Shown: positions 1 to 64,000 of the stretch, in pieces | Position numbering within the stretch: position 1 is the stretch's first letter | How the letters are laid out: the number at the start of each line of letters is the position of its first letter | NCBI GenBank assembly: GCA_020436085.1 | Contig: JAGQYM010000011.1 | Coordinates: forward strand, 1-64,000 | DNA from: Cyclobacteriaceae bacterium | GTDB taxonomy: Bacteria > Bacteroidota > Bacteroidia > Cytophagales > Cyclobacteriaceae | DNA: 64,000 nt | Direction: 5' to 3' | Made by a program: the position numbers and the translations under genes | The notes under the pieces: generated by a model | The model's input: the letters and a program-made list of their open reading frames with translations, nothing else | Database searches by the model: none | Told to the model about the DNA's origin: nothing

Positions 1-1
1 A

Positions 2-148
2 AACCGTTTGTATGGAGCGCTTGGCTATCGGCTAAACAAAAATCTCAGCTTTCAAGGGGGCTATCTACGGCATAGGTTGGGTGCACTTTCATATGACAGG
101 CTCCAATTCGGAGTATTTCTCAGCAATAGTCTCGTCAAAGCTGAGTAG
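2..148 (+). CDS. C-terminal end of a DUF2490-type protein (partial)
   Basis: The frame is open from the window edge to a TAG at 146-148 and gives 48 residues. They include NRLYGALGYRLNKNLSFQGG and end in RLQFGVFLSNSLVKAE. An alternating amphipathic pattern followed by an RLQFGVFL-like last strand is what the end of DUF2490 outer-membrane beta-barrel proteins of Bacteroidota looks like. The start lies outside the window, so length and function cannot be judged. The family call rests on the terminal motif alone. Confidence 0.55.
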   Translation, partial: NRLYGALGYRLNKNLSFQGGYLRHRLGALSYDRLQFGVFLSNSLVKAE

Positions 149-207
149 TGTGGCTGGCATTTGCCGCTGACATTCTCTATTTTGCTTGACTCCATTTCCT
201 TTTGCCT

Positions 208-1650
208 ATGAGATTGTTTCAACACGCACTTCTTTTTCTATTATCGATAGCAGTGCTCTCTGGTTGCAAGTCTGAGAACAAAGAGCTAGACACGCGCCCG
301 AATATCATTGTTGTACTGGTAGATGATATGCGGTGGGATGAGTTTTCACTTGCAGGGCACAACTTTATTAAAACACCAAACATCGATCGTGTTGCAAGAG
401 AAGGAGTCAATTTCAAAAATGCCTTCACCACTACGCCCTTGTGCTCACCCAGTCGTGCAAGTTTTCTCACAGGTCAGTATGCTCACACTAATGGGATAAC
501 AGACAACCTTGCACGGAATGAACAAAGCCACCAATTGGAGACATTCCCTAAACAACTTAATGGTGCCGGATATGAAACAGCCTTCATAGGGAAGTGGCAT
601 ATGGGTAATGATGACAGCCGCAGACCCGGCTGGGATTTCTGGGTAGCGCTGAAAGGGCAAGGGGAGGCAGTTAACCCTAACTTGAACATCAATGGAGAAC
701 GGCAGACCGTTGAAGGTTATGTTACTGATATTATCACCGATTACTCTCTTCAGTTTATCAATAAGGAAAGAGAGAAGCCTTTCCTATTATATGTTTCTCA
801 TAAAGCGCTTCACCCAAATTTGGTGCAGCGTGATGACGGAAGCACTGTAGACATTGGAGAGGGAGGGTTCATTGCGGCAGATCGCCACAAAGGTATGTAT
901 GATGGTGAGGTGTTTGAGCGTAGGCCCAACAATGGGATAGCACCAACCGACAAGCCAGCACTGATGCAGAAGATCGAAGGACTTCCACCGCTTGGTGCTG
1001 AAACTGTTACTGAAGAGAAAACGATTCACGAAAGAGCGGAAATGTTAATGGCAGTTGATGAAGGCTTGGGAGCCATGATGAAGGCTTTGGAGGAAACTGG
1101 CAGACTTGATAATACTATTGTTGTGTTTACCAGTGATCATGGATACTGGTATGGTGAACATGGGTTGAACGAAGAGCGAAGGCTTGCTTACGAAGAAGCC
1201 ATTCGAATTCCAATGTTGTTACGCTATCCCAAGGCGATTAAAGCAGGTACGCAACCAGAGGAAATGGTTTTGAGTATCGATCTTGCACCCACTTTAATCG
1301 AACTCGCTGGCGAACAGGTCGGCCCTGAGCGTCAAGGCCGGTCGTGGTTACCGATATTTAATGACAACGTTCAGGACTGGCGGACTTCGTTTTTAGTCGA
1401 ATACTATACGGACACTGTTTTCCCCCGGGTACATCTGATGGGTTACAAGGCGGTGCGAAACGAACGGTACAAATACATTCACTATTTGGACCTGGAGGGT
1501 GCCGATGAGTTGTACGACCTTCAGGAAGACCCTTATGAGTTGAAGAACCTAATTTCAGACCCAGCTTATGCAGATGTGTTGACGCAAATGAAAGACGAGT
1601 TGGAACAACAGTTGGCTGCTACCGGCTACGTTCAAAACAATCTCAACTGA
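208..1650 (+). CDS. Sulfatase (lipoprotein, S1 alkaline-phosphatase fold)
   Basis: Predicted type I sulfatase that hydrolyses sulfate esters. The ATG at 208 was chosen over an upstream TTG at 202 because it begins a clean lipoprotein signal (LSGC, lipidated Cys about residue 20). The core shows the metal-binding Asp pair in VLVDDMRWDE (about 39-40), the formylglycine site CSPSR (Cys about 79) followed by ASFLTGQYAHTNG, FIGKWHMG, and a C-terminal metal site TSDHGYWYGEHG. The product is 480 residues, normal for the family, and presumably faces the periplasm or outside. Its 3' end overlaps the convergent dinB by 19 bp. No substrate can be assigned; it lacks a neighbouring SusCD pair. Confidence 0.93.
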   Translation: MRLFQHALLFLLSIAVLSGCKSENKELDTRPNIIVVLVDDMRWDEFSLAGHNFIKTPNIDRVAREGVNFKNAFTTTPLCSPSRASFLTGQYAHTNGITDNLARNEQSHQLETFPKQLNGAGYETAFIGKWHMGNDDSRRPGWDFWVALKGQGEAVNPNLNINGERQTVEGYVTDIITDYSLQFINKEREKPFLLYVSHKALHPNLVQRDDGSTVDIGEGGFIAADRHKGMYDGEVFERRPNNGIAPTDKPALMQKIEGLPPLGAETVTEEKTIHERAEMLMAVDEGLGAMMKALEETGRLDNTIVVFTSDHGYWYGEHGLNEERRLAYEEAIRIPMLLRYPKAIKAGTQPEEMVLSIDLAPTLIELAGEQVGPERQGRSWLPIFNDNVQDWRTSFLVEYYTDTVFPRVHLMGYKAVRNERYKYIHYLDLEGADELYDLQEDPYELKNLISDPAYADVLTQMKDELEQQLAATGYVQNNLN

Positions 1651-2708
1651 TCACTGTCGTCTTCTGATGCCTCACTGACTTTCGTCTCATAAAAGTTAGA
1701 CAGAGTAATGCCAAGCAGTCTTATCGGCTGCTTTTGTTCGTAGTTGGCCTTCATCAGCTCTTTTGCAATCGATGCGATATCTTCCCAATCGATCGGAGAT
1801 GAGGATGACTTGCTCCTGGTAATTTGTCTGAAGTCGTGGTACTTGACTTTTAGCGTTAGCGTTCGTCCTTTCAACTTGTTCCGTTGTAAACGATCAATTA
1901 CCAGCTGTGCAATTCGGTCGAGTTCAGTAAGTAAATCACTGAGTTCTTCAAGGTCATAAGCAAATGTATCCTCAGCGCCCACAGACTTCACCTGGCGATG
2001 AGGCTGCACGGGCCTGTTGTCAATACCTCTAACGATTTGATAGTAAAATCTTCCTGACTTGCCAAAGTGTTTCTCCATCTCCTGGGCTGTGAGTGCTTTT
2101 AAATCCGCCCCATTGCTCAATCCTAGTTTTTTCATCTTCTCAGCTGTCACTTTTCCCACACCATAAAACTTTTCCACAGGAAGCGACTCCATAAACTTCT
2201 CTATTTTGGAAGGACCAATAAACGTAAGGCCGTCTGGCTTGTGAATGTCTGAGGCAATCTTGGCCACAAACTTATTAATGGATATTCCAGCAGACGCTGT
2301 CAGGTTTAGCTCTGATTTGATCTCTTTGCGAATACGTTCTGCGATATCAATAGCTGAACCAATACCCAGTTTGTCTTCTGTTACATCCAGGTAGGCTTCA
2401 TCAAGCGAAAGCGGTTCTATTATATCAGTGTAACGTTGAAAAATGGCTCGGATCTTTCTGGAAACCTCTTTGTATACGTCAAAACGGGGACGGACAAACA
2501 CCAGATCCTTACAGAGCTGTATGGCCCGTCTGGATGACATCGCTGATCGCACCCCAAATTTTCTGGCTTCATAACTTGCTGCGGCCACCACGCCTCGGCC
2601 TTCAGGGGAACCTCCTACAGCTAAAGGTTTACCTCGAAATGCAGGATTATCACGTTGCTCAATGGAGGCGTAAAAGGCATCCATATCGATATGTATGATT
2701 TTCCTCAT
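1632..2708 (-). CDS. dinB: DNA polymerase IV (Y-family translesion polymerase)
   Basis: Error-prone lesion-bypass polymerase. From the ATG at 2708 the protein opens MRKIIHIDMDAFYAS, the standard DinB start, and the open frame only extends 5 codons further to a GTG. Catalytic acids are visible: Asp8 in IDMD and Asp103-Glu104 in SLDEAYLDVT. The EGRGVVAAASYEAR nucleotide-binding loop is present. The last residues DQLRLF match the QLxLF beta-clamp binding peptide, so the protein is intact at both ends (358 residues). The window also carries ImuB at about 40 kb, so this genome has at least two Y-family proteins. Confidence 0.96.
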   Translation of the reverse strand: MRKIIHIDMDAFYASIEQRDNPAFRGKPLAVGGSPEGRGVVAAASYEARKFGVRSAMSSRRAIQLCKDLVFVRPRFDVYKEVSRKIRAIFQRYTDIIEPLSLDEAYLDVTEDKLGIGSAIDIAERIRKEIKSELNLTASAGISINKFVAKIASDIHKPDGLTFIGPSKIEKFMESLPVEKFYGVGKVTAEKMKKLGLSNGADLKALTAQEMEKHFGKSGRFYYQIVRGIDNRPVQPHRQVKSVGAEDTFAYDLEELSDLLTELDRIAQLVIDRLQRNKLKGRTLTLKVKYHDFRQITRSKSSSSPIDWEDIASIAKELMKANYEQKQPIRLLGITLSNFYETKVSEASEDDSDQLRLF

Positions 2709-2935
2709 TGATAATTTATCCACACGATTTCCACAAGGAGGTGAAGTATCACTTTAACTGTTTTACAAATATAAGTTACCTCCGTTCAACCTGTATTAAG
2801 CAAACTCACCGTTCAAAACAGCGCTTCGTTTCCACTTTCATACGATCGTGCATAATCATAGCGTATACATCAGGAGTACACATGTGTAAAGAGCATCATG
2901 TGGACTAAATCAACCACTCATTAACCTTAATAAAT

Positions 2936-4147
2936 ATGGAAACAAGTCAATTAACCAGGGAGGTGAGCAACAACAACGGATCGAATGTTCGCGTAATGCA
3001 TCATATCGATCGTGTGAACCTGTATGATTTCGGATACGAAAAGTCCGGAAGCGCCAATGGTGATCCACAATTGTATGCCACCTATCTCAACCGGGTACTC
3101 AATGGAGATCTGGTAGAGGAACCTTACAAGGGCTTTACAGATGAGGAGAAGAAGGACCGTGTGCGACAGATCAAAGAACTGGAGAAAGATATCAAAGGTA
3201 AGGAAGAGGCTAACGCCAAAGTGGAGGAGGAGATCAAACTCAAGGAGAAAGATATCGATAAGTACCGCAAGGACTTACTCCAGATCAGAGAGTCGCGCAA
3301 TCGCAACAAAGAAAAGTTGAAAGGTGAAAACTTCAGTTTTCCGAAGTTCACCCTCAACCTGTTCATCCTGGCGATGCTGTCGGTTTACCTTTTCTTCTTC
3401 TATGTAAGCGCTACCTACAAGGCATTGTATGTAGACTTCGAAGGTGTGGCTTCCGCTATTGCCGCAGGAGAGGGGACTGGCAGCATCATGCCAGGTCCAT
3501 ACGAGCTATCACAGGCGTTGCAGTACAACTACTTATTGTTTGTAGTGCCATTTGTGTTCTACGCGTTTGGATGGGCATTTCACATTCTGCTGGAATTGAA
3601 AAGCAAAGCCAAGATGGTATTTCTTTCTATGCTGATTGCAGTCACATTCACGGTAGACTTTCTGCTCGCAATGATTATTAGCAACAACACCGAAAGTGCG
3701 AAAGCACTGATGGGCTTGCCTGCAGTCCATTGGAGTTCAAGTCCATCATTTTACATAATCCTGTTCCTCGGATTTTTGGTTTATGTGATCTGGAGTATCC
3801 TGCTCGATTCACTCATCCGTGAGTGGGATAAACGTGAGATCACCAATAACCTGAAAAGGATAATTAAGCATTTGCAAGGTGATATCCAGGTGTTGACCGA
3901 TAAGCTGGAAGATGTGTCATTCCCTAAGGCGCAGATTGCCAACTACAGGGAAGATTTGAATACCGTAATGTATGGCAATCTGAAACGCTATGTTGATCAG
4001 TTTTCTTCAGGTTGGATTGCATATCTGTCTCCAGCCAATATGAAAGATGTCAAAGAAGAATGTCTTCAGTTAAAAAAGGAATTTGAAGACAAACATGAGA
4101 TTCGCAGCGGGACTGTAAAAGTAGTAGCCAAAAGAGCAGAGCGATGA
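2936..4147 (+). CDS. Membrane protein with N-terminal coiled coil, unknown function
   Basis: 403 residues, not recognised. Visible parts: a polar N-terminus; a long Lys/Glu-rich coiled coil (about 65-125); four likely membrane segments (about 140-162, 195-218, 228-248 and 268-290); a second charged helical region to the end. Its stop overlaps the start of the next gene in an ATGA (4144-4147), so the two are almost certainly co-translated. That neighbour is a lipoprotein with a VWA-like start, which suggests an envelope complex with this protein as membrane scaffold. This role is inference. The gene starts at a plain ATG and no upstream gene is joined to it. Confidence 0.82.
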   Translation: METSQLTREVSNNNGSNVRVMHHIDRVNLYDFGYEKSGSANGDPQLYATYLNRVLNGDLVEEPYKGFTDEEKKDRVRQIKELEKDIKGKEEANAKVEEEIKLKEKDIDKYRKDLLQIRESRNRNKEKLKGENFSFPKFTLNLFILAMLSVYLFFFYVSATYKALYVDFEGVASAIAAGEGTGSIMPGPYELSQALQYNYLLFVVPFVFYAFGWAFHILLELKSKAKMVFLSMLIAVTFTVDFLLAMIISNNTESAKALMGLPAVHWSSSPSFYIILFLGFLVYVIWSILLDSLIREWDKREITNNLKRIIKHLQGDIQVLTDKLEDVSFPKAQIANYREDLNTVMYGNLKRYVDQFSSGWIAYLSPANMKDVKEECLQLKKEFEDKHEIRSGTVKVVAKRAER

Positions 4148-4950
4148 AAAGGCGGATAACAGCTTTAGCCATCATTGCGGTGGTGGCGTTGGGGTTGGGT
4201 GGCTGTAAGCTGCCCACCCCTGAGAAAAAGGCGGAAGTTCCTAGGATCAAACACAACTACATCGTGTTACTTGACCTTTCGGATCGTCTGATCGTGCAGG
4301 ACAACCAACCTGCCCGTGACAAAGAGTTGATACGAAATCTTTATACCGTCTTTGAAGAGAAGGTGAGGAAAGACCTTTACATCAAGTCCGGTGACGAGAT
4401 CAAAGTAGTGATCGCTCCGCAACGTGGGTCCGGTTTACGCAGGGATGTTTTTGAAGATCGACTCTATGTGAACATGAACTCAATTCAGAATGTGTACCGC
4501 AAGACAAAAGAAGAGGAGAGAAGACAAGCCTTCTTCGCGAACCTAGACACCTTGTACAGCCAGGCGGTATTCAGCAACCAGCGTGACGATTACCACGGTG
4601 CCGACATCTGGAAATACTTTTACGAGGATTTGGGTGTTGACTACACAGATGATCCAAACACAGAGAATTATTTGTTTATTCTCACAGATGGATATCCGAT
4701 TGTAGGACACAACCAAAGCAAACTTCTCCAGGTAAGGAATGAATTCCCGGACCTTCACATTGTGTTGCTCGAGGCAGCACCTCGCGACAAGGACATGGAG
4801 TGGGATCATGTGATGGAGGTGTGGCAGGATTGGTTTGACAACATGGGCGTAAAAAACTATACGTTGATCAAGCGAGGTTCTATTACGAAAGAAGTGGAGC
4901 AAGTGAAAGACCTGCTGGAATTAGAGCCTGTGAGGCTTACCAGTCGCTAG
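4144..4950 (+). CDS. VWA-like lipoprotein, unknown function
   Basis: 268 residues with a lipoprotein signal (LGLGGCKLP, Cys about 21). After it, HNYIVLLDLSDRLIV and later ENYLFILTDGYPIVG resemble the first strand (MIDAS-like DxSxx) and the central TDG strand of a von Willebrand A fold, but the MIDAS serines are not conserved (DLSDR instead of DxSxS). Metal binding is therefore doubtful. It is translationally coupled (ATGA) to the upstream coiled-coil membrane protein, and a strong terminator follows 20 bp after the stop, so the pair forms a closed two-gene unit. No enzyme motif was seen. Confidence 0.82.
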   Translation: MKRRITALAIIAVVALGLGGCKLPTPEKKAEVPRIKHNYIVLLDLSDRLIVQDNQPARDKELIRNLYTVFEEKVRKDLYIKSGDEIKVVIAPQRGSGLRRDVFEDRLYVNMNSIQNVYRKTKEEERRQAFFANLDTLYSQAVFSNQRDDYHGADIWKYFYEDLGVDYTDDPNTENYLFILTDGYPIVGHNQSKLLQVRNEFPDLHIVLLEAAPRDKDMEWDHVMEVWQDWFDNMGVKNYTLIKRGSITKEVEQVKDLLELEPVRLTSR

Positions 4951-4970
4951 CGCGACTTCAATTATAGATG

Positions 4971-5003
4971 AAAAAAGGCCTGCTACGCGCAGGCCTTTTT
5001 TTT
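4971..5003 (+). terminator. Rho-independent terminator after the VWA-like gene
   Basis: A GGCCTGC/GCAGGCC stem with a 5-base TACGC loop, preceded by six A and followed by eight T. It lies 20 bp after the stop at 4950. Nearly the same hairpin sequence recurs at 8636-8667. Confidence 0.9.
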
Positions 5004-5037
5004 AATTGCATATGTAAAAATTCAAAAATCAATTTAA

Positions 5038-5094
5038 ATTCGATTTGTTGGGACCCACAAAGAGTATGACAGAATAGACGCTATGAACATTTAA
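5038..5094 (+). pseudogene. HigB toxin remnant (C-terminal tail only)
   Basis: In the frame ending at TAA 5092-5094 the sequence reads IRFVGTHKEYDRIDAMNI. This matches the conserved last strand and tail of HigB mRNA-interferase toxins (GTHxEYDxID). An in-frame TAA at 5035-5037 closes it upstream, and only 34 bp separate it from the terminator of the previous gene, so roughly 80 N-terminal codons are missing. The tail ends 3 bp before the HigA start, the normal higBA spacing. Interpreted as a deletion that removed the toxin and spared the antitoxin. Confidence 0.72.
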
Positions 5095-5097
5095 GAC

Positions 5098-5454
5098 ATG
5101 AACATAAAGCCCATAAAAACAAAGAAGGATTATCAGCAAGCAATGAGCCGGCTTGAAGAGATATTTGATGCCAGAAGAGGTACAAAAGAAGGAGACGAGT
5201 TGGAGATTTTGGGTATTTTGATTGATCAATATGAAGAGGAACATTTTCCCATCGACCTGCCTGATCCTATTGAAGCCATCAAGTTCAGAATGGAGCAGCT
5301 TGGGTATTCTCAAGCTGACTTAGCCAAGTTGGTGGGCCATAAAGGCAGAGCCAGTGAAATTCTGAATAGAAAGAGAAAACTCTCTCTAGATATGATCAGA
5401 CAACTGCATGATAAGCTGAACATCCCTACAGATGTTCTGATACAGGCCTACTAA
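5098..5454 (+). CDS. higA: HigA-family antitoxin (orphan, HTH)
   Basis: 118-residue antitoxin of the HigA type. The N-terminal half (KTKKDYQQAMSRLEEIFDA, then GDELEILGILIDQYE) is the toxin-binding part. The C-terminal half carries an XRE-like helix-turn-helix (about 68-105: YSQADLAKLVGHKGRASEIL, then RKRKLSLDMIRQLHDKL). It should bind its own operator and, in a complete locus, neutralise HigB. Here the toxin gene is reduced to its last codons directly upstream, so the antitoxin is probably a solitary regulator or a relic. It converges on the histidine kinase gene with an 11-bp gap. Confidence 0.9.
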   Translation: MNIKPIKTKKDYQQAMSRLEEIFDARRGTKEGDELEILGILIDQYEEEHFPIDLPDPIEAIKFRMEQLGYSQADLAKLVGHKGRASEILNRKRKLSLDMIRQLHDKLNIPTDVLIQAY

Positions 5455-5465
5455 TTCAGTAACCC

Positions 5466-6731
5466 CTATTTAGGAATCTGTAACAAAAACTTTGTCCCCT
5501 GACCAAGCTCCGATTCAGCCTTGATATTGGCGCCCATCCGCTGCAGCGACTCTGACACAATATACAATCCAAGACCCGATCCGCTCGACTGCTCACTGGC
5601 GCGGTAGAACATCTCGAATAAATGCGGCAAATGTTCTGGCGACACTCCGTAGCCGTTGTCTTCCAATGTCAGATGAAAGGATTGATTGTCTTCACGGGAG
5701 ATGAACTTGATCCATCGCTCTGATTTGCCAGGGTCACTGTATTTTAGTGCATTGCTCAGCAAATTGCCAAGTACAACTTGTATTCTGTTCTCGTCCGCCA
5801 CGATGCTCTTACATTCTAGATGCAACTGAAGCTGGATGTCCTCATGCCCGTTCCCAAAACTCAGATTGCTGAACAGTTCCTGAATGAGAGGTTGGAGTTC
5901 GATGTTAACAGGATTTAATTCAGTGCGGACATTTTTCGAATAGTCTGTGATGTTCTTGATAAATACTTCAGACTGATTGATGGTCGCCTCCATCTTGCTG
6001 AAATAGAGCTTCATCATCGAGGCATCTTTCTCCTGCTGCACCAGGGTGAGCAGCCCCCTAAGAGAGGCTAGTGGTGCTTTCAGGTCGTGTGAAGCACTGT
6101 AGACGAAACTATCGAGTTCTTTGTTTAGCTTTTTAACATCTTCGACCTGTCGGGAGATTTGTTCCTCATAGAGCTCACTTCCCTGGATCAATGTGATAAT
6201 GGCATAGACTAACACAAGCACAGCACTCGTGATGTTGATAATGACAGAAAGGGTGCTGCGTTCAGCCTCTCCAATTGTGGGAAACCAGGGCAGCTCATAC
6301 TGATTGACTTCCAACACAACCAGGATCAGATAAACAAACACCACGAACAGGATGCCCACATATCTAAACCGATTTGAAAAGATGATCAGGCTGATGACAA
6401 CGATAGAAAGGTAATGCCATTGTATGCCGTTGCGCGCATGCGTACCCACAGCGAAGTAAGTGATCATCCCGGTGATCAGGATGAAGGAAATGATTCTTGC
6501 GGGTAACTCATAACCTCTTCTATGAAGTAGATAACTAAACACAGCCGATACCAACACCAAAAGGTCAGTTACCCATATCTCCAGGGTATCATAAATGAAG
6601 TCTTCGGCAAAGTGAATGAAGGCAAGTATCATGGCAAGGATCATGATCCGTTCGTAAAGGGTCCTCGCCCTTGCTTCCATATTGGGTCTGATGGCAGCTG
6701 CTGTTTCCATGGATTTCTGAAAAATAGACAT
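5466..6731 (-). CDS. Membrane sensor histidine kinase
   Basis: 421 residues. The N-terminal half has about six membrane segments (about 28-185), then a short coiled-coil linker, a HisKA dimerisation helix with the phospho-acceptor in YSASHDLKAPL (His about 215), and a HATPase_c domain: N box LGNLLSNALKYSD, G1 box LEDNGYGVS, G2 GSGLGLYIV. It should autophosphorylate and pass phosphate to a separate receiver; no response regulator is adjacent, so its partner is encoded elsewhere. The signal is unknown. The start at 6731 opens MSIFQKSMETAAAI. Confidence 0.92.
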   Translation of the reverse strand: MSIFQKSMETAAAIRPNMEARARTLYERIMILAMILAFIHFAEDFIYDTLEIWVTDLLVLVSAVFSYLLHRRGYELPARIISFILITGMITYFAVGTHARNGIQWHYLSIVVISLIIFSNRFRYVGILFVVFVYLILVVLEVNQYELPWFPTIGEAERSTLSVIINITSAVLVLVYAIITLIQGSELYEEQISRQVEDVKKLNKELDSFVYSASHDLKAPLASLRGLLTLVQQEKDASMMKLYFSKMEATINQSEVFIKNITDYSKNVRTELNPVNIELQPLIQELFSNLSFGNGHEDIQLQLHLECKSIVADENRIQVVLGNLLSNALKYSDPGKSERWIKFISREDNQSFHLTLEDNGYGVSPEHLPHLFEMFYRASEQSSGSGLGLYIVSESLQRMGANIKAESELGQGTKFLLQIPK

Positions 6732-6915
6732 TTGGGCTATTGATTAATAGGGTCTTGTTATGTCGCAACCAACTTTTTGCTTGCACTGGTTCAAGGCAGC
6801 ATTAAGAATGGAAACCCACAATGGGCTAATTTGGGTAGATTTAGCATGCAAATTGAGTTTTTGCGTCTTTTGTAGCTACTGAACGTCATCATAACGTATA
6901 ACTACAAGTACGCCA

Positions 6916-7488
6916 ATGGATTCATCAGTCTATAATAGCTGGAACAAAGTTCAGAAGGAGTTAAGATCGTTCATTCGGAAGAAGGTGAAAGACCGTGATC
7001 TGGCGGACGACATTGCGCAGGATGTTTTTCTTAAACTCCATGCCAACAGCAACAAGGTCAAAGATTTCAATAAAGTAACCGGTTGGTTGTTCCAGGTAGC
7101 CCGGAACAGCATCATTGATCAATTTCGGAAGCAATCAAGGCAGATCAACCCCAATGATTTGGAGTGGGCGAGTGAAGACGCTCACACGCTCAATGACTGT
7201 GTGGCGAACTGTCTTAACGTGCTCGTGGACACATTGCCCAACAAGTATCGCGAAGCACTTGTGCTCACCGACAAACAAAACTTATCACAAACACAATTGG
7301 CTGATACCCTGGGTATCTCTTATTCTGGGGCTAAGTCGAGGGTGCAGCGTGCCAGGAAAAAATTGCGCGACAAGCTCGAAGAACTTTACCTCATAGAAAC
7401 AGATGGCTATGGAAACATCATTCGATGTGAAGACCGCAAGCCATGCAACTGTGAGTCGCGCGAATACAACTACACGTTTGCCATGTAG
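6916..7488 (+). CDS. ECF RNA polymerase sigma factor, SigZ-like
   Basis: 190-residue sigma-70 family factor. Region 2 is clear (DLADDIAQDVFLKLH, then TGWLFQVARNSIIDQFRKQS) and region 4 contains the HTH LSQTQLADTLGISYSGAKSR. After region 4 the tail LIETDGYGNIIRC resembles the C-terminal tail of SigZ proteins but continues with Cys-rich CEDRKPCNCES, three cysteines that could bind a metal or sense redox state (inference). No anti-sigma gene is adjacent. It starts at an ATG and is followed 3 bp later by a hairpin terminator; a tiny Cys-rich ORF converges on the same terminator. Confidence 0.9.
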   Translation: MDSSVYNSWNKVQKELRSFIRKKVKDRDLADDIAQDVFLKLHANSNKVKDFNKVTGWLFQVARNSIIDQFRKQSRQINPNDLEWASEDAHTLNDCVANCLNVLVDTLPNKYREALVLTDKQNLSQTQLADTLGISYSGAKSRVQRARKKLRDKLEELYLIETDGYGNIIRCEDRKPCNCESREYNYTFAM

Positions 7489-7491
7489 TTT

Positions 7492-7522
7492 AAAAAAGCC
7501 TCGTATACAGCGAGGCTTTTGA
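7492..7522. terminator. Bidirectional terminator between SigZ-like gene and the tiny Cys-rich ORF
   Basis: Stem AAGCCTCG/CGAGGCTT with a 7-base loop. A run of A on the left and T on the right serves both directions; the run of six T is on the minus strand, where it follows the 17-codon ORF within 10 bp. Confidence 0.82.
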
Positions 7523-7528
7523 TTTAAA

Positions 7529-7582
7529 TTAACAACCGCAGCTTCCGCCACAGCAGCCACCTTCGATGATTGACTCGTTCAT
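7529..7582 (-). CDS. 17-residue Cys-rich peptide (putative)
   Basis: An ATG-to-TAA frame encoding MNESIIEGGCCGGSCGC. Four cysteines and six glycines crowd the last ten residues, after a short acidic leader. It sits alone on the minus strand, and the hairpin at 7492-7522 follows its stop at terminator distance, which suggests a dedicated short transcript. No modifying enzyme or transporter is adjacent. It could be a metal-binding peptide, a RiPP-like precursor or chance. The gene call is tentative because a frame this short carries little statistical weight. Confidence 0.45.
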   Translation of the reverse strand: MNESIIEGGCCGGSCGC

Positions 7583-7722
7583 GGTTTTTGAAATTTTAGT
7601 TAATGTTTCATTGAAGAACCGACTTGGTTCAATAGAATGACGTTGGCAATTATGGTAGGACGCAAATTTTTTTTTCTGCGTCTAATTCACGACAACCTCG
7701 TCATAGTTAAAAAGTCAATGCT

Positions 7723-8613
7723 ATGAGGTATGCACTCTCCATCATGTTGTTGTTCCTGTTTGCAACAGCATTTACACAAAAAAATAAGAAAGCAAGGCCA
7801 TTGGACCAACCCCGTGGTCACTATGCGCAGTTGTCCAAACTAAGTAAGGAGCCACGTGCTGTCAATGCTTCGTGGGACACCCTTCACTACCCTTACTACA
7901 AGGATAGGGCTGAGCGTAGAACAAGCCTGAAACCTATTTACCTCACAGATGTTGCCTGGGAAGACTTCAAGGTACCCAACCCTCCAGCGAATAGCTCACT
8001 TCAAACACGCGAAGAGTTGAACTATCTGTTACGACTACAAGGACAACGGACGACCGATGATGAACGCTCAGGGCTCTATAAGGCTAATGTCTATTATAAC
8101 CTTCGTACTAAACCCGGTGATGAACATTATGATCGCTATCGAAAGAATCTCTTTTACATTGGTCGTTCCATTGGCTCATGGTTTAACCCTAACGACCTTC
8201 CGGTAACTGCAGACTTCATGGCATCTGTCTGGCAGGATGCCAGTTACTATATCTGGTCGTTTAAAGATCACTTTCTTAGAATAAGGCCATACGTGCTTGA
8301 ACCTAAATTGAACAACCTTGAAGAAACAGACTGGGCGGCATACCCAAGCGGTCACGCAGCCAATTCTTACATTAACGCTTACATCTATCAGGAACTGGCA
8401 CCAGAATTTAAAGATGTATTTATTAAAGATGCACTGGATATGGCGCACAGCCGCGAGATCATCGGTGTACATTACCCAAGTGATTCCGAAACCTCGCGAA
8501 TATTTGCACGCAACTTTGTAAACAAACTATTTGAAAAGGAGAAATTCAGACTGGCGTTCGAAGAAGTGAAGAAAGAATGGCAGGAAAAAGCGAGGGAACA
8601 AGTAGGTAGGTAA
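7723..8613 (+). CDS. Secreted PAP2-family acid phosphatase (class A type)
   Basis: 296 residues with a signal peptide (MRYALSIMLLFLFATAFTQ). It carries the full PAP2 phosphatase signature: KDHFLRIRP (Lys about 181, Arg-Pro 188-189), AYPSGHAANSY (PSGH about 208-211) and SREIIGVHYPSD (Ser-Arg 243-244, His 250, Asp 254). The His residues are the nucleophile and the general acid in this family. It should dephosphorylate small phosphomonoesters in the periplasm, although lipid or diphosphate substrates are possible. A terminator follows 22 bp after the stop. The start was chosen at the ATG that gives the signal peptide. Confidence 0.92.
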   Translation: MRYALSIMLLFLFATAFTQKNKKARPLDQPRGHYAQLSKLSKEPRAVNASWDTLHYPYYKDRAERRTSLKPIYLTDVAWEDFKVPNPPANSSLQTREELNYLLRLQGQRTTDDERSGLYKANVYYNLRTKPGDEHYDRYRKNLFYIGRSIGSWFNPNDLPVTADFMASVWQDASYYIWSFKDHFLRIRPYVLEPKLNNLEETDWAAYPSGHAANSYINAYIYQELAPEFKDVFIKDALDMAHSREIIGVHYPSDSETSRIFARNFVNKLFEKEKFRLAFEEVKKEWQEKAREQVGR

Positions 8614-8635
8614 ACTACTGGTTTGATAATAACAT

Positions 8636-8667
8636 GAAAAAGGCCTGCTACGCGCTGGCCTTTTTTT
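8636..8667. terminator. Terminator between PAP2 gene and the convergent gene
   Basis: A GGCC/GGCC stem extended by TGC/GCT with one T-T mismatch, flanked by A5 and T7. The 19-base stem-loop differs from the one at 4977-4995 by a single base. It can serve both convergent genes. Confidence 0.82.
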
Positions 8668-8690
8668 GTTAGATTCTTAGCGGATTTGAT

Positions 8691-9470
8691 TTATTTCTTC
8701 GGAGGCGCTGGCGTAGTTTGGTCGATCACCTCCCATAGTTGGGATTGAACCATATCCCTGTAGTCATTGGTCGTATTGAAGTAGTTGGTCATCTCCATCA
8801 GTTCGCCAGACTTCTTTCCTGTTGTCGCCTTGCTAAACACATCATCACTGTATCCACTATCAGCTAGTTGCTCAGCAGAGACATATCCATTTACAGTCAC
8901 GGCATCATAGGTCATGTCATCCCAGAAGGGTCTTCCCCACACACTCCAGCTATTCAGTTTGCCCATATCTACCATCGCCTGGTGAACGGGTTTGAAAGCT
9001 TTCTCCTCCATATCAAAGTATCCGTTTTTCTTTATTTTCATTCTGCTCACACGTAGATACTTGTCGGGTTGTTTGGCAGAGATTCCCATCTGCCAATTTG
9101 AAATGTCCGAGTACGCAATGTCGCGAGCAGCACCAGTTTTGGTCATCAGGTCATTGTACTTGTCCCCAAATACTTTCTTCATCTCTTCTTCTGTGATTCC
9201 CTGAAGGGCTGACTTCATGTCCGGATAAATGTCAACGGTGACGTAATTGTAAGGACTTTCTGTTCCGGCACCCATCACCCAGAATAAATGCCAGGCCAAC
9301 ATCTTGCCTTCATTCACTCGCTTCTGATGTAGTTTTTTCCACTCTCGTTCGTTGGTGACAAACGCGCTTCCGTTACCGGGTTTCACCTTCATGTGATTGA
9401 CAATAGCAACCTGGGCTCGAACCTGGAGTGCAAACAAAAGACTAAAGCAACATAAGACGATTGTTTTCAT
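8691..9470 (-). CDS. Secreted protein with two ferredoxin-like halves, unknown function
   Basis: 259 residues from the ATG at 9470, which begins a signal peptide (MKTIVLCCFSLLFALQVRAQ); a TTG 8 codons upstream was rejected. Two similar halves are seen. Each opens with a strand ending in a basic patch (VAIVNHMKVKPGN and YLRVSRMKIKKNG), has a Trp-rich second strand (LAWHLFWVMG and NSWSVWGRPFWDD), and a third YNYVTVDIYPD / YDAVTVNGYVS. That order fits a duplicated dimeric alpha-beta barrel (ABM/NIPSNAP-like) fold. No catalytic residues are recognised. Other small dimeric-barrel proteins (EthD, ABM) lie just downstream in the window. Confidence 0.8.
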   Translation of the reverse strand: MKTIVLCCFSLLFALQVRAQVAIVNHMKVKPGNGSAFVTNEREWKKLHQKRVNEGKMLAWHLFWVMGAGTESPYNYVTVDIYPDMKSALQGITEEEMKKVFGDKYNDLMTKTGAARDIAYSDISNWQMGISAKQPDKYLRVSRMKIKKNGYFDMEEKAFKPVHQAMVDMGKLNSWSVWGRPFWDDMTYDAVTVNGYVSAEQLADSGYSDDVFSKATTGKKSGELMEMTNYFNTTNDYRDMVQSQLWEVIDQTTPAPPKK

Positions 9471-9684
9471 ACGTTTAATGGTTTGGTTGGACAAATAAGC
9501 TACAGAACTTCTGCGCCACGTCTAAGGATATTCCCTAATTATCGCCAAGTGATAATACGTTCAAACATCGAATATTAACCTGGGTAAGTGTTTTGGGGCT
9601 TTTTGAGTTTTTGCGTGTTGTGCCATATTAGGTTTGTTCATGCCCGATCCCTACCTTCAACGACCTATTACAAACCCAAACCAC

Positions 9685-10110
9685 ATGAACCCAAAAGTAA
9701 TCCTGGCCCTTATCGTCATTGGAACGCTGGTAAGTTGCGAACCACCACAGCCCGAGTCACAGCCTGCACAAGAACAAGTTTCGGCTATCAGGAAAGGTAT
9801 GATCAAAGTAACAATAATGTATCCCAGCAGCGACACCAGTAGATTTGATATGGATTACTATTCGACCAAGCACATGCCGATGGTGGCGCGGTTGCTTGGC
9901 GACTCGTTGAAGACCTTGGGCATTGATAAGGGTATCGCGGGTGGGGCACCCGATGCACCGCTGCCCTACATGGCAATTGGATATTTGTATTTCGACAGGC
10001 TCTCCGCTTATCAAAATTCCATCGCACCGCATGTCGATGAGATCAGATCTGATTTTCCGAATTACACCAACGTTCGGCCGGTGATTCTTGTTAGCGAAGT
10101 AATTGAGTAA
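9685..10110 (+). CDS. EthD-domain lipoprotein
   Basis: 141 residues from the ATG at 9685. A longer frame from a TTG at 9634 would spoil the lipoprotein signal (LVSCEPPQ, Cys about 14). The mature part holds an EthD-like dimeric alpha-beta barrel: IKVTIMYPSSDTSRFDMDYY, the characteristic STKHMPMV helix start, PYMAIGYLYFD and a C-terminal VRPVILVSEV strand. EthD proteins are small, often accessory to degradation pathways, with no firm reaction. Anchoring to the membrane as a lipoprotein is unusual for this normally cytoplasmic fold. Confidence 0.78.
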   Translation: MNPKVILALIVIGTLVSCEPPQPESQPAQEQVSAIRKGMIKVTIMYPSSDTSRFDMDYYSTKHMPMVARLLGDSLKTLGIDKGIAGGAPDAPLPYMAIGYLYFDRLSAYQNSIAPHVDEIRSDFPNYTNVRPVILVSEVIE

Positions 10111-10118
10111 ATCAGTGG

Positions 10119-10190
10119 TGATTTGTCAGTTGTCGGTATCGGGATCAGTACGGTAACTCAAAACTCAAAACTGACAACTTAAAACTGCCA
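10119..10190. repeat. Quasi-periodic low-complexity spacer
   Basis: Overlapping short words recur imperfectly: CAGTTGTC, AACTCAAAACTCAAAACTG and ACAACTTAAAACTG. No gene is seen in it. Confidence 0.5.
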
Positions 10191-10244
10191 GGCGAACTCT
10201 CACCAAACTTCACTTGTTGTTTTATTTGAGGGGAGGTGTGATAC

Positions 10245-10418
10245 GTGAAGAATAAATCAAAAGGCAAAAAGAAGCTCAACGTCATCAGCAGGCTGTTGCG
10301 TAGTGGTGTGGTGATGGACAACCCCACTGACAAAAAGAGAAAGGAAGTGACCAAACACCTGAAAGAGGACATCAAAGACATCCAGAAGGCGAGAAAGGAG
10401 ATCGAAGACGATCATTAA
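10245..10418 (+). CDS. 57-residue basic protein, unknown
   Basis: A GTG start at 10245 lies downstream of a purine-rich GAGGGGAGGTG, one of the better Shine-Dalgarno-like sites in the window, and the frame runs to TAA 10416-10418. The product is highly charged: a Lys-rich start (KNKSKGKKKLN), then ISRLLRSGVVMDNPTDKKRK and an amphipathic helix ending KARKEIEDDH. It may bind nucleic acid or a partner protein (inference). It is short and easily missed; it ends 48 bp before the cupin gene. The RBS and the coherent helical pattern support it as real. Confidence 0.62.
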   Translation: MKNKSKGKKKLNVISRLLRSGVVMDNPTDKKRKEVTKHLKEDIKDIQKARKEIEDDH

Positions 10419-10466
10419 TCCCATTCACATATTCAGTAACTTCGATAGTCTACAAATCTGTTTGCG

Positions 10467-10862
10467 ATGGAAATAACCAAAAATGGAAGTCAGCCGTCTG
10501 TGAAGGGACCAGAGGATTGGTTCACCGGTTCGGTGCGACTCGATCCTTTGTTTGCCAAGCGGGATGTGACCAAGGCTGCTGCAGCACTTGTCACTTTTGA
10601 GGCGGGCGCCAGAACGGCATGGCACACACATCCTGCCGGGCAAACGCTCATCGTGCAGTCAGGAGTAGGATGGGTGCAGCGCGAAGGCGGCCCGGTAGAG
10701 GAGATCCGTCCCGGAGATGTGGTGTGGTTTGAACCCAATGAAAAACACTGGCATGGTGCATCAGCTACCAAAGCCATGAGTCACATCGCTATTCAGGAAG
10801 ACGTGAACGGAAGCGTGGTAACGTGGATGGAGAAAGTCTCGGATGATCAGTACAATCGGTAA
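10467..10862 (+). CDS. Single-domain cupin protein
   Basis: 131 residues, all one cupin barrel. Metal ligands of motif 1 are visible in [14 protein letters not shown] (His 53, His 55, Gln 59), and of motif 2 in [16 protein letters not shown] (His about 94). This H-x-H-x3-Q...H arrangement is seen in small Mn-type cupins related to (R)-hydroxynitrile lyases and in carboxymuconolactone-decarboxylase-linked cupins. Substrate unknown. It has no signal peptide, so it is probably cytoplasmic. A repeat-rich spacer follows. Confidence 0.88.
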
Positions 10863-10971
10863 GCAGTGAGAAGTAAGCGGTGGGCAGTTGACGGTAAGCA
10901 GTAAGCGATTGTCAGTAAGCAGTAAGCGGTGGGCAGTTATCTTTGCGCCTTAGCGCCCTTGCGGTTAAATA
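10863..10971. repeat. Quasi-periodic spacer plus dispersed CCTTGCGGTTAA word
   Basis: The words GTAAGCAGTAAGCG and GGTGGGCAGTT repeat two or three times (10863-10938). Then TTTGCGCCTTAGCGCCCTTG and CGGTTAA (10942-10968) resemble the 30-bp repeat found at 23411 and 24671. No gene is seen here. Confidence 0.6.
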
Positions 10972-11018
10972 CTCCAAACACCTTCGTAACTTCGACCTAC
11001 ACAAATGAAACCGGCAAC

Positions 11019-11405
11019 ATGAAGACATCCCTATACTTCGTTTTATTATTAGCTACGATGATGGTATCACTTAAGCAAGCTTCCGCACAGCCATCTACCT
11101 ACATGCGCATAGCGAAGATTGAAGTCGACAGTACACAGCTCAATGAATATATAAAAGCCCTAAAAGCGCAGATGGAGTCGGCTTTGAAGAATGAGAAAGG
11201 TGTACTGTCTTATTCCGCTCTTCAGGATAAAAATGCTCCCTGGAAGATCACGATCGTGGAGACCTACGCCAGCGTAGCCGCTTACGAGGTTCACATCCAG
11301 ACGGCCCACTTCAAAAAATACAAAGAAGCAGTAGACGGCATGGTCACAGCCCTGGAGTTGACTGACGTGGTGCCCATCGCGATGGAGAGTAAACTAAAGC
11401 ACTAG
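11019..11405 (+). CDS. Secreted ABM-type (quinol monooxygenase-like) protein
   Basis: 128 residues from the ATG at 11019, which starts a signal peptide (MKTSLYFVLLLATMMVSLKQ, cleavage near SAQ). The mature part is a single antibiotic-biosynthesis-monooxygenase-like barrel: MRIAKIEVDSTQLNEYIKAL, EKGVLSYSALQDK, WKITIVETYASVAAYEVHIQ, then HFKKYKEAV. Members act as small cofactor-free monooxygenases or merely bind ligands; which applies here cannot be told. Export is noteworthy, since most members are cytoplasmic. Confidence 0.84.
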   Translation: MKTSLYFVLLLATMMVSLKQASAQPSTYMRIAKIEVDSTQLNEYIKALKAQMESALKNEKGVLSYSALQDKNAPWKITIVETYASVAAYEVHIQTAHFKKYKEAVDGMVTALELTDVVPIAMESKLKH

Positions 11406-11413
11406 CCTCGTTA

Positions 11414-11453
11414 GCTTTTTCTATAAGCATTTTCTATCTTCATCTGGCATTTT
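11414..11453 (+). repeat. Dispersed leader repeat, copy 1 (partial)
   Basis: The core TTTTTCTATAAGCATTTTCT followed by ATCTTCATC matches the cores of the copies at 12285, 15802, 17250 and 19238. Only the promoter-like part is present here. It lies 35 bp before the gene at 11488. Confidence 0.75.
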
Positions 11454-11487
11454 GAACCTTAGATTAGCCTCAACCTATAGTTAATCG

Positions 11488-12216
11488 ATGAACCCACAGG
11501 ATTTAAGGCGAGCGAGAATAGGAGCTGTAATACTCGCAATCGTAATTGTCTCATCCAGTTTCACATATGGACAAAAAATTGAATTAATGCCAAACAATCC
11601 AGCACCAAGGCTAGGCCAGGATGTTGATATAGCTGTTTCTTTGACAGGTGACTTGGGTGAACTTGACAACAAAACGAGGAATTTCATGAACGGATTGCGT
11701 GGGGATTATACTTTCTCTCCCATAGATACGGGAACCGTTTACATTGGACCCTTAAGTTTTAAATTGAATGGCGTGATATTTCAATCAGATTCTATCAAAC
11801 TAAATATTTTACCCAGTCTACCTTTTGACAAGATGGGTGTCTGGGTTAGACAAGAAGAGTTCAGAAATAAAAAATATCTTGTTGTTGAGCAGATAATTAG
11901 AAGTGACTGGTTGGAAAACAAATCACAAAACGTTCATGGATTTGACACTAAATCGTTGGGGCAATCAGGTTTAGGTGAACTCAAAACTGATTCTTTTGAG
12001 GACTCGCAGGTCTCTATTAAACTTCATTATGCTGCATCTAAAAGACAATCCGTTTCTATTGGAAAAAGGTCTTCCTCCGAAAGTGGCGCTATTTACAGAA
12101 TATATACTTATGAAATATCGATGGGACCGGATTTTAAAGGAGAGTATATTATAACAAGACAACATTTTAATAATTTACCGAAAGGTGTTGAGTTCAATGA
12201 GTGGATATTGAAATGA
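11488..12216 (+). CDS. Exported protein with BatD-like strand region, unknown
   Basis: 242 residues. The N-terminus MNPQDLRRARIGAVILAIVI is a hydrophobic anchor or signal that recurs almost unchanged at the start of the small gene at 12418. Residues about 30-105 look like a BatD/aerotolerance-type immunoglobulin domain: PAPRLGQDVDIAVSLTGD, then YTFSPIDTGTVYIGPLSFKL and SDSIKLNILP. The rest is not recognised. No Bat operon partners are present, so a BatD role is not implied. It follows a partial copy of the dispersed leader repeat. Confidence 0.75.
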   Translation: MNPQDLRRARIGAVILAIVIVSSSFTYGQKIELMPNNPAPRLGQDVDIAVSLTGDLGELDNKTRNFMNGLRGDYTFSPIDTGTVYIGPLSFKLNGVIFQSDSIKLNILPSLPFDKMGVWVRQEEFRNKKYLVVEQIIRSDWLENKSQNVHGFDTKSLGQSGLGELKTDSFEDSQVSIKLHYAASKRQSVSIGKRSSSESGAIYRIYTYEISMGPDFKGEYIITRQHFNNLPKGVEFNEWILK

Positions 12217-12284
12217 ACTACCGCTGACACCACTGGAAATCTCAAACCTATAGTACCGGAACGACTCGCAGGGTAGCTCCTAAG

Positions 12285-12384
12285 CCAGCATCAAGCATAC
12301 AGTATCCAGCCCCACATCTTACGTCTTACGTCTTAAATCCTACGTCTAATAATGGTTTTTCTATAAGCATTTCCTATCTTCATT
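12285..12384 (+). repeat. Dispersed leader repeat, copy 2
   Basis: It starts CCAGCATCAAGCATAC, runs through heptamer-like TCTTACGTCTTACG and AAATCCTACGTCT, and ends with TTTTTCTATAAGCATTTCC then TATCTTCATT. The last word resembles the Bacteroidota -7 element. It sits 33 bp before the 65-codon gene at 12418. Confidence 0.82.
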
Positions 12385-12417
12385 CACGTTTTATTGCGCA
12401 CTACAACACACAGCCTT

Positions 12418-12615
12418 ATGCAAGAGAAAGCTAACCCAGTGGACCAGCAAGATTTAAGACAAGCAAGAATTAGAGCTGTGATTTTGGCAACCGCCATAAT
12501 GGTAACAATATGTTCTTTATTTTACGCCCGTGTTCAGACTGACAAGGTGGAGAAGTTGCAGATTAAAATTGACTCATTGAATGCGCAACTTGATGCAAAC
12601 ATCAGAACACGGTAG
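12418..12615 (+). CDS. 65-residue single-pass membrane protein, unknown
   Basis: The ATG at 12418 was chosen over an upstream TTG. The protein has a polar start, QQDLRQARIRAVILATAIMV, a membrane segment (about 18-40), and a short coiled coil (VEKLQIKIDSLNAQLDANI). Its first 30 residues are a paralogue of the N-terminus of the protein at 11488, at both protein and DNA level, and both genes follow the same dispersed leader repeat. Function unknown; the coiled coil suggests oligomerisation. Confidence 0.68.
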   Translation: MQEKANPVDQQDLRQARIRAVILATAIMVTICSLFYARVQTDKVEKLQIKIDSLNAQLDANIRTR

Positions 12616-12695
12616 TCTCTATTTGTCTTCCTATCAACAAAGAGTTTACTACGGTTGTTAGCGGCTCGGTTTGATCAAACCGATTTTGAGTTACT

Positions 12696-15119
12696 CTAAA
12701 AACTTTCCCCTAGCAAGCTATACTGGCTCTTCGCTTCCAGCGAGCTTGTATTTACCATGATGGATCTTACCCATTCAGGACGAGGGGGGGCCTTGCCATC
12801 CAATAATTGCTGCTGCCACTGCTCATCAGTTAGTGGCCGATTATTCGTAAATTCATAATAGCTGAATACAGCTCCTCTGGTAATGTAGGGTTTGCCATTT
12901 ATCTCCGCGACCACGTAAATTTCATCCACAAGTCCTGTGGCATCTTCCAGATAAGTGTTGTTATTTCTAAAAACATCTGCAACCACTGCAACCATTCTCT
13001 CCTTTTCAGGCAAATGGCCGGATCTAAAAATGCGGATCGTCAAATACTCGATGGCGCCACCCAGCCACGATATCTGATTGAACTCCTTCTCACTAACCTG
13101 CTCCCCAGCCAATTCCTTTTGGCTAATCGATAGCAACATGTTACCAATTTCGCGAAGGTCACGGTTAATGGCTTCTATATGGTCAGTCATTAAACCCATC
13201 TTTGTTAACGTTGCTTCCTGCAGGTCAATGAGCTCCAATGATTTCTCCCAAAATGCAATGTTAGGCTCAACATAACCGATGTGCTGAGGTGGTGGTGGAC
13301 CGCCACCTTCGCCAGCCTGTGCGGCAGATGGCTGCTCTGCGTATAGGATCATGTCATGCTTAAGTTCAGACCAGGCAGCTAGTGATGTAACCAAATTCTT
13401 GCGTTCCCAGGAAGGGGTTTTCATGAAAAGAGGATAATTTTCACTTGATGCGCGGAGATGATTAATTATCTCCATCGTTTTGCAATAAATGTTGGAGTTC
13501 CAATCACTGTAGCCTGAAAATTGTTCTTGGAGCTCCGATAGCCGTTGGGGATAGCCTTCCCAACGTGCGGCCTCATTATATTCGTTTAGTAGAATGTTCT
13601 CGGCCTCCTTGCTACCCAAGGATGCGAAAACATCCAATCCTTTTGGGAAAGGCCTGCGTGGTGTGGGTTGTGTCACTTCAACAAGCCTACTTAATATTTC
13701 AGCATCAAATGTGTAGCGTCCTGCAGTGAAAAGGATCTTTGGCCTGAGTACTTCTTTGCCATTGCTGGTGGCCATTTGTGGTTTAATCCTGTCGGGATCA
13801 AGTGCCTCTAATTTCTTTCGAAATTGACTAAGCTTCTCCCCGGTCAGAAGTGAAAATGGATTCTTTGCATTATCGGATGAGAGAAGTTGGATGACATGTG
13901 AAATGGAAAGATTGTCTTCATCGCCCACGATAAACTTGATCACATCATTAATTGTGTTGAAGGATTTAAGGTTTTCAGCAGAGTTTTTTATGCAAGAACC
14001 GATAATTATTGCAGCAGATAGACTGGCGTCATCGTCAGCAAAAATGGGTGCAGTATTTAGCCATTTCATACAACGGAAATACCGTTGGAGCTCTGGAGAC
14101 TTGGTATAGTTCCCTCGAGGAGTAAATTGGGAATACTGGATTAATTCACTGGCTAAAAATTCAGAGCCCTGGCCTTCACTGTTTTTTATCTTGGTTAACT
14201 CATCTTGTTGATATTGAGCCATCTCTTTAGGCCCAGCTAGTTCTTTATCAGTAAGTAAAGAGTAAGCGATATTCAAATATGTCATGGCCCATTGAGCGGA
14301 CTTTTTATTTTCTGCATTAGATGCTTTCTGCTCAAAATCTTTGGATGCTTTGCTACTGGATTCCAGTAGGCCGGTTAGAACCGGGATGAATTTATCTTCT
14401 TCAATTTTTCGAAGGATTGTACTAAAGTGCTTGTGGATCACCTGAAGATAAATATCTGTGGTGATAAAACTTGGAATATACTGGTAATGATTTTTGTCGT
14501 AAACATGAAAAAGTTGCTCATGTTTAGCGGGAACTATGGCAAAGTTAGTTTTAGTGAGTTGCTCTAGCAACGGAGTGGGTAACTCACTAAATTGGACGCG
14601 GTTGTACAGATGATCCAAGCTGATCATGGTATGACTGCCCACCTCTTGATATCGGCCTTTAACGAGCTGCTCTTCTTGGGTAATTACCTTGTTCACAAAT
14701 TCCTGTTCCTCTGTGCTGAGTTCCACTTCAAAACCTGGCACATCGAACACAGGCTGGTACCAATCAAACTGACTGAAATACCCACGGAGAACCGCATCAT
14801 CAAACAAGTAGCCCTTGCGAGCAAAAATCTCATTTCTAAGTAACCATAGTTCGACTATCGATTTGTCTGCAAGGCTTACGGAGAAATCAAACTCAGGAGG
14901 TAAAATCCGCTTTGGATACCACTCCTTCATGTGACGCAGATCATAGATCTCCTCTGTTGTAAGTTTTCTATTTTCTTCTTTTGAGTTCGTTACTGGCTCA
15001 CTGTTGGGGGACTTGGTTTCAATCTTGGTCTCAGTATTATCCTTTTTGGGTGTACAGCCGATTGTGAAGATGACAACAAATAAAGAGATGATTTTAGTTG
15101 TTGAATATTTGCTTTGCAT
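12696..15119 (-). CDS. DUF3160 lipoprotein with YARHG domain
   Basis: 807 residues from the ATG at 15119, which begins a lipoprotein signal (FVVIFTIGCTPKK). An ATG 6 codons upstream (15137) is also possible. A YARHG domain is clear at about 55-140 (LLRNEIFARKGYLFDDAVLR, GYFSQFDWYQP), a cell-surface module common in Bacteroidota lipoproteins. The remainder (SLDHLYNRVQFSEL, FIPSFITTDIYLQVIHKHF) has the pattern of DUF3160, a large family of unknown function. The start overlaps the end of the upstream lipoprotein gene by 26 bp, so the two are co-transcribed. Confidence 0.88.
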   Translation of the reverse strand: MQSKYSTTKIISLFVVIFTIGCTPKKDNTETKIETKSPNSEPVTNSKEENRKLTTEEIYDLRHMKEWYPKRILPPEFDFSVSLADKSIVELWLLRNEIFARKGYLFDDAVLRGYFSQFDWYQPVFDVPGFEVELSTEEQEFVNKVITQEEQLVKGRYQEVGSHTMISLDHLYNRVQFSELPTPLLEQLTKTNFAIVPAKHEQLFHVYDKNHYQYIPSFITTDIYLQVIHKHFSTILRKIEEDKFIPVLTGLLESSSKASKDFEQKASNAENKKSAQWAMTYLNIAYSLLTDKELAGPKEMAQYQQDELTKIKNSEGQGSEFLASELIQYSQFTPRGNYTKSPELQRYFRCMKWLNTAPIFADDDASLSAAIIIGSCIKNSAENLKSFNTINDVIKFIVGDEDNLSISHVIQLLSSDNAKNPFSLLTGEKLSQFRKKLEALDPDRIKPQMATSNGKEVLRPKILFTAGRYTFDAEILSRLVEVTQPTPRRPFPKGLDVFASLGSKEAENILLNEYNEAARWEGYPQRLSELQEQFSGYSDWNSNIYCKTMEIINHLRASSENYPLFMKTPSWERKNLVTSLAAWSELKHDMILYAEQPSAAQAGEGGGPPPPQHIGYVEPNIAFWEKSLELIDLQEATLTKMGLMTDHIEAINRDLREIGNMLLSISQKELAGEQVSEKEFNQISWLGGAIEYLTIRIFRSGHLPEKERMVAVVADVFRNNNTYLEDATGLVDEIYVVAEINGKPYITRGAVFSYYEFTNNRPLTDEQWQQQLLDGKAPPRPEWVRSIMVNTSSLEAKSQYSLLGESF

Positions 15120-15642
15120 CGCTAAGTGAGATTTCATTGTATTGGTAATTGTCAAGTGCAAGTCCGAAACTTTGCCAGAAATAATCTCCGATCGCAAAAT
15201 TTCCTTTTGTGGTTTGTTCCAGTGTGACGATATGCCCGTTGCTACTAGTTTTAAAGTCTACAAGTTCCTGGCAAACTTTGGAGCCGAGCCACATGGGGAT
15301 AATATGATTGTCTTTGATTTGGAGGATGAAGAGGCGTTTACTTTCAATTGGATCAAAATGAGTAGGTTTTATCAATCCGACAATTATGTCCGTACTGCCA
15401 TCCTGATCCACATCAGCGGTATCAAATCGGTAAGGTTTGTACCTAAATATTTTATGATCAATCATCCTTCCATTGTGGTCGTTAAGCTGGATACGAAAGC
15501 CGGAAACGCTGCTGAGTTGACTAAAGCTTACGTGTCCCCGAAATGCTTTATCTGATATGTAAAATTCATTAGCTGCAGGAAATTCGTTGACCTTGCTACA
15601 GGATAGACCCACCAAGAGAATAACCAGAATAAGGTTCTTCAT
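15094..15642 (-). CDS. Lipoprotein with FG-GAP/VCBS-like motif
   Basis: 182 residues from the ATG at 15642, which gives a lipoprotein signal (LLVGLSCSK); a TTG 11 codons upstream was rejected. The segment DTADVDQDGSTDIIVGLIKP carries a DxDxDG calcium-loop and the hydrophobic strand of FG-GAP/VCBS repeats. The surroundings suggest one blade-like module rather than a full propeller. It is the first gene of a two-gene unit with the DUF3160 lipoprotein, so the two probably act together at the envelope. Function unknown. Confidence 0.78.
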   Translation of the reverse strand: MKNLILVILLVGLSCSKVNEFPAANEFYISDKAFRGHVSFSQLSSVSGFRIQLNDHNGRMIDHKIFRYKPYRFDTADVDQDGSTDIIVGLIKPTHFDPIESKRLFILQIKDNHIIPMWLGSKVCQELVDFKTSSNGHIVTLEQTTKGNFAIGDYFWQSFGLALDNYQYNEISLSDAKQIFNN

Positions 15643-15801
15643 AGACCAAAATAATGATTTAATTTTTGTCTGCAATCAAAAAGATTGCTACGATAGGCCA
15701 GAATCCTTACGGCCGCCCGACTAATAATACAGGAATCCGTCCGAAAGCAGCGGTTCCGTCAGCTTGAGGCAAGCCCTAATGAACTGGTCAAACAGGTCTT
15801 T

Positions 15802-15942
15802 CCCAGCCCCATATCCTACATCTCACGTCTCAAATCCTACGTCTATTAGTGGTTTATTCTGTCAGTATTTCCTATCTTCATCCGGCATTATAAGCAAGAT
15901 CCAAAGCGTGACCTCTTCTGGCAGCCTGATTACTTTGAAATA
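15802..15942 (+). repeat. Dispersed leader repeat, copy 3 (long form)
   Basis: CCAGCCCCATATCCTACATC, then TCACGTCTCAAATCCTACG, then a GTATTTCCTATCTTCATCC core. The homology to copy 4 continues past the core to AGCCTGATTACTTTGAAA. In that extension a frame beginning at 15898 reads DPKRDLFWQPDYFEI, parallel to NPPGDCSREPGYFEL in copy 4. Apart from this repeat, the 333-bp gap before the next gene shows nothing. Confidence 0.8.
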
Positions 15943-15976
15943 GTGAAAACGATGCAACTAAATATAAACGGTCTTT

Positions 15977-17059
15977 GTGCATAAAACATTAGTGAGAAGG
16001 CTTATCACACTAATATTTTTCACGCTCGCCATTGCGATGAATTGCAGCGGTGATGAATTTCCGTGGGTTCAACGAATTTTATTTCAGGACTCAATTACTT
16101 GGATACGAACGAATGAAGGTCTTTATAAAATCATCCAACGAAAAAATGAAACAATAACCTGGTCCAAGGAGATAGAAGGTGCAGGTGATATTTACATAGA
16201 TTCAAAGAATACAATTTGGGCGGCTGATTTTGGAAACGGACTTTATATTAATAAAGACGGTAAATGGTCACTTATTCAAAACGATACAGTAAAGTATGTG
16301 TCAAATATTTTCGAGTTTGATTCTGACATATTCATTTGGGCAAGCCTTAATAATAAAATGACGTATTTAAAATGGGATAATGGTAAATGGAAAGAGACTA
16401 CAGCATTAAATCGTAATTTTAAGAAGTGGCAGATGGCCAAGCAAGGTGTTAAGGATTTGTACTTTGATAAGAAAAGGAATAGCTGGCTAATCTTTTTTGG
16501 ATTTGGTTCTGACAAAATCGAGGTAAATAACGTCACTATTAAAGCACCTCCTGGAGAACTCATTCAGCACCATGATGTTGACGTAAATGGCGCACCTTGG
16601 ATACTTACTACAAATGGATGGTTCTTTAGTTATAACAATGGCCAATGGGTAAAAAGAAATCGTATAATTAATCCTGTTCAAAGTTCAAGTCTTAGATTCT
16701 GGGTTAAAAGCGATGAGGAATTTTGGGTAGGCGGATATGCATATGTAGCATACTTTGCAAACAATCAATGGATAGAACTATCCTTTTTGACACCGCAGGC
16801 TGAGCATGAAGGACCAGAAGAAGCTGATACTGATGTGTCAGTATCAGATACAAAAATGTACAAATGGGGGATCATTAATGACAACGATGGGTATTCAAAT
16901 TTAAGGAGATCTCCTGACGGTAAATCCGAGGTGATCGCAAAAATACTGTCTGATTTCCAATTCAAATATTATCCGGATAATAATGCCGACTGGTGGCTGA
17001 TTGAAACTGAACGAGGGACAAAAGGATACCTTCATAAATCGAGGGTTCAAGGCTTATGA
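15977..17059 (+). CDS. Exported beta-propeller-like protein with C-terminal SH3 domain
   Basis: 360 residues from a GTG at 15977 that opens directly on a signal peptide (LITLIFFTLAIAMNC). Trp/Gly-rich strand repeats follow (IYIDSKNTIWAADFGNGLYI, VDVNGAPWILTTNGWFFSY, EEFWVGGYAYVAYF), which look like two-component-regulator-type propeller blades. The last 65 residues form a bacterial SH3-like domain (YSNLRRSPDGKSEVIAKI, then DWWLIETERGTKGYLHKSRV). The combination suggests a ligand- or wall-binding exported protein. No enzyme motif is seen. The leader repeat lies just upstream. Confidence 0.78.
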   Translation: MHKTLVRRLITLIFFTLAIAMNCSGDEFPWVQRILFQDSITWIRTNEGLYKIIQRKNETITWSKEIEGAGDIYIDSKNTIWAADFGNGLYINKDGKWSLIQNDTVKYVSNIFEFDSDIFIWASLNNKMTYLKWDNGKWKETTALNRNFKKWQMAKQGVKDLYFDKKRNSWLIFFGFGSDKIEVNNVTIKAPPGELIQHHDVDVNGAPWILTTNGWFFSYNNGQWVKRNRIINPVQSSSLRFWVKSDEEFWVGGYAYVAYFANNQWIELSFLTPQAEHEGPEEADTDVSVSDTKMYKWGIINDNDGYSNLRRSPDGKSEVIAKILSDFQFKYYPDNNADWWLIETERGTKGYLHKSRVQGL

Positions 17060-17249
17060 AGCCAAGCCTTCATTAAAGTAATTTATTGGTCCTCATTTTG
17101 ATAGCCTGATTACTTTAACCCTCTCAGAGTCACCCGAAGAGGACTCTGGGCTTTGATAAACCATATTCATGTCAAGCCATTACGGATAAGGGATTCATGA
17201 AAATGGAATGGATTTTTGGGTATTTATTCGACTGGTCCAAAACCAGCCT

Positions 17250-17427
17250 CCAGCATCAAGTATCCGGTATCAAGCCCCAGCCATCTTACGTCTTACGTCT
17301 CAAATCCTACGTCTATCAATGGTTTTTTCTATAAGCATTTCCTATCTTCATCCGCCATTATGAGCCAAAATCCACCGGGTGACTGTTCAAGGGAGCCCGG
17401 TTATTTTGAATTAAGTGAATATTTCTG
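17250..17427 (+). repeat. Dispersed leader repeat, copy 4 (longest)
   Basis: It contains CAGCATCAAGTATCCGGTA, CATCTTACGTCTTACGTCTC, CAAATCCTACGTCTATCAAT and GTTTTTTCTATAAGCATTTC, then CTATCTTCATCCG. It continues into a 22-codon frame (ATG 17360, stop 17426-17428) containing NPPGDCSREPGYFEL. The upstream AGCCTGATTACTTTAA at 17104 is a stray fragment of the same extension. It occupies much of the 410-bp gap before the gene at 17470; nothing else is seen there. Confidence 0.82.
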
Positions 17428-17469
17428 ATTGAATATGGGTTGTTCGGGTCAATTATTTTACAAAATCTA

Positions 17470-18189
17470 ATGAAGATCTTTTTTGTCCTAGTACTTATCT
17501 GTACACCAACAGTTGGGGCAATTTGCCAGCAAAGTTCGGATTGGATGAAGTATTTGGAGAATCCTGAATCTGCCAAATGGGAACTAACTGAGGGCAATAA
17601 GCTGTCCAACTATACCAACCAGGATTTCTCAGAGTTGCTAACTCCTAAGACTAAAATCCTCGGATACATCGGTAGCAACTTTCGGAGAATAGATGTAAAA
17701 TTCTCATCAGTCAGGAAAAGTAGTAATCTTAAGAATATCTATTACGTCAGTGGTTCAACGACAGTAAGCAACAACACATGTGATTTCGAGGGAATGATTG
17801 CGATCGAACAGGTTAGAGAATTCAAAAAGCTGCACCTAGGGGTAGATGATGTGCATAAAGACAAGGGAATTCAAAAAGAGGGACTCCTGATTGCAAGATT
17901 TGAATTTGCCGAAAATCCTGAACAAAAGCATGTCGGAATCTTTAACGGAATTATGACTGCCTGGTGGTATCTCGATGGTAGTGGGAAGGTACAATATGAT
18001 AATCTGGAGAATGAATCGGATGGCTTTAAGAACAACCAATATGTTGGCACCTGGCGCGAGTACGGGGAATCGGATGAGAAAATATGTAATTGGGGAGAGT
18101 ATAGGATTCCGTTCTCGGGTGATTTAGATATTGGGGCTGGCGAATTTTCTGCGAATCCGAAATATTACAAAATGGGATGGAGTAATTAA
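17470..18189 (+). CDS. Secreted protein, unknown function
   Basis: 239 residues from the ATG at 17470, which begins a signal peptide (MKIFFVLVLICTPTVGAICQ); a TTG 10 codons upstream was rejected. The mature part is beta-rich: LGYIGSNFRRIDVKFSSV, IYYVSGSTTVSNNTCDFEG, then GLLIARFEFAENPEQKHVGI and WYLDGSGKVQYDNL. The order strand-GxxTAWWYLD resembles proteins that evaluate an exported polymer, but no family can be named. It is preceded by leader repeat copy 4 and followed by the frameshifted gene at 18262. Confidence 0.74.
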   Translation: MKIFFVLVLICTPTVGAICQQSSDWMKYLENPESAKWELTEGNKLSNYTNQDFSELLTPKTKILGYIGSNFRRIDVKFSSVRKSSNLKNIYYVSGSTTVSNNTCDFEGMIAIEQVREFKKLHLGVDDVHKDKGIQKEGLLIARFEFAENPEQKHVGIFNGIMTAWWYLDGSGKVQYDNLENESDGFKNNQYVGTWREYGESDEKICNWGEYRIPFSGDLDIGAGEFSANPKYYKMGWSN

Positions 18190-18261
18190 TTAATCGCTGG
18201 CCATAAAGTGAGAATACATAAAATGAATAGCCCGTTGTAGTAATACGCATAAAACAAACCC

Positions 18262-19008
18262 ATGATAAAACGATTTGCATTTGTATTTTGGCTTGTTGTA
18301 AGTATTCAATCAACCTTTGCGAATGAATTAGATGAAGGGATAATAGAACTGGGTAAGATTTACAGAAATTTTGTCTTTCAGAATAATCCGAATGAAAGCG
18401 TATTTAAAAGATTAAATGAGATACAAGTTGCTGAACTAGAAAACACTAAGTTATTCATAAAGGAATGTATTACATTAAATAATGCTCTCACGTCAGAGAC
18501 GTTCATGCGGCTGCCAGACGAACAAACTTTAGTGAATCTTTACCTGATAATGAAGGTAAACTCTAACATCAGAGAAAAGGAACCGAGAGACAATCATGAA
18601 CTAATAAGAGAGTGGAGAGGTAAAAATGTTAGTCGGTATGAATTGGTGGAGAACTATTATAGTATGGTGTTTGGAGGTATAGGAAACAAAAACCAGCCTT
18701 TTGACCTGTCTGGGACCGATTTCGTCATCGACAACTACAATTTGGCTGACGATACAGAAAAAGGCATTTTCTTCTTGACAGCAATGAATTTATGCTATTA
18801 CACTATTTGGGGTTATATGAATGTGGTCAAACCTCCAAATTATAAGAAAGCCCTGGAGTACATCGACAATTTCCCGAAGTTCGATGGACAAGAGTACTAT
18901 AAATATTTAAGCTTTGGGTTTGCTGACTTCGAAATGAAGATAGAGAAGGATAAGGGACACCAGAGAGTTATAAATACTTTTATATTAATCGATTCTATAA
19001 CACATTGA
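18262..19008 (+). CDS. Exported helical protein, frameshifted at the 3' end
   Basis: 248 residues as read, with a signal peptide (MIKRFAFVFWLVVSIQSTFA) and a mostly helical body. The frame stops at 19008, but coding character continues in the -1 frame to TAA 19161-19163. Reading KDKGTPESYKYFYINRF across 18954-18956 would need one more G in the GGG run and would restore a product of about 300 residues. Either a one-base deletion in the G run or an assembly error is likely. Function unknown; no motif is recognised. Confidence 0.72.
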   Translation: MIKRFAFVFWLVVSIQSTFANELDEGIIELGKIYRNFVFQNNPNESVFKRLNEIQVAELENTKLFIKECITLNNALTSETFMRLPDEQTLVNLYLIMKVNSNIREKEPRDNHELIREWRGKNVSRYELVENYYSMVFGGIGNKNQPFDLSGTDFVIDNYNLADDTEKGIFFLTAMNLCYYTIWGYMNVVKPPNYKKALEYIDNFPKFDGQEYYKYLSFGFADFEMKIEKDKGHQRVINTFILIDSITH

Positions 19009-19163
19009 TTTATCATCATCAATGTCTGAGTCAGAAAAATAAGACGAAAAAGGCAGCCGAGAACCTGGCCCTCAGTTCTATTCTCAAGGAGAAGAACTAT
19101 TATGATTATTCTAAAAACCAAGACTATCTCAATGGACTCTTTCGTACAATGAAAATGGACTAA
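18957..19163 (+). pseudogene. Displaced 3' end of the gene at 18262
   Basis: In the -1 frame the sequence reads YKYFYINRFYNTLIYHHQCL, then KNKTKKAAENLALSSI and YYDYSKNQDYLNGLFRTMKM before TAA. Amino-acid composition matches the upstream frame, and no start codon precedes it. It is therefore read as the lost C-terminus rather than a separate gene. Confidence 0.65.
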
Positions 19164-19237
19164 GAAACGGCTGCAATATCATGTTTGAACCATCGTAGAT
19201 GTCATAGACCCTACGAACTATACAGTCCGACCTTGGG

Positions 19238-19330
19238 CCTCCAGCCCCACAACCAAGTAGCTTATGTCTCACGTCTCAAATCCTACGGCTATTAGTGGTT
19301 TTTTCTTTCAGTATTTCCTATCTTATTAGC
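19238..19330 (+). repeat. Dispersed leader repeat, copy 5
   Basis: CTCCAGCCCCACAACC, TATGTCTCACGTCTCAAATC, CTACGGCTATTAGTGG, then TTTTTTCTTTCAGTATTTCC and TATCTTATTAGC. It lies 41 bp before the start taken for the gene at 19371. Confidence 0.78.
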
Positions 19331-19370
19331 GATCTGGTGTCTCAGTGTCTCAAATTCTTTTTGTAGGATA

Positions 19371-20771
19371 GTGGTTGTTAACTGTCAAAGTGATTTGAAA
19401 AAATGCGTTGCATTCATTATTATTTTATGCTGTCACAGCTATTGTCAATCACAATCCCTAGTATTCTCAACCGACTGGCCCACATCAAATTTCAATGACA
19501 TAAATGGGATGGTTGCCGGTGAATACATAATTGTTGCCGGAAAACCGTTTGATGGACAAGTTTCCACATTGGTGATCGATCTTGAAAAAGGTTTCTTTAG
19601 CGAGGGTAAATCGAGCGGCAGCAACGATAATGTTCTGGGATATACGATGACAGAAAATCAGATCCATATTTACTATGGATCCGGACCGGACGAAAGGAGA
19701 AAGAGTTGGTGTACCTATGACCGATTAACCAGCCGAATAAGCACCATGGAGGCTGCAAAATCGAAAGAGCCCAATGTGGTGGTTGGTTTTAATGCAGATC
19801 ACCGATACACAGAGTTAATCTGCGATGACGACATCCTGATCAACAGCTACATTGGCGACTCTGTTGTCGATCAGCGAAAATTGATCGCCAGCGATGAGCT
19901 TAGAAAGGAGATTAGGTCAAATACATTCACCTTCATTCCAAAACTCGCTGACTATCATTTTGGGATGGTCAGAAATCCAAACAAGATATATTTTCATGAG
20001 GATGATTTGATCATCACCATGCCATGGAGAAGTGATAAAGAATACGCATCTCTATTGTTATCAAAAACATCATCAGACTCACTCCTACAATACACCATCA
20101 ACCTTCCGTTTGGAAAAAAGACCCCATTCAATAGCTTCCTGAGTCACGATGAATTTCTATTTGCATTAGCAATCGATGGTGATTTTCTTGGTCTGAGCAT
20201 TTTTGATTCAAGCCGGACGAGTGTTAAAGATTTGCGATATGTTAAAGAAAAACCAGTGGAGTTTAAGCGTACCGATCTCATCAAGGATGGCGAGAACCTT
20301 GATCGGCAATGGAGAGGAAAATGGGATGACGATCAGATTGCAAAGTATACATTGAAGGTGCTTAATGCGGGTCTACCGGTAGTTGCCGTTGGCGAAGGAG
20401 ATGCATCATTCAGACTTTTGGTGGGTTCAACTAAACCGAACTCTAGTGGAGGTCCGATACCAATGGGAGTTGGTGTGAATGGAGCGCCACTTGGATATGC
20501 CTGGTTAAATTCTGCAGATCAGTACAACTGGAAGGGATACAATGGCGACTACTCCTCTCGTGTTCACTTTTATGGGCAGCTGAATAATGACTTCGAGCCA
20601 TCCTCAGAGGAGACAGAGCGCGGTACGCTGTATAGAGTTGCGGTACGTCTGGCGGAGTTACGTCAATCAATTAAGATAGGTGACTATGGTATCATCAATT
20701 CAGAAAAAGCTACGTATCTGGTTTATTTGAATAAAAAGGACAGAAAACTCAATGTTGAAGAGTTTAAATGA
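19371..20771 (+). CDS. Exported protein, unknown function
   Basis: 466 residues from a GTG at 19371. A TTG at 19395 that would begin LKKCVAFIIILCCHSYCQSQ, a good signal peptide, is an equally plausible start. The body is beta-rich with repeated strand-turn patterns (AGEYIIVAGKPFDGQVSTLV, NQIHIYYGSGPDERRKSW, FLFALAIDGDFLGLSIFD), consistent with a propeller-like fold. No known domain was recognised. It overlaps the next gene by 20 bp and heads a run of three co-directional genes. Confidence 0.72.
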   Translation: MVVNCQSDLKKCVAFIIILCCHSYCQSQSLVFSTDWPTSNFNDINGMVAGEYIIVAGKPFDGQVSTLVIDLEKGFFSEGKSSGSNDNVLGYTMTENQIHIYYGSGPDERRKSWCTYDRLTSRISTMEAAKSKEPNVVVGFNADHRYTELICDDDILINSYIGDSVVDQRKLIASDELRKEIRSNTFTFIPKLADYHFGMVRNPNKIYFHEDDLIITMPWRSDKEYASLLLSKTSSDSLLQYTINLPFGKKTPFNSFLSHDEFLFALAIDGDFLGLSIFDSSRTSVKDLRYVKEKPVEFKRTDLIKDGENLDRQWRGKWDDDQIAKYTLKVLNAGLPVVAVGEGDASFRLLVGSTKPNSSGGPIPMGVGVNGAPLGYAWLNSADQYNWKGYNGDYSSRVHFYGQLNNDFEPSSEETERGTLYRVAVRLAELRQSIKIGDYGIINSEKATYLVYLNKKDRKLNVEEFK

Positions 20772-21369
20772 AAAGATAGTTGCGATTTCGATCTTTCTGA
20801 TAGTGACGATTACCGGATCAGCTCAGGATTTCAGCGGCTATGTGGTATTAAATTCTGGCGATACACTTTTCGGTTTGATAAAACCCTATGACAATGAGGC
20901 CGTCATGTATCACGAGGTCAGATTTTTTAAAGACGGTGAAAAGACAAAATTTGAGCCGAATGAAATTCTTGGATATACTTTTGAAAATCATATTTTCCTA
21001 ACGATGGATCGGGAAGATGATTTTGGAATTAAAAGGAAGGTGTTCATGAGAATTTTAGAGCAGGGTTATTGTACCTTATTCACATATGTGCCTCAAATCA
21101 AGGGTATCGACATTTATGATCCGACTTTTAACAGCGGAAAAATCAACACTCCTCAATATTATCTCCAAAGAACAGGAGAAGATTTACACCGGATCGACTT
21201 TAAAAAACTCCGTACAGGACAAGATCCTTATTTTGTTGACAATCCTCAATTAGCATATGATATTCAAAGGGGTAAATATAAACGGCTTGGAATCGAGGGG
21301 GCGGTGAGGAGATACAACAAAGAACATACTATTTATGAAAAAGAAAATGGGAACGATCAAAGAAATTAG
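20752..21369 (+). CDS. Exported protein, paralogue A of a tandem pair
   Basis: 205 residues, ATG at 20752 inside the end of the previous gene. Signal peptide (IVAISIFLIVTITGSAQ). It shares a layout with the next gene: GYVVLNSGDTLFGLIKPYDN, HEVRFFKDGEKTKFEPNEIL, YCTLFTY, YLQRTGEDLHRIDFKKLR, and a Lys/Tyr-rich RYNKEH tail. The GDTLxGxIK and FxPxEI patterns recur in many Bacteroidota exported proteins of unknown function. Expression is probably coupled to the upstream gene by the overlap. Confidence 0.78.
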   Translation: MLKSLNEKIVAISIFLIVTITGSAQDFSGYVVLNSGDTLFGLIKPYDNEAVMYHEVRFFKDGEKTKFEPNEILGYTFENHIFLTMDREDDFGIKRKVFMRILEQGYCTLFTYVPQIKGIDIYDPTFNSGKINTPQYYLQRTGEDLHRIDFKKLRTGQDPYFVDNPQLAYDIQRGKYKRLGIEGAVRRYNKEHTIYEKENGNDQRN

Positions 21370-21405
21370 CTGTGCCGTTCAGTGAATAGCAAATGTTCAA
21401 CAGGA

Positions 21406-22020
21406 ATGAAAAGTGTCATTGTTACCATTACGGTTTGTTTGGGGTTTGACGTTTGGGGACAGACCCAATATCAGGAGCAGTACAACTATGAGGATGGCTT
21501 TGTGGTTTTTAGTTATGGGGACACGCTTCGGGGAAGAATAAAAGTGAGAGGCGGTATATCTGATGTCTGGAGATACGAAGTAGTAAAATTTCTTAAGGAT
21601 GGCCAAATCACCGAATTCAAACCCCGAGAGGTTAAGTACTACCGTGTAGGAAATGACCGATTTGAATCAAAAAATCTTGGCGGAAAAGGAAGTAAATTAA
21701 TTTTTTTTAAAATTATAACTAAGGGTTACTGCACACTCTATGAGTCTAAAGTTAAAAAGGGAGTGAGTTATAATGCTTTTGGACAGGCTGGCCCTTCGAT
21801 AATTCATGGATTGTATTTACAGAGAGAAGGAGAAGATCTTCACCCTGTAAATTTTAGTTGGTTAAGGCAAGGAAGGGACCTGTACTTTATCGATAATATC
21901 GCCTTAACGTATGACATCAGAAATAGAAAATACAAAGCTGATCAACTTGCTGATATTGTTAAGAGGTACAACAAAGAATGGAAAGCAGCGAGGGAAAGCG
22001 AATCAAAATCTGATAACTAA
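21406..22020 (+). CDS. Exported protein, paralogue B of a tandem pair
   Basis: 204 residues from the ATG at 21406, which has AGGA just upstream and begins a signal peptide (MKSVIVTITVCLGFDVWGQ); a GTG 8 codons earlier was rejected. It mirrors the previous protein: GFVVFSYGDTLRGRIKVRG, EVVKFLKDGQITEFKPREV, ITKGYCTLYES, YLQREGEDLHPVNFSWLRQG, IVKRYNKEW. The two clearly arose by tandem duplication and have since diverged strongly. Function unknown. Confidence 0.78.
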   Translation: MKSVIVTITVCLGFDVWGQTQYQEQYNYEDGFVVFSYGDTLRGRIKVRGGISDVWRYEVVKFLKDGQITEFKPREVKYYRVGNDRFESKNLGGKGSKLIFFKIITKGYCTLYESKVKKGVSYNAFGQAGPSIIHGLYLQREGEDLHPVNFSWLRQGRDLYFIDNIALTYDIRNRKYKADQLADIVKRYNKEWKAARESESKSDN

Positions 22021-22105
22021 GCATTCGATATCGCAAATCTAGCGCAAGCATCTAACTTTTGCAGAGCTCTCTCACCCTCTCAATACTCCCTCCTCAATAC
22101 CACCC

Positions 22106-22876
22106 TCAGAACAATCCCCCCTGCACGGTAGTCAGCTCCGCATAGTCATGGCGCGAGTAGGCTTTGGCTGAGTTGCCCACTGCCTCCTTGCCTTTCAGTC
22201 GCGGCACGGTGTAGGCCTCCATCTCGCGTTCATCGTAGGGTACCATCAGGTCGGTGAGGGCTTTCGGGTCGCTGCCGTCCAACGTGAGCCAGAGTTTCTC
22301 TTTGTCCTGCGGCAGGATCACCGGCATGCGCGGACCTTCACTCGTCTTTGGGTTGTTGTGGATGCGCGTCATCAGCGGGTTGGCCCGAGTAGTCACGATA
22401 GAAAAAGTAGAGCGTTCCATGCCCATGCCGCGCCACGTATCCCAGATGCCGGCCAACGTCATGGGCTCGCCACTGCGCAGGCGGATGTGATGGGGAAAAG
22501 TTTTTCCGTTCTTGTGGTGGTGTTCATAAAATCCATCGGTGATCACCAGGCACCTGCGCCTGAGAATGGATTCTTTGAAAGCAGGTTTCTCAAAGATGGT
22601 CTCCGACCGGGCGTTGAGGGTGGAGTTCTGAATCTTTACTACATCCATGGCACCTTGTGTCCAATTGGGGATAAGGCCCCAGTTGAGCAGCCGCGCTTTA
22701 CCTCCATCTTCGTTGGTAATCACGGGCACGTCAGGGTGATCGAAGCCTGACGCATAGTGCATCGAGGGCAATGATTCCAGGATTTGTTCCAGCTCGCGTA
22801 TCACCAGCAGGTCAGGTTCGTAGCGTCTGGCATACTTCAGGTGCGCCAGCGTGCGCGATCGTATTTCATAGCACAT
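22106..22876 (-). CDS. SOS response-associated peptidase (SRAP/YedK-HMCES family)
   Basis: 256 residues from the ATG at 22876. The product starts MCYEIR, and Cys2 becomes the N-terminal nucleophile that crosslinks to abasic sites in single-stranded DNA in this family. Further family residues are visible: NWGLIPNW, STLNARSET (Asn), RRCLVITDGFYEH (Glu), and IHNNPKTSEGPRMPVIL (His plus RMP), where a short insertion separates His from RMP. It shields abasic sites during replication. The 79-bp gap to the divergent gene at 22956 should hold both promoters. Confidence 0.93.
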   Translation of the reverse strand: MCYEIRSRTLAHLKYARRYEPDLLVIRELEQILESLPSMHYASGFDHPDVPVITNEDGGKARLLNWGLIPNWTQGAMDVVKIQNSTLNARSETIFEKPAFKESILRRRCLVITDGFYEHHHKNGKTFPHHIRLRSGEPMTLAGIWDTWRGMGMERSTFSIVTTRANPLMTRIHNNPKTSEGPRMPVILPQDKEKLWLTLDGSDPKALTDLMVPYDEREMEAYTVPRLKGKEAVGNSAKAYSRHDYAELTTVQGGLF

Positions 22877-22955
22877 ATGGCGAAAATAATGAATTAAAAG
22901 CTGGACTCGATACCTGATACTAAATATTTTAGCACATACTAATTGGAGGCGAGGA

Positions 22956-23339
22956 ATGAAGATCAAGGAGTTGAACCCCGGTATATATAAGGTGCGCAAG
23001 GCTATTCATGTGTCATGGTATGGTAGCAGGCCTGTGGCCAACACCAATAAGATACACCTGCTCACGGTGCAGGGTCATGGACAAGCACGGAAGTATTTCT
23101 TCGATCATGATGTGATCGGGCAGAGTCCGGAGAGTTGTATGGAAGACTATGAGGTGATCAGCAAGTATGAGTCGGTGCCGCAGGTGTTGAGGCCGGAGAT
23201 CATTTTGCGTTTCAAGGACGGAAGCGGGGAGGAGTTTGTCTTTACGGTGAAGGATGCCTGGGGACTGCGCAATGTGTTTGACAAGTTCAAGTGGCTGCAG
23301 AAGCCGTTTGGGTTTGTGAAAAGGAATTTGAGAAGTTAG
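22956..23339 (+). CDS. 127-residue protein, unknown function
   Basis: A good ribosome-binding stretch (GGAGGCGAGGA) directly precedes the ATG at 22956, supporting this start. There is no signal peptide or membrane segment. Visible pattern: beta-rich first half ([20 protein letters not shown]) and a charged second half ([20 protein letters not shown]) ending in a basic [15 protein letters not shown]. It is divergent from the SRAP gene, but that does not establish a DNA-repair role. Not recognised. Confidence 0.7.
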
Positions 23340-23405
23340 AAGTTGGGAAGCTAGAATTGAGAAGTTAGAAGTTGGGAATTTGGGAAGTTAGGATTTGAGA
23401 ATGGG
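23340..23405. repeat. Quasi-periodic spacer
   Basis: Imperfect repeats of GAAGTTAGAAGTTGGGAA and shorter versions fill this spacer. No coding signal. Confidence 0.55.
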
Positions 23406-23410
23406 GAACT

Positions 23411-23441
23411 GCCCCTTGCGTCCCCGCGCCTTTGCGGTTAG
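23411..23441 (+). repeat. Dispersed 30-bp repeat, copy 1
   Basis: The text GCCCCTTGCGTCCCCGCGCC followed by TTTGCGGTTA is repeated identically at 24672-24701, so the two copies bracket the DUF4249 gene. A diverged relative lies at 10942-10968. Confidence 0.75.
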
Positions 23442-23557
23442 TTCGTTGGCTTTCGTGCTTTCACACCTCCTATATCCCCAACAGCGCGGTACGTATTTCC
23501 CTTCATAGTTTGATACCTTGTTTTCCTGAATGAAATGCGGTGCGGAGCCGCAGCCTC

Positions 23558-24670
23558 ATGAATTCCCAAATCAAAGCCTTCGTTTTAGTCATTGTGCTGG
23601 CTTCCTGTGTTGACCGCATTGATACTGACCACGATGCGTTTGCTCAGGGTGATTTTTTAGTAGAAGGTTACATCAGCGACCAGCCCGGTCCGTATACCAT
23701 CCGTCTGGCTCAGCCTACAGACTTAGAGTCGAATGTATTGGCCTCCGTTCCCGTGAGTGCCCGAAAGGTCACGATCATGGATGACGCTGGCGAGTCTGAG
23801 GATCTTGCTACGGTTGAGCCCGGTCTTTATATCACTTCGGCCAACGGTATCAGAGGACAGGTTGGGAGGAAATACCACGTGCGCATAGAACTCCTTACGG
23901 GCGAAGTGTTTGAGTCCGCGCCCGAATTATTACGACCCGTGGGTGACGTGTTGGATGTTCGTGCAGAATTTGTGAGCGACAAGCCTTTGACAGGACCCAC
24001 TGAGTATGGCTTCAATGTTACCATGGATGCTGAGAATGAGGAAGGGTTCGTAAGATGGCGGTTCACTGGCACGTATATGGTGGAAACCTTTCCTGAACTA
24101 AAGCAGCATCCGGAGTGCAGCCTCATTCCTGCGCCCGCGCCATGCAGTGGTCAGGTGTGGGATCGTGAGACGTTGAGGTTGATATATGTAGGGGAGTGTA
24201 CCTGCTGCTTTTGCTGGGTTGATGACACCGATGCCAAACCGAATCTCAGCGATGAGCGCATCGTAACCAACGGTCGTTACCAGGATGTGCCGATAGGATA
24301 CGTCCCATTCGACAGGTGGCGCTTCCATTTTTTCAAATATATGATCAAGGTCGAGCAGATGAGCCTTACGGAAGAGGCCTTTGCCTTTTGGAAAATCATC
24401 CGCGATCAGAAAGAGGCGACCAGTGATTTGTTCCAGCCCGCATTTGGTAGGCTCAAGACCAATTTCACCAGTGCCAACAGTCCCCGCAATGCGATAGGAT
24501 TTTTTTACGCCACAGCGATTAGAGACCAGGTATTGTTCTTGTCGGCCGATGATGCCACCTTACCGGTTCCACCTTTTGATCTTGATAATCGTTCGCTCTG
24601 TATTTTCCAGAAGGAGTGCGACCTTGCCTGGGTCAACGCCTCCCGCACTCCACCTAAGGAGTGGGAGTAG
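23558..24670 (+). CDS. DUF4249 lipoprotein
   Basis: 370 residues from the ATG at 23558, which gives a lipoprotein signal (VIVLASCVDR). The N-terminal region (DFLVEGYISDQPGPYTIRLA, VSARKVTIMDDAGE, GLYITSANGIRGQVGRKYHV) is the Ig-like start of DUF4249, surface proteins usually encoded next to a TonB-dependent receptor. Here no receptor is adjacent, so the gene is solitary. It contains a Cys-rich stretch (GECTCCFCWVDD) uncommon for the family. It is bracketed by two copies of a 30-bp repeat. Confidence 0.86.
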   Translation: MNSQIKAFVLVIVLASCVDRIDTDHDAFAQGDFLVEGYISDQPGPYTIRLAQPTDLESNVLASVPVSARKVTIMDDAGESEDLATVEPGLYITSANGIRGQVGRKYHVRIELLTGEVFESAPELLRPVGDVLDVRAEFVSDKPLTGPTEYGFNVTMDAENEEGFVRWRFTGTYMVETFPELKQHPECSLIPAPAPCSGQVWDRETLRLIYVGECTCCFCWVDDTDAKPNLSDERIVTNGRYQDVPIGYVPFDRWRFHFFKYMIKVEQMSLTEEAFAFWKIIRDQKEATSDLFQPAFGRLKTNFTSANSPRNAIGFFYATAIRDQVLFLSADDATLPVPPFDLDNRSLCIFQKECDLAWVNASRTPPKEWE

Positions 24671-24702
24671 AGCCCCTTGCGTCCCCGCGCCTTTGCGGTT
24701 AA
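24671..24702 (+). repeat. Dispersed 30-bp repeat, copy 2
   Basis: Same text as 23411-23441 (GCCCCTTGCGTCCCCGCGCC then TTTGCGGTTA), starting immediately after the DUF4249 stop codon. Confidence 0.75.
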
Positions 24703-24751
24703 TAGCGAGCCCTACCTCGTGGTTCTTGGTGGAATAGCCTTCTTTTCTAGA

Positions 24752-25171
24752 TAAGTCACGGTCATATACGGATAAGTCGCGGTCGTAAACGCGTAAGTCA
24801 CGGTCGTAAACGCGTAAGTCACGGTCGTATACGGGTAAGTCGCGGTCGTAAACGCGTAAGTCACGGTCGTATACGGGTAAGTCGCGGTCGTAAACGCAAA
24901 AGTCACGGTCGTATACGGGTAAGTCACGATCGTAAACGCAAAAGTCACGGTCGTATACGGATAAGTCACGGTCGTAAACGCGTAAGTCACGGTCGTGTAC
25001 GGATAAGTCATGATCGTAAGCGCAAAAGTCACGGTCGTATATGGATAAGTCACGGACGTAAACGCATAAGTCGGGGACGTGTACGGGTAAGTCATGGTCG
25101 TATAAGGATAAGTCTGGGACGTAGACGGGCTAGCCAAAGTCGCAGGCGGGTCAGTTGAGGTCGGGTAACGA
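24752..25171. repeat. 21-bp tandem repeat array, about 18 good plus 2 decayed units
   Basis: Units begin TAAGTCACGGTCGTA and are 21 bp long with no length variation from 24752 to 25129; two degenerate units follow. The last bases alternate between TACGGG/A and AACGCG/A, giving a 42-bp higher-order period over much of the array. The left (24752) side is most uniform and divergence grows to the right. Since 21 is a multiple of 3, the minus strand stays open and reads TYPYTTVTYAFTTV repeats, most likely by chance. The 678-bp gap (24671-25348) holds this array and an AT-rich leader before 25349. Confidence 0.92.
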
Positions 25172-25348
25172 TCGGGTGGGCACCTCAAAGTCGGAGCGGC
25201 TCACGGGTTGTGGTCAGAAGTCAGATGGAAAAACCTTTTTTGGTTGATGTAAAAAAAAGTAAAATATTTTTTTGAAAAATTGGAAATTCCTGAAACTTAA
25301 TTTTTCGTGTAGCGTGTTAATCAGTATATAACTTAAACAACAAAAGTT

Positions 25349-26068
25349 ATGACACATGTTAAAAACGTGCAAGCCTTTGGGAAGCTCACGGGCATCTGCA
25401 CCGGGTACGGAGGACAGTACAACCCCGGAAAACAAAACCTCCAGGTGAAAGCGATGGCCACCTTATGGACCAAAGCACAACAGGCGATGGAAGCAGTCAA
25501 CGAAGCGAAGAGCCTCTACGACATTGCCACCAACGACCGGGTACGTGGTTTCTACGGCCTGCGAAAACTTAGCTCGAGTGTGATCGCACTCCTGAAGATG
25601 AGCGGTGCTCATGAGCTGACGATTCAGGACGCAGTAACCAACAACCGGAAGATTTGGGGCACGCGCAAAGCCAATCGCAAGGCGAATGCCGAGATCCAGG
25701 CAGATGAAGTCAAAAGGAAGTCTACCTTCGTCTACAGCCAGGACTACGCAAGCATTGCAAACTACTTTGCGCAGATCGTGGAGACGATTTCGAAGGAGCC
25801 GAAGTACCAGCCAAACGAGCCGCACATGTCGGTGGAGGGCCTTCAGAAGAAAGTGAAGGAGCTACATCAACTGAACAATGCAGTGACGGCAGCGGAAATC
25901 AGGCTGAAGCAGGCCAAGCGGGATCGTGACGAGCTGTACTACAAGGTTGAAGGCAACCTGTTCGAGACAGCACTGGCGGCAAAACTGTATGTCCGTGGAA
26001 TCTTTGGTTACCAAAGTTCACAACATCTGGAAGTCAGATCACTACGTTTCACTAAACCCCACTTCTGA
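25349..26068 (+). CDS. 239-residue hypothetical cytoplasmic protein
   Basis: Not recognised. The start is an ATG after an AT-rich leader. The N-terminus KLTGICTGYGGQYNPGK is Gly-rich. The rest is largely helical and charged (MATLWTKAQQAMEAVNEAKS, GLRKLSSSVIALLKMSGAHE, AAEIRLKQAKRDRDELYYKV), suggesting a helical bundle with coiled coil. There is no signal peptide or membrane segment. A good terminator follows after 20 bp, so it is a single-gene unit. DNA or protein binding is possible, but nothing shows it directly. Confidence 0.75.
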   Translation: MTHVKNVQAFGKLTGICTGYGGQYNPGKQNLQVKAMATLWTKAQQAMEAVNEAKSLYDIATNDRVRGFYGLRKLSSSVIALLKMSGAHELTIQDAVTNNRKIWGTRKANRKANAEIQADEVKRKSTFVYSQDYASIANYFAQIVETISKEPKYQPNEPHMSVEGLQKKVKELHQLNNAVTAAEIRLKQAKRDRDELYYKVEGNLFETALAAKLYVRGIFGYQSSQHLEVRSLRFTKPHF

Positions 26069-26087
26069 TGCGACACCACGCTAAATG

Positions 26088-26123
26088 AAAAACCTCTGCG
26101 GTAAGACTGCGGAGGTTTTTTGC
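26088..26123 (+). terminator. Rho-independent terminator
   Basis: Stem AACCTCTGC/GCGGAGGTT with an 8-base loop and one G-T pair, then TTTTTT, 20 bp after the stop at 26068. Confidence 0.88.
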
Positions 26124-26200
26124 TTTTAGGGCGTTCCTCAACACTACGCAGCCTCCCAGTAAAATAAGTGCCCTTCTTGGCGCTCCGTGCCTTCTCCATA

Positions 26201-26222
26201 TCCCTTTGTGGAATAGCTTCTT
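26201..26222 (+). repeat. Dispersed CCCTTTGTGGAATAGC repeat
   Basis: TCCCTTTGTGGAATAGCTTC recurs with changes at 27491-27512 (TCCCTCTGTGGAATAGCCTC) and in shorter form near 24728. All copies are intergenic. Confidence 0.55.
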
Positions 26223-26332
26223 TCTTCGTCATCAGGCAAGCTGTCGTAGTTCAACCAACAAGAAACATTTATAGCCAAAAGCCTAACATTAAGCTGCTGT
26301 CGATTATCTTAGAACGACCACACTATATTATA

Positions 26333-27463
26333 ATGTCAAACCCCACCGTCTCCACCACTTACGCAGACTCCAAAAGTCACTACAAAATACTGGACGGACT
26401 GCGAGGCGTGGCCGCCATCGTAGTAGTAGCCTTCCACCTCTTCGAGATATTTGCCGGTGGAGACCACCTCAAGCAGATTATCAACCATGGCTACCTGGCA
26501 GTAGACTTCTTTTTTGTGCTGTCAGGATTTGTGATCGGCTATGCCTATGACGACCGCTGGGAGCGAATGTCTCTCAAAGACTTCTTCAAACGCAGGCTCA
26601 TACGACTTCACCCCATGATCATCATCGGCATGGTAGTAGGAGCCATAGGATACTACTTCAGTGCTTCACCTGTTTTGTTTCCACAGATCAGTGACACTCC
26701 ATTTCTTACAATGATCCTGGTGATGTTTATTGGTTTCACGCTGTTGCCTGTACCACCCACACTAGATATCAGGGGATGGGGAGAGATGCACCCGCTCAAC
26801 GGTCCCGCGTGGTCATTGTTTTTCGAATACATTGCCAACCTGCTGTATGCGCTCTTTATTCGCAAATGGTCCAACACCGCATTGTCTGTTTTGGTGATAC
26901 TCACGGGTGCTGCAACCATTCATTTGGCTGTTACCTCACCACAGGGAGACCTGATCGGTGGCTGGTCGGTAGAACCCGGGCAGCTTCGCATCGGATTTAC
27001 TCGTCTGCTCTATCCCTTCTTCGCGGGCTTGCTGCTGTCGCGTGTGGCAAAGCCGGGCAAAGTGAAGAATGCTTTTCTATGGTGTAGTCTGCTGATAATT
27101 GGAGTGCTCTCATTTCCACGAGTAGGAGGTAGCGATCAATTGTGGATGAACGGACTTTATGATGCACTTAGTGTTATTCTTGTGTTTCCACTCATTGTCT
27201 ATCTGGGTGCAAGTGGAGAGGTGAGAGGAAAATTCATGACCGGCCTTAGTCGTTTTCTTGGGGATATCTCTTACCCGATCTATATCACACACTATCCTCT
27301 TATCTACATCTTCGCCTCCTGGGTAGTCGACAACAACAAAACCATGGCAGAAGCCTGGCCTATGGCGCTACTCGTCCTGGTATCTGCTATTGCCATTGCC
27401 TACGGCAGCCTTAAGCTCTACGACATTCCCGTAAGGAAATGGTTGGCGAAGAGATATTTGTAA
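26333..27463 (+). CDS. Acyltransferase 3 family membrane protein
   Basis: 376 residues from the ATG at 26333; the longer frame from 26168 runs through a repeat-rich spacer and was rejected. The start of the core, ILDGLRGVAAIVVVAFHLFE (with the family His), followed by YLAVDFFFVLSGFVIGYAYD and RRLIRLHPM, is typical of acyltransferase-3/OafA enzymes that O-acylate surface glycans. About ten membrane segments are visible, and no fused SGNH domain. It stands alone, so the acceptor is unknown. Confidence 0.92.
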   Translation: MSNPTVSTTYADSKSHYKILDGLRGVAAIVVVAFHLFEIFAGGDHLKQIINHGYLAVDFFFVLSGFVIGYAYDDRWERMSLKDFFKRRLIRLHPMIIIGMVVGAIGYYFSASPVLFPQISDTPFLTMILVMFIGFTLLPVPPTLDIRGWGEMHPLNGPAWSLFFEYIANLLYALFIRKWSNTALSVLVILTGAATIHLAVTSPQGDLIGGWSVEPGQLRIGFTRLLYPFFAGLLLSRVAKPGKVKNAFLWCSLLIIGVLSFPRVGGSDQLWMNGLYDALSVILVFPLIVYLGASGEVRGKFMTGLSRFLGDISYPIYITHYPLIYIFASWVVDNNKTMAEAWPMALLVLVSAIAIAYGSLKLYDIPVRKWLAKRYL

Positions 27464-27490
27464 AGCCTGGTCTTGACATTATTTCTTTGT

Positions 27491-27512
27491 GTCCCTCTGT
27501 GGAATAGCCTCC
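27491..27512 (+). repeat. Dispersed CCCTCTGTGGAATAGC repeat, second copy
   Basis: A near match to 26201-26222. The first REP palindrome of the 27.5-33.6 kb cluster starts 20 bp further on. Confidence 0.55.
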
Positions 27513-27533
27513 TCTTTGCGTCCCCCCAGCTAG

Positions 27534-27744
27534 GGTTCGTGTCCCCACGAACCAGGGATGGGAATATTGAACAGGAAAGTTATAATGCAATACCTCAGCC
27601 AAGGTTCGTGTCCCCACGAACCAAGGGCAAGGTTGAATACCTTGGTATATTGAAGATAACTAACCTGTCATCCTGAAAAGTTATTCGACTATTTCATAAC
27701 TTTCAATTAACTAAAATTCTCAGCCAGGGTTCGTGTTCCGAACC
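27534..27744. repeat. REP palindromes 1-3 (direct orientation)
   Basis: GGTTCGTGTCCCCACGAACC at 27534-27553 and 27603-27622, and a 3-bp-shorter decayed copy at 27728-27744. Each can fold as an 8-bp stem with a 4-base loop. Copies 2 and 3 are preceded by AGCC. They fill most of the 300-bp gap between the acyltransferase and TfoX-domain genes; no gene is seen there. Confidence 0.92.
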
Positions 27745-27763
27745 AAGGATAAAAAATTAGAAT

Positions 27764-28087
27764 ATGGCCTCCGATCAAAAGTTTGTCGACTTTGTACTGG
27801 ACCAGATTGAAAAGGCAGGTACAATCACCGCGAGGAATATGTTTGGTGAATACGTGCTGTATGCAGATGGAAAGTTATTTGCATTGATTGGTGACAACCG
27901 TTTGTTCATCAAGCCCACTGCAGCCGGTCGTGCGTTCATTGGTAAGGTAACGGAAGCTCCGCCTTATCCAGGAGCAAAGAATTGCTTTTTGATTGAAGAC
28001 AAATTGGAAGACCGAAAATGGTTGAGTGAGTTGGTGAGGATAACGGCAAAGGAATTGCCCAAAGCCAAAAAAGAAAAAGGCGGCTAA
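27764..28087 (+). CDS. TfoX N-terminal domain protein, 3' frameshift likely
   Basis: 107 residues. ARNMFGEYVLYADGKLFALI, NRLFIKPTAAGRAF and a LVRITAKELPK end are typical of the TfoX/Sxy N-terminal domain (small single-domain proteins in Bacteroidota; role unclear here). The frame closes at 28087 with PKAKKEKGG. In the +1 frame the sequence continues PKPKKKKAAKKKPAKKTL to TAA 28128-28130, a Lys-rich tail common in these proteins. Removing one C from CCC at 28058-28060 would join the two. The main domain is intact either way. Confidence 0.82.
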   Translation: MASDQKFVDFVLDQIEKAGTITARNMFGEYVLYADGKLFALIGDNRLFIKPTAAGRAFIGKVTEAPPYPGAKNCFLIEDKLEDRKWLSELVRITAKELPKAKKEKGG

Positions 28088-28156
28088 GAAGAAGCCAGCA
28101 AAGAAGACCCTTAAAAAGAAAAAGAAATAAGATTCAGTCCGCTTTGCTATTGAGAT

Positions 28157-28216
28157 TTCCCATTTTTGGTTGATTTAAGAAACGAGTTTTGAATTGGATT
28201 GGGATCGGTTCGTGGG
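28157..28216 (+). repeat. 60-bp direct repeat, left copy (RAYT 3'-end fragment)
   Basis: Identical base for base to 29933-29992. The first 36 bp encode the last residues of the RAYT (FPFLVDLRNEF and stop) and the rest runs into an inverted REP. Here no RAYT body lies upstream, so this is an isolated copy of the transposase gene end. The two copies bound a 1,776-bp unit. Confidence 0.9.
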
Positions 28217-28310
28217 GACACGAACCGATGCTGGGAAGGATTGAGGGCGAACCATTAGCCAAGACCCGTAGCCAAGAACCCGTAGCCAAGGTTCGTGTCC
28301 CCACGAACCA
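28206..28310. repeat. REP pair A (inverted REP, spacer, direct REP)
   Basis: Inverted REP (GGGA loop) at 28207-28226, a spacer beginning GATGCTGGGAAGGATTG, three partial copies of GTAGCCAAG, then a direct REP (TCCC loop) at 28290-28309 continuing GGCTGGTCCTGACTCTA. The same inverted-spacer-direct order recurs at 29230 and 30087. It forms a BIME-like unit. Confidence 0.9.
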
Positions 28311-28332
28311 GGCTGGTCCTGACTCTAGCGAA

Positions 28333-29115
28333 ATGAGTGATGTTGAAACCCTGATCTATAAGTTTGAATCACCCCAGCGCAAGGTGATGCTATTCCTCCA
28401 TCAATTGCTCACCCGCGAGTATAGCCTTGTCGACAAAGTGACATTCAGCAATCCATGCTACTATGGCAAGAGTTGGATCTGTTATTTGAAAGCTTTGAAG
28501 AATGGTAAGACTGAGATAGCCTTTATGCGTGGCAATGAGTTGTCGAACGCGAATGGATTACTCAGGAGTGAGGGAAGAAAACAACTGAGGAGTCTGATTG
28601 TGACTTCTGTAAAAGACATACCACTAAAGAAGTTCAAGGAAGTAATTAAAGAAGCGATGGTATTGGATGAGGCAATACCCTATGCTTCTAAAAGAACAAA
28701 ACAGAAGACTTATAAACCTAGCAAAATGAATAAGGAAGTCAGAGACTACAACAGCACACTGGAAGATTCAGACAAGAAGATCTGTAATAAGCTTGCAAAG
28801 ATTATAAATGAAACGCTCCCCGAGGCGGACAACAAGATATGGCATGCCCATCCCGTGTGGTTTCTGGATGGCAATCCTGTCGTAGGCTACAGCAAATTAA
28901 AAGGAAGCGTGCGGCTGTTGTTTTGGAGTGGCCAGACATTCCAAGAGGAAGGACTTCAAAATGAGGGAAAGTTCAAAGCAGCAGAAGCTCGATACACGTC
29001 AGCCAACGAAATTGACGAAGAAAGCCTCGTTCGTTGGCTTGAAAAGTCCCGCGACATCCAATGGGATTACAAGAATATCGTTAAGCGCAAGGGAAAGTTG
29101 GTAAGGTTGAAGTGA
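28333..29115 (+). CDS. Tandem DUF1801 protein
   Basis: 260 residues from the ATG at 28333. The open frame extends 48 codons upstream, but that part merely translates REP pair A. Two DUF1801-like (YdhG/frataxin-like fold) halves are visible: about 15-120 (RKVMLFLHQLL, FSNPCYYGKSWICYLKALKN, GRKQLRSLI, TSVKDIPLKKFKEVIKEA) and about 140-245 (LAKIINETLPEADNKIWHAH, PVWFLDGNPVVGYSKLKGSV, RLLFWSGQ). Most family members have one domain. Function unknown; small-molecule or metal binding is guessed for relatives. It is enclosed by REPs and lies inside the unit bounded by the 60-bp direct repeats. Confidence 0.85.
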   Translation: MSDVETLIYKFESPQRKVMLFLHQLLTREYSLVDKVTFSNPCYYGKSWICYLKALKNGKTEIAFMRGNELSNANGLLRSEGRKQLRSLIVTSVKDIPLKKFKEVIKEAMVLDEAIPYASKRTKQKTYKPSKMNKEVRDYNSTLEDSDKKICNKLAKIINETLPEADNKIWHAHPVWFLDGNPVVGYSKLKGSVRLLFWSGQTFQEEGLQNEGKFKAAEARYTSANEIDEESLVRWLEKSRDIQWDYKNIVKRKGKLVRLK

Positions 29116-29128
29116 GTTTTTTGGTATC

Positions 29129-29148
29129 GGTTCGTGGGGACACGAACC
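29129..29148 (-). repeat. REP palindrome (inverted), after the DUF1801 gene
   Basis: GGTTCGTGGGGACACGAACC, 13 bp after the stop at 29115, followed by GATGCT as in the other inverted copies. Confidence 0.92.
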
Positions 29149-29229
29149 GATGCTTTGGTTGGAGAGAGAGAAAATTGGTGAGGTCGAAGTGAGGTTTTTT
29201 TGGGAATTTTTGAGTTGGGGAGGAGAGAG

Positions 29230-29305
29230 CGGTTCGTGGGGACACGAACCGATGCTGGGAAGGATTGGGCCGAACCCTAGCCAAGGTTCGTGTCCCCACG
29301 AACCT
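29230..29305. repeat. REP pair B (BIME-like)
   Basis: Inverted REP 29231-29250, spacer GATGCTGGGAAGGATTGGGC, then CGAACCCTAGCCAA, then a direct REP 29285-29304 and TGGCTG. The spacer is nearly identical to that of pair A at 28206, so the pair moved or duplicated as a block. Confidence 0.92.
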
Positions 29306-29351
29306 GGCTGTTCGCGATGCTTTCGGATCGAAGTAATTTGATCGTAGCCAA

Positions 29352-29371
29352 GGTTCGTGTCCTCACGAACC
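29352..29371 (+). repeat. REP palindrome (direct) upstream of the RAYT
   Basis: GGTTCGTGTCCTCACGAACC with GTAGCCAA before it and TGGCTGGTCCTAACTCTA after it, the same right flank as the direct REP at 28290. It lies 39 bp before the RAYT start. Confidence 0.92.
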
Positions 29372-29410
29372 TGGCTGGTCCTAACTCTAAAGTAATAACA
29401 ATCAATCGCC

Positions 29411-29968
29411 ATGAGCGAAGATATCCTAAAGTCATTCCGAAAGTCCCATATTGAAATAGGCAAGATTTATTTCTGGACAGCAACTATAAATGGATGGCAA
29501 AGCCTGCTGGAGAAGGACAGATACAAAGACGTGGTGGTAAATTCATTGAGCCATTTAAGTGGGTGTAAAAAAATTGATGTATTTGCTTTTGTGATCATGC
29601 CCAACCACATCCACCTGATTTGGAGAGTGAATGGACCAAATGGCAAGGAGTTACCACATCATTCATTCTTGAAATACACGGCCCACGAATTTGAGAAAAT
29701 GTTGAGATCTGAAAATGCCGACTTGACTACTTATAAGGTTAATGCGCAAAACAAATTTTACGAATTTTGGAAACGAGATTCATTGGCCATCGAACTCTAT
29801 ACCGAGGGTGTAGCTTATCAAAAGCTGGATTACATTCATGCTAACCCTACCTCTGGCCGTTGGATGCTGGTGGATGATCCGATTGATTATAAATATTCGT
29901 CAATAAGATTTTATGAAGAGGATATTAAGGCGTTCCCATTTTTGGTTGATTTAAGAAACGAGTTTTGA
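29411..29968 (+). CDS. REP-associated tyrosine transposase (RAYT, TnpA_REP)
   Basis: 185-residue Y1 HUH transposase of the RAYT family. The HUH metal motif is VIMPNHIHLIW (His 66, His 68) and the likely nucleophile is the Tyr in KLDYIHANPTSGRW (Tyr 141). IGKIYFWTATINGW at the N-terminus and WKRDSLAIELYTEGVAYQKL are also family-like. RAYTs nick and join single-stranded REP DNA and are vertically kept single-copy genes rather than free-moving IS elements. Here REPs lie 39 bp upstream and 15 bp downstream, with about 15 within 3.6 kb. All visible catalytic residues are present, so the enzyme is probably active or recently so. Its 3' end is duplicated at 28157. Confidence 0.93.
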   Translation: MSEDILKSFRKSHIEIGKIYFWTATINGWQSLLEKDRYKDVVVNSLSHLSGCKKIDVFAFVIMPNHIHLIWRVNGPNGKELPHHSFLKYTAHEFEKMLRSENADLTTYKVNAQNKFYEFWKRDSLAIELYTEGVAYQKLDYIHANPTSGRWMLVDDPIDYKYSSIRFYEEDIKAFPFLVDLRNEF

Positions 29969-29992
29969 ATTGGATTGGGATCGGTTCGTGGG
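29933..29992 (+). repeat. 60-bp direct repeat, right copy
   Basis: Covers the last 36 bp of the RAYT gene and the following 24 bp into a decayed inverted REP. Identical to 28157-28216. Confidence 0.9.
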
Positions 29993-30024
29993 ACACTTGG
30001 GATTGGTTCGTGGGGACACGAACC
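29983..30024 (-). repeat. REPs after the RAYT (one decayed, one intact, inverted)
   Basis: A left-half REP GGTTCGTGGGACAC at 29984-29997, then an intact GGTTCGTGGGGACACGAACC at 30005-30024 followed by AATGCT. Confidence 0.88.
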
Positions 30025-30061
30025 AATGCTAAGAGGTGAGGTCGCAGTGAGTTTTTTTGGA

Positions 30062-30210
30062 GTTCGTGGGACACGAACCCATGCTAGGGTTCGTAGGGAC
30101 ACTAACCGATGCTGTGAAGGGGTGAGGGCGAACCCGTAGCCAAGGTTCGAGTCCGTAGCCAAGGTTCGTGTCCTCACGAACCTGGCAGTCGGTGTCCCCA
30201 CGAACCTGGC
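30062..30210. repeat. REP cluster C (two inverted, one direct, two halves)
   Basis: Inverted copies at 30062-30079 (loop shortened) and 30088-30107 (two changes), spacer GATGCTGTGAAGGGGTGAGG, a half copy after GTAGCCAAGG at 30136, a direct REP at 30163-30182, and a right half ending CCCCACGAACCTGGC at 30210. TATCTTTG at 30221-30228 follows as a promoter-like word for the gene at 30255. Confidence 0.88.
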
Positions 30211-30254
30211 AACGAATTCCTATCTTTGATTATCTTCCTAACGCCCACACACCT

Positions 30255-31418
30255 ATGCAATCAATAAAATACCTCATATCCTCAGCTGTTCTCGTGATTA
30301 TCCTAACAGGATGCGCGAAGACACAATCAAATGAGAGTGATGCCTTTACCTGGGAGGTTTCCGCTCCCGAGGCAGAGGGCATTGACGGTGCAATCATTGA
30401 CTCCCTTCATCGCGATCTTCAAAGCGGATCCTATGGATTAGTTGATCACTTTCTCCTAATTCGGAATGGAAAGATTGTGGCTGATCATCACTATGACCAC
30501 GATTACAAAACCATTTCTCAGATTTACGATACGGCACGCCATCAATACAACTACGATCATCCCGACTGGCATCCTTACTACCAATACAGCGACCTGCACT
30601 CACTGCAATCTGTAACCAAGACAGTCACCTCGATATTGCTAGGTATTGCTAAGGACCAAGGTATGTCAATTCACCTGGACTCTGCTATCCTTCCTCTGTT
30701 TGGCGACTACAATATTGATAGGACAGACAAGTTAAAAATGTCGATCACCTTGCACGACCTATTAACCATGCGAAGCGGAATCCTATGGGATGAATCTTCC
30801 TCCTATGCAGATGATTCATTAAATAATTGTACTGCCATGGAGCTGAAAGAAGATTGGATTCAATACGTGCTTGACAGGCCGATGGACACCATACCGGGAA
30901 CGAAGTGGGTTTACAATAGCGGTGTTTCAGTGTTGCTTGGAAAGATTGTGAGTATCGCAACGGGAAAAGGCTTAGATACCTGGGCTGAAGAAAAACTTTT
31001 CGGGCCGCTCGGCATCACCGACTACTATTGGAAGAAGACGCCATTGGGAGAAGTGGATTCAGAAGGTGGACTGTATCTCAAGCCACATGATCTGGCCAGG
31101 ATTGCTTTAATGGTATTACAAAAAGGACAGTGGCAAGGACAGCAAATTGTGTCAGAGGAATGGTTGAAACAATCTGTGGAACCATTTGTATCTCTTTCCG
31201 ATCAAGTTGGCTATGGCTTTCAATGGTGGCTCACTGTTGACGGTGATGAAACCATTGCTTACGATATGAATGGATACGGAGGACAGTTTGTAAATATCAT
31301 ACCAGCCAGCAATATGATCGTGGTATTCAACGGATGGAATATCCATGAAAGTAATAAGAGGGTGACCTTGAATTTCTTTAAAGAAAGAATCTTACCAGCT
31401 ATAAAGTCCGATAATTAG
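30255..31418 (+). CDS. Serine hydrolase lipoprotein (class C beta-lactamase fold)
   Basis: 387 residues from the ATG at 30255, which starts a lipoprotein signal (VLVIILTGCAK); the longer frame reads back into REPs. Active-site SxxK is in LHSLQSVTKTVTSILLGIA, the YxN motif is WVYNSGVSVLLG, and a GYGGQFVNI strand near the end matches the third element of the family. HDLLTMRSGILWDE is the usual mid-domain loop. Such proteins are esterases, D-aminopeptidases or peptidases rather than antibiotic beta-lactamases; substrate unknown. Two more homologues occur at 45385 and 62792. Confidence 0.92.
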   Translation: MQSIKYLISSAVLVIILTGCAKTQSNESDAFTWEVSAPEAEGIDGAIIDSLHRDLQSGSYGLVDHFLLIRNGKIVADHHYDHDYKTISQIYDTARHQYNYDHPDWHPYYQYSDLHSLQSVTKTVTSILLGIAKDQGMSIHLDSAILPLFGDYNIDRTDKLKMSITLHDLLTMRSGILWDESSSYADDSLNNCTAMELKEDWIQYVLDRPMDTIPGTKWVYNSGVSVLLGKIVSIATGKGLDTWAEEKLFGPLGITDYYWKKTPLGEVDSEGGLYLKPHDLARIALMVLQKGQWQGQQIVSEEWLKQSVEPFVSLSDQVGYGFQWWLTVDGDETIAYDMNGYGGQFVNIIPASNMIVVFNGWNIHESNKRVTLNFFKERILPAIKSDN

Positions 31419-31561
31419 TTGAACTGGCATTTCAGTAAAGAGATTGGAAGAGAAAGGAGTTTGGTAGATTCTTCCGTGCCTGCGGCAGACAGTCGTGCGG
31501 CCAATAGGCTAGACTCCCTCTGAATGACGAGCAAGACTGCTAGAATCCCTATCTTTATCTG

Positions 31562-32539
31562 TTGAAGCATTTCAGGGTTACCCTTCTGTTCTTATGCGTT
31601 TCACTTTCATCCTTTTCAGGGGATGTTGGTACAGATGAGGATTATCTGGAGTATCATCGGCAGATCACTGAAGCCGAGAGCCTGATAGCGGAGGAGCGTT
31701 ATGAGGAAGCACTAAGAATTTATAACAACGTGTTTAGTTCGTATGATTTTATTTTCGTGCGCGACTACAAAGTGGCCACACAACTGGCGTGGTATATGAA
31801 GGACAGGGATCAAACCTTTGGGTATTTACATGATGCCGTCAAGTCAGGCTGGACTCTTAAGTCAATTAAAAAGAATGATTTTCTTAAGCCATTGCGCAAA
31901 GAACCAGAGTGGAAAAAGACTAAAAAAGATTATGATCGCTTGAGAACTGATTATGCCGCACGTTTAAATAAACCTCTGCGTGAATCCGTACACGAAATGA
32001 GCCGGCAAGATCAAAAGAAAGCGTTAGGTGCCCTCTTCAGGATTGGAGACAAAGCTCAAACCCGATATGCGGAGAAGAAATTTGAGCCTCACAGCGTTCA
32101 GCAGATGCATAAACTGATTGAAATATTAGATCGTGATGGCTACCCGGGAGAAAAATTAATTGGCAATAGTTTCTGGATGTCAACCATTTTGAGCCATCAC
32201 AACTCCATCTCACCGGAATATTGCAAAAAAGACACCTTGTATACTTATGTTCGACCTCAACTGCTTCGTTCTGTTGCCAAAGGAGAAATGTCACCTTATG
32301 AATATGCGTTGGTGGATGATTGGAGAACAGTTGTGGAATTCGGAAGAGATACACCCGGATACGGATTCCTGAGTCAACCCACTCAGGCTACACTAGAGCA
32401 TACTGATATGCTGAGACAGGGAATTGGACTAAGAACTGTCGAGTTGCGCAATAAGCTTATAGATATCGAAAGTAAGACGGGCATGAACTTCTACCTTCCG
32501 TCATGGGTTAAAGGAAAGATCAAAGTTGTATCTAATTAG
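31562..32539 (+). CDS. Exported TPR-like protein, unknown function
   Basis: 325 residues from a TTG at 31562 that opens directly on a signal peptide (KHFRVTLLFLCVSLSSFSG); no nearby ATG gives one. The N-terminal half is helical and TPR-like (AESLIAEERYEEALRIYNNV, ATQLAWYMKDRDQTFGYLHD); the C-terminal half has a YGFLSQPTQATLEHTDMLR stretch. No catalytic motif seen. CTATCTTTATC lies just upstream as a promoter-like word. It precedes the flavin reductase gene by 2 bp, so three genes form an operon. Confidence 0.8.
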   Translation: MKHFRVTLLFLCVSLSSFSGDVGTDEDYLEYHRQITEAESLIAEERYEEALRIYNNVFSSYDFIFVRDYKVATQLAWYMKDRDQTFGYLHDAVKSGWTLKSIKKNDFLKPLRKEPEWKKTKKDYDRLRTDYAARLNKPLRESVHEMSRQDQKKALGALFRIGDKAQTRYAEKKFEPHSVQQMHKLIEILDRDGYPGEKLIGNSFWMSTILSHHNSISPEYCKKDTLYTYVRPQLLRSVAKGEMSPYEYALVDDWRTVVEFGRDTPGYGFLSQPTQATLEHTDMLRQGIGLRTVELRNKLIDIESKTGMNFYLPSWVKGKIKVVSN

Positions 32540-32541
32540 AC

Positions 32542-33069
32542 ATGCCCAAAATACTTGCTATCAACGGAAGCGCCACGCCCAACTCATCCAACTTGACATT
32601 GATTAATAAGGTGCGTGATCTCGTGGGCAGCGAATTTGAGTTTCATATTTATGATGACCTGGCCATTCTACCTCATTTCAATACAGAGTTCACGGACAAC
32701 AATATGCCAAATGAAGTTGTGAAATTCAGAGAGGCGGTTATCAGTGCTGATGGTGTACTGATTTGTACTCCGGAATATGTGTTCAGCATACCCAGCCGAC
32801 TAAAGAACGCAATTGAATGGTGTGTGTCGACTGTTGTGTTTTCAGATAAACCGACCGGAATCATTACCGCATCTGCAAGCGGAATGAAAGGACACGAAGA
32901 ACTACAGCTTATCATGAGAACAGTTCAGGCTGACTTTAATGACGAGACAACTTTACTTATCCAGGGGATAAAAGGTAAGATCAACGGTGAAGGAGAGGTT
33001 ACTCATCAAGCCACACGAGAGTCATTGGATCATTTTGCTCAATCTTTCGTACAACTGGTATCCAAGTGA
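32542..33069 (+). CDS. NADPH-dependent FMN reductase family protein
   Basis: 175-residue flavodoxin-fold protein. The phosphate-binding loop is ILAINGSATPNSSN and the family signature is ICTPEYVFSIPSRLKNAIEW. It should bind FMN and reduce quinones, azo compounds or metals with NAD(P)H. It is cytoplasmic. It sits 2 bp after the TPR-like gene and overlaps the next gene by ATGA (33066-33069). Confidence 0.93.
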   Translation: MPKILAINGSATPNSSNLTLINKVRDLVGSEFEFHIYDDLAILPHFNTEFTDNNMPNEVVKFREAVISADGVLICTPEYVFSIPSRLKNAIEWCVSTVVFSDKPTGIITASASGMKGHEELQLIMRTVQADFNDETTLLIQGIKGKINGEGEVTHQATRESLDHFAQSFVQLVSK

Positions 33070-33434
33070 TGACGGATTTAGATCACTACTATTTAAATAA
33101 AGAAGAACCCAACAAGAGTTGCTTGCTTGCCTTACGGGAATTGATTCTATCTCAGGACGAGAATATATCGGAGACCAGAAAGTACGGTATGCCTTGTTTT
33201 TGTTATAAAAAGAAAATGTTCTGCTACCTCTGGACGGATAAGAAGACAGACGAGCCTTACATACTGATGGTCGAAGGCACTCATCTCTCACATGCTAAGT
33301 TAGAAACCGGTGATCGCTCGCGTATGAAAATATTTCGTGTGAACCCAACAAAGGACATTCCGGTTAAGACCATCAAGTCCATACTCAAGCAAGCCTTGGA
33401 TTTATATAGAATGGGAGTGATCAAGGTTAAATAA
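33066..33434 (+). CDS. DUF1801 protein (single domain)
   Basis: 122 residues, translationally coupled to the flavin reductase. It shows TRKYGMPCFCYKKKMFCYL, ILMVEGTHLSHAKLE, and TKDIPVKTIKSILKQALDLY, the same order as each half of the tandem protein at 28333. Its last 33 bp are duplicated downstream (33496 onward) together with part of a REP. Function unknown for the family. Confidence 0.85.
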   Translation: MMTDLDHYYLNKEEPNKSCLLALRELILSQDENISETRKYGMPCFCYKKKMFCYLWTDKKTDEPYILMVEGTHLSHAKLETGDRSRMKIFRVNPTKDIPVKTIKSILKQALDLYRMGVIKVK

Positions 33435-33602
33435 CGTTCGACCTCGGAGTGTTCGACCCGGATCGGTTCGTGAGGACACGAACCTATGCTGGTATCCCTA
33501 TACAGAAATGGAGTGATCAAGGTTAAATAGAGCTCGACCTCGGACTGTTCGGCCCGGATCGGTTCGTATCCCCCTTAGTCAAGGTTCGTGTCCCCACGAG
33601 CC
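33401..33602. repeat. Duplicated gene end plus REPs
   Basis: 33401-33471 (end of the DUF1801 gene, then CGACCTCGGAGTGTTCGACC and CGGATCGGTTCGT) recurs with a few changes at 33496-33567. An inverted REP (33465-33484) lies at the end of the first copy, a half REP at the end of the second, and a direct REP at 33583-33602. TATCTTTG occurs at 33627. Confidence 0.88.
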
Positions 33603-33640
33603 TGGCAATCAATTAAACAAATACCATATCTTTGACTCTC

Positions 33641-34012
33641 ATGTACCCCGCAAACCATATCCCAGGAAAGCTCAAAGGATGTGCAATTTATGCAACCTTG
33701 TTGCTGAGCCTGATTTCTTTTTCAGGGTTGGGCAGTGTACAGGAAGGTCGTTCAGCAGATTCAACGAAGATTGAATTGCATGAGAGAGCAGAAACAGTAA
33801 CTAAGCGAACGGTCCGATACCAGGCAATCACACCTGTTTCCCCTCAGCTCACTTTTGATTCTACTCACCGATCGCTCCACTTTTCCAGAATTGTTATCAT
33901 TCTCTTCAAGCAGAGCGGTCAACTTAACACCTTCACTGATCTTCGAAGTAGAATGCAGGCCTTTCTGCTGCAATCCCATCGATCAACAGATCCCGATCTC
34001 CTCAGGGTATAG
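33641..34012 (+). CDS. Small exported or membrane protein, unknown (weak)
   Basis: 123 residues from the ATG at 33641; a TTG three codons earlier overlaps the promoter-like TATCTTTG and was rejected. One hydrophobic stretch (CAIYATLLLSLISFSGLG) could be a signal or anchor. The remainder is polar and has no recognised motif. The open frame could be accidental, as no family resemblance is visible. Confidence 0.48.
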   Translation: MYPANHIPGKLKGCAIYATLLLSLISFSGLGSVQEGRSADSTKIELHERAETVTKRTVRYQAITPVSPQLTFDSTHRSLHFSRIVIILFKQSGQLNTFTDLRSRMQAFLLQSHRSTDPDLLRV

Positions 34013-34091
34013 TCTCACTTAGTCCTGCTTAAGGACACCTCAATTTATTACTTCTCACACAACAGGTCTACAGACCTGATAATCATTACGG

Positions 34092-34283
34092 ATGAAAAAG
34101 ATACAACGCGTGCTGCGGTACGTGGCTCTCTCGCTGTTGATCGTATTGGCGGCAACGGGAATTGGCATTACCGGTGCGATATTCAATACCCGCGAACGCT
34201 ATCGCGACAAGGAAATTACCATAGAGCAAGTTGATAGAAGGGAAGATGACACTGAGGAAGAGGAGGAGAATGCTAAAACATAA
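34092..34283 (+). CDS. 63-residue single-pass membrane protein
   Basis: ATG start. A basic start (MKKIQRVLRY) precedes one membrane segment (VALSLLIVLAATGIGITGAIF), followed by a charged tail with an acidic end (DRREDDTEEEEENAKT). This fits a small inner-membrane protein with positive-inside orientation and the tail outside. Function unknown. Confidence 0.62.
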   Translation: MKKIQRVLRYVALSLLIVLAATGIGITGAIFNTRERYRDKEITIEQVDRREDDTEEEEENAKT

Positions 34284-34336
34284 TTACCTTGATAAGTGAT
34301 TAATTTGTATTTTCCTCTTTCCAAAAAGACAGCTGT

Positions 34337-34741
34337 ATGTTAAGACTATTTTCAACCCTTTGTTTAGTTCTCATGATTGTTTCATGTAAGCAAAAGGCAT
34401 CAAATAATATAATCACCCAGGATAGTTTGATTGGAACCTGGGATATGGAACGCGTGATGGAGTATGGTAAAGATGAATCTGAAAAACACAACCCTGCTCA
34501 TGATCGCTGGGTTGAATTCAAAGCGGATGGCACATTCGTGAGTGATGGTACTCCGTTCGGGAGAAATCAAGGACGGTGGAAATTGGATCAAGGCCGTTCA
34601 ATACTCATAATTGATAGCGATGTAGATGATGACGATAGTGAATGGAATGTGTCGCTTTTGGATGATGTGATGACATGGACTGGTATCGGTCATCCCAGAA
34701 AAGAGAATACGACTTTGATTCACAGAAAACGGAATCCGTGA
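34337..34741 (+). CDS. Lipocalin-like lipoprotein
   Basis: 134 residues with a lipoprotein signal (LVLMIVSCKQK, Cys about 17). LIGTWDMERVMEYG followed by DRWVEFKADGTFVSDG and RNQGRWKLDQGRSILIIDSD has the G-x-W start and repeated strands of small lipocalin-like domains in Bacteroidota (a structural label, not a function). It stands alone ahead of a sulfatase gene and has its own promoter region. Confidence 0.82.
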   Translation: MLRLFSTLCLVLMIVSCKQKASNNIITQDSLIGTWDMERVMEYGKDESEKHNPAHDRWVEFKADGTFVSDGTPFGRNQGRWKLDQGRSILIIDSDVDDDDSEWNVSLLDDVMTWTGIGHPRKENTTLIHRKRNP

Positions 34742-34847
34742 CTCCAATTTGATTGAAGAATTAGATTAACCAACCGCTCGCATCACACCCTTACCAATCC
34801 TTTCAAATATTCCATATCTTCATCGCACTCTACCGAATCTTAGTGAC

Positions 34848-36800
34848 ATGATTAATCGTCTAGTTCTATTTCTGATACTTTTGGTTTCTGCATTCTGCTC
34901 TTCTGCACAAAAGAAACCAAATGTCATTCTCATCTTTCCTGATAACCTTGGTATAGGAGAAGTAAGTTCCTATGGAGGGGCTAGGGGAGTTCCTACTCCA
35001 AATATTGATCGAATAGGAGAAGAAGGAATAAGGCTCACCAACTTTAACGTAGAGTATTCATGCATTCCATCACGAGCTGCTATACTCACCGGTCGTTATG
35101 CTACACGAACAGGTGAAAACTATTTTAATGGCATCACCTTATGGGAAGTTACATTAGCTGAAGGATTGAAATCTGTGGGATACGCTACTGGTATTTTTGG
35201 AAAGTGGGATGTAGGCGGTCCTGGCTGGGAAGGAAAGCGCGAACCCATGGATCAAGGGTTTGACGAATGGTATGGCATACCGGGAACTAGTCACGTATCT
35301 CAGTTTACTTCATTCGAAGGATTTGATCCAAAGTCACAACCGACACCATATATATATGAAGGTGTGAAGGGTTCACCATCTAAGAAAGTGAAGGAGTTTA
35401 ACCTTGAGTCGAGAAGAACCCTTGATAGAGAGGCTGCAGAACATGCCGTCACATTCATTGAGAAACAAGCAAAGAGTAAGAACCCATTCTTTATCTATTA
35501 CCCGATGACACAACTTCACTTTCCTGCATTACCACACCCTGATAAGGCAGGAACGACAGGAGCCGGAGACATGGGCGATGCAATGGCAGACGTGGATTAC
35601 AATGTTGGCCTCATTATGAGCGCGCTCAAGCGAATGAAGATAGACAACAACACACTTGTAATTTGGTGTACCGACAATGGAGCTGAAATGAGACGCCCAT
35701 GGAGAGGATCACCCGGCCCATGGAGAGGATATTACAATACAGCAATGGAAGGCGGCATACGCACACCATCTGTCATCCGTTGGCCTGGAAGGATAAAGCC
35801 CGGACAAGTGTCGAACGAAGTTGTTCACGAAGTAGATCTTTTTGCCACGATAGCCGCTGCAGTTGGAGCACCACAAATTGTTCCCACCGACAGAGCATTC
35901 GATGGGATCAACCAGCTTCCTTTCCTGGAAGCAAAGCAAAGCGATTCAAATAGAGAGAGTGTAGTTTATATGAACTGGACCGGCAATGTAATGGCGGTGA
36001 AGTGGAACAACTGGAAGATTTGGTACAACTTCTTAACGGAGATGCCAGATCCTAATCCCGACAACCGCTTCCGGGTTTTTGACCTTGGTGCGGACCCGAC
36101 AGAAGAAACAGATGTGAAAGATTACTTTCCATGGGTTGTGAGTATTGCAGATGGAATTGTAAAAAAATATGAAGAGTCATTAGAAAAATACCCACGGGTA
36201 CCTGCTAACCAAGCCGATCCTTATACGCCAGCAAATGCTGGGAAACCGGTGGCTATCTACAAAAGGACTGATCGCGTTACATTACCACCAAGACCTGATG
36301 CATTGCCCAATCCCAATTTCTCGGGCACATGGTCTACAGCCGTGTTGGAAACTCGTTCACCACTAGGTCGTGTCGATCCCGATCCGATACCAGACTTGGG
36401 AAGTGGCTGGGGTGATCGCATTTCAATTGTTCATAATGAAAAAAACTTCGATGTCGAAAGAGTTGAGTTTGTACCAAGAGAGCTACAACCCATCATTCGT
36501 TATCGCTATGCGCTTGATGGATCACAAACTTCTAATGCCGTAAACATGGGGCGCACAACCAAAGCACCTGTTTCAACCACCTCATGGGATGGCAACCGAT
36601 TTGTAATTACAACTCAATATCCATTTCAAAATCCTGATGACGGAAAATGGATGAACCAGAAAGTCACTCAGACTTTATGGCTCAGTAATGCTACAGCACC
36701 ACCGTGGGAGCCAGTGCTGATTATCGAGACAAATCGGGAAGCGGTATTAGACGGGTTGTCATCCACAACACGAACAGTTTACACACGCGGCTATCGGTAA
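34848..36800 (+). CDS. Secreted sulfatase with extra C-terminal beta-rich domain
   Basis: 650 residues with a signal peptide (FLILLVSAFCSSAQ). Sulfatase core: VILIFPDNLGIGEVSSYGG (Asp32-Asn33, where many relatives have Asp-Asp), formylglycine site CIPSR (Cys about 72) with AAILTGRYATRTG, GKWDVGG, and metal site WCTDNGAEMRRPW. The core ends near residue 490. Residues about 490-650 add a region starting NPNFSGTWSTAVLETRSPLG and rich in strands (RISIVHNEKNFDVERVEF, RFVITTQYPF), like a lipocalin-type domain. Core sulfatases usually stop earlier. It sits directly before the GH97 gene, suggesting attack on a sulfated glycan. Confidence 0.9.
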   Translation: MINRLVLFLILLVSAFCSSAQKKPNVILIFPDNLGIGEVSSYGGARGVPTPNIDRIGEEGIRLTNFNVEYSCIPSRAAILTGRYATRTGENYFNGITLWEVTLAEGLKSVGYATGIFGKWDVGGPGWEGKREPMDQGFDEWYGIPGTSHVSQFTSFEGFDPKSQPTPYIYEGVKGSPSKKVKEFNLESRRTLDREAAEHAVTFIEKQAKSKNPFFIYYPMTQLHFPALPHPDKAGTTGAGDMGDAMADVDYNVGLIMSALKRMKIDNNTLVIWCTDNGAEMRRPWRGSPGPWRGYYNTAMEGGIRTPSVIRWPGRIKPGQVSNEVVHEVDLFATIAAAVGAPQIVPTDRAFDGINQLPFLEAKQSDSNRESVVYMNWTGNVMAVKWNNWKIWYNFLTEMPDPNPDNRFRVFDLGADPTEETDVKDYFPWVVSIADGIVKKYEESLEKYPRVPANQADPYTPANAGKPVAIYKRTDRVTLPPRPDALPNPNFSGTWSTAVLETRSPLGRVDPDPIPDLGSGWGDRISIVHNEKNFDVERVEFVPRELQPIIRYRYALDGSQTSNAVNMGRTTKAPVSTTSWDGNRFVITTQYPFQNPDDGKWMNQKVTQTLWLSNATAPPWEPVLIIETNREAVLDGLSSTTRTVYTRGYR

Positions 36801-36952
36801 CAGCAACTATTCGTAGCAGACCCGTTCACATTTTCCATTACAAATCAAACCGCAAACGTTTTCGTTGTTTTGATCATCACAGTATTGAGTAAATCCTCAG
36901 TGATAATAGAGTGATAATCGCAATATTGCACTTGCGTTAAACCTCGTCATTT

Positions 36953-39064
36953 ATGAAAAGATCACTTCTTGTTGTCACAGCAATAGCACTCATCTCGGCT
37001 TCTTGTTCAAATAATAATACAGCCAGCGTTGACTCACCGGGAGGAGTTAATAGCATTGAATTCCATTTGTCACCCGAAGGTGTTCCGATTTATTCTGTGA
37101 AACATAAAGGAGAGACAGTCATTGGTGAATCTTCAATGGGGTTTGATTTCAAAGATCAGCCATCGCTTCATTCAGGACTTGAGATTGTGAAGACAACTAC
37201 AAACACCAAGGATGAAACTTGGCCAATGCCATGGGGTGAACAACGCGAAGTTCGTGACAACCACAACGAGCTTATCGTAGAGTTAAAAGAGAAAGCTAAA
37301 CCCAATAGACTTATCAATATCTATTTCAAAGCATTTGATGACGGTATTGGCTTTAGATACGAGTTTCTCGCTCAACCCGGTGTCGATAGCCTGGTTATTA
37401 TGGATGAGAATACAGAGTTTCAGTTGACGGGTGATCATACTGCATGGTGGGCCCCCGGAGATTGGGATATTTATGAACACTTATACAATACTACGCGTGT
37501 TTCACAAATCGATGCGATTTCAAAACGTAATCACCCTAACCTCGCTCAGACTTACATTCCTGAGAATGCAGTGAACACGCCTTTCACTTTACGAGCTGAC
37601 AACGGAGTGCACATGACATTTCACGAAGCCAATCTCACCGACTACTCTGACATGACGTTGAAAGTTGATAACAGTACGTTCATGTTGACCAGCGAGTTAG
37701 TAGGTTCAGATCGTTTGGGATACAAAGTGAAAAGAGCCTTGCCCTTTAAGACTCCTTGGCGTGCTTTGATTATTGCTGACAAAGCAACCGAGCTGATTGA
37801 TTCAAAAATGATTCTGAACCTGAACGAACCCAATAAACTAGGTGATGTATCATACTTTAAGCCTAAGAAGTATGTAGGCATTTGGTGGGAAATGCACATA
37901 GGCAAAAGCACATGGGATTACGCAGGTTCGCAGGATATGAATACTTGGTCTAACCTCGCAAATCTTAAGCCTACAGGAAAGCATGGAGCTACTACAGCAA
38001 ATGCTAAACGATATATTGATTTCGCTTCGAAGAATAATATCACCGGCTTGCTGGTGGAAGGTTGGAATGTGGGTTGGGAACATTGGATTGGATTTGAAGA
38101 CAGAGAAGGCGTTTTCGATTTTGTAACACCTTATCCAGACTACGACTTGAAAGAAGTAGTAAGGTATGGTAATGAAAAAGGAGTGGAGTTAATCATGCAC
38201 CATGAAACTTCAGCAGCCCCACGAACTTATGATCAGCAGATGGACACCGCCTACAAACTGATGCAATCATTGGGAGTTCACGCAGTAAAGACCGGTTATG
38301 TTGGTAAGATCATTCCAAAAGGAGAATATCATCACGGCCAGTGGATGGTTCAACATTATAGAAGAGCGTTGGACGCAGGTGCGAAGTATCAGGTAGCTGT
38401 GAATGCACACGAGCCAATAAAAGCTACAGGGATAAGAAGAACTTATCCCAACGCAATAGCAAGAGAAGGACTTAGAGGACAAGAATTCAATGCGTGGGCA
38501 ACTGATGGTGGAAATCCACCTGAGCATTTACCAATCATTGCGTTTACAAGAATGCTCGCAGGACCGATTGACTTTACACCAGGCGTATTTGAAATCGGAT
38601 TGCCAACCAAACCCAACAATCAAATCAATACCACACTTGCACAGCAACTGGCATTGTACGTTGTGATCTACAGTCCGGTGCAGATGGCCTGCGACCTGCC
38701 AGAGAATTATGAAGGGAAACCAGCTCTGCAATTTATCAGGGATGTAGGCGTGGACTGGGATAAAACAGTAGTATTAAATGGGGAAGTCGGTGACTTTGTC
38801 ACTATTGTTAGACAGGAGCGGGGAACTGGAAATTGGTTCCTTGGCAGCATAACCGATGAACAAGCCAGGGACATCACAGTTACTTTTGATTTTCTGGATG
38901 AAGGAAAGACTTACAAAGCATCAGTCTACAGAGATGGCACTGATGCCCATTTCAGAAACAACCCAACTTCAATTGAGATCGAGCAGATGGAGATTAAGAA
39001 GGGTGATTCAAAGACATTCCATCTTGCTGAAGGGGGAGGATTGGCTATAAGCTTGATCCAATAG
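36953..39064 (+). CDS. Glycoside hydrolase family 97 alpha-glucosidase-like lipoprotein
   Basis: 703 residues, lipoprotein signal (ALISASCSNN). N-terminal beta-sandwich, central barrel (GIWWEMHIGKSTWDY, ITGLLVEGWNVGWEHW) and C-terminal sandwich follow the GH97/SusB plan. The Glu residues expected of inverting members are visible: MHHETSAAP (about 417), VNAHEPIKATG (about 487), and AREGLRGQEFNAW (about 505 and 511). The retaining subgroup has an Asp nucleophile after the VK of the previous strand; here the segment reads AVKTGYVG, which supports the inverting type. It likely cleaves alpha-glucosides outside the cytoplasm, next to a sulfatase. Confidence 0.92.
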   Translation: MKRSLLVVTAIALISASCSNNNTASVDSPGGVNSIEFHLSPEGVPIYSVKHKGETVIGESSMGFDFKDQPSLHSGLEIVKTTTNTKDETWPMPWGEQREVRDNHNELIVELKEKAKPNRLINIYFKAFDDGIGFRYEFLAQPGVDSLVIMDENTEFQLTGDHTAWWAPGDWDIYEHLYNTTRVSQIDAISKRNHPNLAQTYIPENAVNTPFTLRADNGVHMTFHEANLTDYSDMTLKVDNSTFMLTSELVGSDRLGYKVKRALPFKTPWRALIIADKATELIDSKMILNLNEPNKLGDVSYFKPKKYVGIWWEMHIGKSTWDYAGSQDMNTWSNLANLKPTGKHGATTANAKRYIDFASKNNITGLLVEGWNVGWEHWIGFEDREGVFDFVTPYPDYDLKEVVRYGNEKGVELIMHHETSAAPRTYDQQMDTAYKLMQSLGVHAVKTGYVGKIIPKGEYHHGQWMVQHYRRALDAGAKYQVAVNAHEPIKATGIRRTYPNAIAREGLRGQEFNAWATDGGNPPEHLPIIAFTRMLAGPIDFTPGVFEIGLPTKPNNQINTTLAQQLALYVVIYSPVQMACDLPENYEGKPALQFIRDVGVDWDKTVVLNGEVGDFVTIVRQERGTGNWFLGSITDEQARDITVTFDFLDEGKTYKASVYRDGTDAHFRNNPTSIEIEQMEIKKGDSKTFHLAEGGGLAISLIQ

Positions 39065-39157
39065 ATATTTAGTATTATTCTGAAAAGGGTCTAATTTACT
39101 AATACAGTGATCCAATTTAAACAGCTGTAAAACAGTACGTTAATACCTATACATTCT

Positions 39158-39175
39158 TTTAGTATATATACTAAA
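39158..39175. promoter_or_regulatory. 18-bp perfect palindrome upstream of imuA (candidate SOS operator)
   Basis: TTTAGTATATATACTAAA is its own reverse complement. A half-match AATTTAGTATTTAG follows at 39177-39190 and CTAATACAG lies further upstream. Together they sit 20-50 bp before the imuA start. A TAnnTTTG-type word TATATTTG (39194-39201) lies 5 bp before the ATG. A repressor site for a damage-response regulator is inferred; no regulator gene is in the window. Confidence 0.62.
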
Positions 39176-39206
39176 TAATTTAGTATTTAGGATTATATTT
39201 GAGCTT

Positions 39207-39947
39207 ATGGAATCAGCTTCCAAGGCTCAGATTTTATCTCGATTACAATCAGATATCCTTCGATTTCAAGGCTTCAAGCCAGCCGATCATTTGGATCATA
39301 GCGCCTGGTTAGGAGCCATTAATCAATCCTTTCCCAACGCCACCTTTCCCACTGGTGCAGTTCATGAATTTATTGCACCTGGTATGGAGGAGATGGCAGC
39401 AACTTCAGGTTTTGTGTCCGCAGTTGCTTCCCATTTGATGAAGAGTCATGGAGTCGCCATGTGGATAAGCCAGAGGCAATGGATGTTTCCCCCATCATTC
39501 AAATCATTTGGCCTGGATCCCGACCGAATCTTGTTTGTAAAGACTTCCAAGGAAAAGGAGTCGCTGTGGGTAATGGAGGAAGCCTTAAAGTGCGGTGCAC
39601 TTACTGTTGTTGTAAGTGAGCTATGTGACCTGACGTTTACGGCATCAAGAAGATTGCAGCTAGCCGTTGAACAGTCGAGAGTCACAGGTTTTGTTCTTCG
39701 TCATAGATACAAAAAGCTTTCAACCAACGCCTGCGTCTCACGCTGGCAAGTATCCTCCCTTCCAACCGATTCAATTGATGATCTTCCTGGTATTGGTTTT
39801 CCAAAATGGAAGGTTGAGCTATTAAGAATTCGTAATGGATATCCAAATACATGGAATGTGCAATGGAATAATGGTGAATTCAATATTTCATCTCGACAAA
39901 CTGAGCCAATTTCAATTGAAACAGAAGCACAGATCAAATTTGGATAA
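39207..39947 (+). CDS. imuA: ImuA-like protein of the mutagenesis cassette
   Basis: 246 residues with the RecA-like layout of ImuA: GAVHEFIAPGMEEMAATSGF near the start, AMWISQRQWMFPPSFKSFGL and PDRILFVKTSKEKESLWVME, then GALTVVVSELCDLTFTASRR and a C-terminal WKVELLRIRNGYPNTWNVQW. ImuA interacts with ImuB and helps recruit DnaE2 to damaged templates. The start 3 bp ahead of the next gene's neighbour places it as the first gene of an imuA-imuB-dnaE2 operon. Confidence 0.88.
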   Translation: MESASKAQILSRLQSDILRFQGFKPADHLDHSAWLGAINQSFPNATFPTGAVHEFIAPGMEEMAATSGFVSAVASHLMKSHGVAMWISQRQWMFPPSFKSFGLDPDRILFVKTSKEKESLWVMEEALKCGALTVVVSELCDLTFTASRRLQLAVEQSRVTGFVLRHRYKKLSTNACVSRWQVSSLPTDSIDDLPGIGFPKWKVELLRIRNGYPNTWNVQWNNGEFNISSRQTEPISIETEAQIKFG

Positions 39948-39950
39948 TGC

Positions 39951-41444
39951 ATGGGTAGGTATGTGTCGATATGGTTTCGTCATCTCCATACAGATTGGTT
40001 TTCTATCAAGAACCCTCGGTTAAAAGAACTTCCATTCGTATTGCGAACTCCTGTTCATGGTAGAATGGTGATTACTTCATTGAATGCAAAAGCAGCTTCA
40101 CAAGGAATCTTTCAGGGAATGGTACTTGCAGATGCAAGAGCCATTGTTCCTGATCTCGAAGTACAGGATGATCCACCAGAACTGACAAATAAGCTTTTGA
40201 CAAGGCTTGCAGAATGGTGCATTCGCTTTTCTCCAGTAGTGTCAGTTGATCCTCCAGACGGAATTATTATTGATGCGTCAGGATGTTCACACTTGTGGGG
40301 TGGCGATAATAGTTATCTCAAGACAATTACCGAAAGATTACACGCGATTGGATTTACATCGCGTGTGTCTGTTGCTGACACAGTCGGGCTTGCCTGGGGA
40401 TTGGCAAGGTATGGACATTCACTGATCTCACTTCCAGGTCAAACGAGAGAATCCTTGCTTCCTTTACCTCCCGAAGCGCTGCGCCTCGAAACTGAAACAA
40501 CAGAGCGACTTTATAAACTAGGCTTAAGAAAGGTTTCTCAGTTCATCCAGTTTCCCAGGACATCCTTGAGAAGACGCTTTGGTGATCATATCCTTCACCA
40601 AATAGACAAAGCTTGTGGCCAGGCAATGGAGTTGCTAGTTTCTGTTCAACAACCTGAACCTTATCAGACACGATTGCCTTGCATGGAACCTATAGTAACA
40701 GCCCCCGGAATAGAATATGCACTGAATCTTTTACTGGAACAGCTATGCCTTAAACTTAGAGATGAACAAAAAGGACTGCGCGCTGCTGTATTGAAAGGAT
40801 ATAGAGTCGATGGAAAAGTAGAAGAGATAAGTATAGCCACCAATAAAGCTACACATCATGTAAGTCACCTCTTCAAACTCTTTGAAATTCATATTGCACA
40901 CATTGAGCCGGCATTAGGTATCGAACTATTTGTGCTGGAAGCCACTGTGGTTGAAGATCACCTTCCTCAACAGGAAATGATGTGGGCAGGTGTTGGCGGA
41001 TTTGAAGATATACGACTCACAGAGCTGGCTGACAATCTTTCAAATAAAATTGGCAGCAATGCGCTGCAACGCTATTTACCTGATGAGCATTATTGGCCAG
41101 AGCGTTCATTTCGCACCTCATTATCTCTGCTGGAAAAATTGACTACCCAGTGGCCACTAGATAAAATTCGCCCGACCCAGATTTTGAGTAGACCTGAGTT
41201 GATCGAAGTCACGGCCCCAATACCGGATTATCCACCTATGCTATTCAGGTACAAGGGGAAGATTCATCAGATCGTGAAAGCTGATGGCCCAGAACGCATT
41301 GAACAGGAGTGGTGGATACAACAAGGTCAGCATCGTGACTACTACAGAGTTGAAGACGATCAGGGAAAACGATATTGGTTGTTTCGCCTCGGCCATTACC
41401 ATGATAAAAGCTTCAAGTGGTTTTTACACGGCTTCTTTGCGTGA
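39951..41444 (+). CDS. imuB: ImuB, Y-family polymerase-like clamp adaptor
   Basis: 497 residues. The N-terminal Y-family fold is visible (YVSIWFRHLHTDWF, VITSLNAKAASQGIFQGMVL, PDGIIIDASGCSHLWGG), but where active DNA polymerases have the metal-binding IDxDAF, ImuB has VSIWFRHL, so catalysis is not expected. A little-finger-like region and a long C-terminal region follow (ending DQGKRYWLFRLGHYHDKSFK), as in ImuB proteins. It links the clamp to DnaE2. It starts 3 bp after imuA and is followed by dnaE2 after 13 bp. Confidence 0.92.
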   Translation: MGRYVSIWFRHLHTDWFSIKNPRLKELPFVLRTPVHGRMVITSLNAKAASQGIFQGMVLADARAIVPDLEVQDDPPELTNKLLTRLAEWCIRFSPVVSVDPPDGIIIDASGCSHLWGGDNSYLKTITERLHAIGFTSRVSVADTVGLAWGLARYGHSLISLPGQTRESLLPLPPEALRLETETTERLYKLGLRKVSQFIQFPRTSLRRRFGDHILHQIDKACGQAMELLVSVQQPEPYQTRLPCMEPIVTAPGIEYALNLLLEQLCLKLRDEQKGLRAAVLKGYRVDGKVEEISIATNKATHHVSHLFKLFEIHIAHIEPALGIELFVLEATVVEDHLPQQEMMWAGVGGFEDIRLTELADNLSNKIGSNALQRYLPDEHYWPERSFRTSLSLLEKLTTQWPLDKIRPTQILSRPELIEVTAPIPDYPPMLFRYKGKIHQIVKADGPERIEQEWWIQQGQHRDYYRVEDDQGKRYWLFRLGHYHDKSFKWFLHGFFA

Positions 41445-41457
41445 ATAGAGTTTTAAA

Positions 41458-44400
41458 ATGAGATACGCAGAACTCCAGGTTACATCTAATTTCAGCTTTC
41501 TCAGAGGTGCTTCTCATCCGGAAGAACTAACAGAGCAAGCATTGCAATATGGGTATGATGCCATAGCAATTACGGATCGAAATACATTGGCAGGAATTGT
41601 TCGCGCCCACACTTTCGCAAGAAAGAAAAACATAAAGTTTATTCCCGCGTGTAGGCTTGATCTTAAAGATGGTCCAGGTTTGTTAATGTATCCAACCGAT
41701 AAGGCGGCCTATTCACAATTGTCAAATTTGTTAACCAAAGGCAATCTTCGAACTGAAAAAGGAAAATGCGATCTCTATAAACAAGATGTGTATGAATATT
41801 GTAAAGGATCACGCTTTATCGTAATACCACCATCCCTTAATGCAAAGTTTGATTTTGATGATGAATTCAAGAGAGATCTAAAAGAGTATAAAGAGGTATT
41901 TGGTGATCAATTGTTTATAGCTGCTTCGAGAGTCTACTCAGGCGATGATGCCAAGAAACTGGCAAGGATTCATCAATTAGGTAAACAATTAGGTGTGCCG
42001 ATGGTGGCGACCAATGATGTGTATTACCATCACCCTGAGCGTAGAGAACTTCAGGACGTAGTGACCTGTGTTAGGGAGAAGTGCACTATTCACAATGCAG
42101 GTTACAAACTGTACCCCAATGCAGAGAGATACTTAAAGCAAGCAGAGGAGATGCACCGGCTTTTTCGTCAGTATCCGGTCGCGCTTGACAATGCCCTTGA
42201 AATCGCTGCCTCCTGTAATTTTTCATTAGATCAACTTAAGTATCGTTACCCTAAAGAGATAACCAGCGAGGGGAGGACTCCACAAGAAGAACTGATATAT
42301 CTCACATGGCGAGGAGCTGATCAGATTTACAATTCATTCATCCCTGAAAAAGTAAAGGCGACAATACATTATGAACTCACCTTTATTGGCCAGATGAACT
42401 ACGCAGAATATTTTCTCACAGTCTATGATGTAGTGCGGTATGCACGTGAGCAAGGAATACTTTGTCAAGGTAGGGGTTCAGCTGCTAATTCCACAGTTTG
42501 CTACTGTCTGGGAATTACGTCAGTAGATCCTTCAAAGTTTGATTTACTATTTGAACGCTTCATTTCATCAGCGAGAAATGAGCCGCCTGACATCGATGTT
42601 GACTTTGAGCATGAACGAAGGGAAGAAGTGATGCAATACATCTACAACAAATATGGACGCGACCGCGCTGGTGTCGTAGCTACCGTCACTCAATTACATC
42701 ACAAAGGAGCAATCAGAGATGTTGGTAAAGTGATGGGGTTGTCTGTTGATACCATAACAAGATTGTCTTCATTGATATGGGATTTTTCGGAAGATGGTTT
42801 TGATCGCAACCGAATCTTGTCACAGGGAATTAATCCAGATGATCATACAATAAAAAAAGTACTCGATCTCACCACCCAATACATGGGCTTTCCTCGACAG
42901 TTGGGCCAGCATACAGGTGGCTTTGTAATCACGGAAGGCAACCTGGCGGACTTGTGCCCAATTCTCAACGCGCGAATGGAAGACCGCACAAACATTGAAT
43001 GGAACAAGGATGATATTGAATCATTAGGTTTTTTAAAAGTAGATGTGCTGGCACTCGGCATGCTCACCTGCATTCGAAAAGCTTTTGATTTGGCAAAGCT
43101 CCATTACAACCTTGATTTGACGCTGGCAAATATTCCGCAGGACGATCCGGGAGTGTACGAAATGGTAAGTCACGCTGATACGATTGGCGTTTTTCAAATT
43201 GAAAGCAGAGCGCAGATGTCAATGTTGCCAAGGCTTAAGCCAAAATGTTTTTATGACCTGGTAATTGAGGTGGCTATTGTTCGACCTGGACCAATTCAGG
43301 GAGACATGGTGCATCCCTATTTGCGGAGGAGGAACGGTGAAGAGGATGTTGTATATCCATCCAATGAATTGAAAGAGATACTGGAGAGGACATTAGGAGT
43401 TCCGTTGTTTCAGGAGCAGGCGATGAAGATCGCAATCGTAGCAGCTGGCTTCACACCAGCAGAGGCTGATGATCTGAGAAGGAGCATGGCAACCTTTAAA
43501 GCAAAGGGACAGGTATCTCATTTTAAAAAGAAACTGATCGATGGGATGACAAAGAATGGATACGATCTCGAATATGCCGAACGTGTGTTTCGCCAGTTGG
43601 AAGGATTTGGAAGTTATGGGTTCCCGGAAAGTCATGCCGTCAGTTTTGCTTTGCTGGTTTACGTATCGTGCTGGCTTAAGTGCTATTATCCAGATGTATT
43701 CTCTTGTGCATTGTTGAATAGTCAACCCATGGGTTTTTATCAACCTGCTCAAATCATTTCAGACGCTCGTAATCATGGCGTTGAAATTAGGCCAGTGGAT
43801 ATAAATTATTCATACTGGGATAATACGCTTGAAGAAAAAGTGGGAAAGTATTGTGCTGTAAGGTTAGGGTTTCGACAGGTGAAAGGTCTTAAAGAAGATG
43901 ACATCAAAGTTTTAGTGCAAGCACGAGGAGATGGATTTAAAAATCTACACGAAGTAAGAGATGTTGGGTTAGGCGAATCGGTACTGGAAACATTGGCCAA
44001 TGCCGATGCGTTCAGATCAGTCAACAAAGACAGACGCAATGCTCTATGGGACGTATCAGCAAAAGGGAAGATTGAAGGAATGTTTAAAAGCAAGCATCAT
44101 CAAAACGAGGCAGACAACTCAATTCAATTGCCCGACATGTCACCATCAGAGCATGTTATTCAGGATTATGCAGCTACAAGCTTATCCTTAAAAGCTCATC
44201 CCGTAAGCTTTGTGCGTGAAGAACTTTCACAATTGAGGTCTATCCCGATTTCAAAACTTTTAGAATGTAAAGATGGGATGGAAGTGAAGATCGCAGGTTT
44301 GATATTGGTACGCCAACGGCCAGGAACAGCAAAAGGAATTTGCTTTATAACTTTGGAAGACGAGACCGGAACCGCAAATCTGTTAGTATTTCAAAAATTG

Positions 44401-44664
44401 TTCGATCGATACAGAAAAGAAATCATTCAGAGCCGATTGTTAATGGTAGAAGGCAAACTTCAGGTAGAAGGAGAAGTGATTCATGTTATTGTAAAGAGAT
44501 GTTTCAATCTTAATAAACTGCTTTCAAAATTAACTCCACTTCAAGATGACACCTCAATGCCACTATCACGTGCAGATGAGCGAACGTCAACACCCGATGT
44601 CAGAACTCAAAAGGACAACTCTCCCCAAAAGAAAATTTTTTACAAGGGGAGAAATTTTAGGTGA
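41458..44664 (+). CDS. dnaE2: Error-prone DNA polymerase III alpha subunit DnaE2
   Basis: 1068 residues. N-terminal PHP domain (YAELQVTSNFSFLRGASHPE, DAIAITDRNTLAGIVRAH), palm with catalytic PPDIDVDFEHER (about 378-389), GRGSAANSTVCYCLGIT, and fingers with HTGGFVI. A helix-hairpin-helix region follows, and a C-terminal OB fold (MEVKIAGLILVRQRPGTAKG, ITLEDETGTANLLVF). Shorter than DnaE1 and lacking its tail, as expected. It is the translesion polymerase of the ImuA-ImuB cassette and should raise mutation rate after DNA damage. Confidence 0.95.
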   Translation: MRYAELQVTSNFSFLRGASHPEELTEQALQYGYDAIAITDRNTLAGIVRAHTFARKKNIKFIPACRLDLKDGPGLLMYPTDKAAYSQLSNLLTKGNLRTEKGKCDLYKQDVYEYCKGSRFIVIPPSLNAKFDFDDEFKRDLKEYKEVFGDQLFIAASRVYSGDDAKKLARIHQLGKQLGVPMVATNDVYYHHPERRELQDVVTCVREKCTIHNAGYKLYPNAERYLKQAEEMHRLFRQYPVALDNALEIAASCNFSLDQLKYRYPKEITSEGRTPQEELIYLTWRGADQIYNSFIPEKVKATIHYELTFIGQMNYAEYFLTVYDVVRYAREQGILCQGRGSAANSTVCYCLGITSVDPSKFDLLFERFISSARNEPPDIDVDFEHERREEVMQYIYNKYGRDRAGVVATVTQLHHKGAIRDVGKVMGLSVDTITRLSSLIWDFSEDGFDRNRILSQGINPDDHTIKKVLDLTTQYMGFPRQLGQHTGGFVITEGNLADLCPILNARMEDRTNIEWNKDDIESLGFLKVDVLALGMLTCIRKAFDLAKLHYNLDLTLANIPQDDPGVYEMVSHADTIGVFQIESRAQMSMLPRLKPKCFYDLVIEVAIVRPGPIQGDMVHPYLRRRNGEEDVVYPSNELKEILERTLGVPLFQEQAMKIAIVAAGFTPAEADDLRRSMATFKAKGQVSHFKKKLIDGMTKNGYDLEYAERVFRQLEGFGSYGFPESHAVSFALLVYVSCWLKCYYPDVFSCALLNSQPMGFYQPAQIISDARNHGVEIRPVDINYSYWDNTLEEKVGKYCAVRLGFRQVKGLKEDDIKVLVQARGDGFKNLHEVRDVGLGESVLETLANADAFRSVNKDRRNALWDVSAKGKIEGMFKSKHHQNEADNSIQLPDMSPSEHVIQDYAATSLSLKAHPVSFVREELSQLRSIPISKLLECKDGMEVKIAGLILVRQRPGTAKGICFITLEDETGTANLLVFQKLFDRYRKEIIQSRLLMVEGKLQVEGEVIHVIVKRCFNLNKLLSKLTPLQDDTSMPLSRADERTSTPDVRTQKDNSPQKKIFYKGRNFR

Positions 44665-44699
44665 TGAATTATAGGTCTATACAAACTGGAAAATTACTC

Positions 44700-45197
44700 T
44701 TATTGATAACTCGTTGCCTTCGGCCCTTGGTTGGTAAATTTGGTATCTACTGTTAGACGTTGACGCGTGTAATCTAGCGTCACCATCTTTATCACCTTTC
44801 CTTTTTCGATTGTTACGATAATTTCCTTTTCAAACCTTGAGTTGTAACTGTTGTGCTCATACATCGTCATGTTTCCATCTGGAATGCGAAGTTTTCCGGA
44901 AAACCAATTGGCGAGAATAGAACGTGATTTCGATTTTGGAAATAGACGACCAATAGTGATTTGCCTTTCTCTTTTCCCAAAGAGGCTTGCCCGAGAGTAG
45001 ATGCCCGTGATATCAGTTAGCACAAGGTTGCTACCCTCAATCGACCAAGAGGCAATGTAACCTCTGTTGCAGTTCTGCTGTGTTTTGAAGTCGGGACGTT
45101 TTCGCCCCGCTTTTTCCCAATATGATTCGAGTGGGTTGGAATACAGATCCCGCACTTCACCGCTGAGCAATATGATATCTGGAAGTTGTGCTGCCAT
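44700..45197 (-). CDS. 165-residue hypothetical protein
   Basis: Convergent with dnaE2. ATG start, no signal peptide. Visible pattern is beta-rich: YIASWSIEGSNLVLTDITG, RQITIGRLFPKS, WFSGKLRIPDG, then FEKEIIVTIEKGKVIKMVTL. This strand order resembles small one-domain proteins that take up a folded sandwich, but no family is recognised. The gene lies alone between the mutagenesis operon and the serine hydrolase. Confidence 0.68.
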   Translation of the reverse strand: MAAQLPDIILLSGEVRDLYSNPLESYWEKAGRKRPDFKTQQNCNRGYIASWSIEGSNLVLTDITGIYSRASLFGKRERQITIGRLFPKSKSRSILANWFSGKLRIPDGNMTMYEHNSYNSRFEKEIIVTIEKGKVIKMVTLDYTRQRLTVDTKFTNQGPKATSYQ

Positions 45198-45384
45198 CTT
45201 CTCGTTTGTTCATAAGCCAACTTCTAATCGAACATACTTTGACTTATAAAAACTACAAACTAGTTGTCTGTGATCAGCCATCAGGGCGGACAAACTGACT
45301 TTATCGATGGTGAAGCATTTCCGCTCCTTCAATAACTGTTTTTTATTGAAGTTGAAATGCGTACTTTTTGATAAAGCCTAAACC

Positions 45385-46923
45385 ATGAAAATGCTAAACC
45401 TGAAACTGAAGTCGCAATGGGTACCATTGATTCTACTAGTCATAGGTATCAGTTGTCAACCTACGACAAAAGAAGAGCAGCCCGTAGATGAAGCAGCAGC
45501 TCGTAAAGCGAAAATGCTGGCGCGCGCTGACTCGCTGGAACTGGACACTCCATACGAGGCGCCTCCAGGTGATCCGCTCGAGCATCATACCTCCGGATAT
45601 GCTAAGGTGGTGTGTTCTGCCGTCTTCATTATGGGACTCGATCCTGAATTTGCTGCGGAAAACACCGGAGGATTTTCAAGCCCATTTGAAGAGAGAGCGA
45701 AAGTTGGTAAGCCGGTCGTGGACTATGAGAAAAAAACGGTTTCAATTACGATGCCTAATGGTGTTGTAAGAACTGCCGTGTATCTAGGTGATCAGAGTCA
45801 GGGATGTGTAACGCTGCCAGTGGGAATGGACAAAGTATTTTACGAACCAAAAAAGATAATGCGAAACTTACCGGATGCAACCAAGACACCGTGGCCAATG
45901 GGTGACGTTCTATCAAAGGATGCTATGCCTGCGGAAGTGGATATGGAGAAAGTAAACCAGGCGGTAGATGCTGCATTTGAAGGCGATGGAATGACCGCTG
46001 CATTTGTAGTGACTTACAAAGGAAGAATAATAGGCGAGCGATATGGCGAAGGCATCACGAAAGATACCCCACTTGAAAGTTGGTCGATGGGCAAGAGTTT
46101 AACAGCAACCATGATGGGTGTACTCATTCAGCAAGGTGTTTATCAATTGGATCAGCCAGCACCCATTCCTGAGTGGCAGAAGGAACCAAGCGATCCGAGA
46201 GCTAAAATCAGGATTAAAGATATTCTACATATGTCGAGCGGACTCCGCTTTAGAGCTCCTCAAGATCCAGACTTTGATCCGACACTTGGATACCCCGATC
46301 ATCTTTATGTTTACACAGGCAGTATTAACTCATTTCAGTGGGCGGCAACACGTCCGCAGCAATGGCCACCCAACTCAGTAGGTCGGTATCGCAACTCGGA
46401 TCCTGTTCTTACCAACTATCTCATTCGACTTGCAGTAGAAGCAAGGGGTGAGGACTATCATGAGTTTCCGCAGCGCGCATTGTTTGACAAAATCGGAGTG
46501 CGTTCGATGATCATGGAGGCTGATCCTTATGGAAACTTTCTAACACAAGGATATGAGTATGCCTCAGGACGCGATTGGGCACGGCTTGGTAATCTGTATT
46601 TACAAGATGGTGTATGGAATGGTGAAAGAATTCTTCCGGAAGGGTTTGTTGACTTTGTGAGTACCCTTGCAGAACCATGGGTAAAGGACGGACGACCAAT
46701 CTACGGAGGTTTCTTCTGGATCAACGGAGATGGTGGGAGACCAATTCCTAAAGATGCCTATATGATGTTGGGTGCGGGAGGCCAGTCAACAACCATGATC
46801 CCTTCTCACGACCTTGTAGTTGTGAGATTGGGTCATTACAAAGGTGCGCGTGCTGGAGGGGACGCACTGGATAATGCCTATACGTTGCTAATGGAGGCTG
46901 TACCAGCGAAAGTAAATCAATAG
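45385..46923 (+). CDS. Serine hydrolase lipoprotein (NylB-like beta-lactamase family)
   Basis: 512 residues with a lipoprotein signal (LLVIGISCQP). SxxK is in LESWSMGKSLTATMMGVL; the second motif is RYRNSDPVL (Tyr-x-Asn type), and GAGGQSTTMIPSHDLVVVRL is the end element. An N-terminal extension (about 60-175) with HHTSGYAKVVCSAVFIMGLD and GDQSQGCVTLPVG is typical of larger members annotated as 6-aminohexanoate-oligomer hydrolase-like esterases. It faces the periplasm or outside. Substrate unknown; the third homologue is at 62792. Confidence 0.9.
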   Translation: MKMLNLKLKSQWVPLILLVIGISCQPTTKEEQPVDEAAARKAKMLARADSLELDTPYEAPPGDPLEHHTSGYAKVVCSAVFIMGLDPEFAAENTGGFSSPFEERAKVGKPVVDYEKKTVSITMPNGVVRTAVYLGDQSQGCVTLPVGMDKVFYEPKKIMRNLPDATKTPWPMGDVLSKDAMPAEVDMEKVNQAVDAAFEGDGMTAAFVVTYKGRIIGERYGEGITKDTPLESWSMGKSLTATMMGVLIQQGVYQLDQPAPIPEWQKEPSDPRAKIRIKDILHMSSGLRFRAPQDPDFDPTLGYPDHLYVYTGSINSFQWAATRPQQWPPNSVGRYRNSDPVLTNYLIRLAVEARGEDYHEFPQRALFDKIGVRSMIMEADPYGNFLTQGYEYASGRDWARLGNLYLQDGVWNGERILPEGFVDFVSTLAEPWVKDGRPIYGGFFWINGDGGRPIPKDAYMMLGAGGQSTTMIPSHDLVVVRLGHYKGARAGGDALDNAYTLLMEAVPAKVNQ

Positions 46924-46933
46924 AGATCAGAAG

Positions 46934-46962
46934 AGTTGCGCCTGCATTAGACAGGCGCAACT
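46934..46962. terminator. Hairpin between convergent genes
   Basis: An 11-bp perfect stem AGTTGCGCCTG/CAGGCGCAACT with a 7-base loop, 10 bp after the stop at 46923 and 4 bp before the end of the convergent DUF3078 gene. It lacks a T run, so its efficiency is uncertain. Confidence 0.68.
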
Positions 46963-46966
46963 TGCT

Positions 46967-47863
46967 CTACTTCTTCTCTTCAAAATTTTTAAATGTGTAG
47001 GCAAACCCGATAGTCATCAGCTGACTTAACTGTACGCTTGTATCCTGGTCGTAATCGTAAAGAAGGATTCCTCCCAGGCCTACGTTGATAAACTTGTTGA
47101 CTTTTGCAGTCAAGTTAAGGTCAAGGCGATGGTCAATTTTTTTGCCTTCCAGTGTTTCGTAGTTGGCAAACATCACATACCTCCATTTTAGATTTATGTT
47201 CTCAGCAATGTCTTTGTTGAATTCGGCCAGCATTTGAAATGCGAGCACCTCAACGCGTGTTTCATCTGGTGGCTCGACACCATAGGGAGTTGGGCTGACA
47301 GTCGTGATAAATCTTGTTGGATCTTTTACAATAGTAAAACGTGGAGCAAAAGGTGCAAGTCGAACTTTGAAGTAATCAACGGGATGATACTCAACACCCC
47401 AGGCTGACGTGATAAAGGCAGGAGCAAAGATGTCGGATATTAGATCCTTGGTATCATCATCATTGTATTTGTATCCTTTGGTAAACTGGCTTGTAAAGCT
47501 TAACGATGAAAAAAGTCCCCATTTATCATTGATATCTCGTCCGTACTTTGTGTCGAGGTAAATGCGGTCCAATGTTTTGCGGTAACCCTGGCCTTCATTA
47601 TTCACAAAACCAAAAAGTAGATCAATCTCATTGTCCCAAGAGTGCACGTCTTTTTTGTAATTGGCTTTGTAATTAAAAAGGGTATTGAGGCCGATTGAAT
47701 TAACGCCACCAGCTTTCCAATTGGAGGAAAATGATGCCTGGTTGAGGTTGATACCAAAGTTGAGATTTTTTTTCCAGTGTGTGGTTGAGTCAATTTTGAC
47801 GATCTGGCTTTGTGCCGCACTGGCAATCAAAATGGTAAGAGCGAGGGTAGAGATCAGTTTCAT
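46967..47863 (-). CDS. DUF3078 outer-membrane beta-barrel protein
   Basis: 298 residues with a signal peptide (STLALTILIASAAQSQ). HWKKNLNFGINLNQASFSSN then WKAGGVNSIGLNTLFNYKAN is the conserved start of DUF3078, followed by alternating aromatic strands up to YDYDQDTSVQLSQLMTIGFA and a final Phe-rich strand (YTFKNFEEKK). Such proteins are predicted small outer-membrane barrels of unknown function found throughout Bacteroidota. It is monocistronic. Confidence 0.9.
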   Translation of the reverse strand: MKLISTLALTILIASAAQSQIVKIDSTTHWKKNLNFGINLNQASFSSNWKAGGVNSIGLNTLFNYKANYKKDVHSWDNEIDLLFGFVNNEGQGYRKTLDRIYLDTKYGRDINDKWGLFSSLSFTSQFTKGYKYNDDDTKDLISDIFAPAFITSAWGVEYHPVDYFKVRLAPFAPRFTIVKDPTRFITTVSPTPYGVEPPDETRVEVLAFQMLAEFNKDIAENINLKWRYVMFANYETLEGKKIDHRLDLNLTAKVNKFINVGLGGILLYDYDQDTSVQLSQLMTIGFAYTFKNFEEKK

Positions 47864-48053
47864 ATTATGGGTTTAGAATCAAGTTCAATTTGACCGCGAA
47901 TTTACATGATTGAAGAAAATCCTTAAATGACTTCTCTCATTTTTGCTAGTTAACAGGTGAGTGGCTGAAAGGTTCGGTAGGATGATGTCGTTTGTTGCGA
48001 TTTTTCGGTTTTAGCACATTATTATACATTTAACGCCAGCAAACAACCGTAAG

Positions 48054-48593
48054 GTGGAGCACGAGTTCCGGGACATTTATTATAAATATCATTCGCGGCT
48101 TTTTCGGGTGGCGTACTATATCCTTAAGGAGAAGGATGCGGCCGAGGACGTATGCCAGGACGTTTTCCTCAAATTGTGGGATAGGAGAGGAAGTGCTGAT
48201 GACATTGAATCGATGGAGGCGTACCTGATTCAAATGACCCGAAACATGGCCCTGAATCACCTTGAGTCGAGCAAACGAGAAGAGCGACTTCAGATGGAAT
48301 TGACCTGGGATACTGTAAAAATTAATGAAACTGACCCTATTCCTGAAAACGATAAGTTAAGGCGAGTGCTGGAGAAAGCGGTATCACAGTTGAGCCCTCA
48401 GTGTCGCCTGGTCTTTTCACTTAGTCGGTTCGAAGGACTGACAAACGAAGAGATTGCTTCCTATCTGGATATCTCCAAAAGAACCGTTGAGACCCAGATC
48501 TCACTTGCCCTGAAACGGTTCCGTACCGACCTCAAGCCACTGTTTGCGAGCCTGTTGGCCGCGATCGCCATACTTTTTATTCTTTTCTTTTAA
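48054..48593 (+). CDS. FecI-type ECF sigma factor with C-terminal membrane anchor
   Basis: 179 residues from a GTG at 48054. Region 2: YHSRLFRVAYYILKEKDAAE and DVCQDVFLKLWDR. Region 4: FEGLTNEEIASYLDISKRTV and ETQISLALKRFR. A hydrophobic end LFASLLAAIAILFILFF is seen in many Bacteroidota ECF factors of this group. It should direct RNA polymerase to the receptor gene downstream, controlled by the FecR anti-sigma factor. It is the first gene of the sigma/FecR/receptor locus. Confidence 0.92.
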   Translation: MEHEFRDIYYKYHSRLFRVAYYILKEKDAAEDVCQDVFLKLWDRRGSADDIESMEAYLIQMTRNMALNHLESSKREERLQMELTWDTVKINETDPIPENDKLRRVLEKAVSQLSPQCRLVFSLSRFEGLTNEEIASYLDISKRTVETQISLALKRFRTDLKPLFASLLAAIAILFILFF

Positions 48594-48657
48594 AAAAGTT
48601 GCAGAGATCTACGTGTGATGGTGTTTAGGCTTGTCTTTAAGTCAAAACCTATCCATC

Positions 48658-49629
48658 ATGGAAGAAGATGTTTTAATTGATTTGATCGCCAAAGAGCTGA
48701 CAGGCGAGATCTTACCGAAAGAACGGGAGGAACTCCAGCGCTTAATTTCCGCTTCTCCGCAGAACGAGGTCATTTACAGTGACTTGAAATCTAAGTGGGA
48801 AGCTGCAGGTAATCTTAAAGTGGCCATTGATCCCTCTACTGATAAATCGTGGGAAAGATTTCAAAACCGCAGAGTCAAGACTTTCCGCCTGCAGCCAACC
48901 CTCGTACGCATCGCTGCATTGTTGATCCTTGGGTTTGGTATCGGATATTACTTTTTTGGTCAAGTAGGCAATCATGAGACATCATTTGCTACAGCACAAG
49001 AGAGTAGAGAGATCAGCTTGCCTGATGGAACGGTGGTGACACTTAATGCAAACAGTCGTCTGGCTTATGAAGGTGACTTTACTGGTACGCCACGAAGTGT
49101 TTCGCTTGAAGGTGAAGCCTTCTTTGATGTAACCAGAAACCCCGATCGCCCTTTTGTAATCAACGTATCGGAAGCTACCGTTGAAGTGTTAGGAACCTCT
49201 TTCAACGTGGACGCCTATTCCACCTCTGAAAATATCTCCGTTAGTGTTTCCACTGGTCGGGTTGCACTTAGAAAAAGAAATTCCACAGAAAAGGTAATAC
49301 TGGAAAAAGGAATGTATGGACTCTTCAATCGTAAGACAAATGCTTTGAATAGTTATGCATCAGTTCCCGGTAACCCTGACTACTGGCGAACTGGTTATCT
49401 TAAATATAGCGACATGCCGCTCAGAGAAGTTGTGGCAGACCTGAACAACAATTTCAAATTGCACATTGAGATTGATGATAGCAAAATAGGAGGGTGTCGT
49501 TTCACGAGCTCCTTTGAACATCCGCAACTTGATGAAGTGTTGGAGATATTATCGCTGACCATGAATCTGACATTGGAAAAGACCGGCAACGGCTATCGTC
49601 TTTCTGGAGAAGGCTGTAACCAATTTTAA
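48658..49629 (+). CDS. FecR-family anti-sigma factor
   Basis: 323 residues from the ATG at 48658; the frame extends 9 codons upstream to a TTG but the ATG gives the normal start. Cytoplasmic helical N-terminus (LIAKELTGEILPKEREEL), one membrane segment (VRIAALLILGFGIGYYFFG, about 85-104), then the FecR domain (ATAQESREISLPDGTVVTLN, LEGEAFFDVTRNPDRPF) and a DUF4974-like end (MPLREVVADLNNNFKLHIEI). It transduces the receptor signal to the sigma factor. The receptor gene starts 11 bp later. Confidence 0.95.
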   Translation: MEEDVLIDLIAKELTGEILPKEREELQRLISASPQNEVIYSDLKSKWEAAGNLKVAIDPSTDKSWERFQNRRVKTFRLQPTLVRIAALLILGFGIGYYFFGQVGNHETSFATAQESREISLPDGTVVTLNANSRLAYEGDFTGTPRSVSLEGEAFFDVTRNPDRPFVINVSEATVEVLGTSFNVDAYSTSENISVSVSTGRVALRKRNSTEKVILEKGMYGLFNRKTNALNSYASVPGNPDYWRTGYLKYSDMPLREVVADLNNNFKLHIEIDDSKIGGCRFTSSFEHPQLDEVLEILSLTMNLTLEKTGNGYRLSGEGCNQF

Positions 49630-49640
49630 ACTTCGGGCAG

Positions 49641-52202
49641 ATGAAATATTTTTTGGCTTTAGTGATTTGTTTGACCGGCCATGCTGGGTTCGCTCAACAA
49701 AGTGAAGTGAGATTCACAAGATCATTCGCTGAAGCTCCACTGAAAGAGGTGATCAAATTCATGGAAGAAACACTTGGCGAGCAGTTTTCGTATAGCAATA
49801 GCACGATTCCGTTGGACGAGCCGGTCACGATCAGTTTTTACAACAACACACTCACAGAATCCCTTGACAAGCTTACGGAGGTGATGCCTCTGAAGTACAG
49901 GATTGTGAATAAGAAAGTGGTGTTGATGTATAACACGCTGAAGCAGACCATAAGAGGAAGTGTATTGGATGAAGCCACGCAGGTGCCCGTGATCGGAGCC
50001 ACGGTAACTGTTGTAGGTATTGAGCCGCTGTTGGGAGCTGCAACTGATGTGGATGGGAGTTTTAAAATCGAAAATGTGCCATTGGGAAGGCGCAGCTTGA
50101 AAGTGACTTATGTTGGATATGACGAGCGAATAATGCCCAACATCCTTATTGGCAGCGGGAAGGAAGCCGTGGTGAACATTGAGATAACCGAATCGGTAAC
50201 CCAAATGGAAGAGTTGGTGGTGGTCGATGACGGTGTTGTCTCTTTGCCAGTGAATCAAATGGCTCAGGTAAGTGCTCGCTCTTTTACTGTAGAGGAGACA
50301 AAGCGATTCCCAATAGGGTTGGGCGATCCCCTTCGGCTCGCATCTTCATTTGCGGGTGTAGTGAGCCAGAATGATCCAAATAACGAAATTGTAATTCGTG
50401 GAAACACACCAAGAGGTATCCTTTGGAAACTGGACGGTATTGAAATACCAAGTCCCAATCACTTTTCATCGGAAGGCACTTCGAGTGGGGGTATAAGCAT
50501 GTTCAGCACACAGGTGATCAGTCGCTCCGATTTTTACACCGGAGCGTTCGCCCCGGAATATGGCAACGCAACCGCTGGCGTCTTTGATATTCACCTTCGC
50601 AATGGAAACAATACTAAGATTGAGAACACGGTACAGGCAGGACTGCTAGGATTGGATGTCTCCTCCGAAGGGCCAATCGGATTGGGAAAATCGTCCTACC
50701 TTTTTAACTACAGATACTCAACGCTGGCTATGCTTCAGGGCCTCGGCCTTGATATCCTGGACGATGATGAGAAAATTACATTTCAGGATTTGTCATTTAA
50801 GTTGAACTTCCCCACACGGTCACTAGGTACGTTTTCGGTATTTGGTTTGGGGGGCAAGAGTAGCACCTTGAATGAATTCTTTCCTGAGTCAGGAGAAGAA
50901 ACGTATGATATGGGGGTAGTCGGAGTTTCGAATCAATTCTATCCGGATCGTAAGACATCAATTAAAACAACTCTGGCAGTTTCGGGAACTCAAGTGATTG
51001 ACGACTTTATGAGACAGGACGATGCCCTATTTGTAGAGACGCAAAACTTCACAAAGACATTTAAGCGGGCTTTCATCAGGGTTAATCGAAAGTTTAGCGC
51101 TCATCATACACTTGAGTCGGGTTTCACTTATAGCCTATTAGATTTTAGTTTTGAAGATCACGTTCAAAATCCACAGGCACCAGCGCCTTTTGATAATTAT
51201 ACTCCCTTTGACGATTCTGGAAATACCGGTTCGAAGCAGGCTTATTTGTCCTGGCAATTCAGGGTGAGCAACAAACTGAGTTTGGTAAACGGGGTGCACT
51301 TTTTACACTTTAATCTTAATGGTGAATCCTCCTATGAGCCTCGCTCGAGTCTGCGATGGCAGATCGAGGATGATAAAGCATTAACCGCGGGATTCGGTGT
51401 GCATAGCCGCATTGAGTCGCTGGAATACTATTTCGGGAATTTTATCGCTGATAATGGCGCCATACTTCAATACAATAGGAATCTCGGTTTAACCAAGGCG
51501 AACCACTATGTAATTGGGTACGAAAAATCGTTTAATGAGAAAGCATATTTTCGAACGGAAGTATACTACCAGTACCTCTACAACGTCCCGGTATTTTTAG
51601 ATTCGGACCGCAATGCTTTTTCTACACTTAATCTAACGGACGGCTATACACCACAGCAGTTGATTAACGCTGGCACCGGGAAAAATTATGGCATGGAGTT
51701 CACATTGGAAAGAACTTTTGCGGATAGCTACTATTATCTAGCAAACCTTACTTTTTATGAATCTAAATACAGAGCAAGGGATGGGGCAGAGTGGGATACG
51801 AGATTCAATGGCAACACAGCTAGCAACTTTCTTGTGGGTAAGGAATTTAATGTTGGTAAGAACGCACGCAATAATATTCTAGGCGTGAGCCTTAAAATGA
51901 CCTGGGCAGGAAACAAAAGGTACACACCCATTAGTGTGCAGGCTTCTCGACAACTTGACAGGGAGGTTCGTCCACTTATTGGAACATATAAGGTAAAGTA
52001 CCCAGATTATACTCGAACCGACCTTCAGATCAGCTTTAGAAAAAATACAAAAAGGACGACCAGTGAATGGCGTCTTGATATTCAGAATCTTTTCGGAAAA
52101 GAAAATGTCCTCTACGATTTCTACAGCGTTGCTGGGCAACGTGTGGTGCAGGAAAAATCAGTTGGTTTTGTTCCGGTGTTGAGCTACCGTATCGAGTTCT
52201 GA
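49641..52202 (+). CDS. TonB-dependent receptor with STN and carboxypeptidase-like domains
   Basis: 853 residues with a signal peptide (YFLALVICLTGHAGFAQ). STN signalling domain (PLKEVIKFMEETLGEQFSYS, about 35-100), then a CarboxypepD_reg-like domain (IRGSVLDEATQVPVIGATV, DGSFKIENVPLGRRSLKVTY), a plug with VIRGNTPRGILWKLDGIEI and a 22-strand-type barrel ending in Phe. The STN domain contacts FecR, giving a signal-on-binding uptake locus. No SusD is adjacent, which argues against a SusCD glycan system; siderophore or another ligand is possible. It overlaps the convergent amidohydrolase gene by 19 bp. Confidence 0.93.
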   Translation: MKYFLALVICLTGHAGFAQQSEVRFTRSFAEAPLKEVIKFMEETLGEQFSYSNSTIPLDEPVTISFYNNTLTESLDKLTEVMPLKYRIVNKKVVLMYNTLKQTIRGSVLDEATQVPVIGATVTVVGIEPLLGAATDVDGSFKIENVPLGRRSLKVTYVGYDERIMPNILIGSGKEAVVNIEITESVTQMEELVVVDDGVVSLPVNQMAQVSARSFTVEETKRFPIGLGDPLRLASSFAGVVSQNDPNNEIVIRGNTPRGILWKLDGIEIPSPNHFSSEGTSSGGISMFSTQVISRSDFYTGAFAPEYGNATAGVFDIHLRNGNNTKIENTVQAGLLGLDVSSEGPIGLGKSSYLFNYRYSTLAMLQGLGLDILDDDEKITFQDLSFKLNFPTRSLGTFSVFGLGGKSSTLNEFFPESGEETYDMGVVGVSNQFYPDRKTSIKTTLAVSGTQVIDDFMRQDDALFVETQNFTKTFKRAFIRVNRKFSAHHTLESGFTYSLLDFSFEDHVQNPQAPAPFDNYTPFDDSGNTGSKQAYLSWQFRVSNKLSLVNGVHFLHFNLNGESSYEPRSSLRWQIEDDKALTAGFGVHSRIESLEYYFGNFIADNGAILQYNRNLGLTKANHYVIGYEKSFNEKAYFRTEVYYQYLYNVPVFLDSDRNAFSTLNLTDGYTPQQLINAGTGKNYGMEFTLERTFADSYYYLANLTFYESKYRARDGAEWDTRFNGNTASNFLVGKEFNVGKNARNNILGVSLKMTWAGNKRYTPISVQASRQLDREVRPLIGTYKVKYPDYTRTDLQISFRKNTKRTTSEWRLDIQNLFGKENVLYDFYSVAGQRVVQEKSVGFVPVLSYRIEF

Positions 52203-53482
52203 TCTACCTGATGACCGCCAATCCATACTGACTCGATACCCCTGGCATTCTTAACGTCTTCCAGCGGATTTTGATTTAGAATCAGGAAGTCAGCCTTGTT
52301 CCCAGCTTTGAGAGTTCCCAGTTCAGAATGACCGATTGCCTCTGCGGCTGTTTTTGTCGAGGCTTTAAGAATGTCATTAGCAGATAAACCTGCGTCAGCC
52401 ATCTGTTCCAATTCCAGATGCTCAAAATAACCCTGAAATCTTGCGGGTGGTCCCGTGTCAGTTCCCATGGCGATCAACACGCCCTGATCTGCGAGCGTTT
52501 TAAGATTGAGTTTTGCAATACGCAGTGCTTCCTTATATGCCTGGGCAGATTTGCTTTCCTTTATGCGTTGCTGTCTGTCAGCTTGTTTCAGTTGGCTGAG
52601 AACGGTTGTATCAGCCTCCTTTAAGAAAAAAGGATCATCGAAAAATGTCGGAGTCGATTCGTATACAAAAGTTGATACCTCGCGCATCAGCGTAGGGCAG
52701 TAGTAAACTTTGTTCACGATCATCAACTGAACAAATTCATCATCAACTTCTTTATCGCGCACACTGTGAGCGATCATGCGTACTCCAAGTTTTACCAACG
52801 CCTTCGCATCTTCGAGATAGAAGATGTGAGCGGCAACAGGAAGATTGTGTTTCTTAGCTTGGTCAATGACTGCTGCGTATACCTCCGGGCTCATTTTTTC
52901 GGTTGTGCCGAGGTTGTCATCCACTCTTATCTTAATTACGTCTACATTGTTTGCTGCATTCTTATCCACCGCCAGGCGAGCTTCTTCAGGGGTATTTCCC
53001 ATCACCACATCTCCAGCCAAATACAGCCGACTTCTGTCTAATGCTACCGTGTCCTGTTTGTCCCGAATTGAAACGGAAGGCAGTTCATCACCACCAAGAC
53101 TAAAGACCGTGGTAATTCCATAAACAGCAGACAGGCGTAAATCACGAATCACGTTTTCGGCAGAATACTCCGCAGCAAGCCCGTTGGTTCCTCCAATGTG
53201 CCCGTGAGCGTTGATAAGGCCAGGCATTACAAATTTGCCTGAGGCATCGACCACAGCTGCACCATCAGGAATCTCTAATGAGTTGGAATCACCAATGGAT
53301 TGGATCGTGCCATCCTGAATTACAATTGTGGTATTGGACGTGGCAGGCGCCCCGGTCCCGTCAATTAATGTGGCACCCTTGATTACCAAAACATCATTTT
53401 TTTCTTGCGTTGGTGATGCACATTGAAGACAGGCGAGTGCAAGTGCCAACATGGAAATCGTAAACTTCATTTTATTGAACAT
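52184..53482 (-). CDS. Amidohydrolase family lipoprotein (imidazolonepropionase-like)
   Basis: 432 residues, lipoprotein signal (LALALACLQCAS). The ATG at 53482 is used; an ATG four codons later is equally possible. Metal-binding INAHGHIGG (His-x-His), then VAAHIFYLEDAKAL, MIAHSVRDKEVDD and GTDTGPPARFQGYFEHLELE, followed by the C-terminal STKTAAEAIGHSELGTLKAG and KADFLILNQNPLED of the amidohydrolase fold. It probably hydrolyses cyclic amides or peptides outside the cytoplasm. A relative lies at 59962. Confidence 0.92.
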   Translation of the reverse strand: MFNKMKFTISMLALALACLQCASPTQEKNDVLVIKGATLIDGTGAPATSNTTIVIQDGTIQSIGDSNSLEIPDGAAVVDASGKFVMPGLINAHGHIGGTNGLAAEYSAENVIRDLRLSAVYGITTVFSLGGDELPSVSIRDKQDTVALDRSRLYLAGDVVMGNTPEEARLAVDKNAANNVDVIKIRVDDNLGTTEKMSPEVYAAVIDQAKKHNLPVAAHIFYLEDAKALVKLGVRMIAHSVRDKEVDDEFVQLMIVNKVYYCPTLMREVSTFVYESTPTFFDDPFFLKEADTTVLSQLKQADRQQRIKESKSAQAYKEALRIAKLNLKTLADQGVLIAMGTDTGPPARFQGYFEHLELEQMADAGLSANDILKASTKTAAEAIGHSELGTLKAGNKADFLILNQNPLEDVKNARGIESVWIGGHQVDQNSIR

Positions 53483-53616
53483 AATTACTTGTCGGGTGAA
53501 TTTAGGGGTTTTTGACGTGGCGTGCGCCCCATCCGCAGGCTATTGTGACTTAAGGTCAAATCGTTTATATTTAATGAACTGCAACCTTTCTAATCTGTAA
53601 CCAATCCACCCTTACT

Positions 53617-54084
53617 ATGAATTTCAAGCCTAATTTCAAGACCAAGGAGGATATCAAAGCCGAGCAACCAAAGTACGAGCCCGTGACCAACTACATGGTC
53701 AACGTGGCCGATTTGGTCACGTTCAAACCCGCCCAAACCATTCAGGAGGCCATTGACATCATCATTGAAAAGAGGATTTCTGGCGCGCCTGTTTTAGACG
53801 ACAATGGCAAACTGGTAGGAATGTTATCGGAAAAGGATTGCTTACGGATAATAGTCGATCAGGCCTATCACAATCTTCCAATCGAGTCCAAGAAAGTTTC
53901 TGACTATATGACCGCTGAGGTGAAAACCGTTTCACCCGAGCACGATGTTGTCTCCGCTGCTAATTTGTTTTTGCACACACCCATTCGCAGGATGCCAGTT
54001 GTAGAGAACGGTGTGCTTAAAGGCCAGATCAGTAGGAGAGATATTCTAAGGGCGGCCAAGAACTTCAAAGTCACCACCTGGTAA
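53617..54084 (+). CDS. CBS-domain pair protein
   Basis: 155 residues forming a Bateman module: CBS1 VTNYMVNVADLVTFKPAQTI with GKLVGMLSEKDCLRI, and CBS2 VSDYMTAEVKTVSPEHDVVS with NGVLKGQISRRDILRA. Such stand-alone modules bind adenosyl ligands (AMP/ATP) and regulate partner proteins. No fused catalytic or transport domain is present. A single-gene unit between the divergent amidohydrolase and MsrA genes. Confidence 0.93.
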   Translation: MNFKPNFKTKEDIKAEQPKYEPVTNYMVNVADLVTFKPAQTIQEAIDIIIEKRISGAPVLDDNGKLVGMLSEKDCLRIIVDQAYHNLPIESKKVSDYMTAEVKTVSPEHDVVSAANLFLHTPIRRMPVVENGVLKGQISRRDILRAAKNFKVTTW

Positions 54085-54175
54085 TCCCATTTTTGTCGCC
54101 TTCACAACGTTTACACGATTGGATGTGAACCACTTCGTGTTAAGGTTCGTTATTGCACCAGTTAAGAGAAATTTT

Positions 54176-54838
54176 ATGAAGCATATTGGCTACATAGTAC
54201 TTGTTGCCGTAGCTCTGTTAATGAGCTGCGCAGGCGCAAAAAAAGAGAATGGAAGTGCTGACGAACAAAAGACCGATGTATATAAAGTCAAGCTGGAAGC
54301 TCCGGAAGGTAGGGCAATAGCAGCGTTTGCCGAAGGATGTTTTTGGTGCTCAGAACATATTTTCGAAGCGGTGGTAGGAGTAGACTCAGCAGTCTCCGGC
54401 TATGCAGGTGGAATGACCACCGACCCCACTTACGAGCGCGTGAATACGGAAACCACAGGGCACGCGGAAACCGTCCTGGTGTATTATGATCCCAGTGTCA
54501 TCGACTACGCGGAGCTTACGAAAGTTTTTTTTACTTCGCATGACCCCACCACACCCGATCAGCAAGGGCCCGATCGAGGTAATTCATATCGCTCTATTTT
54601 GTTCTATACCACACCTCAGGAACTGGATGTTGCCGTAAAGGCAAAAGAAGAGTTTAACAACTCGGGCATGTACAGTAATCCGATTGTCACTGAGATCAAA
54701 CCTTTGGATGCTTTCTATCGGGCTGAGCAATACCATCAGGATTACATCGAACACAATCCATACAGTCCTTATGTTCTCGGGGTTTCTTTACCCAGGTTTG
54801 AAAAATTCAAGCGGGCTTATAAAGGTCAGCTGAAGTAG
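54176..54838 (+). CDS. msrA: Peptide methionine sulfoxide reductase MsrA (lipoprotein)
   Basis: 220 residues from the ATG at 54176, which gives a lipoprotein signal (VAVALLMSCAG, Cys about 18); the earlier GTG/ATG extension breaks it. Active site GCFWC (Cys 55 nucleophile, Cys 58) in AAFAEGCFWCSEHIFEAVVG, then YAGGMTTDPTYERVNTETTG and FTSHDPTTPDQQGPDRGNSY, all MsrA hallmarks. It reduces Met-(S)-sulfoxide and, being lipidated, should repair envelope proteins. No MsrB is fused or adjacent. Confidence 0.95.
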   Translation: MKHIGYIVLVAVALLMSCAGAKKENGSADEQKTDVYKVKLEAPEGRAIAAFAEGCFWCSEHIFEAVVGVDSAVSGYAGGMTTDPTYERVNTETTGHAETVLVYYDPSVIDYAELTKVFFTSHDPTTPDQQGPDRGNSYRSILFYTTPQELDVAVKAKEEFNNSGMYSNPIVTEIKPLDAFYRAEQYHQDYIEHNPYSPYVLGVSLPRFEKFKRAYKGQLK

Positions 54839-55078
54839 ACTGAGAAAATCCATAATTTACTTTTTGGAAATAGGAGAGGGATATCCTGTATTACCTTACA
54901 TGTTCTTTCCTATTTATGAAGACCTTGTTATTGATTGGCGGAGAAAACGTTTAAAAAAACCAAAAAACTTACATCGTTCACTCAGATTCTTGTTTATGCT
55001 TTAAAAAATAATATTCGATAAATGTTGGACATTGGCTGAAATTGTAATGTAAATTAGTCACTGTACCTTTTTTTTGAC

Positions 55079-56575
55079 ATGACTGCAAATCGGAAAGTCA
55101 CACGGACTAAGGACAATCCTAATCAGTCAAAGCTTTTTAAGATTGTATTTGAATCGGCACCTAATGCGATGCTCCTGGTGAATGAGCATGGAGAAATCGA
55201 GATCGTTAATACACAAGCGGAACAGCTTTTTGGTTACACTCGTGCGGAGTTGGTTGGCAAGAGCGTGGAGATGCTACTTCCACAAAGATATGGTAAAGGA
55301 CATCCTGACTTTAGAAATAAGTTTTTGAGCGAACCTACGACCCGAGCCATGGGAGCAGGCCGTGAGTTGTACGCGAGGAAGAAGAACAACAGCGAGTTTC
55401 CGGTCGAGATAGGACTGAACCCTGTGGATACACCTAATGGTATAATGGTGTTGGCAGCGATCATTGATATCAGCGAACGGAAGAGAGCAGCGGAAAGATT
55501 TAGATTGGTGGTGGAGTCAGCTCCCAATGCCATGGTGCTGGTTAATAAAGAAGGAATCGTAACTCTTGTGAACAGTATGACGGAGAAGTTGTTTGGATAC
55601 ACGAGAGACGAGATCGTAGGAATGAATGTTGAACAACTACTTCCTGCGAGGTATAGGCTAGATCACGCCCAGTTTCGCAATTCATTCTTTGGGAAACCTC
55701 AGAACAGGGAAATGGGAGCCGGCCGCGATCTTTTTGCCCGCAGAAAAGATGGAAGTGAATTCCCAGTTGAAATTGGCTTGAATCCTATCGAAGCACTCGA
55801 GGGGAGTTTGGTCTTAGCCTCTATAATCGACATCACAGAGAGAAAGCTCCTTGAGGCCAATCGATTGAAAAGTGATTTTCTTGCGAACATGTCCCATGAG
55901 TTGAGAACGCCTTTGAATGCGATTCTTGGGTTCTCTGAGCTTTTGGCAGACAGGAGAGTAGGCCCGTTAAATGAAAGGCAGTTGGAATATCTCAACGACA
56001 TTCATTCTGGAGGCACTCATCTCCTTCAATTGATTAATAACATTCTGGACCTCTCAAAGATTGAGGCTGGGAAAACAGAGCTTAGTACCGAGAAATTTGA
56101 TTTGGCTGAAGTGGTCGAAGGGGTGATGAGTGTTCTTCAGCCGCTTGCTTCAAAAGGCGCGTTGAAACTCACTCAGCAAATCAATGGGGAGCTTCCGTTT
56201 GCCAGGTTGGACAAGAGCAAGTTCCGTCAGATACTTTTCAACCTGATGTCTAATGCGATAAAATTTAATCAGGTCGGTGGCTACGTGAAGGTGGATCTTA
56301 AGATGATAAATGAGGATCAATTTTGCCTTACGGTGGAAGACTCCGGAAAGGGTATCGCGAAAGTAGATATCAAAAAACTTTTCATCCCTTTTGTACAACT
56401 AGATTCAGGAACCAATCGCGAGCATGAAGGTTCGGGTCTGGGCCTTGCGCTTACCAAGAATTTAGTCGAACTGCATCACGGTTCTATTGAAGTAAAAAGT
56501 GAGCTAGGGAAAGGTAGTGTTTTTACTGTCGTGATGCCGTTGCGTATTGAAAGTGAGCATTTAGACCAGGACTGA
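55079..56575 (+). CDS. Tandem-PAS histidine kinase
   Basis: 498 residues, no membrane segment. Two near-duplicate PAS domains come first (about 20-140 and 140-260): FESAPNAMLLVNEHGEIEIV and VESAPNAMVLVNKEGIVTLV, each with EKLFGYTR/QLFGYTR, MGAGRELYARKK/MGAGRDLFARRK, and FPVEIGLNP. Then HisKA FLANMSHELRTPLNAILGF (His about 275) and HATPase_c (MSNAIKFNQVGG, EDSGKGIA, GSGLGLALTKNL). It should sense a cytoplasmic ligand or redox state. It is followed 4 bp later by a stand-alone receiver gene, then a receiver-kinase hybrid. Confidence 0.93.
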   Translation: MTANRKVTRTKDNPNQSKLFKIVFESAPNAMLLVNEHGEIEIVNTQAEQLFGYTRAELVGKSVEMLLPQRYGKGHPDFRNKFLSEPTTRAMGAGRELYARKKNNSEFPVEIGLNPVDTPNGIMVLAAIIDISERKRAAERFRLVVESAPNAMVLVNKEGIVTLVNSMTEKLFGYTRDEIVGMNVEQLLPARYRLDHAQFRNSFFGKPQNREMGAGRDLFARRKDGSEFPVEIGLNPIEALEGSLVLASIIDITERKLLEANRLKSDFLANMSHELRTPLNAILGFSELLADRRVGPLNERQLEYLNDIHSGGTHLLQLINNILDLSKIEAGKTELSTEKFDLAEVVEGVMSVLQPLASKGALKLTQQINGELPFARLDKSKFRQILFNLMSNAIKFNQVGGYVKVDLKMINEDQFCLTVEDSGKGIAKVDIKKLFIPFVQLDSGTNREHEGSGLGLALTKNLVELHHGSIEVKSELGKGSVFTVVMPLRIESEHLDQD

Positions 56576-56579
56576 GTTG

Positions 56580-56948
56580 ATGGCCGATAAGATTATGGTA
56601 GTTGATGATAACCCTGCGAATCTTAAGTTGGCAAGTGACATCCTTGATTTGGAAGGATTCGATGTGTGCCGATGCCAGGATGCGGAGTCTGCGATTATCG
56701 CTCTGGGTGAATTTTATCCTCGATTGATTCTAATGGATGTGGCACTACCCGGTATGGATGGGATTCAGCTAACACGGAAACTAAAAGCTGATCCAAAAAC
56801 AAGCAAGATTACCATTGTTGCCCTTACAGCCTTCGCTATGAAGGATGATAAAGATCGACTGCTATCAGAAGGATTTGATGGGTATATCACAAAGCCCATT
56901 GAAATGAAATCATTTTTAAAGCAGGTACAATTTTATCTGAAGTTATGA
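56580..56948 (+). CDS. Stand-alone receiver (CheY-like) protein
   Basis: 122 residues from the ATG at 56580. One receiver domain: IMVVDDNPANLKLASDILDL (acidic pair), phospho-acceptor Asp in RLILMDVALPGMDG, Lys in DGYITKPIEMKSF. There is no output domain, so it works as a phospho-relay or acts by binding a partner. It follows the tandem-PAS kinase and overlaps the next gene by ATGA (56945-56948). Confidence 0.94.
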   Translation: MADKIMVVDDNPANLKLASDILDLEGFDVCRCQDAESAIIALGEFYPRLILMDVALPGMDGIQLTRKLKADPKTSKITIVALTAFAMKDDKDRLLSEGFDGYITKPIEMKSFLKQVQFYLKL

Positions 56949-58507
56949 GTGCCCGTACACTATTGTTGGCGGATGACCATCCAGCATCTTTGAAGTTGTT
57001 GAAGGGGATTTTTGTATCTGAAGGATTCAATGTTCTTACAGCTAGTGATGGGCAGGAGGCCTATCACCAATTACTAAACAATGAGGTTGATCTAGTCATC
57101 ACTGATGTATTGATGCCCAACGTGGATGGGTATTATTTGTGCTACAAAATACGAACTCATCAGAAACTGAGAGCGACACCCATCATCATCTATACCGCTA
57201 CGTTCACATCTCAAACTGAGGAGCGGATGGCCAGGGATATCGGTGCAGATTTGTTCATCAGGAAGCCTGCCCCGTTGAACGTTTTGATTAGCTCTGTAAA
57301 AGAAGTTCTTGAAAAACCTGTTCAGGTGTCGAAAGCCGTCACGGTTCCAAGTGCTAACATTGAAGTTATTCACCAGTATAGCTCAAACCTGGTGAATAAA
57401 CTTGAGCAAAGAAACATTGAGTTGGAGGATGCGTTGAGTTCATTACAAAGGACGGTGTCTCGTTTCGCGCAGGCGCAGCAGATCGGTCATCTGGGGCATT
57501 GGGACTATGACTTCAAAACAAAAAGGTCTATCTGGTCTGAGGAGATGTATGCAATCTTTGGACTAAATGAAAAAACGACAACGCCCTCGCTTGAGCTATT
57601 GATCAGGAGTATTTATAGGGAAGATAGAAAGATGATGAGGGATGTGATTAGTAAGTCTTTAGTAAGCTTCAAGCCATTTTCTGAAAAACACCGGATAAAG
57701 CAAAAAGATGGAACGTTAAAGACTATTCTTTCTGTGGGGCAGTTTGAATTTGGTGAATCATTAAAGCCATTGAGACTTTATGGAATCTCGTTGGACATTA
57801 CGGACCTTACGGATAAGGAAAAGAAACTTCAACTCGCCAACAAGGAGCTGGAGACATTTATCTATAAGGCTTACCACGATCTGAGGAGTCCAATTGTTAC
57901 TGTGCAGGGTCTTGTGAATGTAGCACAGCTTGATGTGAAGGACCAGGTAGCACTTCATTACTTCAAGTCGATTGGCGCCATAGCTGAGAGACAAAATTCA
58001 ATGCTGCTCAAGCTCATGAAAGTGATGAATATCCGAAGTCAGGAACCCAACATTACCCAATTTTATTTGAAAGAGGTGTTCGAAGATGTTCTGAAAGCGC
58101 TAATGGTCATAGAAAATATTGATCAGGTCAAAATAGATGTTAAAGATAGCGTCACCTCTAGTATCAAGTCAGATAAGGACATAGTGTTTGACATTGTCTA
58201 CAATCTGATGGAAAATTCGGTTGTGTATGGTGACTCCGGGAAGAGAAAGCCTCAGGTTGTGCTCTCGGGAGAGAAAGACTCAGACAATCGCGTCACTATC
58301 GAGGTAAAGGACAACGGAACAGGAATTACTGACGAGGTTCGTGGCCATGTTTACGATATGTTCTTTAAAGGGACTCCCGCATCAAAAGGCACAGGCCTTG
58401 GACTGTATCTGGTTCGAAATGCGGTTGAAAGTCTTGGCGCCTCAATAACCTTTGCAACACATGAAGGGGAGGGAACGACTTTCACCGTCACCCTTCCCGT
58501 AGGTTGA
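56945..58507 (+). CDS. Receiver-PAS-histidine kinase hybrid
   Basis: 520 residues. N-terminal receiver (LLLADDHPASLKLLKGIFVS, Asp in VDLVITDVLMPNVDG, about 1-120), a helical linker, PAS-like domain (about 180-300: IGHLGHWDYDFKTKRSIWSE), HisKA ETFIYKAYHDLRSPIVTVQG (His about 312) and HATPase_c (YNLMENSVVYGDS, VKDNGTGITDEVRGH, TGLGLYLVRNAVES). It can receive phosphate on the receiver and phosphorylate others. The three genes 55079-58507 form one signalling operon with overlaps. Confidence 0.93.
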   Translation: MSARTLLLADDHPASLKLLKGIFVSEGFNVLTASDGQEAYHQLLNNEVDLVITDVLMPNVDGYYLCYKIRTHQKLRATPIIIYTATFTSQTEERMARDIGADLFIRKPAPLNVLISSVKEVLEKPVQVSKAVTVPSANIEVIHQYSSNLVNKLEQRNIELEDALSSLQRTVSRFAQAQQIGHLGHWDYDFKTKRSIWSEEMYAIFGLNEKTTTPSLELLIRSIYREDRKMMRDVISKSLVSFKPFSEKHRIKQKDGTLKTILSVGQFEFGESLKPLRLYGISLDITDLTDKEKKLQLANKELETFIYKAYHDLRSPIVTVQGLVNVAQLDVKDQVALHYFKSIGAIAERQNSMLLKLMKVMNIRSQEPNITQFYLKEVFEDVLKALMVIENIDQVKIDVKDSVTSSIKSDKDIVFDIVYNLMENSVVYGDSGKRKPQVVLSGEKDSDNRVTIEVKDNGTGITDEVRGHVYDMFFKGTPASKGTGLGLYLVRNAVESLGASITFATHEGEGTTFTVTLPVG

Positions 58508-59932
58508 TTACTTTCGATAATCCAGCGCAGGTTTTCTGTTGCCTAGTAGAGCCTCGTATTTGAAGCCCGGCCCTCTGCGTTCATTGAACTCCTTAGTAGC
58601 AGCATCGATCAGCTTAGGGTCATTCATCAAGTCAACTGCCGTGAGTGCAAGCGTCTTTGCGGCAACCATCATTCCTTTATAACCGATCGGAGTTCCTCCT
58701 GAGGCAACAGCTTGCCAGCTATGTGCAGGTGTTCCCGGCACCCATGTAGCCGCACGCATAGCCGCCAGCGGAACATTCCAGCTTACATCACCCGTATCAG
58801 CTGATGCTTTTCCATCTTCAGCTTTCATGGGTTCCACAACACCAGCCTCTGAGATAGGAGGTGGCGTTCCTGCAAGCGTCTTTTGTATTTTCTCTGCAAA
58901 GACCTTGTCAGCATCCGTATAGCTGACACCGCCTACCTTCATAAGGTTGGCATGCATTGCTTTTTGAAGCGTTTCATTTGGCAGGCGATCATAGGTGCCG
59001 CCAATGATCTCATATTCCATTTTTGTTTCCGTTCCTATCGCTGCACCTTCTGCACATTTCACTACCCGATTCCACATGGAGCGAACTTCCTCCCTGTTTT
59101 GATGACGGATGACATAATACACCTCAGCGTTGTTCGGAACAATGTTAGGCGCATCTCCACCTTTGGTAATCACATAATGGATGCGACTTCCTTCCGTAGT
59201 GTGCTCACGCATCATGTTCACCATGTCGTCCATAGCCTCCACACCATCAAGAGCTGATCGTCCTTGCTCAGGAGCAGCAGCTGCGTGTGACGATGTGCCG
59301 TTGAATCTGAACTTACCTGAAATGGTTGCAAGGTTCGTGCTCGGATTTGCAGCGTTGGCATCGCCCGCGTGCCAGCTCACAATCGCATCCACATCATTGA
59401 ACAACCCTTCTCTCACCATGTACACCTTTCCTGATCCACCTTCTTCAGCAGGAGTGCCATAAAAGCGAATGGTTCCACTCTTCTTGCTTGACGCAAGCCA
59501 ATCTTTTACAGCAATGGCCGCTGCCATCGAACCTGTACCAAACAAATGATGACCGCAGGCTTGACCAGGGGCACCAGCAACCCGTGGCTTTCTTTCGGGT
59601 GACGCCTCCTGAGACATTCCCGGCAAAGCATCAAACTCACCAAGTATGCCGATCACCGGTTTACCCGAACCGTAACTCGCAACAAATGCAGTGGGTATAC
59701 CGGCAACACCTTTTTCAACTTTGAATCCTGCTTTCTGCAATTCACCCTGCAGCAAAGCAGAGCTCTTTTCCTCGAGGTATCCTAACTCAGGGTTTTCCCA
59801 AATCTGTCGGGCAACATCGGTATAATTATCTGCCTTAGCATCAAGTGACTTAATGATCGCGTCTTTTTCCTTCTGTGCAAACACCGCAAGTGGCGCAAAC
59901 ACCGCAATCATTATTAATTTCTGAAACTTCAT
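58508..59932 (-). CDS. Aminobenzoyl-glutamate utilisation B-like amidohydrolase (paralogue 1)
   Basis: 474 residues from the ATG at 59932, which starts a signal peptide (MKFQKLIMIAVFAPLAVFAQ). M20 peptidase/AbgB fold: GILGEFDALPGMSQEA, metal site APGQACGHHLFGTGS, GTPAEEGGSGKVYM, SWHAGD, TSSHAAAAPEQGRSALDG. Cys and His of the metal site are conserved, but the preceding residue is Gln where its sister at 61173 has His (GHGCGHN). It is likely exported and cleaves amide-linked substrates. It is the last gene of an operon of three. Confidence 0.93.
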   Translation of the reverse strand: MKFQKLIMIAVFAPLAVFAQKEKDAIIKSLDAKADNYTDVARQIWENPELGYLEEKSSALLQGELQKAGFKVEKGVAGIPTAFVASYGSGKPVIGILGEFDALPGMSQEASPERKPRVAGAPGQACGHHLFGTGSMAAAIAVKDWLASSKKSGTIRFYGTPAEEGGSGKVYMVREGLFNDVDAIVSWHAGDANAANPSTNLATISGKFRFNGTSSHAAAAPEQGRSALDGVEAMDDMVNMMREHTTEGSRIHYVITKGGDAPNIVPNNAEVYYVIRHQNREEVRSMWNRVVKCAEGAAIGTETKMEYEIIGGTYDRLPNETLQKAMHANLMKVGGVSYTDADKVFAEKIQKTLAGTPPPISEAGVVEPMKAEDGKASADTGDVSWNVPLAAMRAATWVPGTPAHSWQAVASGGTPIGYKGMMVAAKTLALTAVDLMNDPKLIDAATKEFNERRGPGFKYEALLGNRKPALDYRK

Positions 59933-59961
59933 TATCGGTTGGTTTAGGTTTACTTCTCTCT

Positions 59962-61167
59962 TTATTTCCAAAACTTATAAATCTTCCCTTCCTTCATTAC
60001 GAATTGTACATCCAACATCGTCCTGATGTCCTTCAATGGGTTTCCTTCAACCGCAATAATGTCAGCAGACAAACCAGGAGAAATGCTCCCGGTTATTTTG
60101 TCTAGATTAATGGACTTCGCAGCGGTGGTCGACATCGACACAATGGCATCCATAGGGTCCTGACCACCTTTCAATACCCGTGCTACGAGCTCCTCAAGAT
60201 TATGTCCGTGCGCACCAGCAACAGCGTCAGTTCCGTAAACAATTTGTAAACCCCTAGTCTTTAGTGCAAGCTTAAACGTGGCTACCGCTTTGCCCACTGC
60301 TTGCTCCATCTGATTGAATCCTTCTTCAGTAAATCCTGCAGCCCCGATGTAGTTCTTCCGGTGAGCAAAGTAGTTGTCGAAGATAAGGCCAATGTGCGGA
60401 TCATAATATGTTCCGGTTTTAGCCAACAGCTCCAATGTTTCCTTATCGAGTAGAGATCCGTGTTCAATAGCAGTGCATCCTGCTGCAATGGCTCGCCTTG
60501 CACTTTCAGAACCATGAGCATGCACAACAGTGCGCAATCCACGCTTCTTCGCTTCACCACAGGCAACATCCAATTGTTCCTGTGATAGGGTAGGCGTGCC
60601 ACCAACGCGAATGCTTGCCGAGGCAAAAATCTTAATTACATCCGCTCCGGCATCTGCTAATTTATTTACAGCAACTCTGATGCTATCTGCGTTTCCCGTC
60701 CACTCACCGATGGCACCCATTGACGTCAATATTCTTGGGCCAGGAAGTACACCACGATTAATCGCATCGCGTACATCACCTTCTGGAGCAGCTCCGAGAC
60801 ATTGCACCGCAGTAACACCAGCCATCAGCGTTTGATAAGCATTCTCTGCATTGTACAATACACGCTGAGCTGACGACTCCTCTTCGGGCCTGGCATCATG
60901 AAGTTTTCCATCGGGATCGAAGTGCCAGTCAAGGTGTACGTGAGTGTCGATTACACCCGGCAGCAGCGTATAACCTTTTAGGTCATACACTTTTCCCACT
61001 GTGTTGCTGGAGACCTCTTTGATCTTTCCATTTTCAACAATCACATTTTTACCCTCGATCGTTGCACCCTTGCCATCAAGTATTCGATCAGGCTTAAGCG
61101 TGATGACACCTTCTTGCGCGAATACAAGTGTTGAAAGGAAGACAAAAGAAAGAAGCAGGTATTTCAC
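59962..61167 (-). CDS. Secreted amidohydrolase (imidazolonepropionase-like)
   Basis: 401 residues from a GTG at 61167, the start that gives the signal peptide (KYLLLSFVFLSTLVFAQ). Metal site THVHLDWHFD, catalytic/bridging region KIFASASIRVGGTPTLSQEQ, HAHGSESARRAI, IEHGSLLDKETL, GTDAVAGAHGHNLEELVARV and ADIIAVEGNPLKDI. Substrate unknown. It lies between two AbgB-like genes with gaps of 29 and 5 bp, so the three products probably act on one amide-containing compound. Confidence 0.93.
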   Translation of the reverse strand: MKYLLLSFVFLSTLVFAQEGVITLKPDRILDGKGATIEGKNVIVENGKIKEVSSNTVGKVYDLKGYTLLPGVIDTHVHLDWHFDPDGKLHDARPEEESSAQRVLYNAENAYQTLMAGVTAVQCLGAAPEGDVRDAINRGVLPGPRILTSMGAIGEWTGNADSIRVAVNKLADAGADVIKIFASASIRVGGTPTLSQEQLDVACGEAKKRGLRTVVHAHGSESARRAIAAGCTAIEHGSLLDKETLELLAKTGTYYDPHIGLIFDNYFAHRKNYIGAAGFTEEGFNQMEQAVGKAVATFKLALKTRGLQIVYGTDAVAGAHGHNLEELVARVLKGGQDPMDAIVSMSTTAAKSINLDKITGSISPGLSADIIAVEGNPLKDIRTMLDVQFVMKEGKIYKFWK

Positions 61168-61172
61168 GTTCC

Positions 61173-62609
61173 TTATTTTGACTTTCTGATATCAAGTGGG
61201 GGAGGAATGTCTCCTACAAGAGATTCATACTTGAAATTTGCCCCGCGTTTTTGATCAAACTCTTTCTTGGAAGCTTCTAACAACTTCGGATCAGTAAACA
61301 AGTCAATCGCTGTCATCGTTAAAGTCTTGGCAGCTACCAGCATACCTTTGAAGCCGATAGTCGAGCCAGTACAAGAGACCGCTTGCCAACTATGACCAGG
61401 AGTTCCAGGCACATAGGTAGCTGCCGTCATACTAGCTGTAGGCACCACCCAACTTACATCGCCAGTATCAGCCGATGCATTGGTGTGACTGTATTTAAAA
61501 GGTTGAATCTGATTTGCGCTTTCCAGCGGCACACTTCTGTCTCCAAAACTCTTGCTCAGCTTCTCAGCAAACGCTTTCTCTTCTGGTGTATAACTCACTC
61601 CTCCAACCTTTTCCAGGTTCTTGTACATCGCCATTGACAACGCTTCAATAGGTAGGCGATCAAACGTACCGCCTTCTACTTGTACTTCCACGGTAGTCTC
61701 AGTTCCATGAGCCGCGCCTTCAGCACACTTCACAATGCGATCCCATATTCTTCTTACTTCTTCACGATCGCGATGACGCACCAGGTATTCCACCTCAGCG
61801 TAAGCCGGCACCACGTTCGCAGCTTCACCGCCTCTTCTGATCACATAGTGAATGCGGGTAGGCTCAGTAGTATGCTCTCTCATCATATTCACCATACTGT
61901 TCATAGCTTCAACACCATCGAGTGCAGATCGACCGCGCTCTGGTGCGGCAGCAGCATGTGACGCAATACCCTTAAACTTAAACACACCCGCCTTAGTAGC
62001 AAGATTCGTGTTTGGTCCCGCATTGTTTCTGTCACCCGCATGCCACGTGATCACGGCATCCACGTCATTGAAGAGTCCTTCGCGTACCATGAATACTTTT
62101 GCATCACCAGCTTCTTCTGCTGGCGTACCGTAAAACTTAACTGTTCCAGTCTTCTTATTTTTTGCTAGCCACTCTTTGGTTTCTATGGCAGCAGCAAGTG
62201 ATCCTGTTCCAAAGAGATTGTGACCACAACCATGCCCTGGTGCGCCCTCCACTTTGATCTTTCTCTCCGGATAGAATGCCTCTTGCGACAATCCCGGTAA
62301 GGCATCGAACTCACCAAGCACACCAATCACCGGTTTGCCTGAACCGTAGGTTGCAACAAATGCTGTAGGAATGCCAGCAACTCCTTTCTCTACTTTGAAC
62401 CCCGCCTTCTCCAGTTCGCTCGCAAGCAGCGCAGAGCTCTTGTCTTCAAGGTAGCCCGGTTCAGCAAACTCCCAGATTTGTTTGGCCACACTCGAGTAGT
62501 GATCATACTTTGAGTCCAAAGATTTTATTACGGCATCCTTGTCCTTCTGACAATAGGCAGCAAGCGGCAATGCCAAAATCGCAATAACTGCTAGTCGATG
62601 TTTAAGCAT
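61173..62609 (-). CDS. Aminobenzoyl-glutamate utilisation B-like amidohydrolase (paralogue 2)
   Basis: 478 residues from the ATG at 62609, start of a signal peptide (HRLAVIAILALPLAAYCQ). Metal site APGHGCGHNLFGTGS, GTPAEEAGDAKVFMVREGLF, TWHAGDRNNAGPNTNLATKA, SHAAAAPERGRSALDG. It closely matches paralogue 1 at 58508, from which it presumably arose by duplication with the amidohydrolase gene between them. It is the first gene of the operon. Confidence 0.93.
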   Translation of the reverse strand: MLKHRLAVIAILALPLAAYCQKDKDAVIKSLDSKYDHYSSVAKQIWEFAEPGYLEDKSSALLASELEKAGFKVEKGVAGIPTAFVATYGSGKPVIGVLGEFDALPGLSQEAFYPERKIKVEGAPGHGCGHNLFGTGSLAAAIETKEWLAKNKKTGTVKFYGTPAEEAGDAKVFMVREGLFNDVDAVITWHAGDRNNAGPNTNLATKAGVFKFKGIASHAAAAPERGRSALDGVEAMNSMVNMMREHTTEPTRIHYVIRRGGEAANVVPAYAEVEYLVRHRDREEVRRIWDRIVKCAEGAAHGTETTVEVQVEGGTFDRLPIEALSMAMYKNLEKVGGVSYTPEEKAFAEKLSKSFGDRSVPLESANQIQPFKYSHTNASADTGDVSWVVPTASMTAATYVPGTPGHSWQAVSCTGSTIGFKGMLVAAKTLTMTAIDLFTDPKLLEASKKEFDQKRGANFKYESLVGDIPPPLDIRKSK

Positions 62610-62791
62610 AGAATTCAGGTTTAAGTCAATGAATGTATTTAAAAAGGCCATGAACGAAAAGAGTTCTTATAAGATCGGCTGAACACTCACCTTCAAAGGG
62701 GGTGCATTGATTGTTTTTAAAACCCCTCACTGTTCGGGATGGTTTCTTATCGATCAAAAATCTAATGTTGTCTGTTGTTTGGCTGGTCTGT

Positions 62792-63871
62792 ATGAAGGTA
62801 ACAAAAGCAAATTTCATAGCCGTAATGTCATGCGCGGTACTGCTTGCCTGCAGCGAGGATGATGAGCCCGCTATTGCACCAGCAGAAGGATGGGAACTTG
62901 CCTCACCATCTTCACAAAATATAGAGGACTTAAGTGGTCTTGATGCGAAAGCATCCGCACTTGCGAGGCTTACCAGCGTTGCAGTTGTACGCAATGGCAA
63001 ACTTGTCTACCATTCATATCACAACGGGTACAAGCAGGACAGCCTTCACGATGTTAGGTCGGTAACCAAAAGTGTGGTGGGATTGCTAGTGGGTAAGGCG
63101 TTGGAGGACGGAGCTATCGGGAGTATCGATGACCCAATTGATTTCTACCTTCCCGATGAGTTTTCGTTAAATGAAAAGCAAAAGGAGATTACGATTCATC
63201 ATCTCTTGAATATGTCAGGAGGATTCCAGTGGAACGAAACGAATGGAAATGCTTACAACGAATGGGTGTTGTCGGAAGATCCAATGCAATTTTTATTAGA
63301 CAAGCCAATAGTTAATACTCCAGGAAGCACATACAATTACAATTCAGCGGCCGTACATCTCCTTGGTGTCGTACTTGCCAACGCAACCGGGTCCAATCTT
63401 AAAGATTATGCTCAGTCTGTTTTGTTTGATAAAATTGAAATTCCGCAAACGCAGTGGGAAAGTGTGGATGAGACTTATTTTAATGGAGGATCTGGCATCC
63501 GATTAAGAACGCTGGACCTGGCGCGAATAGGACAGTTGGTTCTTAACGGAGGTACATTCAAAGGTGAATCGGTAGTGCCAGTGGAGTGGGTTAACTTTAT
63601 GACCACCCCAGCCTATAGTTGGACGCTTGACTACGGCTTCTTTCGCGATTATACCTATGGTAATCTCTTTTGGGTTCATGAATATGAGGGAGAGACTAAT
63701 TATCTGGCATGGGGATATGGTGGTCAATTCATTTACATCAGCCCACCCAAAAACCTGGTGATTGTCACCACAACCAACTGGATCGCTTTAAGTGAAATAG
63801 GCGGACCAGGCGTTTCCGAACAGCAGGCCTTCGACCTGATCCTGAACTACATCCTTCCACGAGTCAAATAG
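62792..63871 (+). CDS. Serine hydrolase lipoprotein (class C beta-lactamase fold)
   Basis: 359 residues from the ATG at 62792, start of a lipoprotein signal (AVMSCAVLLACSED); the longer frame from a TTG at 62711 was rejected. SxxK in HDVRSVTKSVVGLLVGKA, HHLLNMSGGFQWNE loop, YNYNSAAVHLLG (Tyr-x-Asn), and WGYGGQFIYISPPKNLVIV near the end. Same family as the proteins at 30255 and 45385, closer in length to the former. Substrate unknown; divergent from the AbgB operon with a 182-bp gap. Confidence 0.92.
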   Translation: MKVTKANFIAVMSCAVLLACSEDDEPAIAPAEGWELASPSSQNIEDLSGLDAKASALARLTSVAVVRNGKLVYHSYHNGYKQDSLHDVRSVTKSVVGLLVGKALEDGAIGSIDDPIDFYLPDEFSLNEKQKEITIHHLLNMSGGFQWNETNGNAYNEWVLSEDPMQFLLDKPIVNTPGSTYNYNSAAVHLLGVVLANATGSNLKDYAQSVLFDKIEIPQTQWESVDETYFNGGSGIRLRTLDLARIGQLVLNGGTFKGESVVPVEWVNFMTTPAYSWTLDYGFFRDYTYGNLFWVHEYEGETNYLAWGYGGQFIYISPPKNLVIVTTTNWIALSEIGGPGVSEQQAFDLILNYILPRVK

Positions 63872-64000
63872 CAAAGCCTCTGCCGAAAAGGCATTTACCA
63901 CCGTTTATCAGAGGTGTTGGCCATATTTGTAATCAATGCTTAAACCCGGAATATGCAATAGAGATTTTGTTCGCTTCGAGCAAAATATTTTATCGCATAT

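Follow-up and report, generated by a model that had tools for sequence, protein, structure and literature searches.

A probable RAYT/REP locus of the Bacteroidota with a foot other than GTAG beside its hairpins

We conclude that the RAYT gene and hairpins described here very probably make up a REPtron (RAYT/REP locus) within the Bacteroidota branch of REP-associated tyrosine transposases, in which the RAYT acts on its hairpins in the manner proposed below. This locus belongs to an already known kind of system, that of domesticated transposases of single-stranded DNA, and the recognition mark beside its hairpins differs from the textbook GTAG. In the window (the whole stretch of 64,000 nt that was analysed) and in its relatives, we observed the protein family, the hairpins and the inverted pairs that they form, a local cluster, a lineage-specific match between stem and RAYT, a conserved foot, and copies of gene ends.

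The RAYT gene and its protein

The gene in the window is as follows.

29411..29968, + strand: RAYT / TnpA-REP gene, 185 aa, with HUH (NHIHLIW) and Y...NP (YIHANP) motifs

The ORF translation has HUH at residue 66 and a single Tyr at residue 141, in agreement with the motifs that the first-pass annotation had read there. The HUH-to-Tyr distance is thus 75; it is 73–76 in the clade of this RAYT and 82–86 in many paralogues of the genus. We aligned 54 proteins, namely the window RAYT and 53 of the 80 loci from named genomes, and all 54 matched the REP_Tyr_transpos model NF047646 at E 0.001, the window RAYT scoring 69.1 bits, which is below the 80-bit curated NCBIfam cut-off of this model. The profile of the 54 relatives also matched the TnpArep protein 4ER8 (E 2e-5), and a Pfam search with the window RAYT matched no family. 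The source genome contains one copy of the RAYT plus one paralogue of 31%; near-identical whole copies, as IS200/IS605 would have, were not found in it. On plasmids, we observed just relatives of 29–32%, on four records, and the search for phage carriage gave no match to the RAYT.

REP hairpins cluster around the RAYT gene

The hairpins have the form GGTTCGTG-N3-4-CACGAACC. Allowing up to two mismatches in the 14-base core, we found 15 of them, all within 27534–33602 around the RAYT gene and none elsewhere in the window, as had been claimed at first sight (at least 15 in 6.1 kb). Eleven are exact palindromes, all between 27534 and 33484, and 100 shuffles produced none. The whole-genome count (4.4 Mb) bore out the suggested association: 11 of the 15 exact copies lie within ∼6 kb around the RAYT, as do 13 of the 19 near copies (up to two mismatches). 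Four extra half or truncated copies in the window were picked by eye (27728, 29982, 30144 and 33561). All 19 window copies are extragenic, a count that depends on the chosen starts (ATG 28333 for a DUF1801 gene and ATG 30255 for a beta-lactamase-like gene), as the longest mechanical ORFs, with starts at 28189 and 30168, would overlap some hairpins. The single copies and the pairs are listed below.

27534..27553, + strand: REP, F orientation
27603..27622, + strand: REP, F orientation
29129..29148, - strand: REP, I orientation
29352..29371, + strand: REP, F orientation, nearest one upstream of the RAYT; GTAGCCAA precedes the stem
30005..30024, - strand: REP, I orientation, nearest full copy downstream of the RAYT
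30061..30079, - strand: REP, I orientation, 3-nt loop
30188..30206, + strand: damaged REP, F orientation
28207..28309: REPIN-like inverted pair, feet inward (I 28207–28226, F 28290–28309)
29231..29304: REPIN-like inverted pair (I 29231–29250, F 29285–29304)
30088..30182: degenerate REPIN-like pair (I 30088–30107 with two mismatches, F 30163–30182)
33465..33602: REP pair enclosing a duplicated gene end (I 33465–33484, F 33583–33602 with one mismatch)

The copies at 29352 (F) and 30005 (I) form an inverted pair that brackets the RAYT gene with the feet outward. The three inverted pairs noticed earlier (28207/28290, 29231/29285 and 30088/30163) do carry a conserved spacer, GATGCTG(G/T)GAAGG, the third being degenerate, and 33465/33583 is a fourth pair. 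Folding the pairs as ssDNA had been suggested as a check. All four folded better than their shuffles (z-values of −5.8, −7.8, −3.1 and −2.7 for the pairs starting at 28207, 29231, 30088 and 33465), and 0, 0, 1 and 2 of 200 shuffles, respectively, folded equally well. Three of them fold as a single hairpin of the REPIN type, but 30088/30163 prefers separate hairpins.

The stem follows the RAYT clade across relatives

Among the relatives in the genus, about 140 matches were listed and the flanks were examined at 91 loci. The same hairpin lies close on both sides of the gene in six orthologues (G042, G046, G025, G037, G022 and G036; 60–67% identity to the window RAYT), the nearest one on one side of G046 being in the same orientation, with the inverted copy next. 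In the seventh orthologue, G050, the gene has stops and the hairpins are decayed. Between the neighbourhoods of the orthologues and the window, or among those neighbourhoods, protein matches were weak and did not exceed 36%, except that G036 and G037 have a common gene neighbourhood.

A matching inverted hairpin pair was present at 51 of the 92 RAYT frames of the genus and at 48 of the 80 named-genome loci, which are the best 80 of at least 186 relatives; at the threshold used, 41 and 32, respectively, were without one. No pair came out of any of three flank shuffles, and re-paired flanks gave 1–7. Some detected pairs have short 6-bp stems or the opposite order (I–RAYT–F). The 92 frames are what remained of 98 after removal of four second frames shorter than 100 aa, of L115 (same gene as L007) and of L117 (a fragment). 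The hosts of the 80 named loci have Bacteroidota-type titles in 77 cases and Ignavibacteria-type titles in three, and since L186 seems to be the same gene as L021, the two sets overlap.

On a RAYT tree, built with FastTree only and with a long-branch warning, the stem type changed 14 times, against a mean of 53.1 for shuffled labels, and none of 200 shuffles was as low. This tree kept 166 proteins, frames outside 140–230 aa and identical proteins being dropped; 84 tips were labelled, and the others were frames without a pair plus 12 whose stem fitted no class. Among the matches listed, and within 3 kb on either side, GTTCGTG hairpins occurred in 17 of the 19 named loci with a RAYT identity of at least 56% and in 1 of the 51 with an identity below 50%. 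The stem, first thought private to the source genome, is common to a RAYT clade in many genera.

Within the genus, the hairpin was present in 8/9 genomes having this RAYT clade versus 12/53 without it (Fisher p 0.0003; the nine include one fragment and two decayed genes, and all hairpin matches were counted, odd loops included). The 12 hold 1–7 hairpins each, with seven in G011; lack of the RAYT therefore does not go with a complete lack of the hairpin. Loss of the RAYT could account for these hairpins. A search for an empty site found no syntenic relative among 62 genus genomes, four candidate stretches being scored in each. Since the hairpin stays with the orthologues in differing neighbourhoods and genera, and a change of RAYT clade brings a change of stem, the partnership of RAYT and hairpins, initially argued from position, is supported beyond position.

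A foot other than GTAG

In one studied gammaproteobacterial system, GTAG sets the cut site. We counted the nucleotides beside the stem in 57 hairpins of 19 loci and observed G, C and C conserved at 93, 93 and 84%. In the window, AGC precedes 12/13 hairpins and is followed by C or A, and GCC precedes 5/13. By stem class, the foot is mostly GCC in three classes and NCC, GTT or CCC in others. Within 14 nt 5′ of the stem, GT[AG]G occurred in 3/13 hairpins of the window, 0/23 of the genus relatives and 2/66 of other genera; these counts, like those of AGC and GCC in the window, excluded L044 (G050) and any hairpin with a loop that did not begin with T or end with A. A 16-nt span that takes in outer stem bases gave 8/57. 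Several hairpins do carry GTAGCC, as the first-pass annotation pointed out, but they are a minority. GTAG as the conserved recognition foot is rejected, given the GCC of most relatives, the AGC plus C/A of the window and the rarity of GT[AG]G.

We can offer a broader reading only tentatively, and lean slightly against it, as GCC precedes just 5/13 hairpins of the window and the alignment of the contact residues is weak: the Bacteroidota RAYTs might form one family that reads hairpins by a code of two parts, a lineage-specific stem and a non-GTAG foot of 3 nt that lies at a nearly fixed distance and varies with lineage. The foot would then set the cut site, each lineage cutting a different, predictable dinucleotide.

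Copied gene ends

Two gene ends in the window are duplicated together with the start of a REP.

28157..28221, + strand: copy of the RAYT 3′ end and the start of its downstream REP, 98.5% identity to 29933–29996
33499..33567, + strand: copy of the 3′ end of the neighbouring DUF1801 gene and the start of its REP, 88% identity to 33403–33471

Partial RAYT copies were observed near 31 of 172 RAYT frames. Copied ends were found for 7/80 RAYT genes versus 19/263 neighbouring ORFs (one of the 19 being a RAYT copy). RAYT ends are therefore copied no more often than those of their neighbours; this control ruled out a preference for rayt, and the copies mark REP-rich ground rather than RAYT genes specifically. 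Tandem repeats of a gene end with its REP are a recurring feature downstream of RAYTs. In a few of them, inspected by eye, the unit ends near the hairpin edge, where conserved REPs blur the boundary; with this blurring and the small number of cases, we do not claim one-ended copying from the foot.

Proposed mechanism and alternative explanations

Binding, cleavage, strand transfer and the copying route are carried over here by analogy from published GTAG-footed systems. The RAYT would bind its REP hairpin as folded ssDNA, probably on the lagging strand, and three elements would be recognised: the stem (GGTTCGTG/CACGAACC), the loop of pyrimidines, and the short foot, for which most relatives have GCC and the window AGC plus C/A. 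It would cut at the hairpin edge through Tyr141 and then rejoin the strands. New REP and REPIN copies would be made in this way, mostly near the RAYT's own gene, and imperfect events might duplicate a nearby gene end, that of rayt included, together with the hairpin.

Could the cluster have grown passively, through slippage and tandem duplication where palindromes occur, the RAYT contributing little? Hairpins provoke slippage, and the recurring tandem units and the equal involvement of neighbouring ORFs fit such growth. We consider it rather unlikely, as it leaves unexplained the match of stem and RAYT lineage, the kept foot and the excess of hairpins in RAYT-bearing genomes. It is more doubtful still that the RAYT and its two nearest hairpins move together as one unit, an IS200-like insertion sequence, which left the other hairpins behind in earlier insertions. 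The inverted hairpins do bracket the gene, the orthologues sit in differing neighbourhoods, the distribution in the genus is patchy, and among the matches listed the identity to Niabella (65%) is as high as that to genus relatives (60–67%); in another RAYT lineage (L116), two RAYTs of 94% identity lie ∼6.7 kb apart in one genome. However, the source genome has only the one copy and the 31% paralogue, the excerpted text of PMC6006769 describes REPtrons as not transposing whole and class 2 genes as low in copy number, and the neighbourhood comparison is weak, with little synteny among the genus genomes at four candidate stretches each. We also considered that TfoX, DUF1801 and FMN reductase might travel as a gene cassette between REPs.

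Least credible, in our estimate, is that the hairpins are transcription terminators or mRNA stabilisers that lie near the RAYT by chance. They are intergenic, and REPs of other bacteria have such functions according to the same excerpt (PMC6006769). A terminator function found no support in the window, since the four terminator-like sites in 27400–33800 are all distinct from these hairpins and an Rfam search gave no match; the hairpins also crowd into 6 kb, and from genus to genus their stem goes with the RAYT clade. Action of the RAYT on its own hairpins remains the reading that we prefer.

Comparison with known systems

For comparison, we drew on a paper of 2010, with presumably Nunvar as first author, and on one of 2018, whose first author we take to be Quentin. 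The excerpted text of the former (PMC2817692) describes RAYTs flanked by two inverted REPs, RAYT–REP coevolution and BIMEs beside rayt, with REPs piled near rayt in four genomes and, in four cases, rayt 3′ ends copied into BIMEs. A REP cluster near rayt and a rayt 3′ end copied into the REP array are thus common to those systems and the window. The RAYTs that the excerpt gives as meeting its criteria are gammaproteobacterial (plus one betaproteobacterium for clustering) and have GT(A/G)G feet, whereas the window is from the Bacteroidota and has another foot; REP copies mostly number tens to hundreds there and 15–19 in the source genome.

According to the excerpt of the 2018 paper (PMC6006769), TnpA-REP subclass 2.6, which is Bertels RAYT group 5, is mostly from Bacteroidetes, is without GT[AG]G and does not conserve the GTAG-contact region; its atypical hairpins flank the gene and also occur elsewhere in the genome. 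Bacteroidetes RAYTs with atypical hairpins were hence already published, contrary to the initial view that such systems are mainly gammaproteobacterial and little described in the Bacteroidota. The window RAYT shares with this subclass the Bacteroidota host, gene-flanking hairpins that lack GT[AG]G and have further copies in the genome, and a GTAG-contact region that is not conserved; these features, rather than a comparison with sequences of 2.6, are our grounds for placing it there. The excerpt gives no foot sequence for 2.6 and calls its hairpins weak, whereas those of the window are not, and the median HUH-Y distance is 82 in 2.6 and 75 in the window RAYT.

The REP recognition biochemistry in the excerpted text of PMC8266576 (2021) concerns systems with a GTAG foot. 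RAYTs from nature whose stems are known and whose feet differ from GTAG would make the recognition code readable from sequence and testable in vitro; the window locus is useful for reading this foot-and-stem code, and its tight cluster and gene-end copies offer an example of REP array growth beside its gene outside proteobacteria. The E. coli TnpA-REP of that paper (4ER8; PMC8266576) is an HUH-Y1 protein related to the window RAYT by sequence profile. The equivalent of its W94 is kept, and that of Q95 is kept in most relatives. Opposite E100, H101 and R104 stand A126, I127 and Y130, in an aligned segment that is not significant alone (i-Evalue 5.6). The E. coli REP stem requires a bulge, as the excerpt reports, whereas the stem in the window is without one.

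RAYT gene and hairpins of the window

We observed that ORF 29411-29968 contains both the HUH motif (NHIHLIW) and the Tyr motif (YIHANP) of a REP-associated tyrosine transposase (RAYT), as the first-pass annotation had read it. The exact palindrome GGTTCGTG-N2-8-CACGAACC was found 11 times in the window, always within 27534-33484, and not once in 100 shuffles. When up to two core mismatches were allowed, 15 hairpins were obtained, all in 27535-33602, so the dense local set described earlier, with none elsewhere in the window, was recovered. Whole, damaged and half copies together number 19 and are extragenic, given the chosen gene starts (ATG 28333 and ATG 30255). Loops of the copies in one orientation (F) are mostly TCC[CT] and those of the opposite orientation (I) its reverse complement. 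The inverted pairs are also real, and as single-stranded DNA all four I-F pairs fold better than shuffled sequences.

Features of the RAYT/REP locus
29411-29968: RAYT ORF, 185 aa, motifs NHIHLIW and YIHANP
29352 and 30005: F and I hairpins, respectively, flanking the RAYT gene
28207/28290, 29231/29285, 30088/30163, 33465/33583: I-F pairs, feet inward
28157-28221: RAYT 3' end plus the first part of its REP, copied at 98.5%
33499-33567: copy (88%) of the DUF1801 gene end and its REP

A Pfam search with the window RAYT gave no match, and its score against NCBIfam REP_Tyr_transpos was 69.1 bits, below the cut-off of 80. In an alignment of this protein with 53 relatives, REP_Tyr_transpos was matched by 54/54 proteins and Pfam Y1_Tnp by 35/54. 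The alignment profile matched 4ER8 (E. coli TnpArep) at E 2e-5. In a second profile segment, which is not independently significant, E. coli W94 and Q95 correspond to W120 and K121 of the window RAYT (the consensus has Q at the latter position), and E100, H101 and R104 correspond to A126, I127 and Y130. PMC6006769 lists these last three E. coli residues among those around GTAG recognition.

Upstream of the ORF at 25349, the window also has a tandem array (24750-25129; unit of 21/42 bp, the 21-bp one in 18 copies), part of which matches a second contig (C66) in the same genome at 78%. The ORF itself (25349-26068; region 25312-26121) belongs to a repeated family, with 83% DNA identity in the genus genome G035, shorter 80-81% matches in its own genome (C172, C146) and in Pfam only a weak crAss cargo match below cut-off. 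One 73% match to this region in G035 stops 34 bp short of a GTTCGTG hairpin, the stem class of the window.

Distribution in the genome and the genus

A count over the whole genome (4.4 Mb, 191 contigs) upheld the local clustering: 11 of the 15 exact copies lie in the window, and four occur singly on other contigs. With up to two mismatches there were 19 copies, 13 of them in the window cluster; of two additional near copies outside the window, the stem of one has a compensated pair (GGTCCGTG/CACGGACC) and the loop of the other is unrelated. The palindrome read backwards, used as control, had no copy in the genome. Because the assembly is fragmented, collapsed-repeat copies may be missing from these counts. 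A second RAYT-like gene, on contig 33, shares 31% identity and has its own CGGAAG hairpins.

RAYT-like matches at E 1e-10 were present in 46/62 genus genomes. Relatives with 60-67% identity occur in G042, G046, G025, G037, G022, G036 and G050; those of G036 and G050 contain in-frame stops, and G015 holds a fragment of 71% identity. The palindrome core was found in 20/62 genomes: scoring the fragment and decayed genes as present, 8/9 genomes with this RAYT clade carry it versus 12/53 without (Fisher p 0.0003; 51 and 24 copies in total). The proposed tie between hairpin and RAYT has support besides position, and the core is not confined to clade genomes. In G042, G046, G025, G037, G022 and G036 the core flanks the gene on either side, with a mismatch in one G022 copy and in the G046 copies of one side; G050 has decayed hairpins only. 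G036 and G037 share a gene neighbourhood; otherwise the orthologue neighbourhoods resemble the window and one another only in protein matches not exceeding 36%, though synteny among genus genomes is low overall, as scored on four stretches in each.

Stem classes and RAYT lineages

In the genus, 51/92 RAYT frames lie between an inverted pair of hairpins whose stems match and whose loops are complementary; three runs with shuffled flanks gave none, and re-paired flanks gave 1 to 7. Among loci of named genomes (best 80 of 186 relatives) such a pair was seen in 48/80 and in none with shuffled flanks. In some of the counted pairs the stem is 6 bp long or the order is I-RAYT-F, and at locus L161 the pair may be due to chance. 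The stem classes on the RAYT tree (GGTTCGTG, GGTCTGTG, TTGGTG, TTGGTC, GTCGGTG, TCAGGT, CGCGTT, CAAGCG, GGCTGTG) track it, with 14 changes over 84 labelled RAYTs against a shuffled mean of 53.1 (0/200 as low).

Within the best 80 of 186 relatives, the GTTCGTG hairpin accompanied 17/19 RAYTs of at least 56% identity, 7/10 of 50-55% and 1/51 below 50%. Contrary to the first-pass proposal, the stem is not private to this genome; hosts include Niabella (Chitinophagales) as well as Pedobacter, Mangrovivirga and Marinoscillum, of the orders Sphingobacteriales and Cytophagales. It is therefore shared far outside the source genus, and transfer across lineages is likely.

Tandem REPs were seen at L047 (G011 C20, ~188 bp spacing) and L055 (G015 C7, ~107 bp spacing), with no RAYT on either contig among the matches listed at E 1e-10.

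Copies of gene ends

Partial RAYT copies (coding stretch of 25 nt or more, identity of 75%) lie near 31/172 RAYT frames: tails in 20, heads in 9 and internal pieces in 9, some frames falling in more than one class. All tail and head copies keep the orientation of the gene, and internal matches are inverted in 5/12. At 40 nt and 80%, 20/172 frames remain and the window drops out. Similar copies were about equally common for neighbouring ORFs (19/263) and RAYTs (7/80); gene-end copies therefore mark REP-rich ground.

At three Algoriphagus loci (L139, L141, L145), the 3' end of an upstream gene is copied (97-100%) downstream of the RAYT, in lengths varying by species, so that the RAYT lies between direct repeats of its neighbour's end. 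L116 (G041 C70) has two RAYT genes of another lineage, 94% identical over 736 bp and ~6.7 kb apart, possibly a recent duplication of the whole RAYT unit. At L169 (a Cytophagales MAG), the full-length RAYT has a 5' half on its upstream side and a 3' half on its downstream side. These match it at 98-99% identity over the coding parts, and the arrangement looks like one unit inserted into another.

Comparison with known RAYT/REP systems

The GTAG foot suggested at first pass was not supported: GT[AG]G occurs in the 14 nt on the 5' side of the stem in 3/13 window hairpins, 0/23 from genus relatives and 2/66 from other genera; a 16-nt span taking in outer stem bases gives 8/57 for the GTTCGTG class. 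A GCC foot is conserved at a fixed position (93, 93 and 84% over 57 hairpins from 19 loci); there, window hairpins have AG in 13/13, AGC in 12/13 and AGCC in 5/13. The foot is mostly GCC in stem class C, mostly GCC one base farther out in E (15 hairpins), NCC in B, mostly GTT in D and CCC in J (7 hairpins). A GCC foot, which may already have been published, was not found in the literature listings or in the parts covered of PMC6006769, PMC2817692, PMC3733652, PMC3686654, PMC8266576 and PMC12306157. In the model of PMC8266576, the foot steers the cut site; these feet should therefore shift it.

PMC2817692 describes REPs heaped close to rayt genes and, in four instances, BIMEs that contain rayt 3' ends, which gives the REP cluster and gene-end copies of the window a precedent. 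The RAYT/REP locus is genuine and, by its features, is best placed near TnpA-REP subclass 2.6; its REPs would be copied as in other systems, and its foot differs from the textbook foot.
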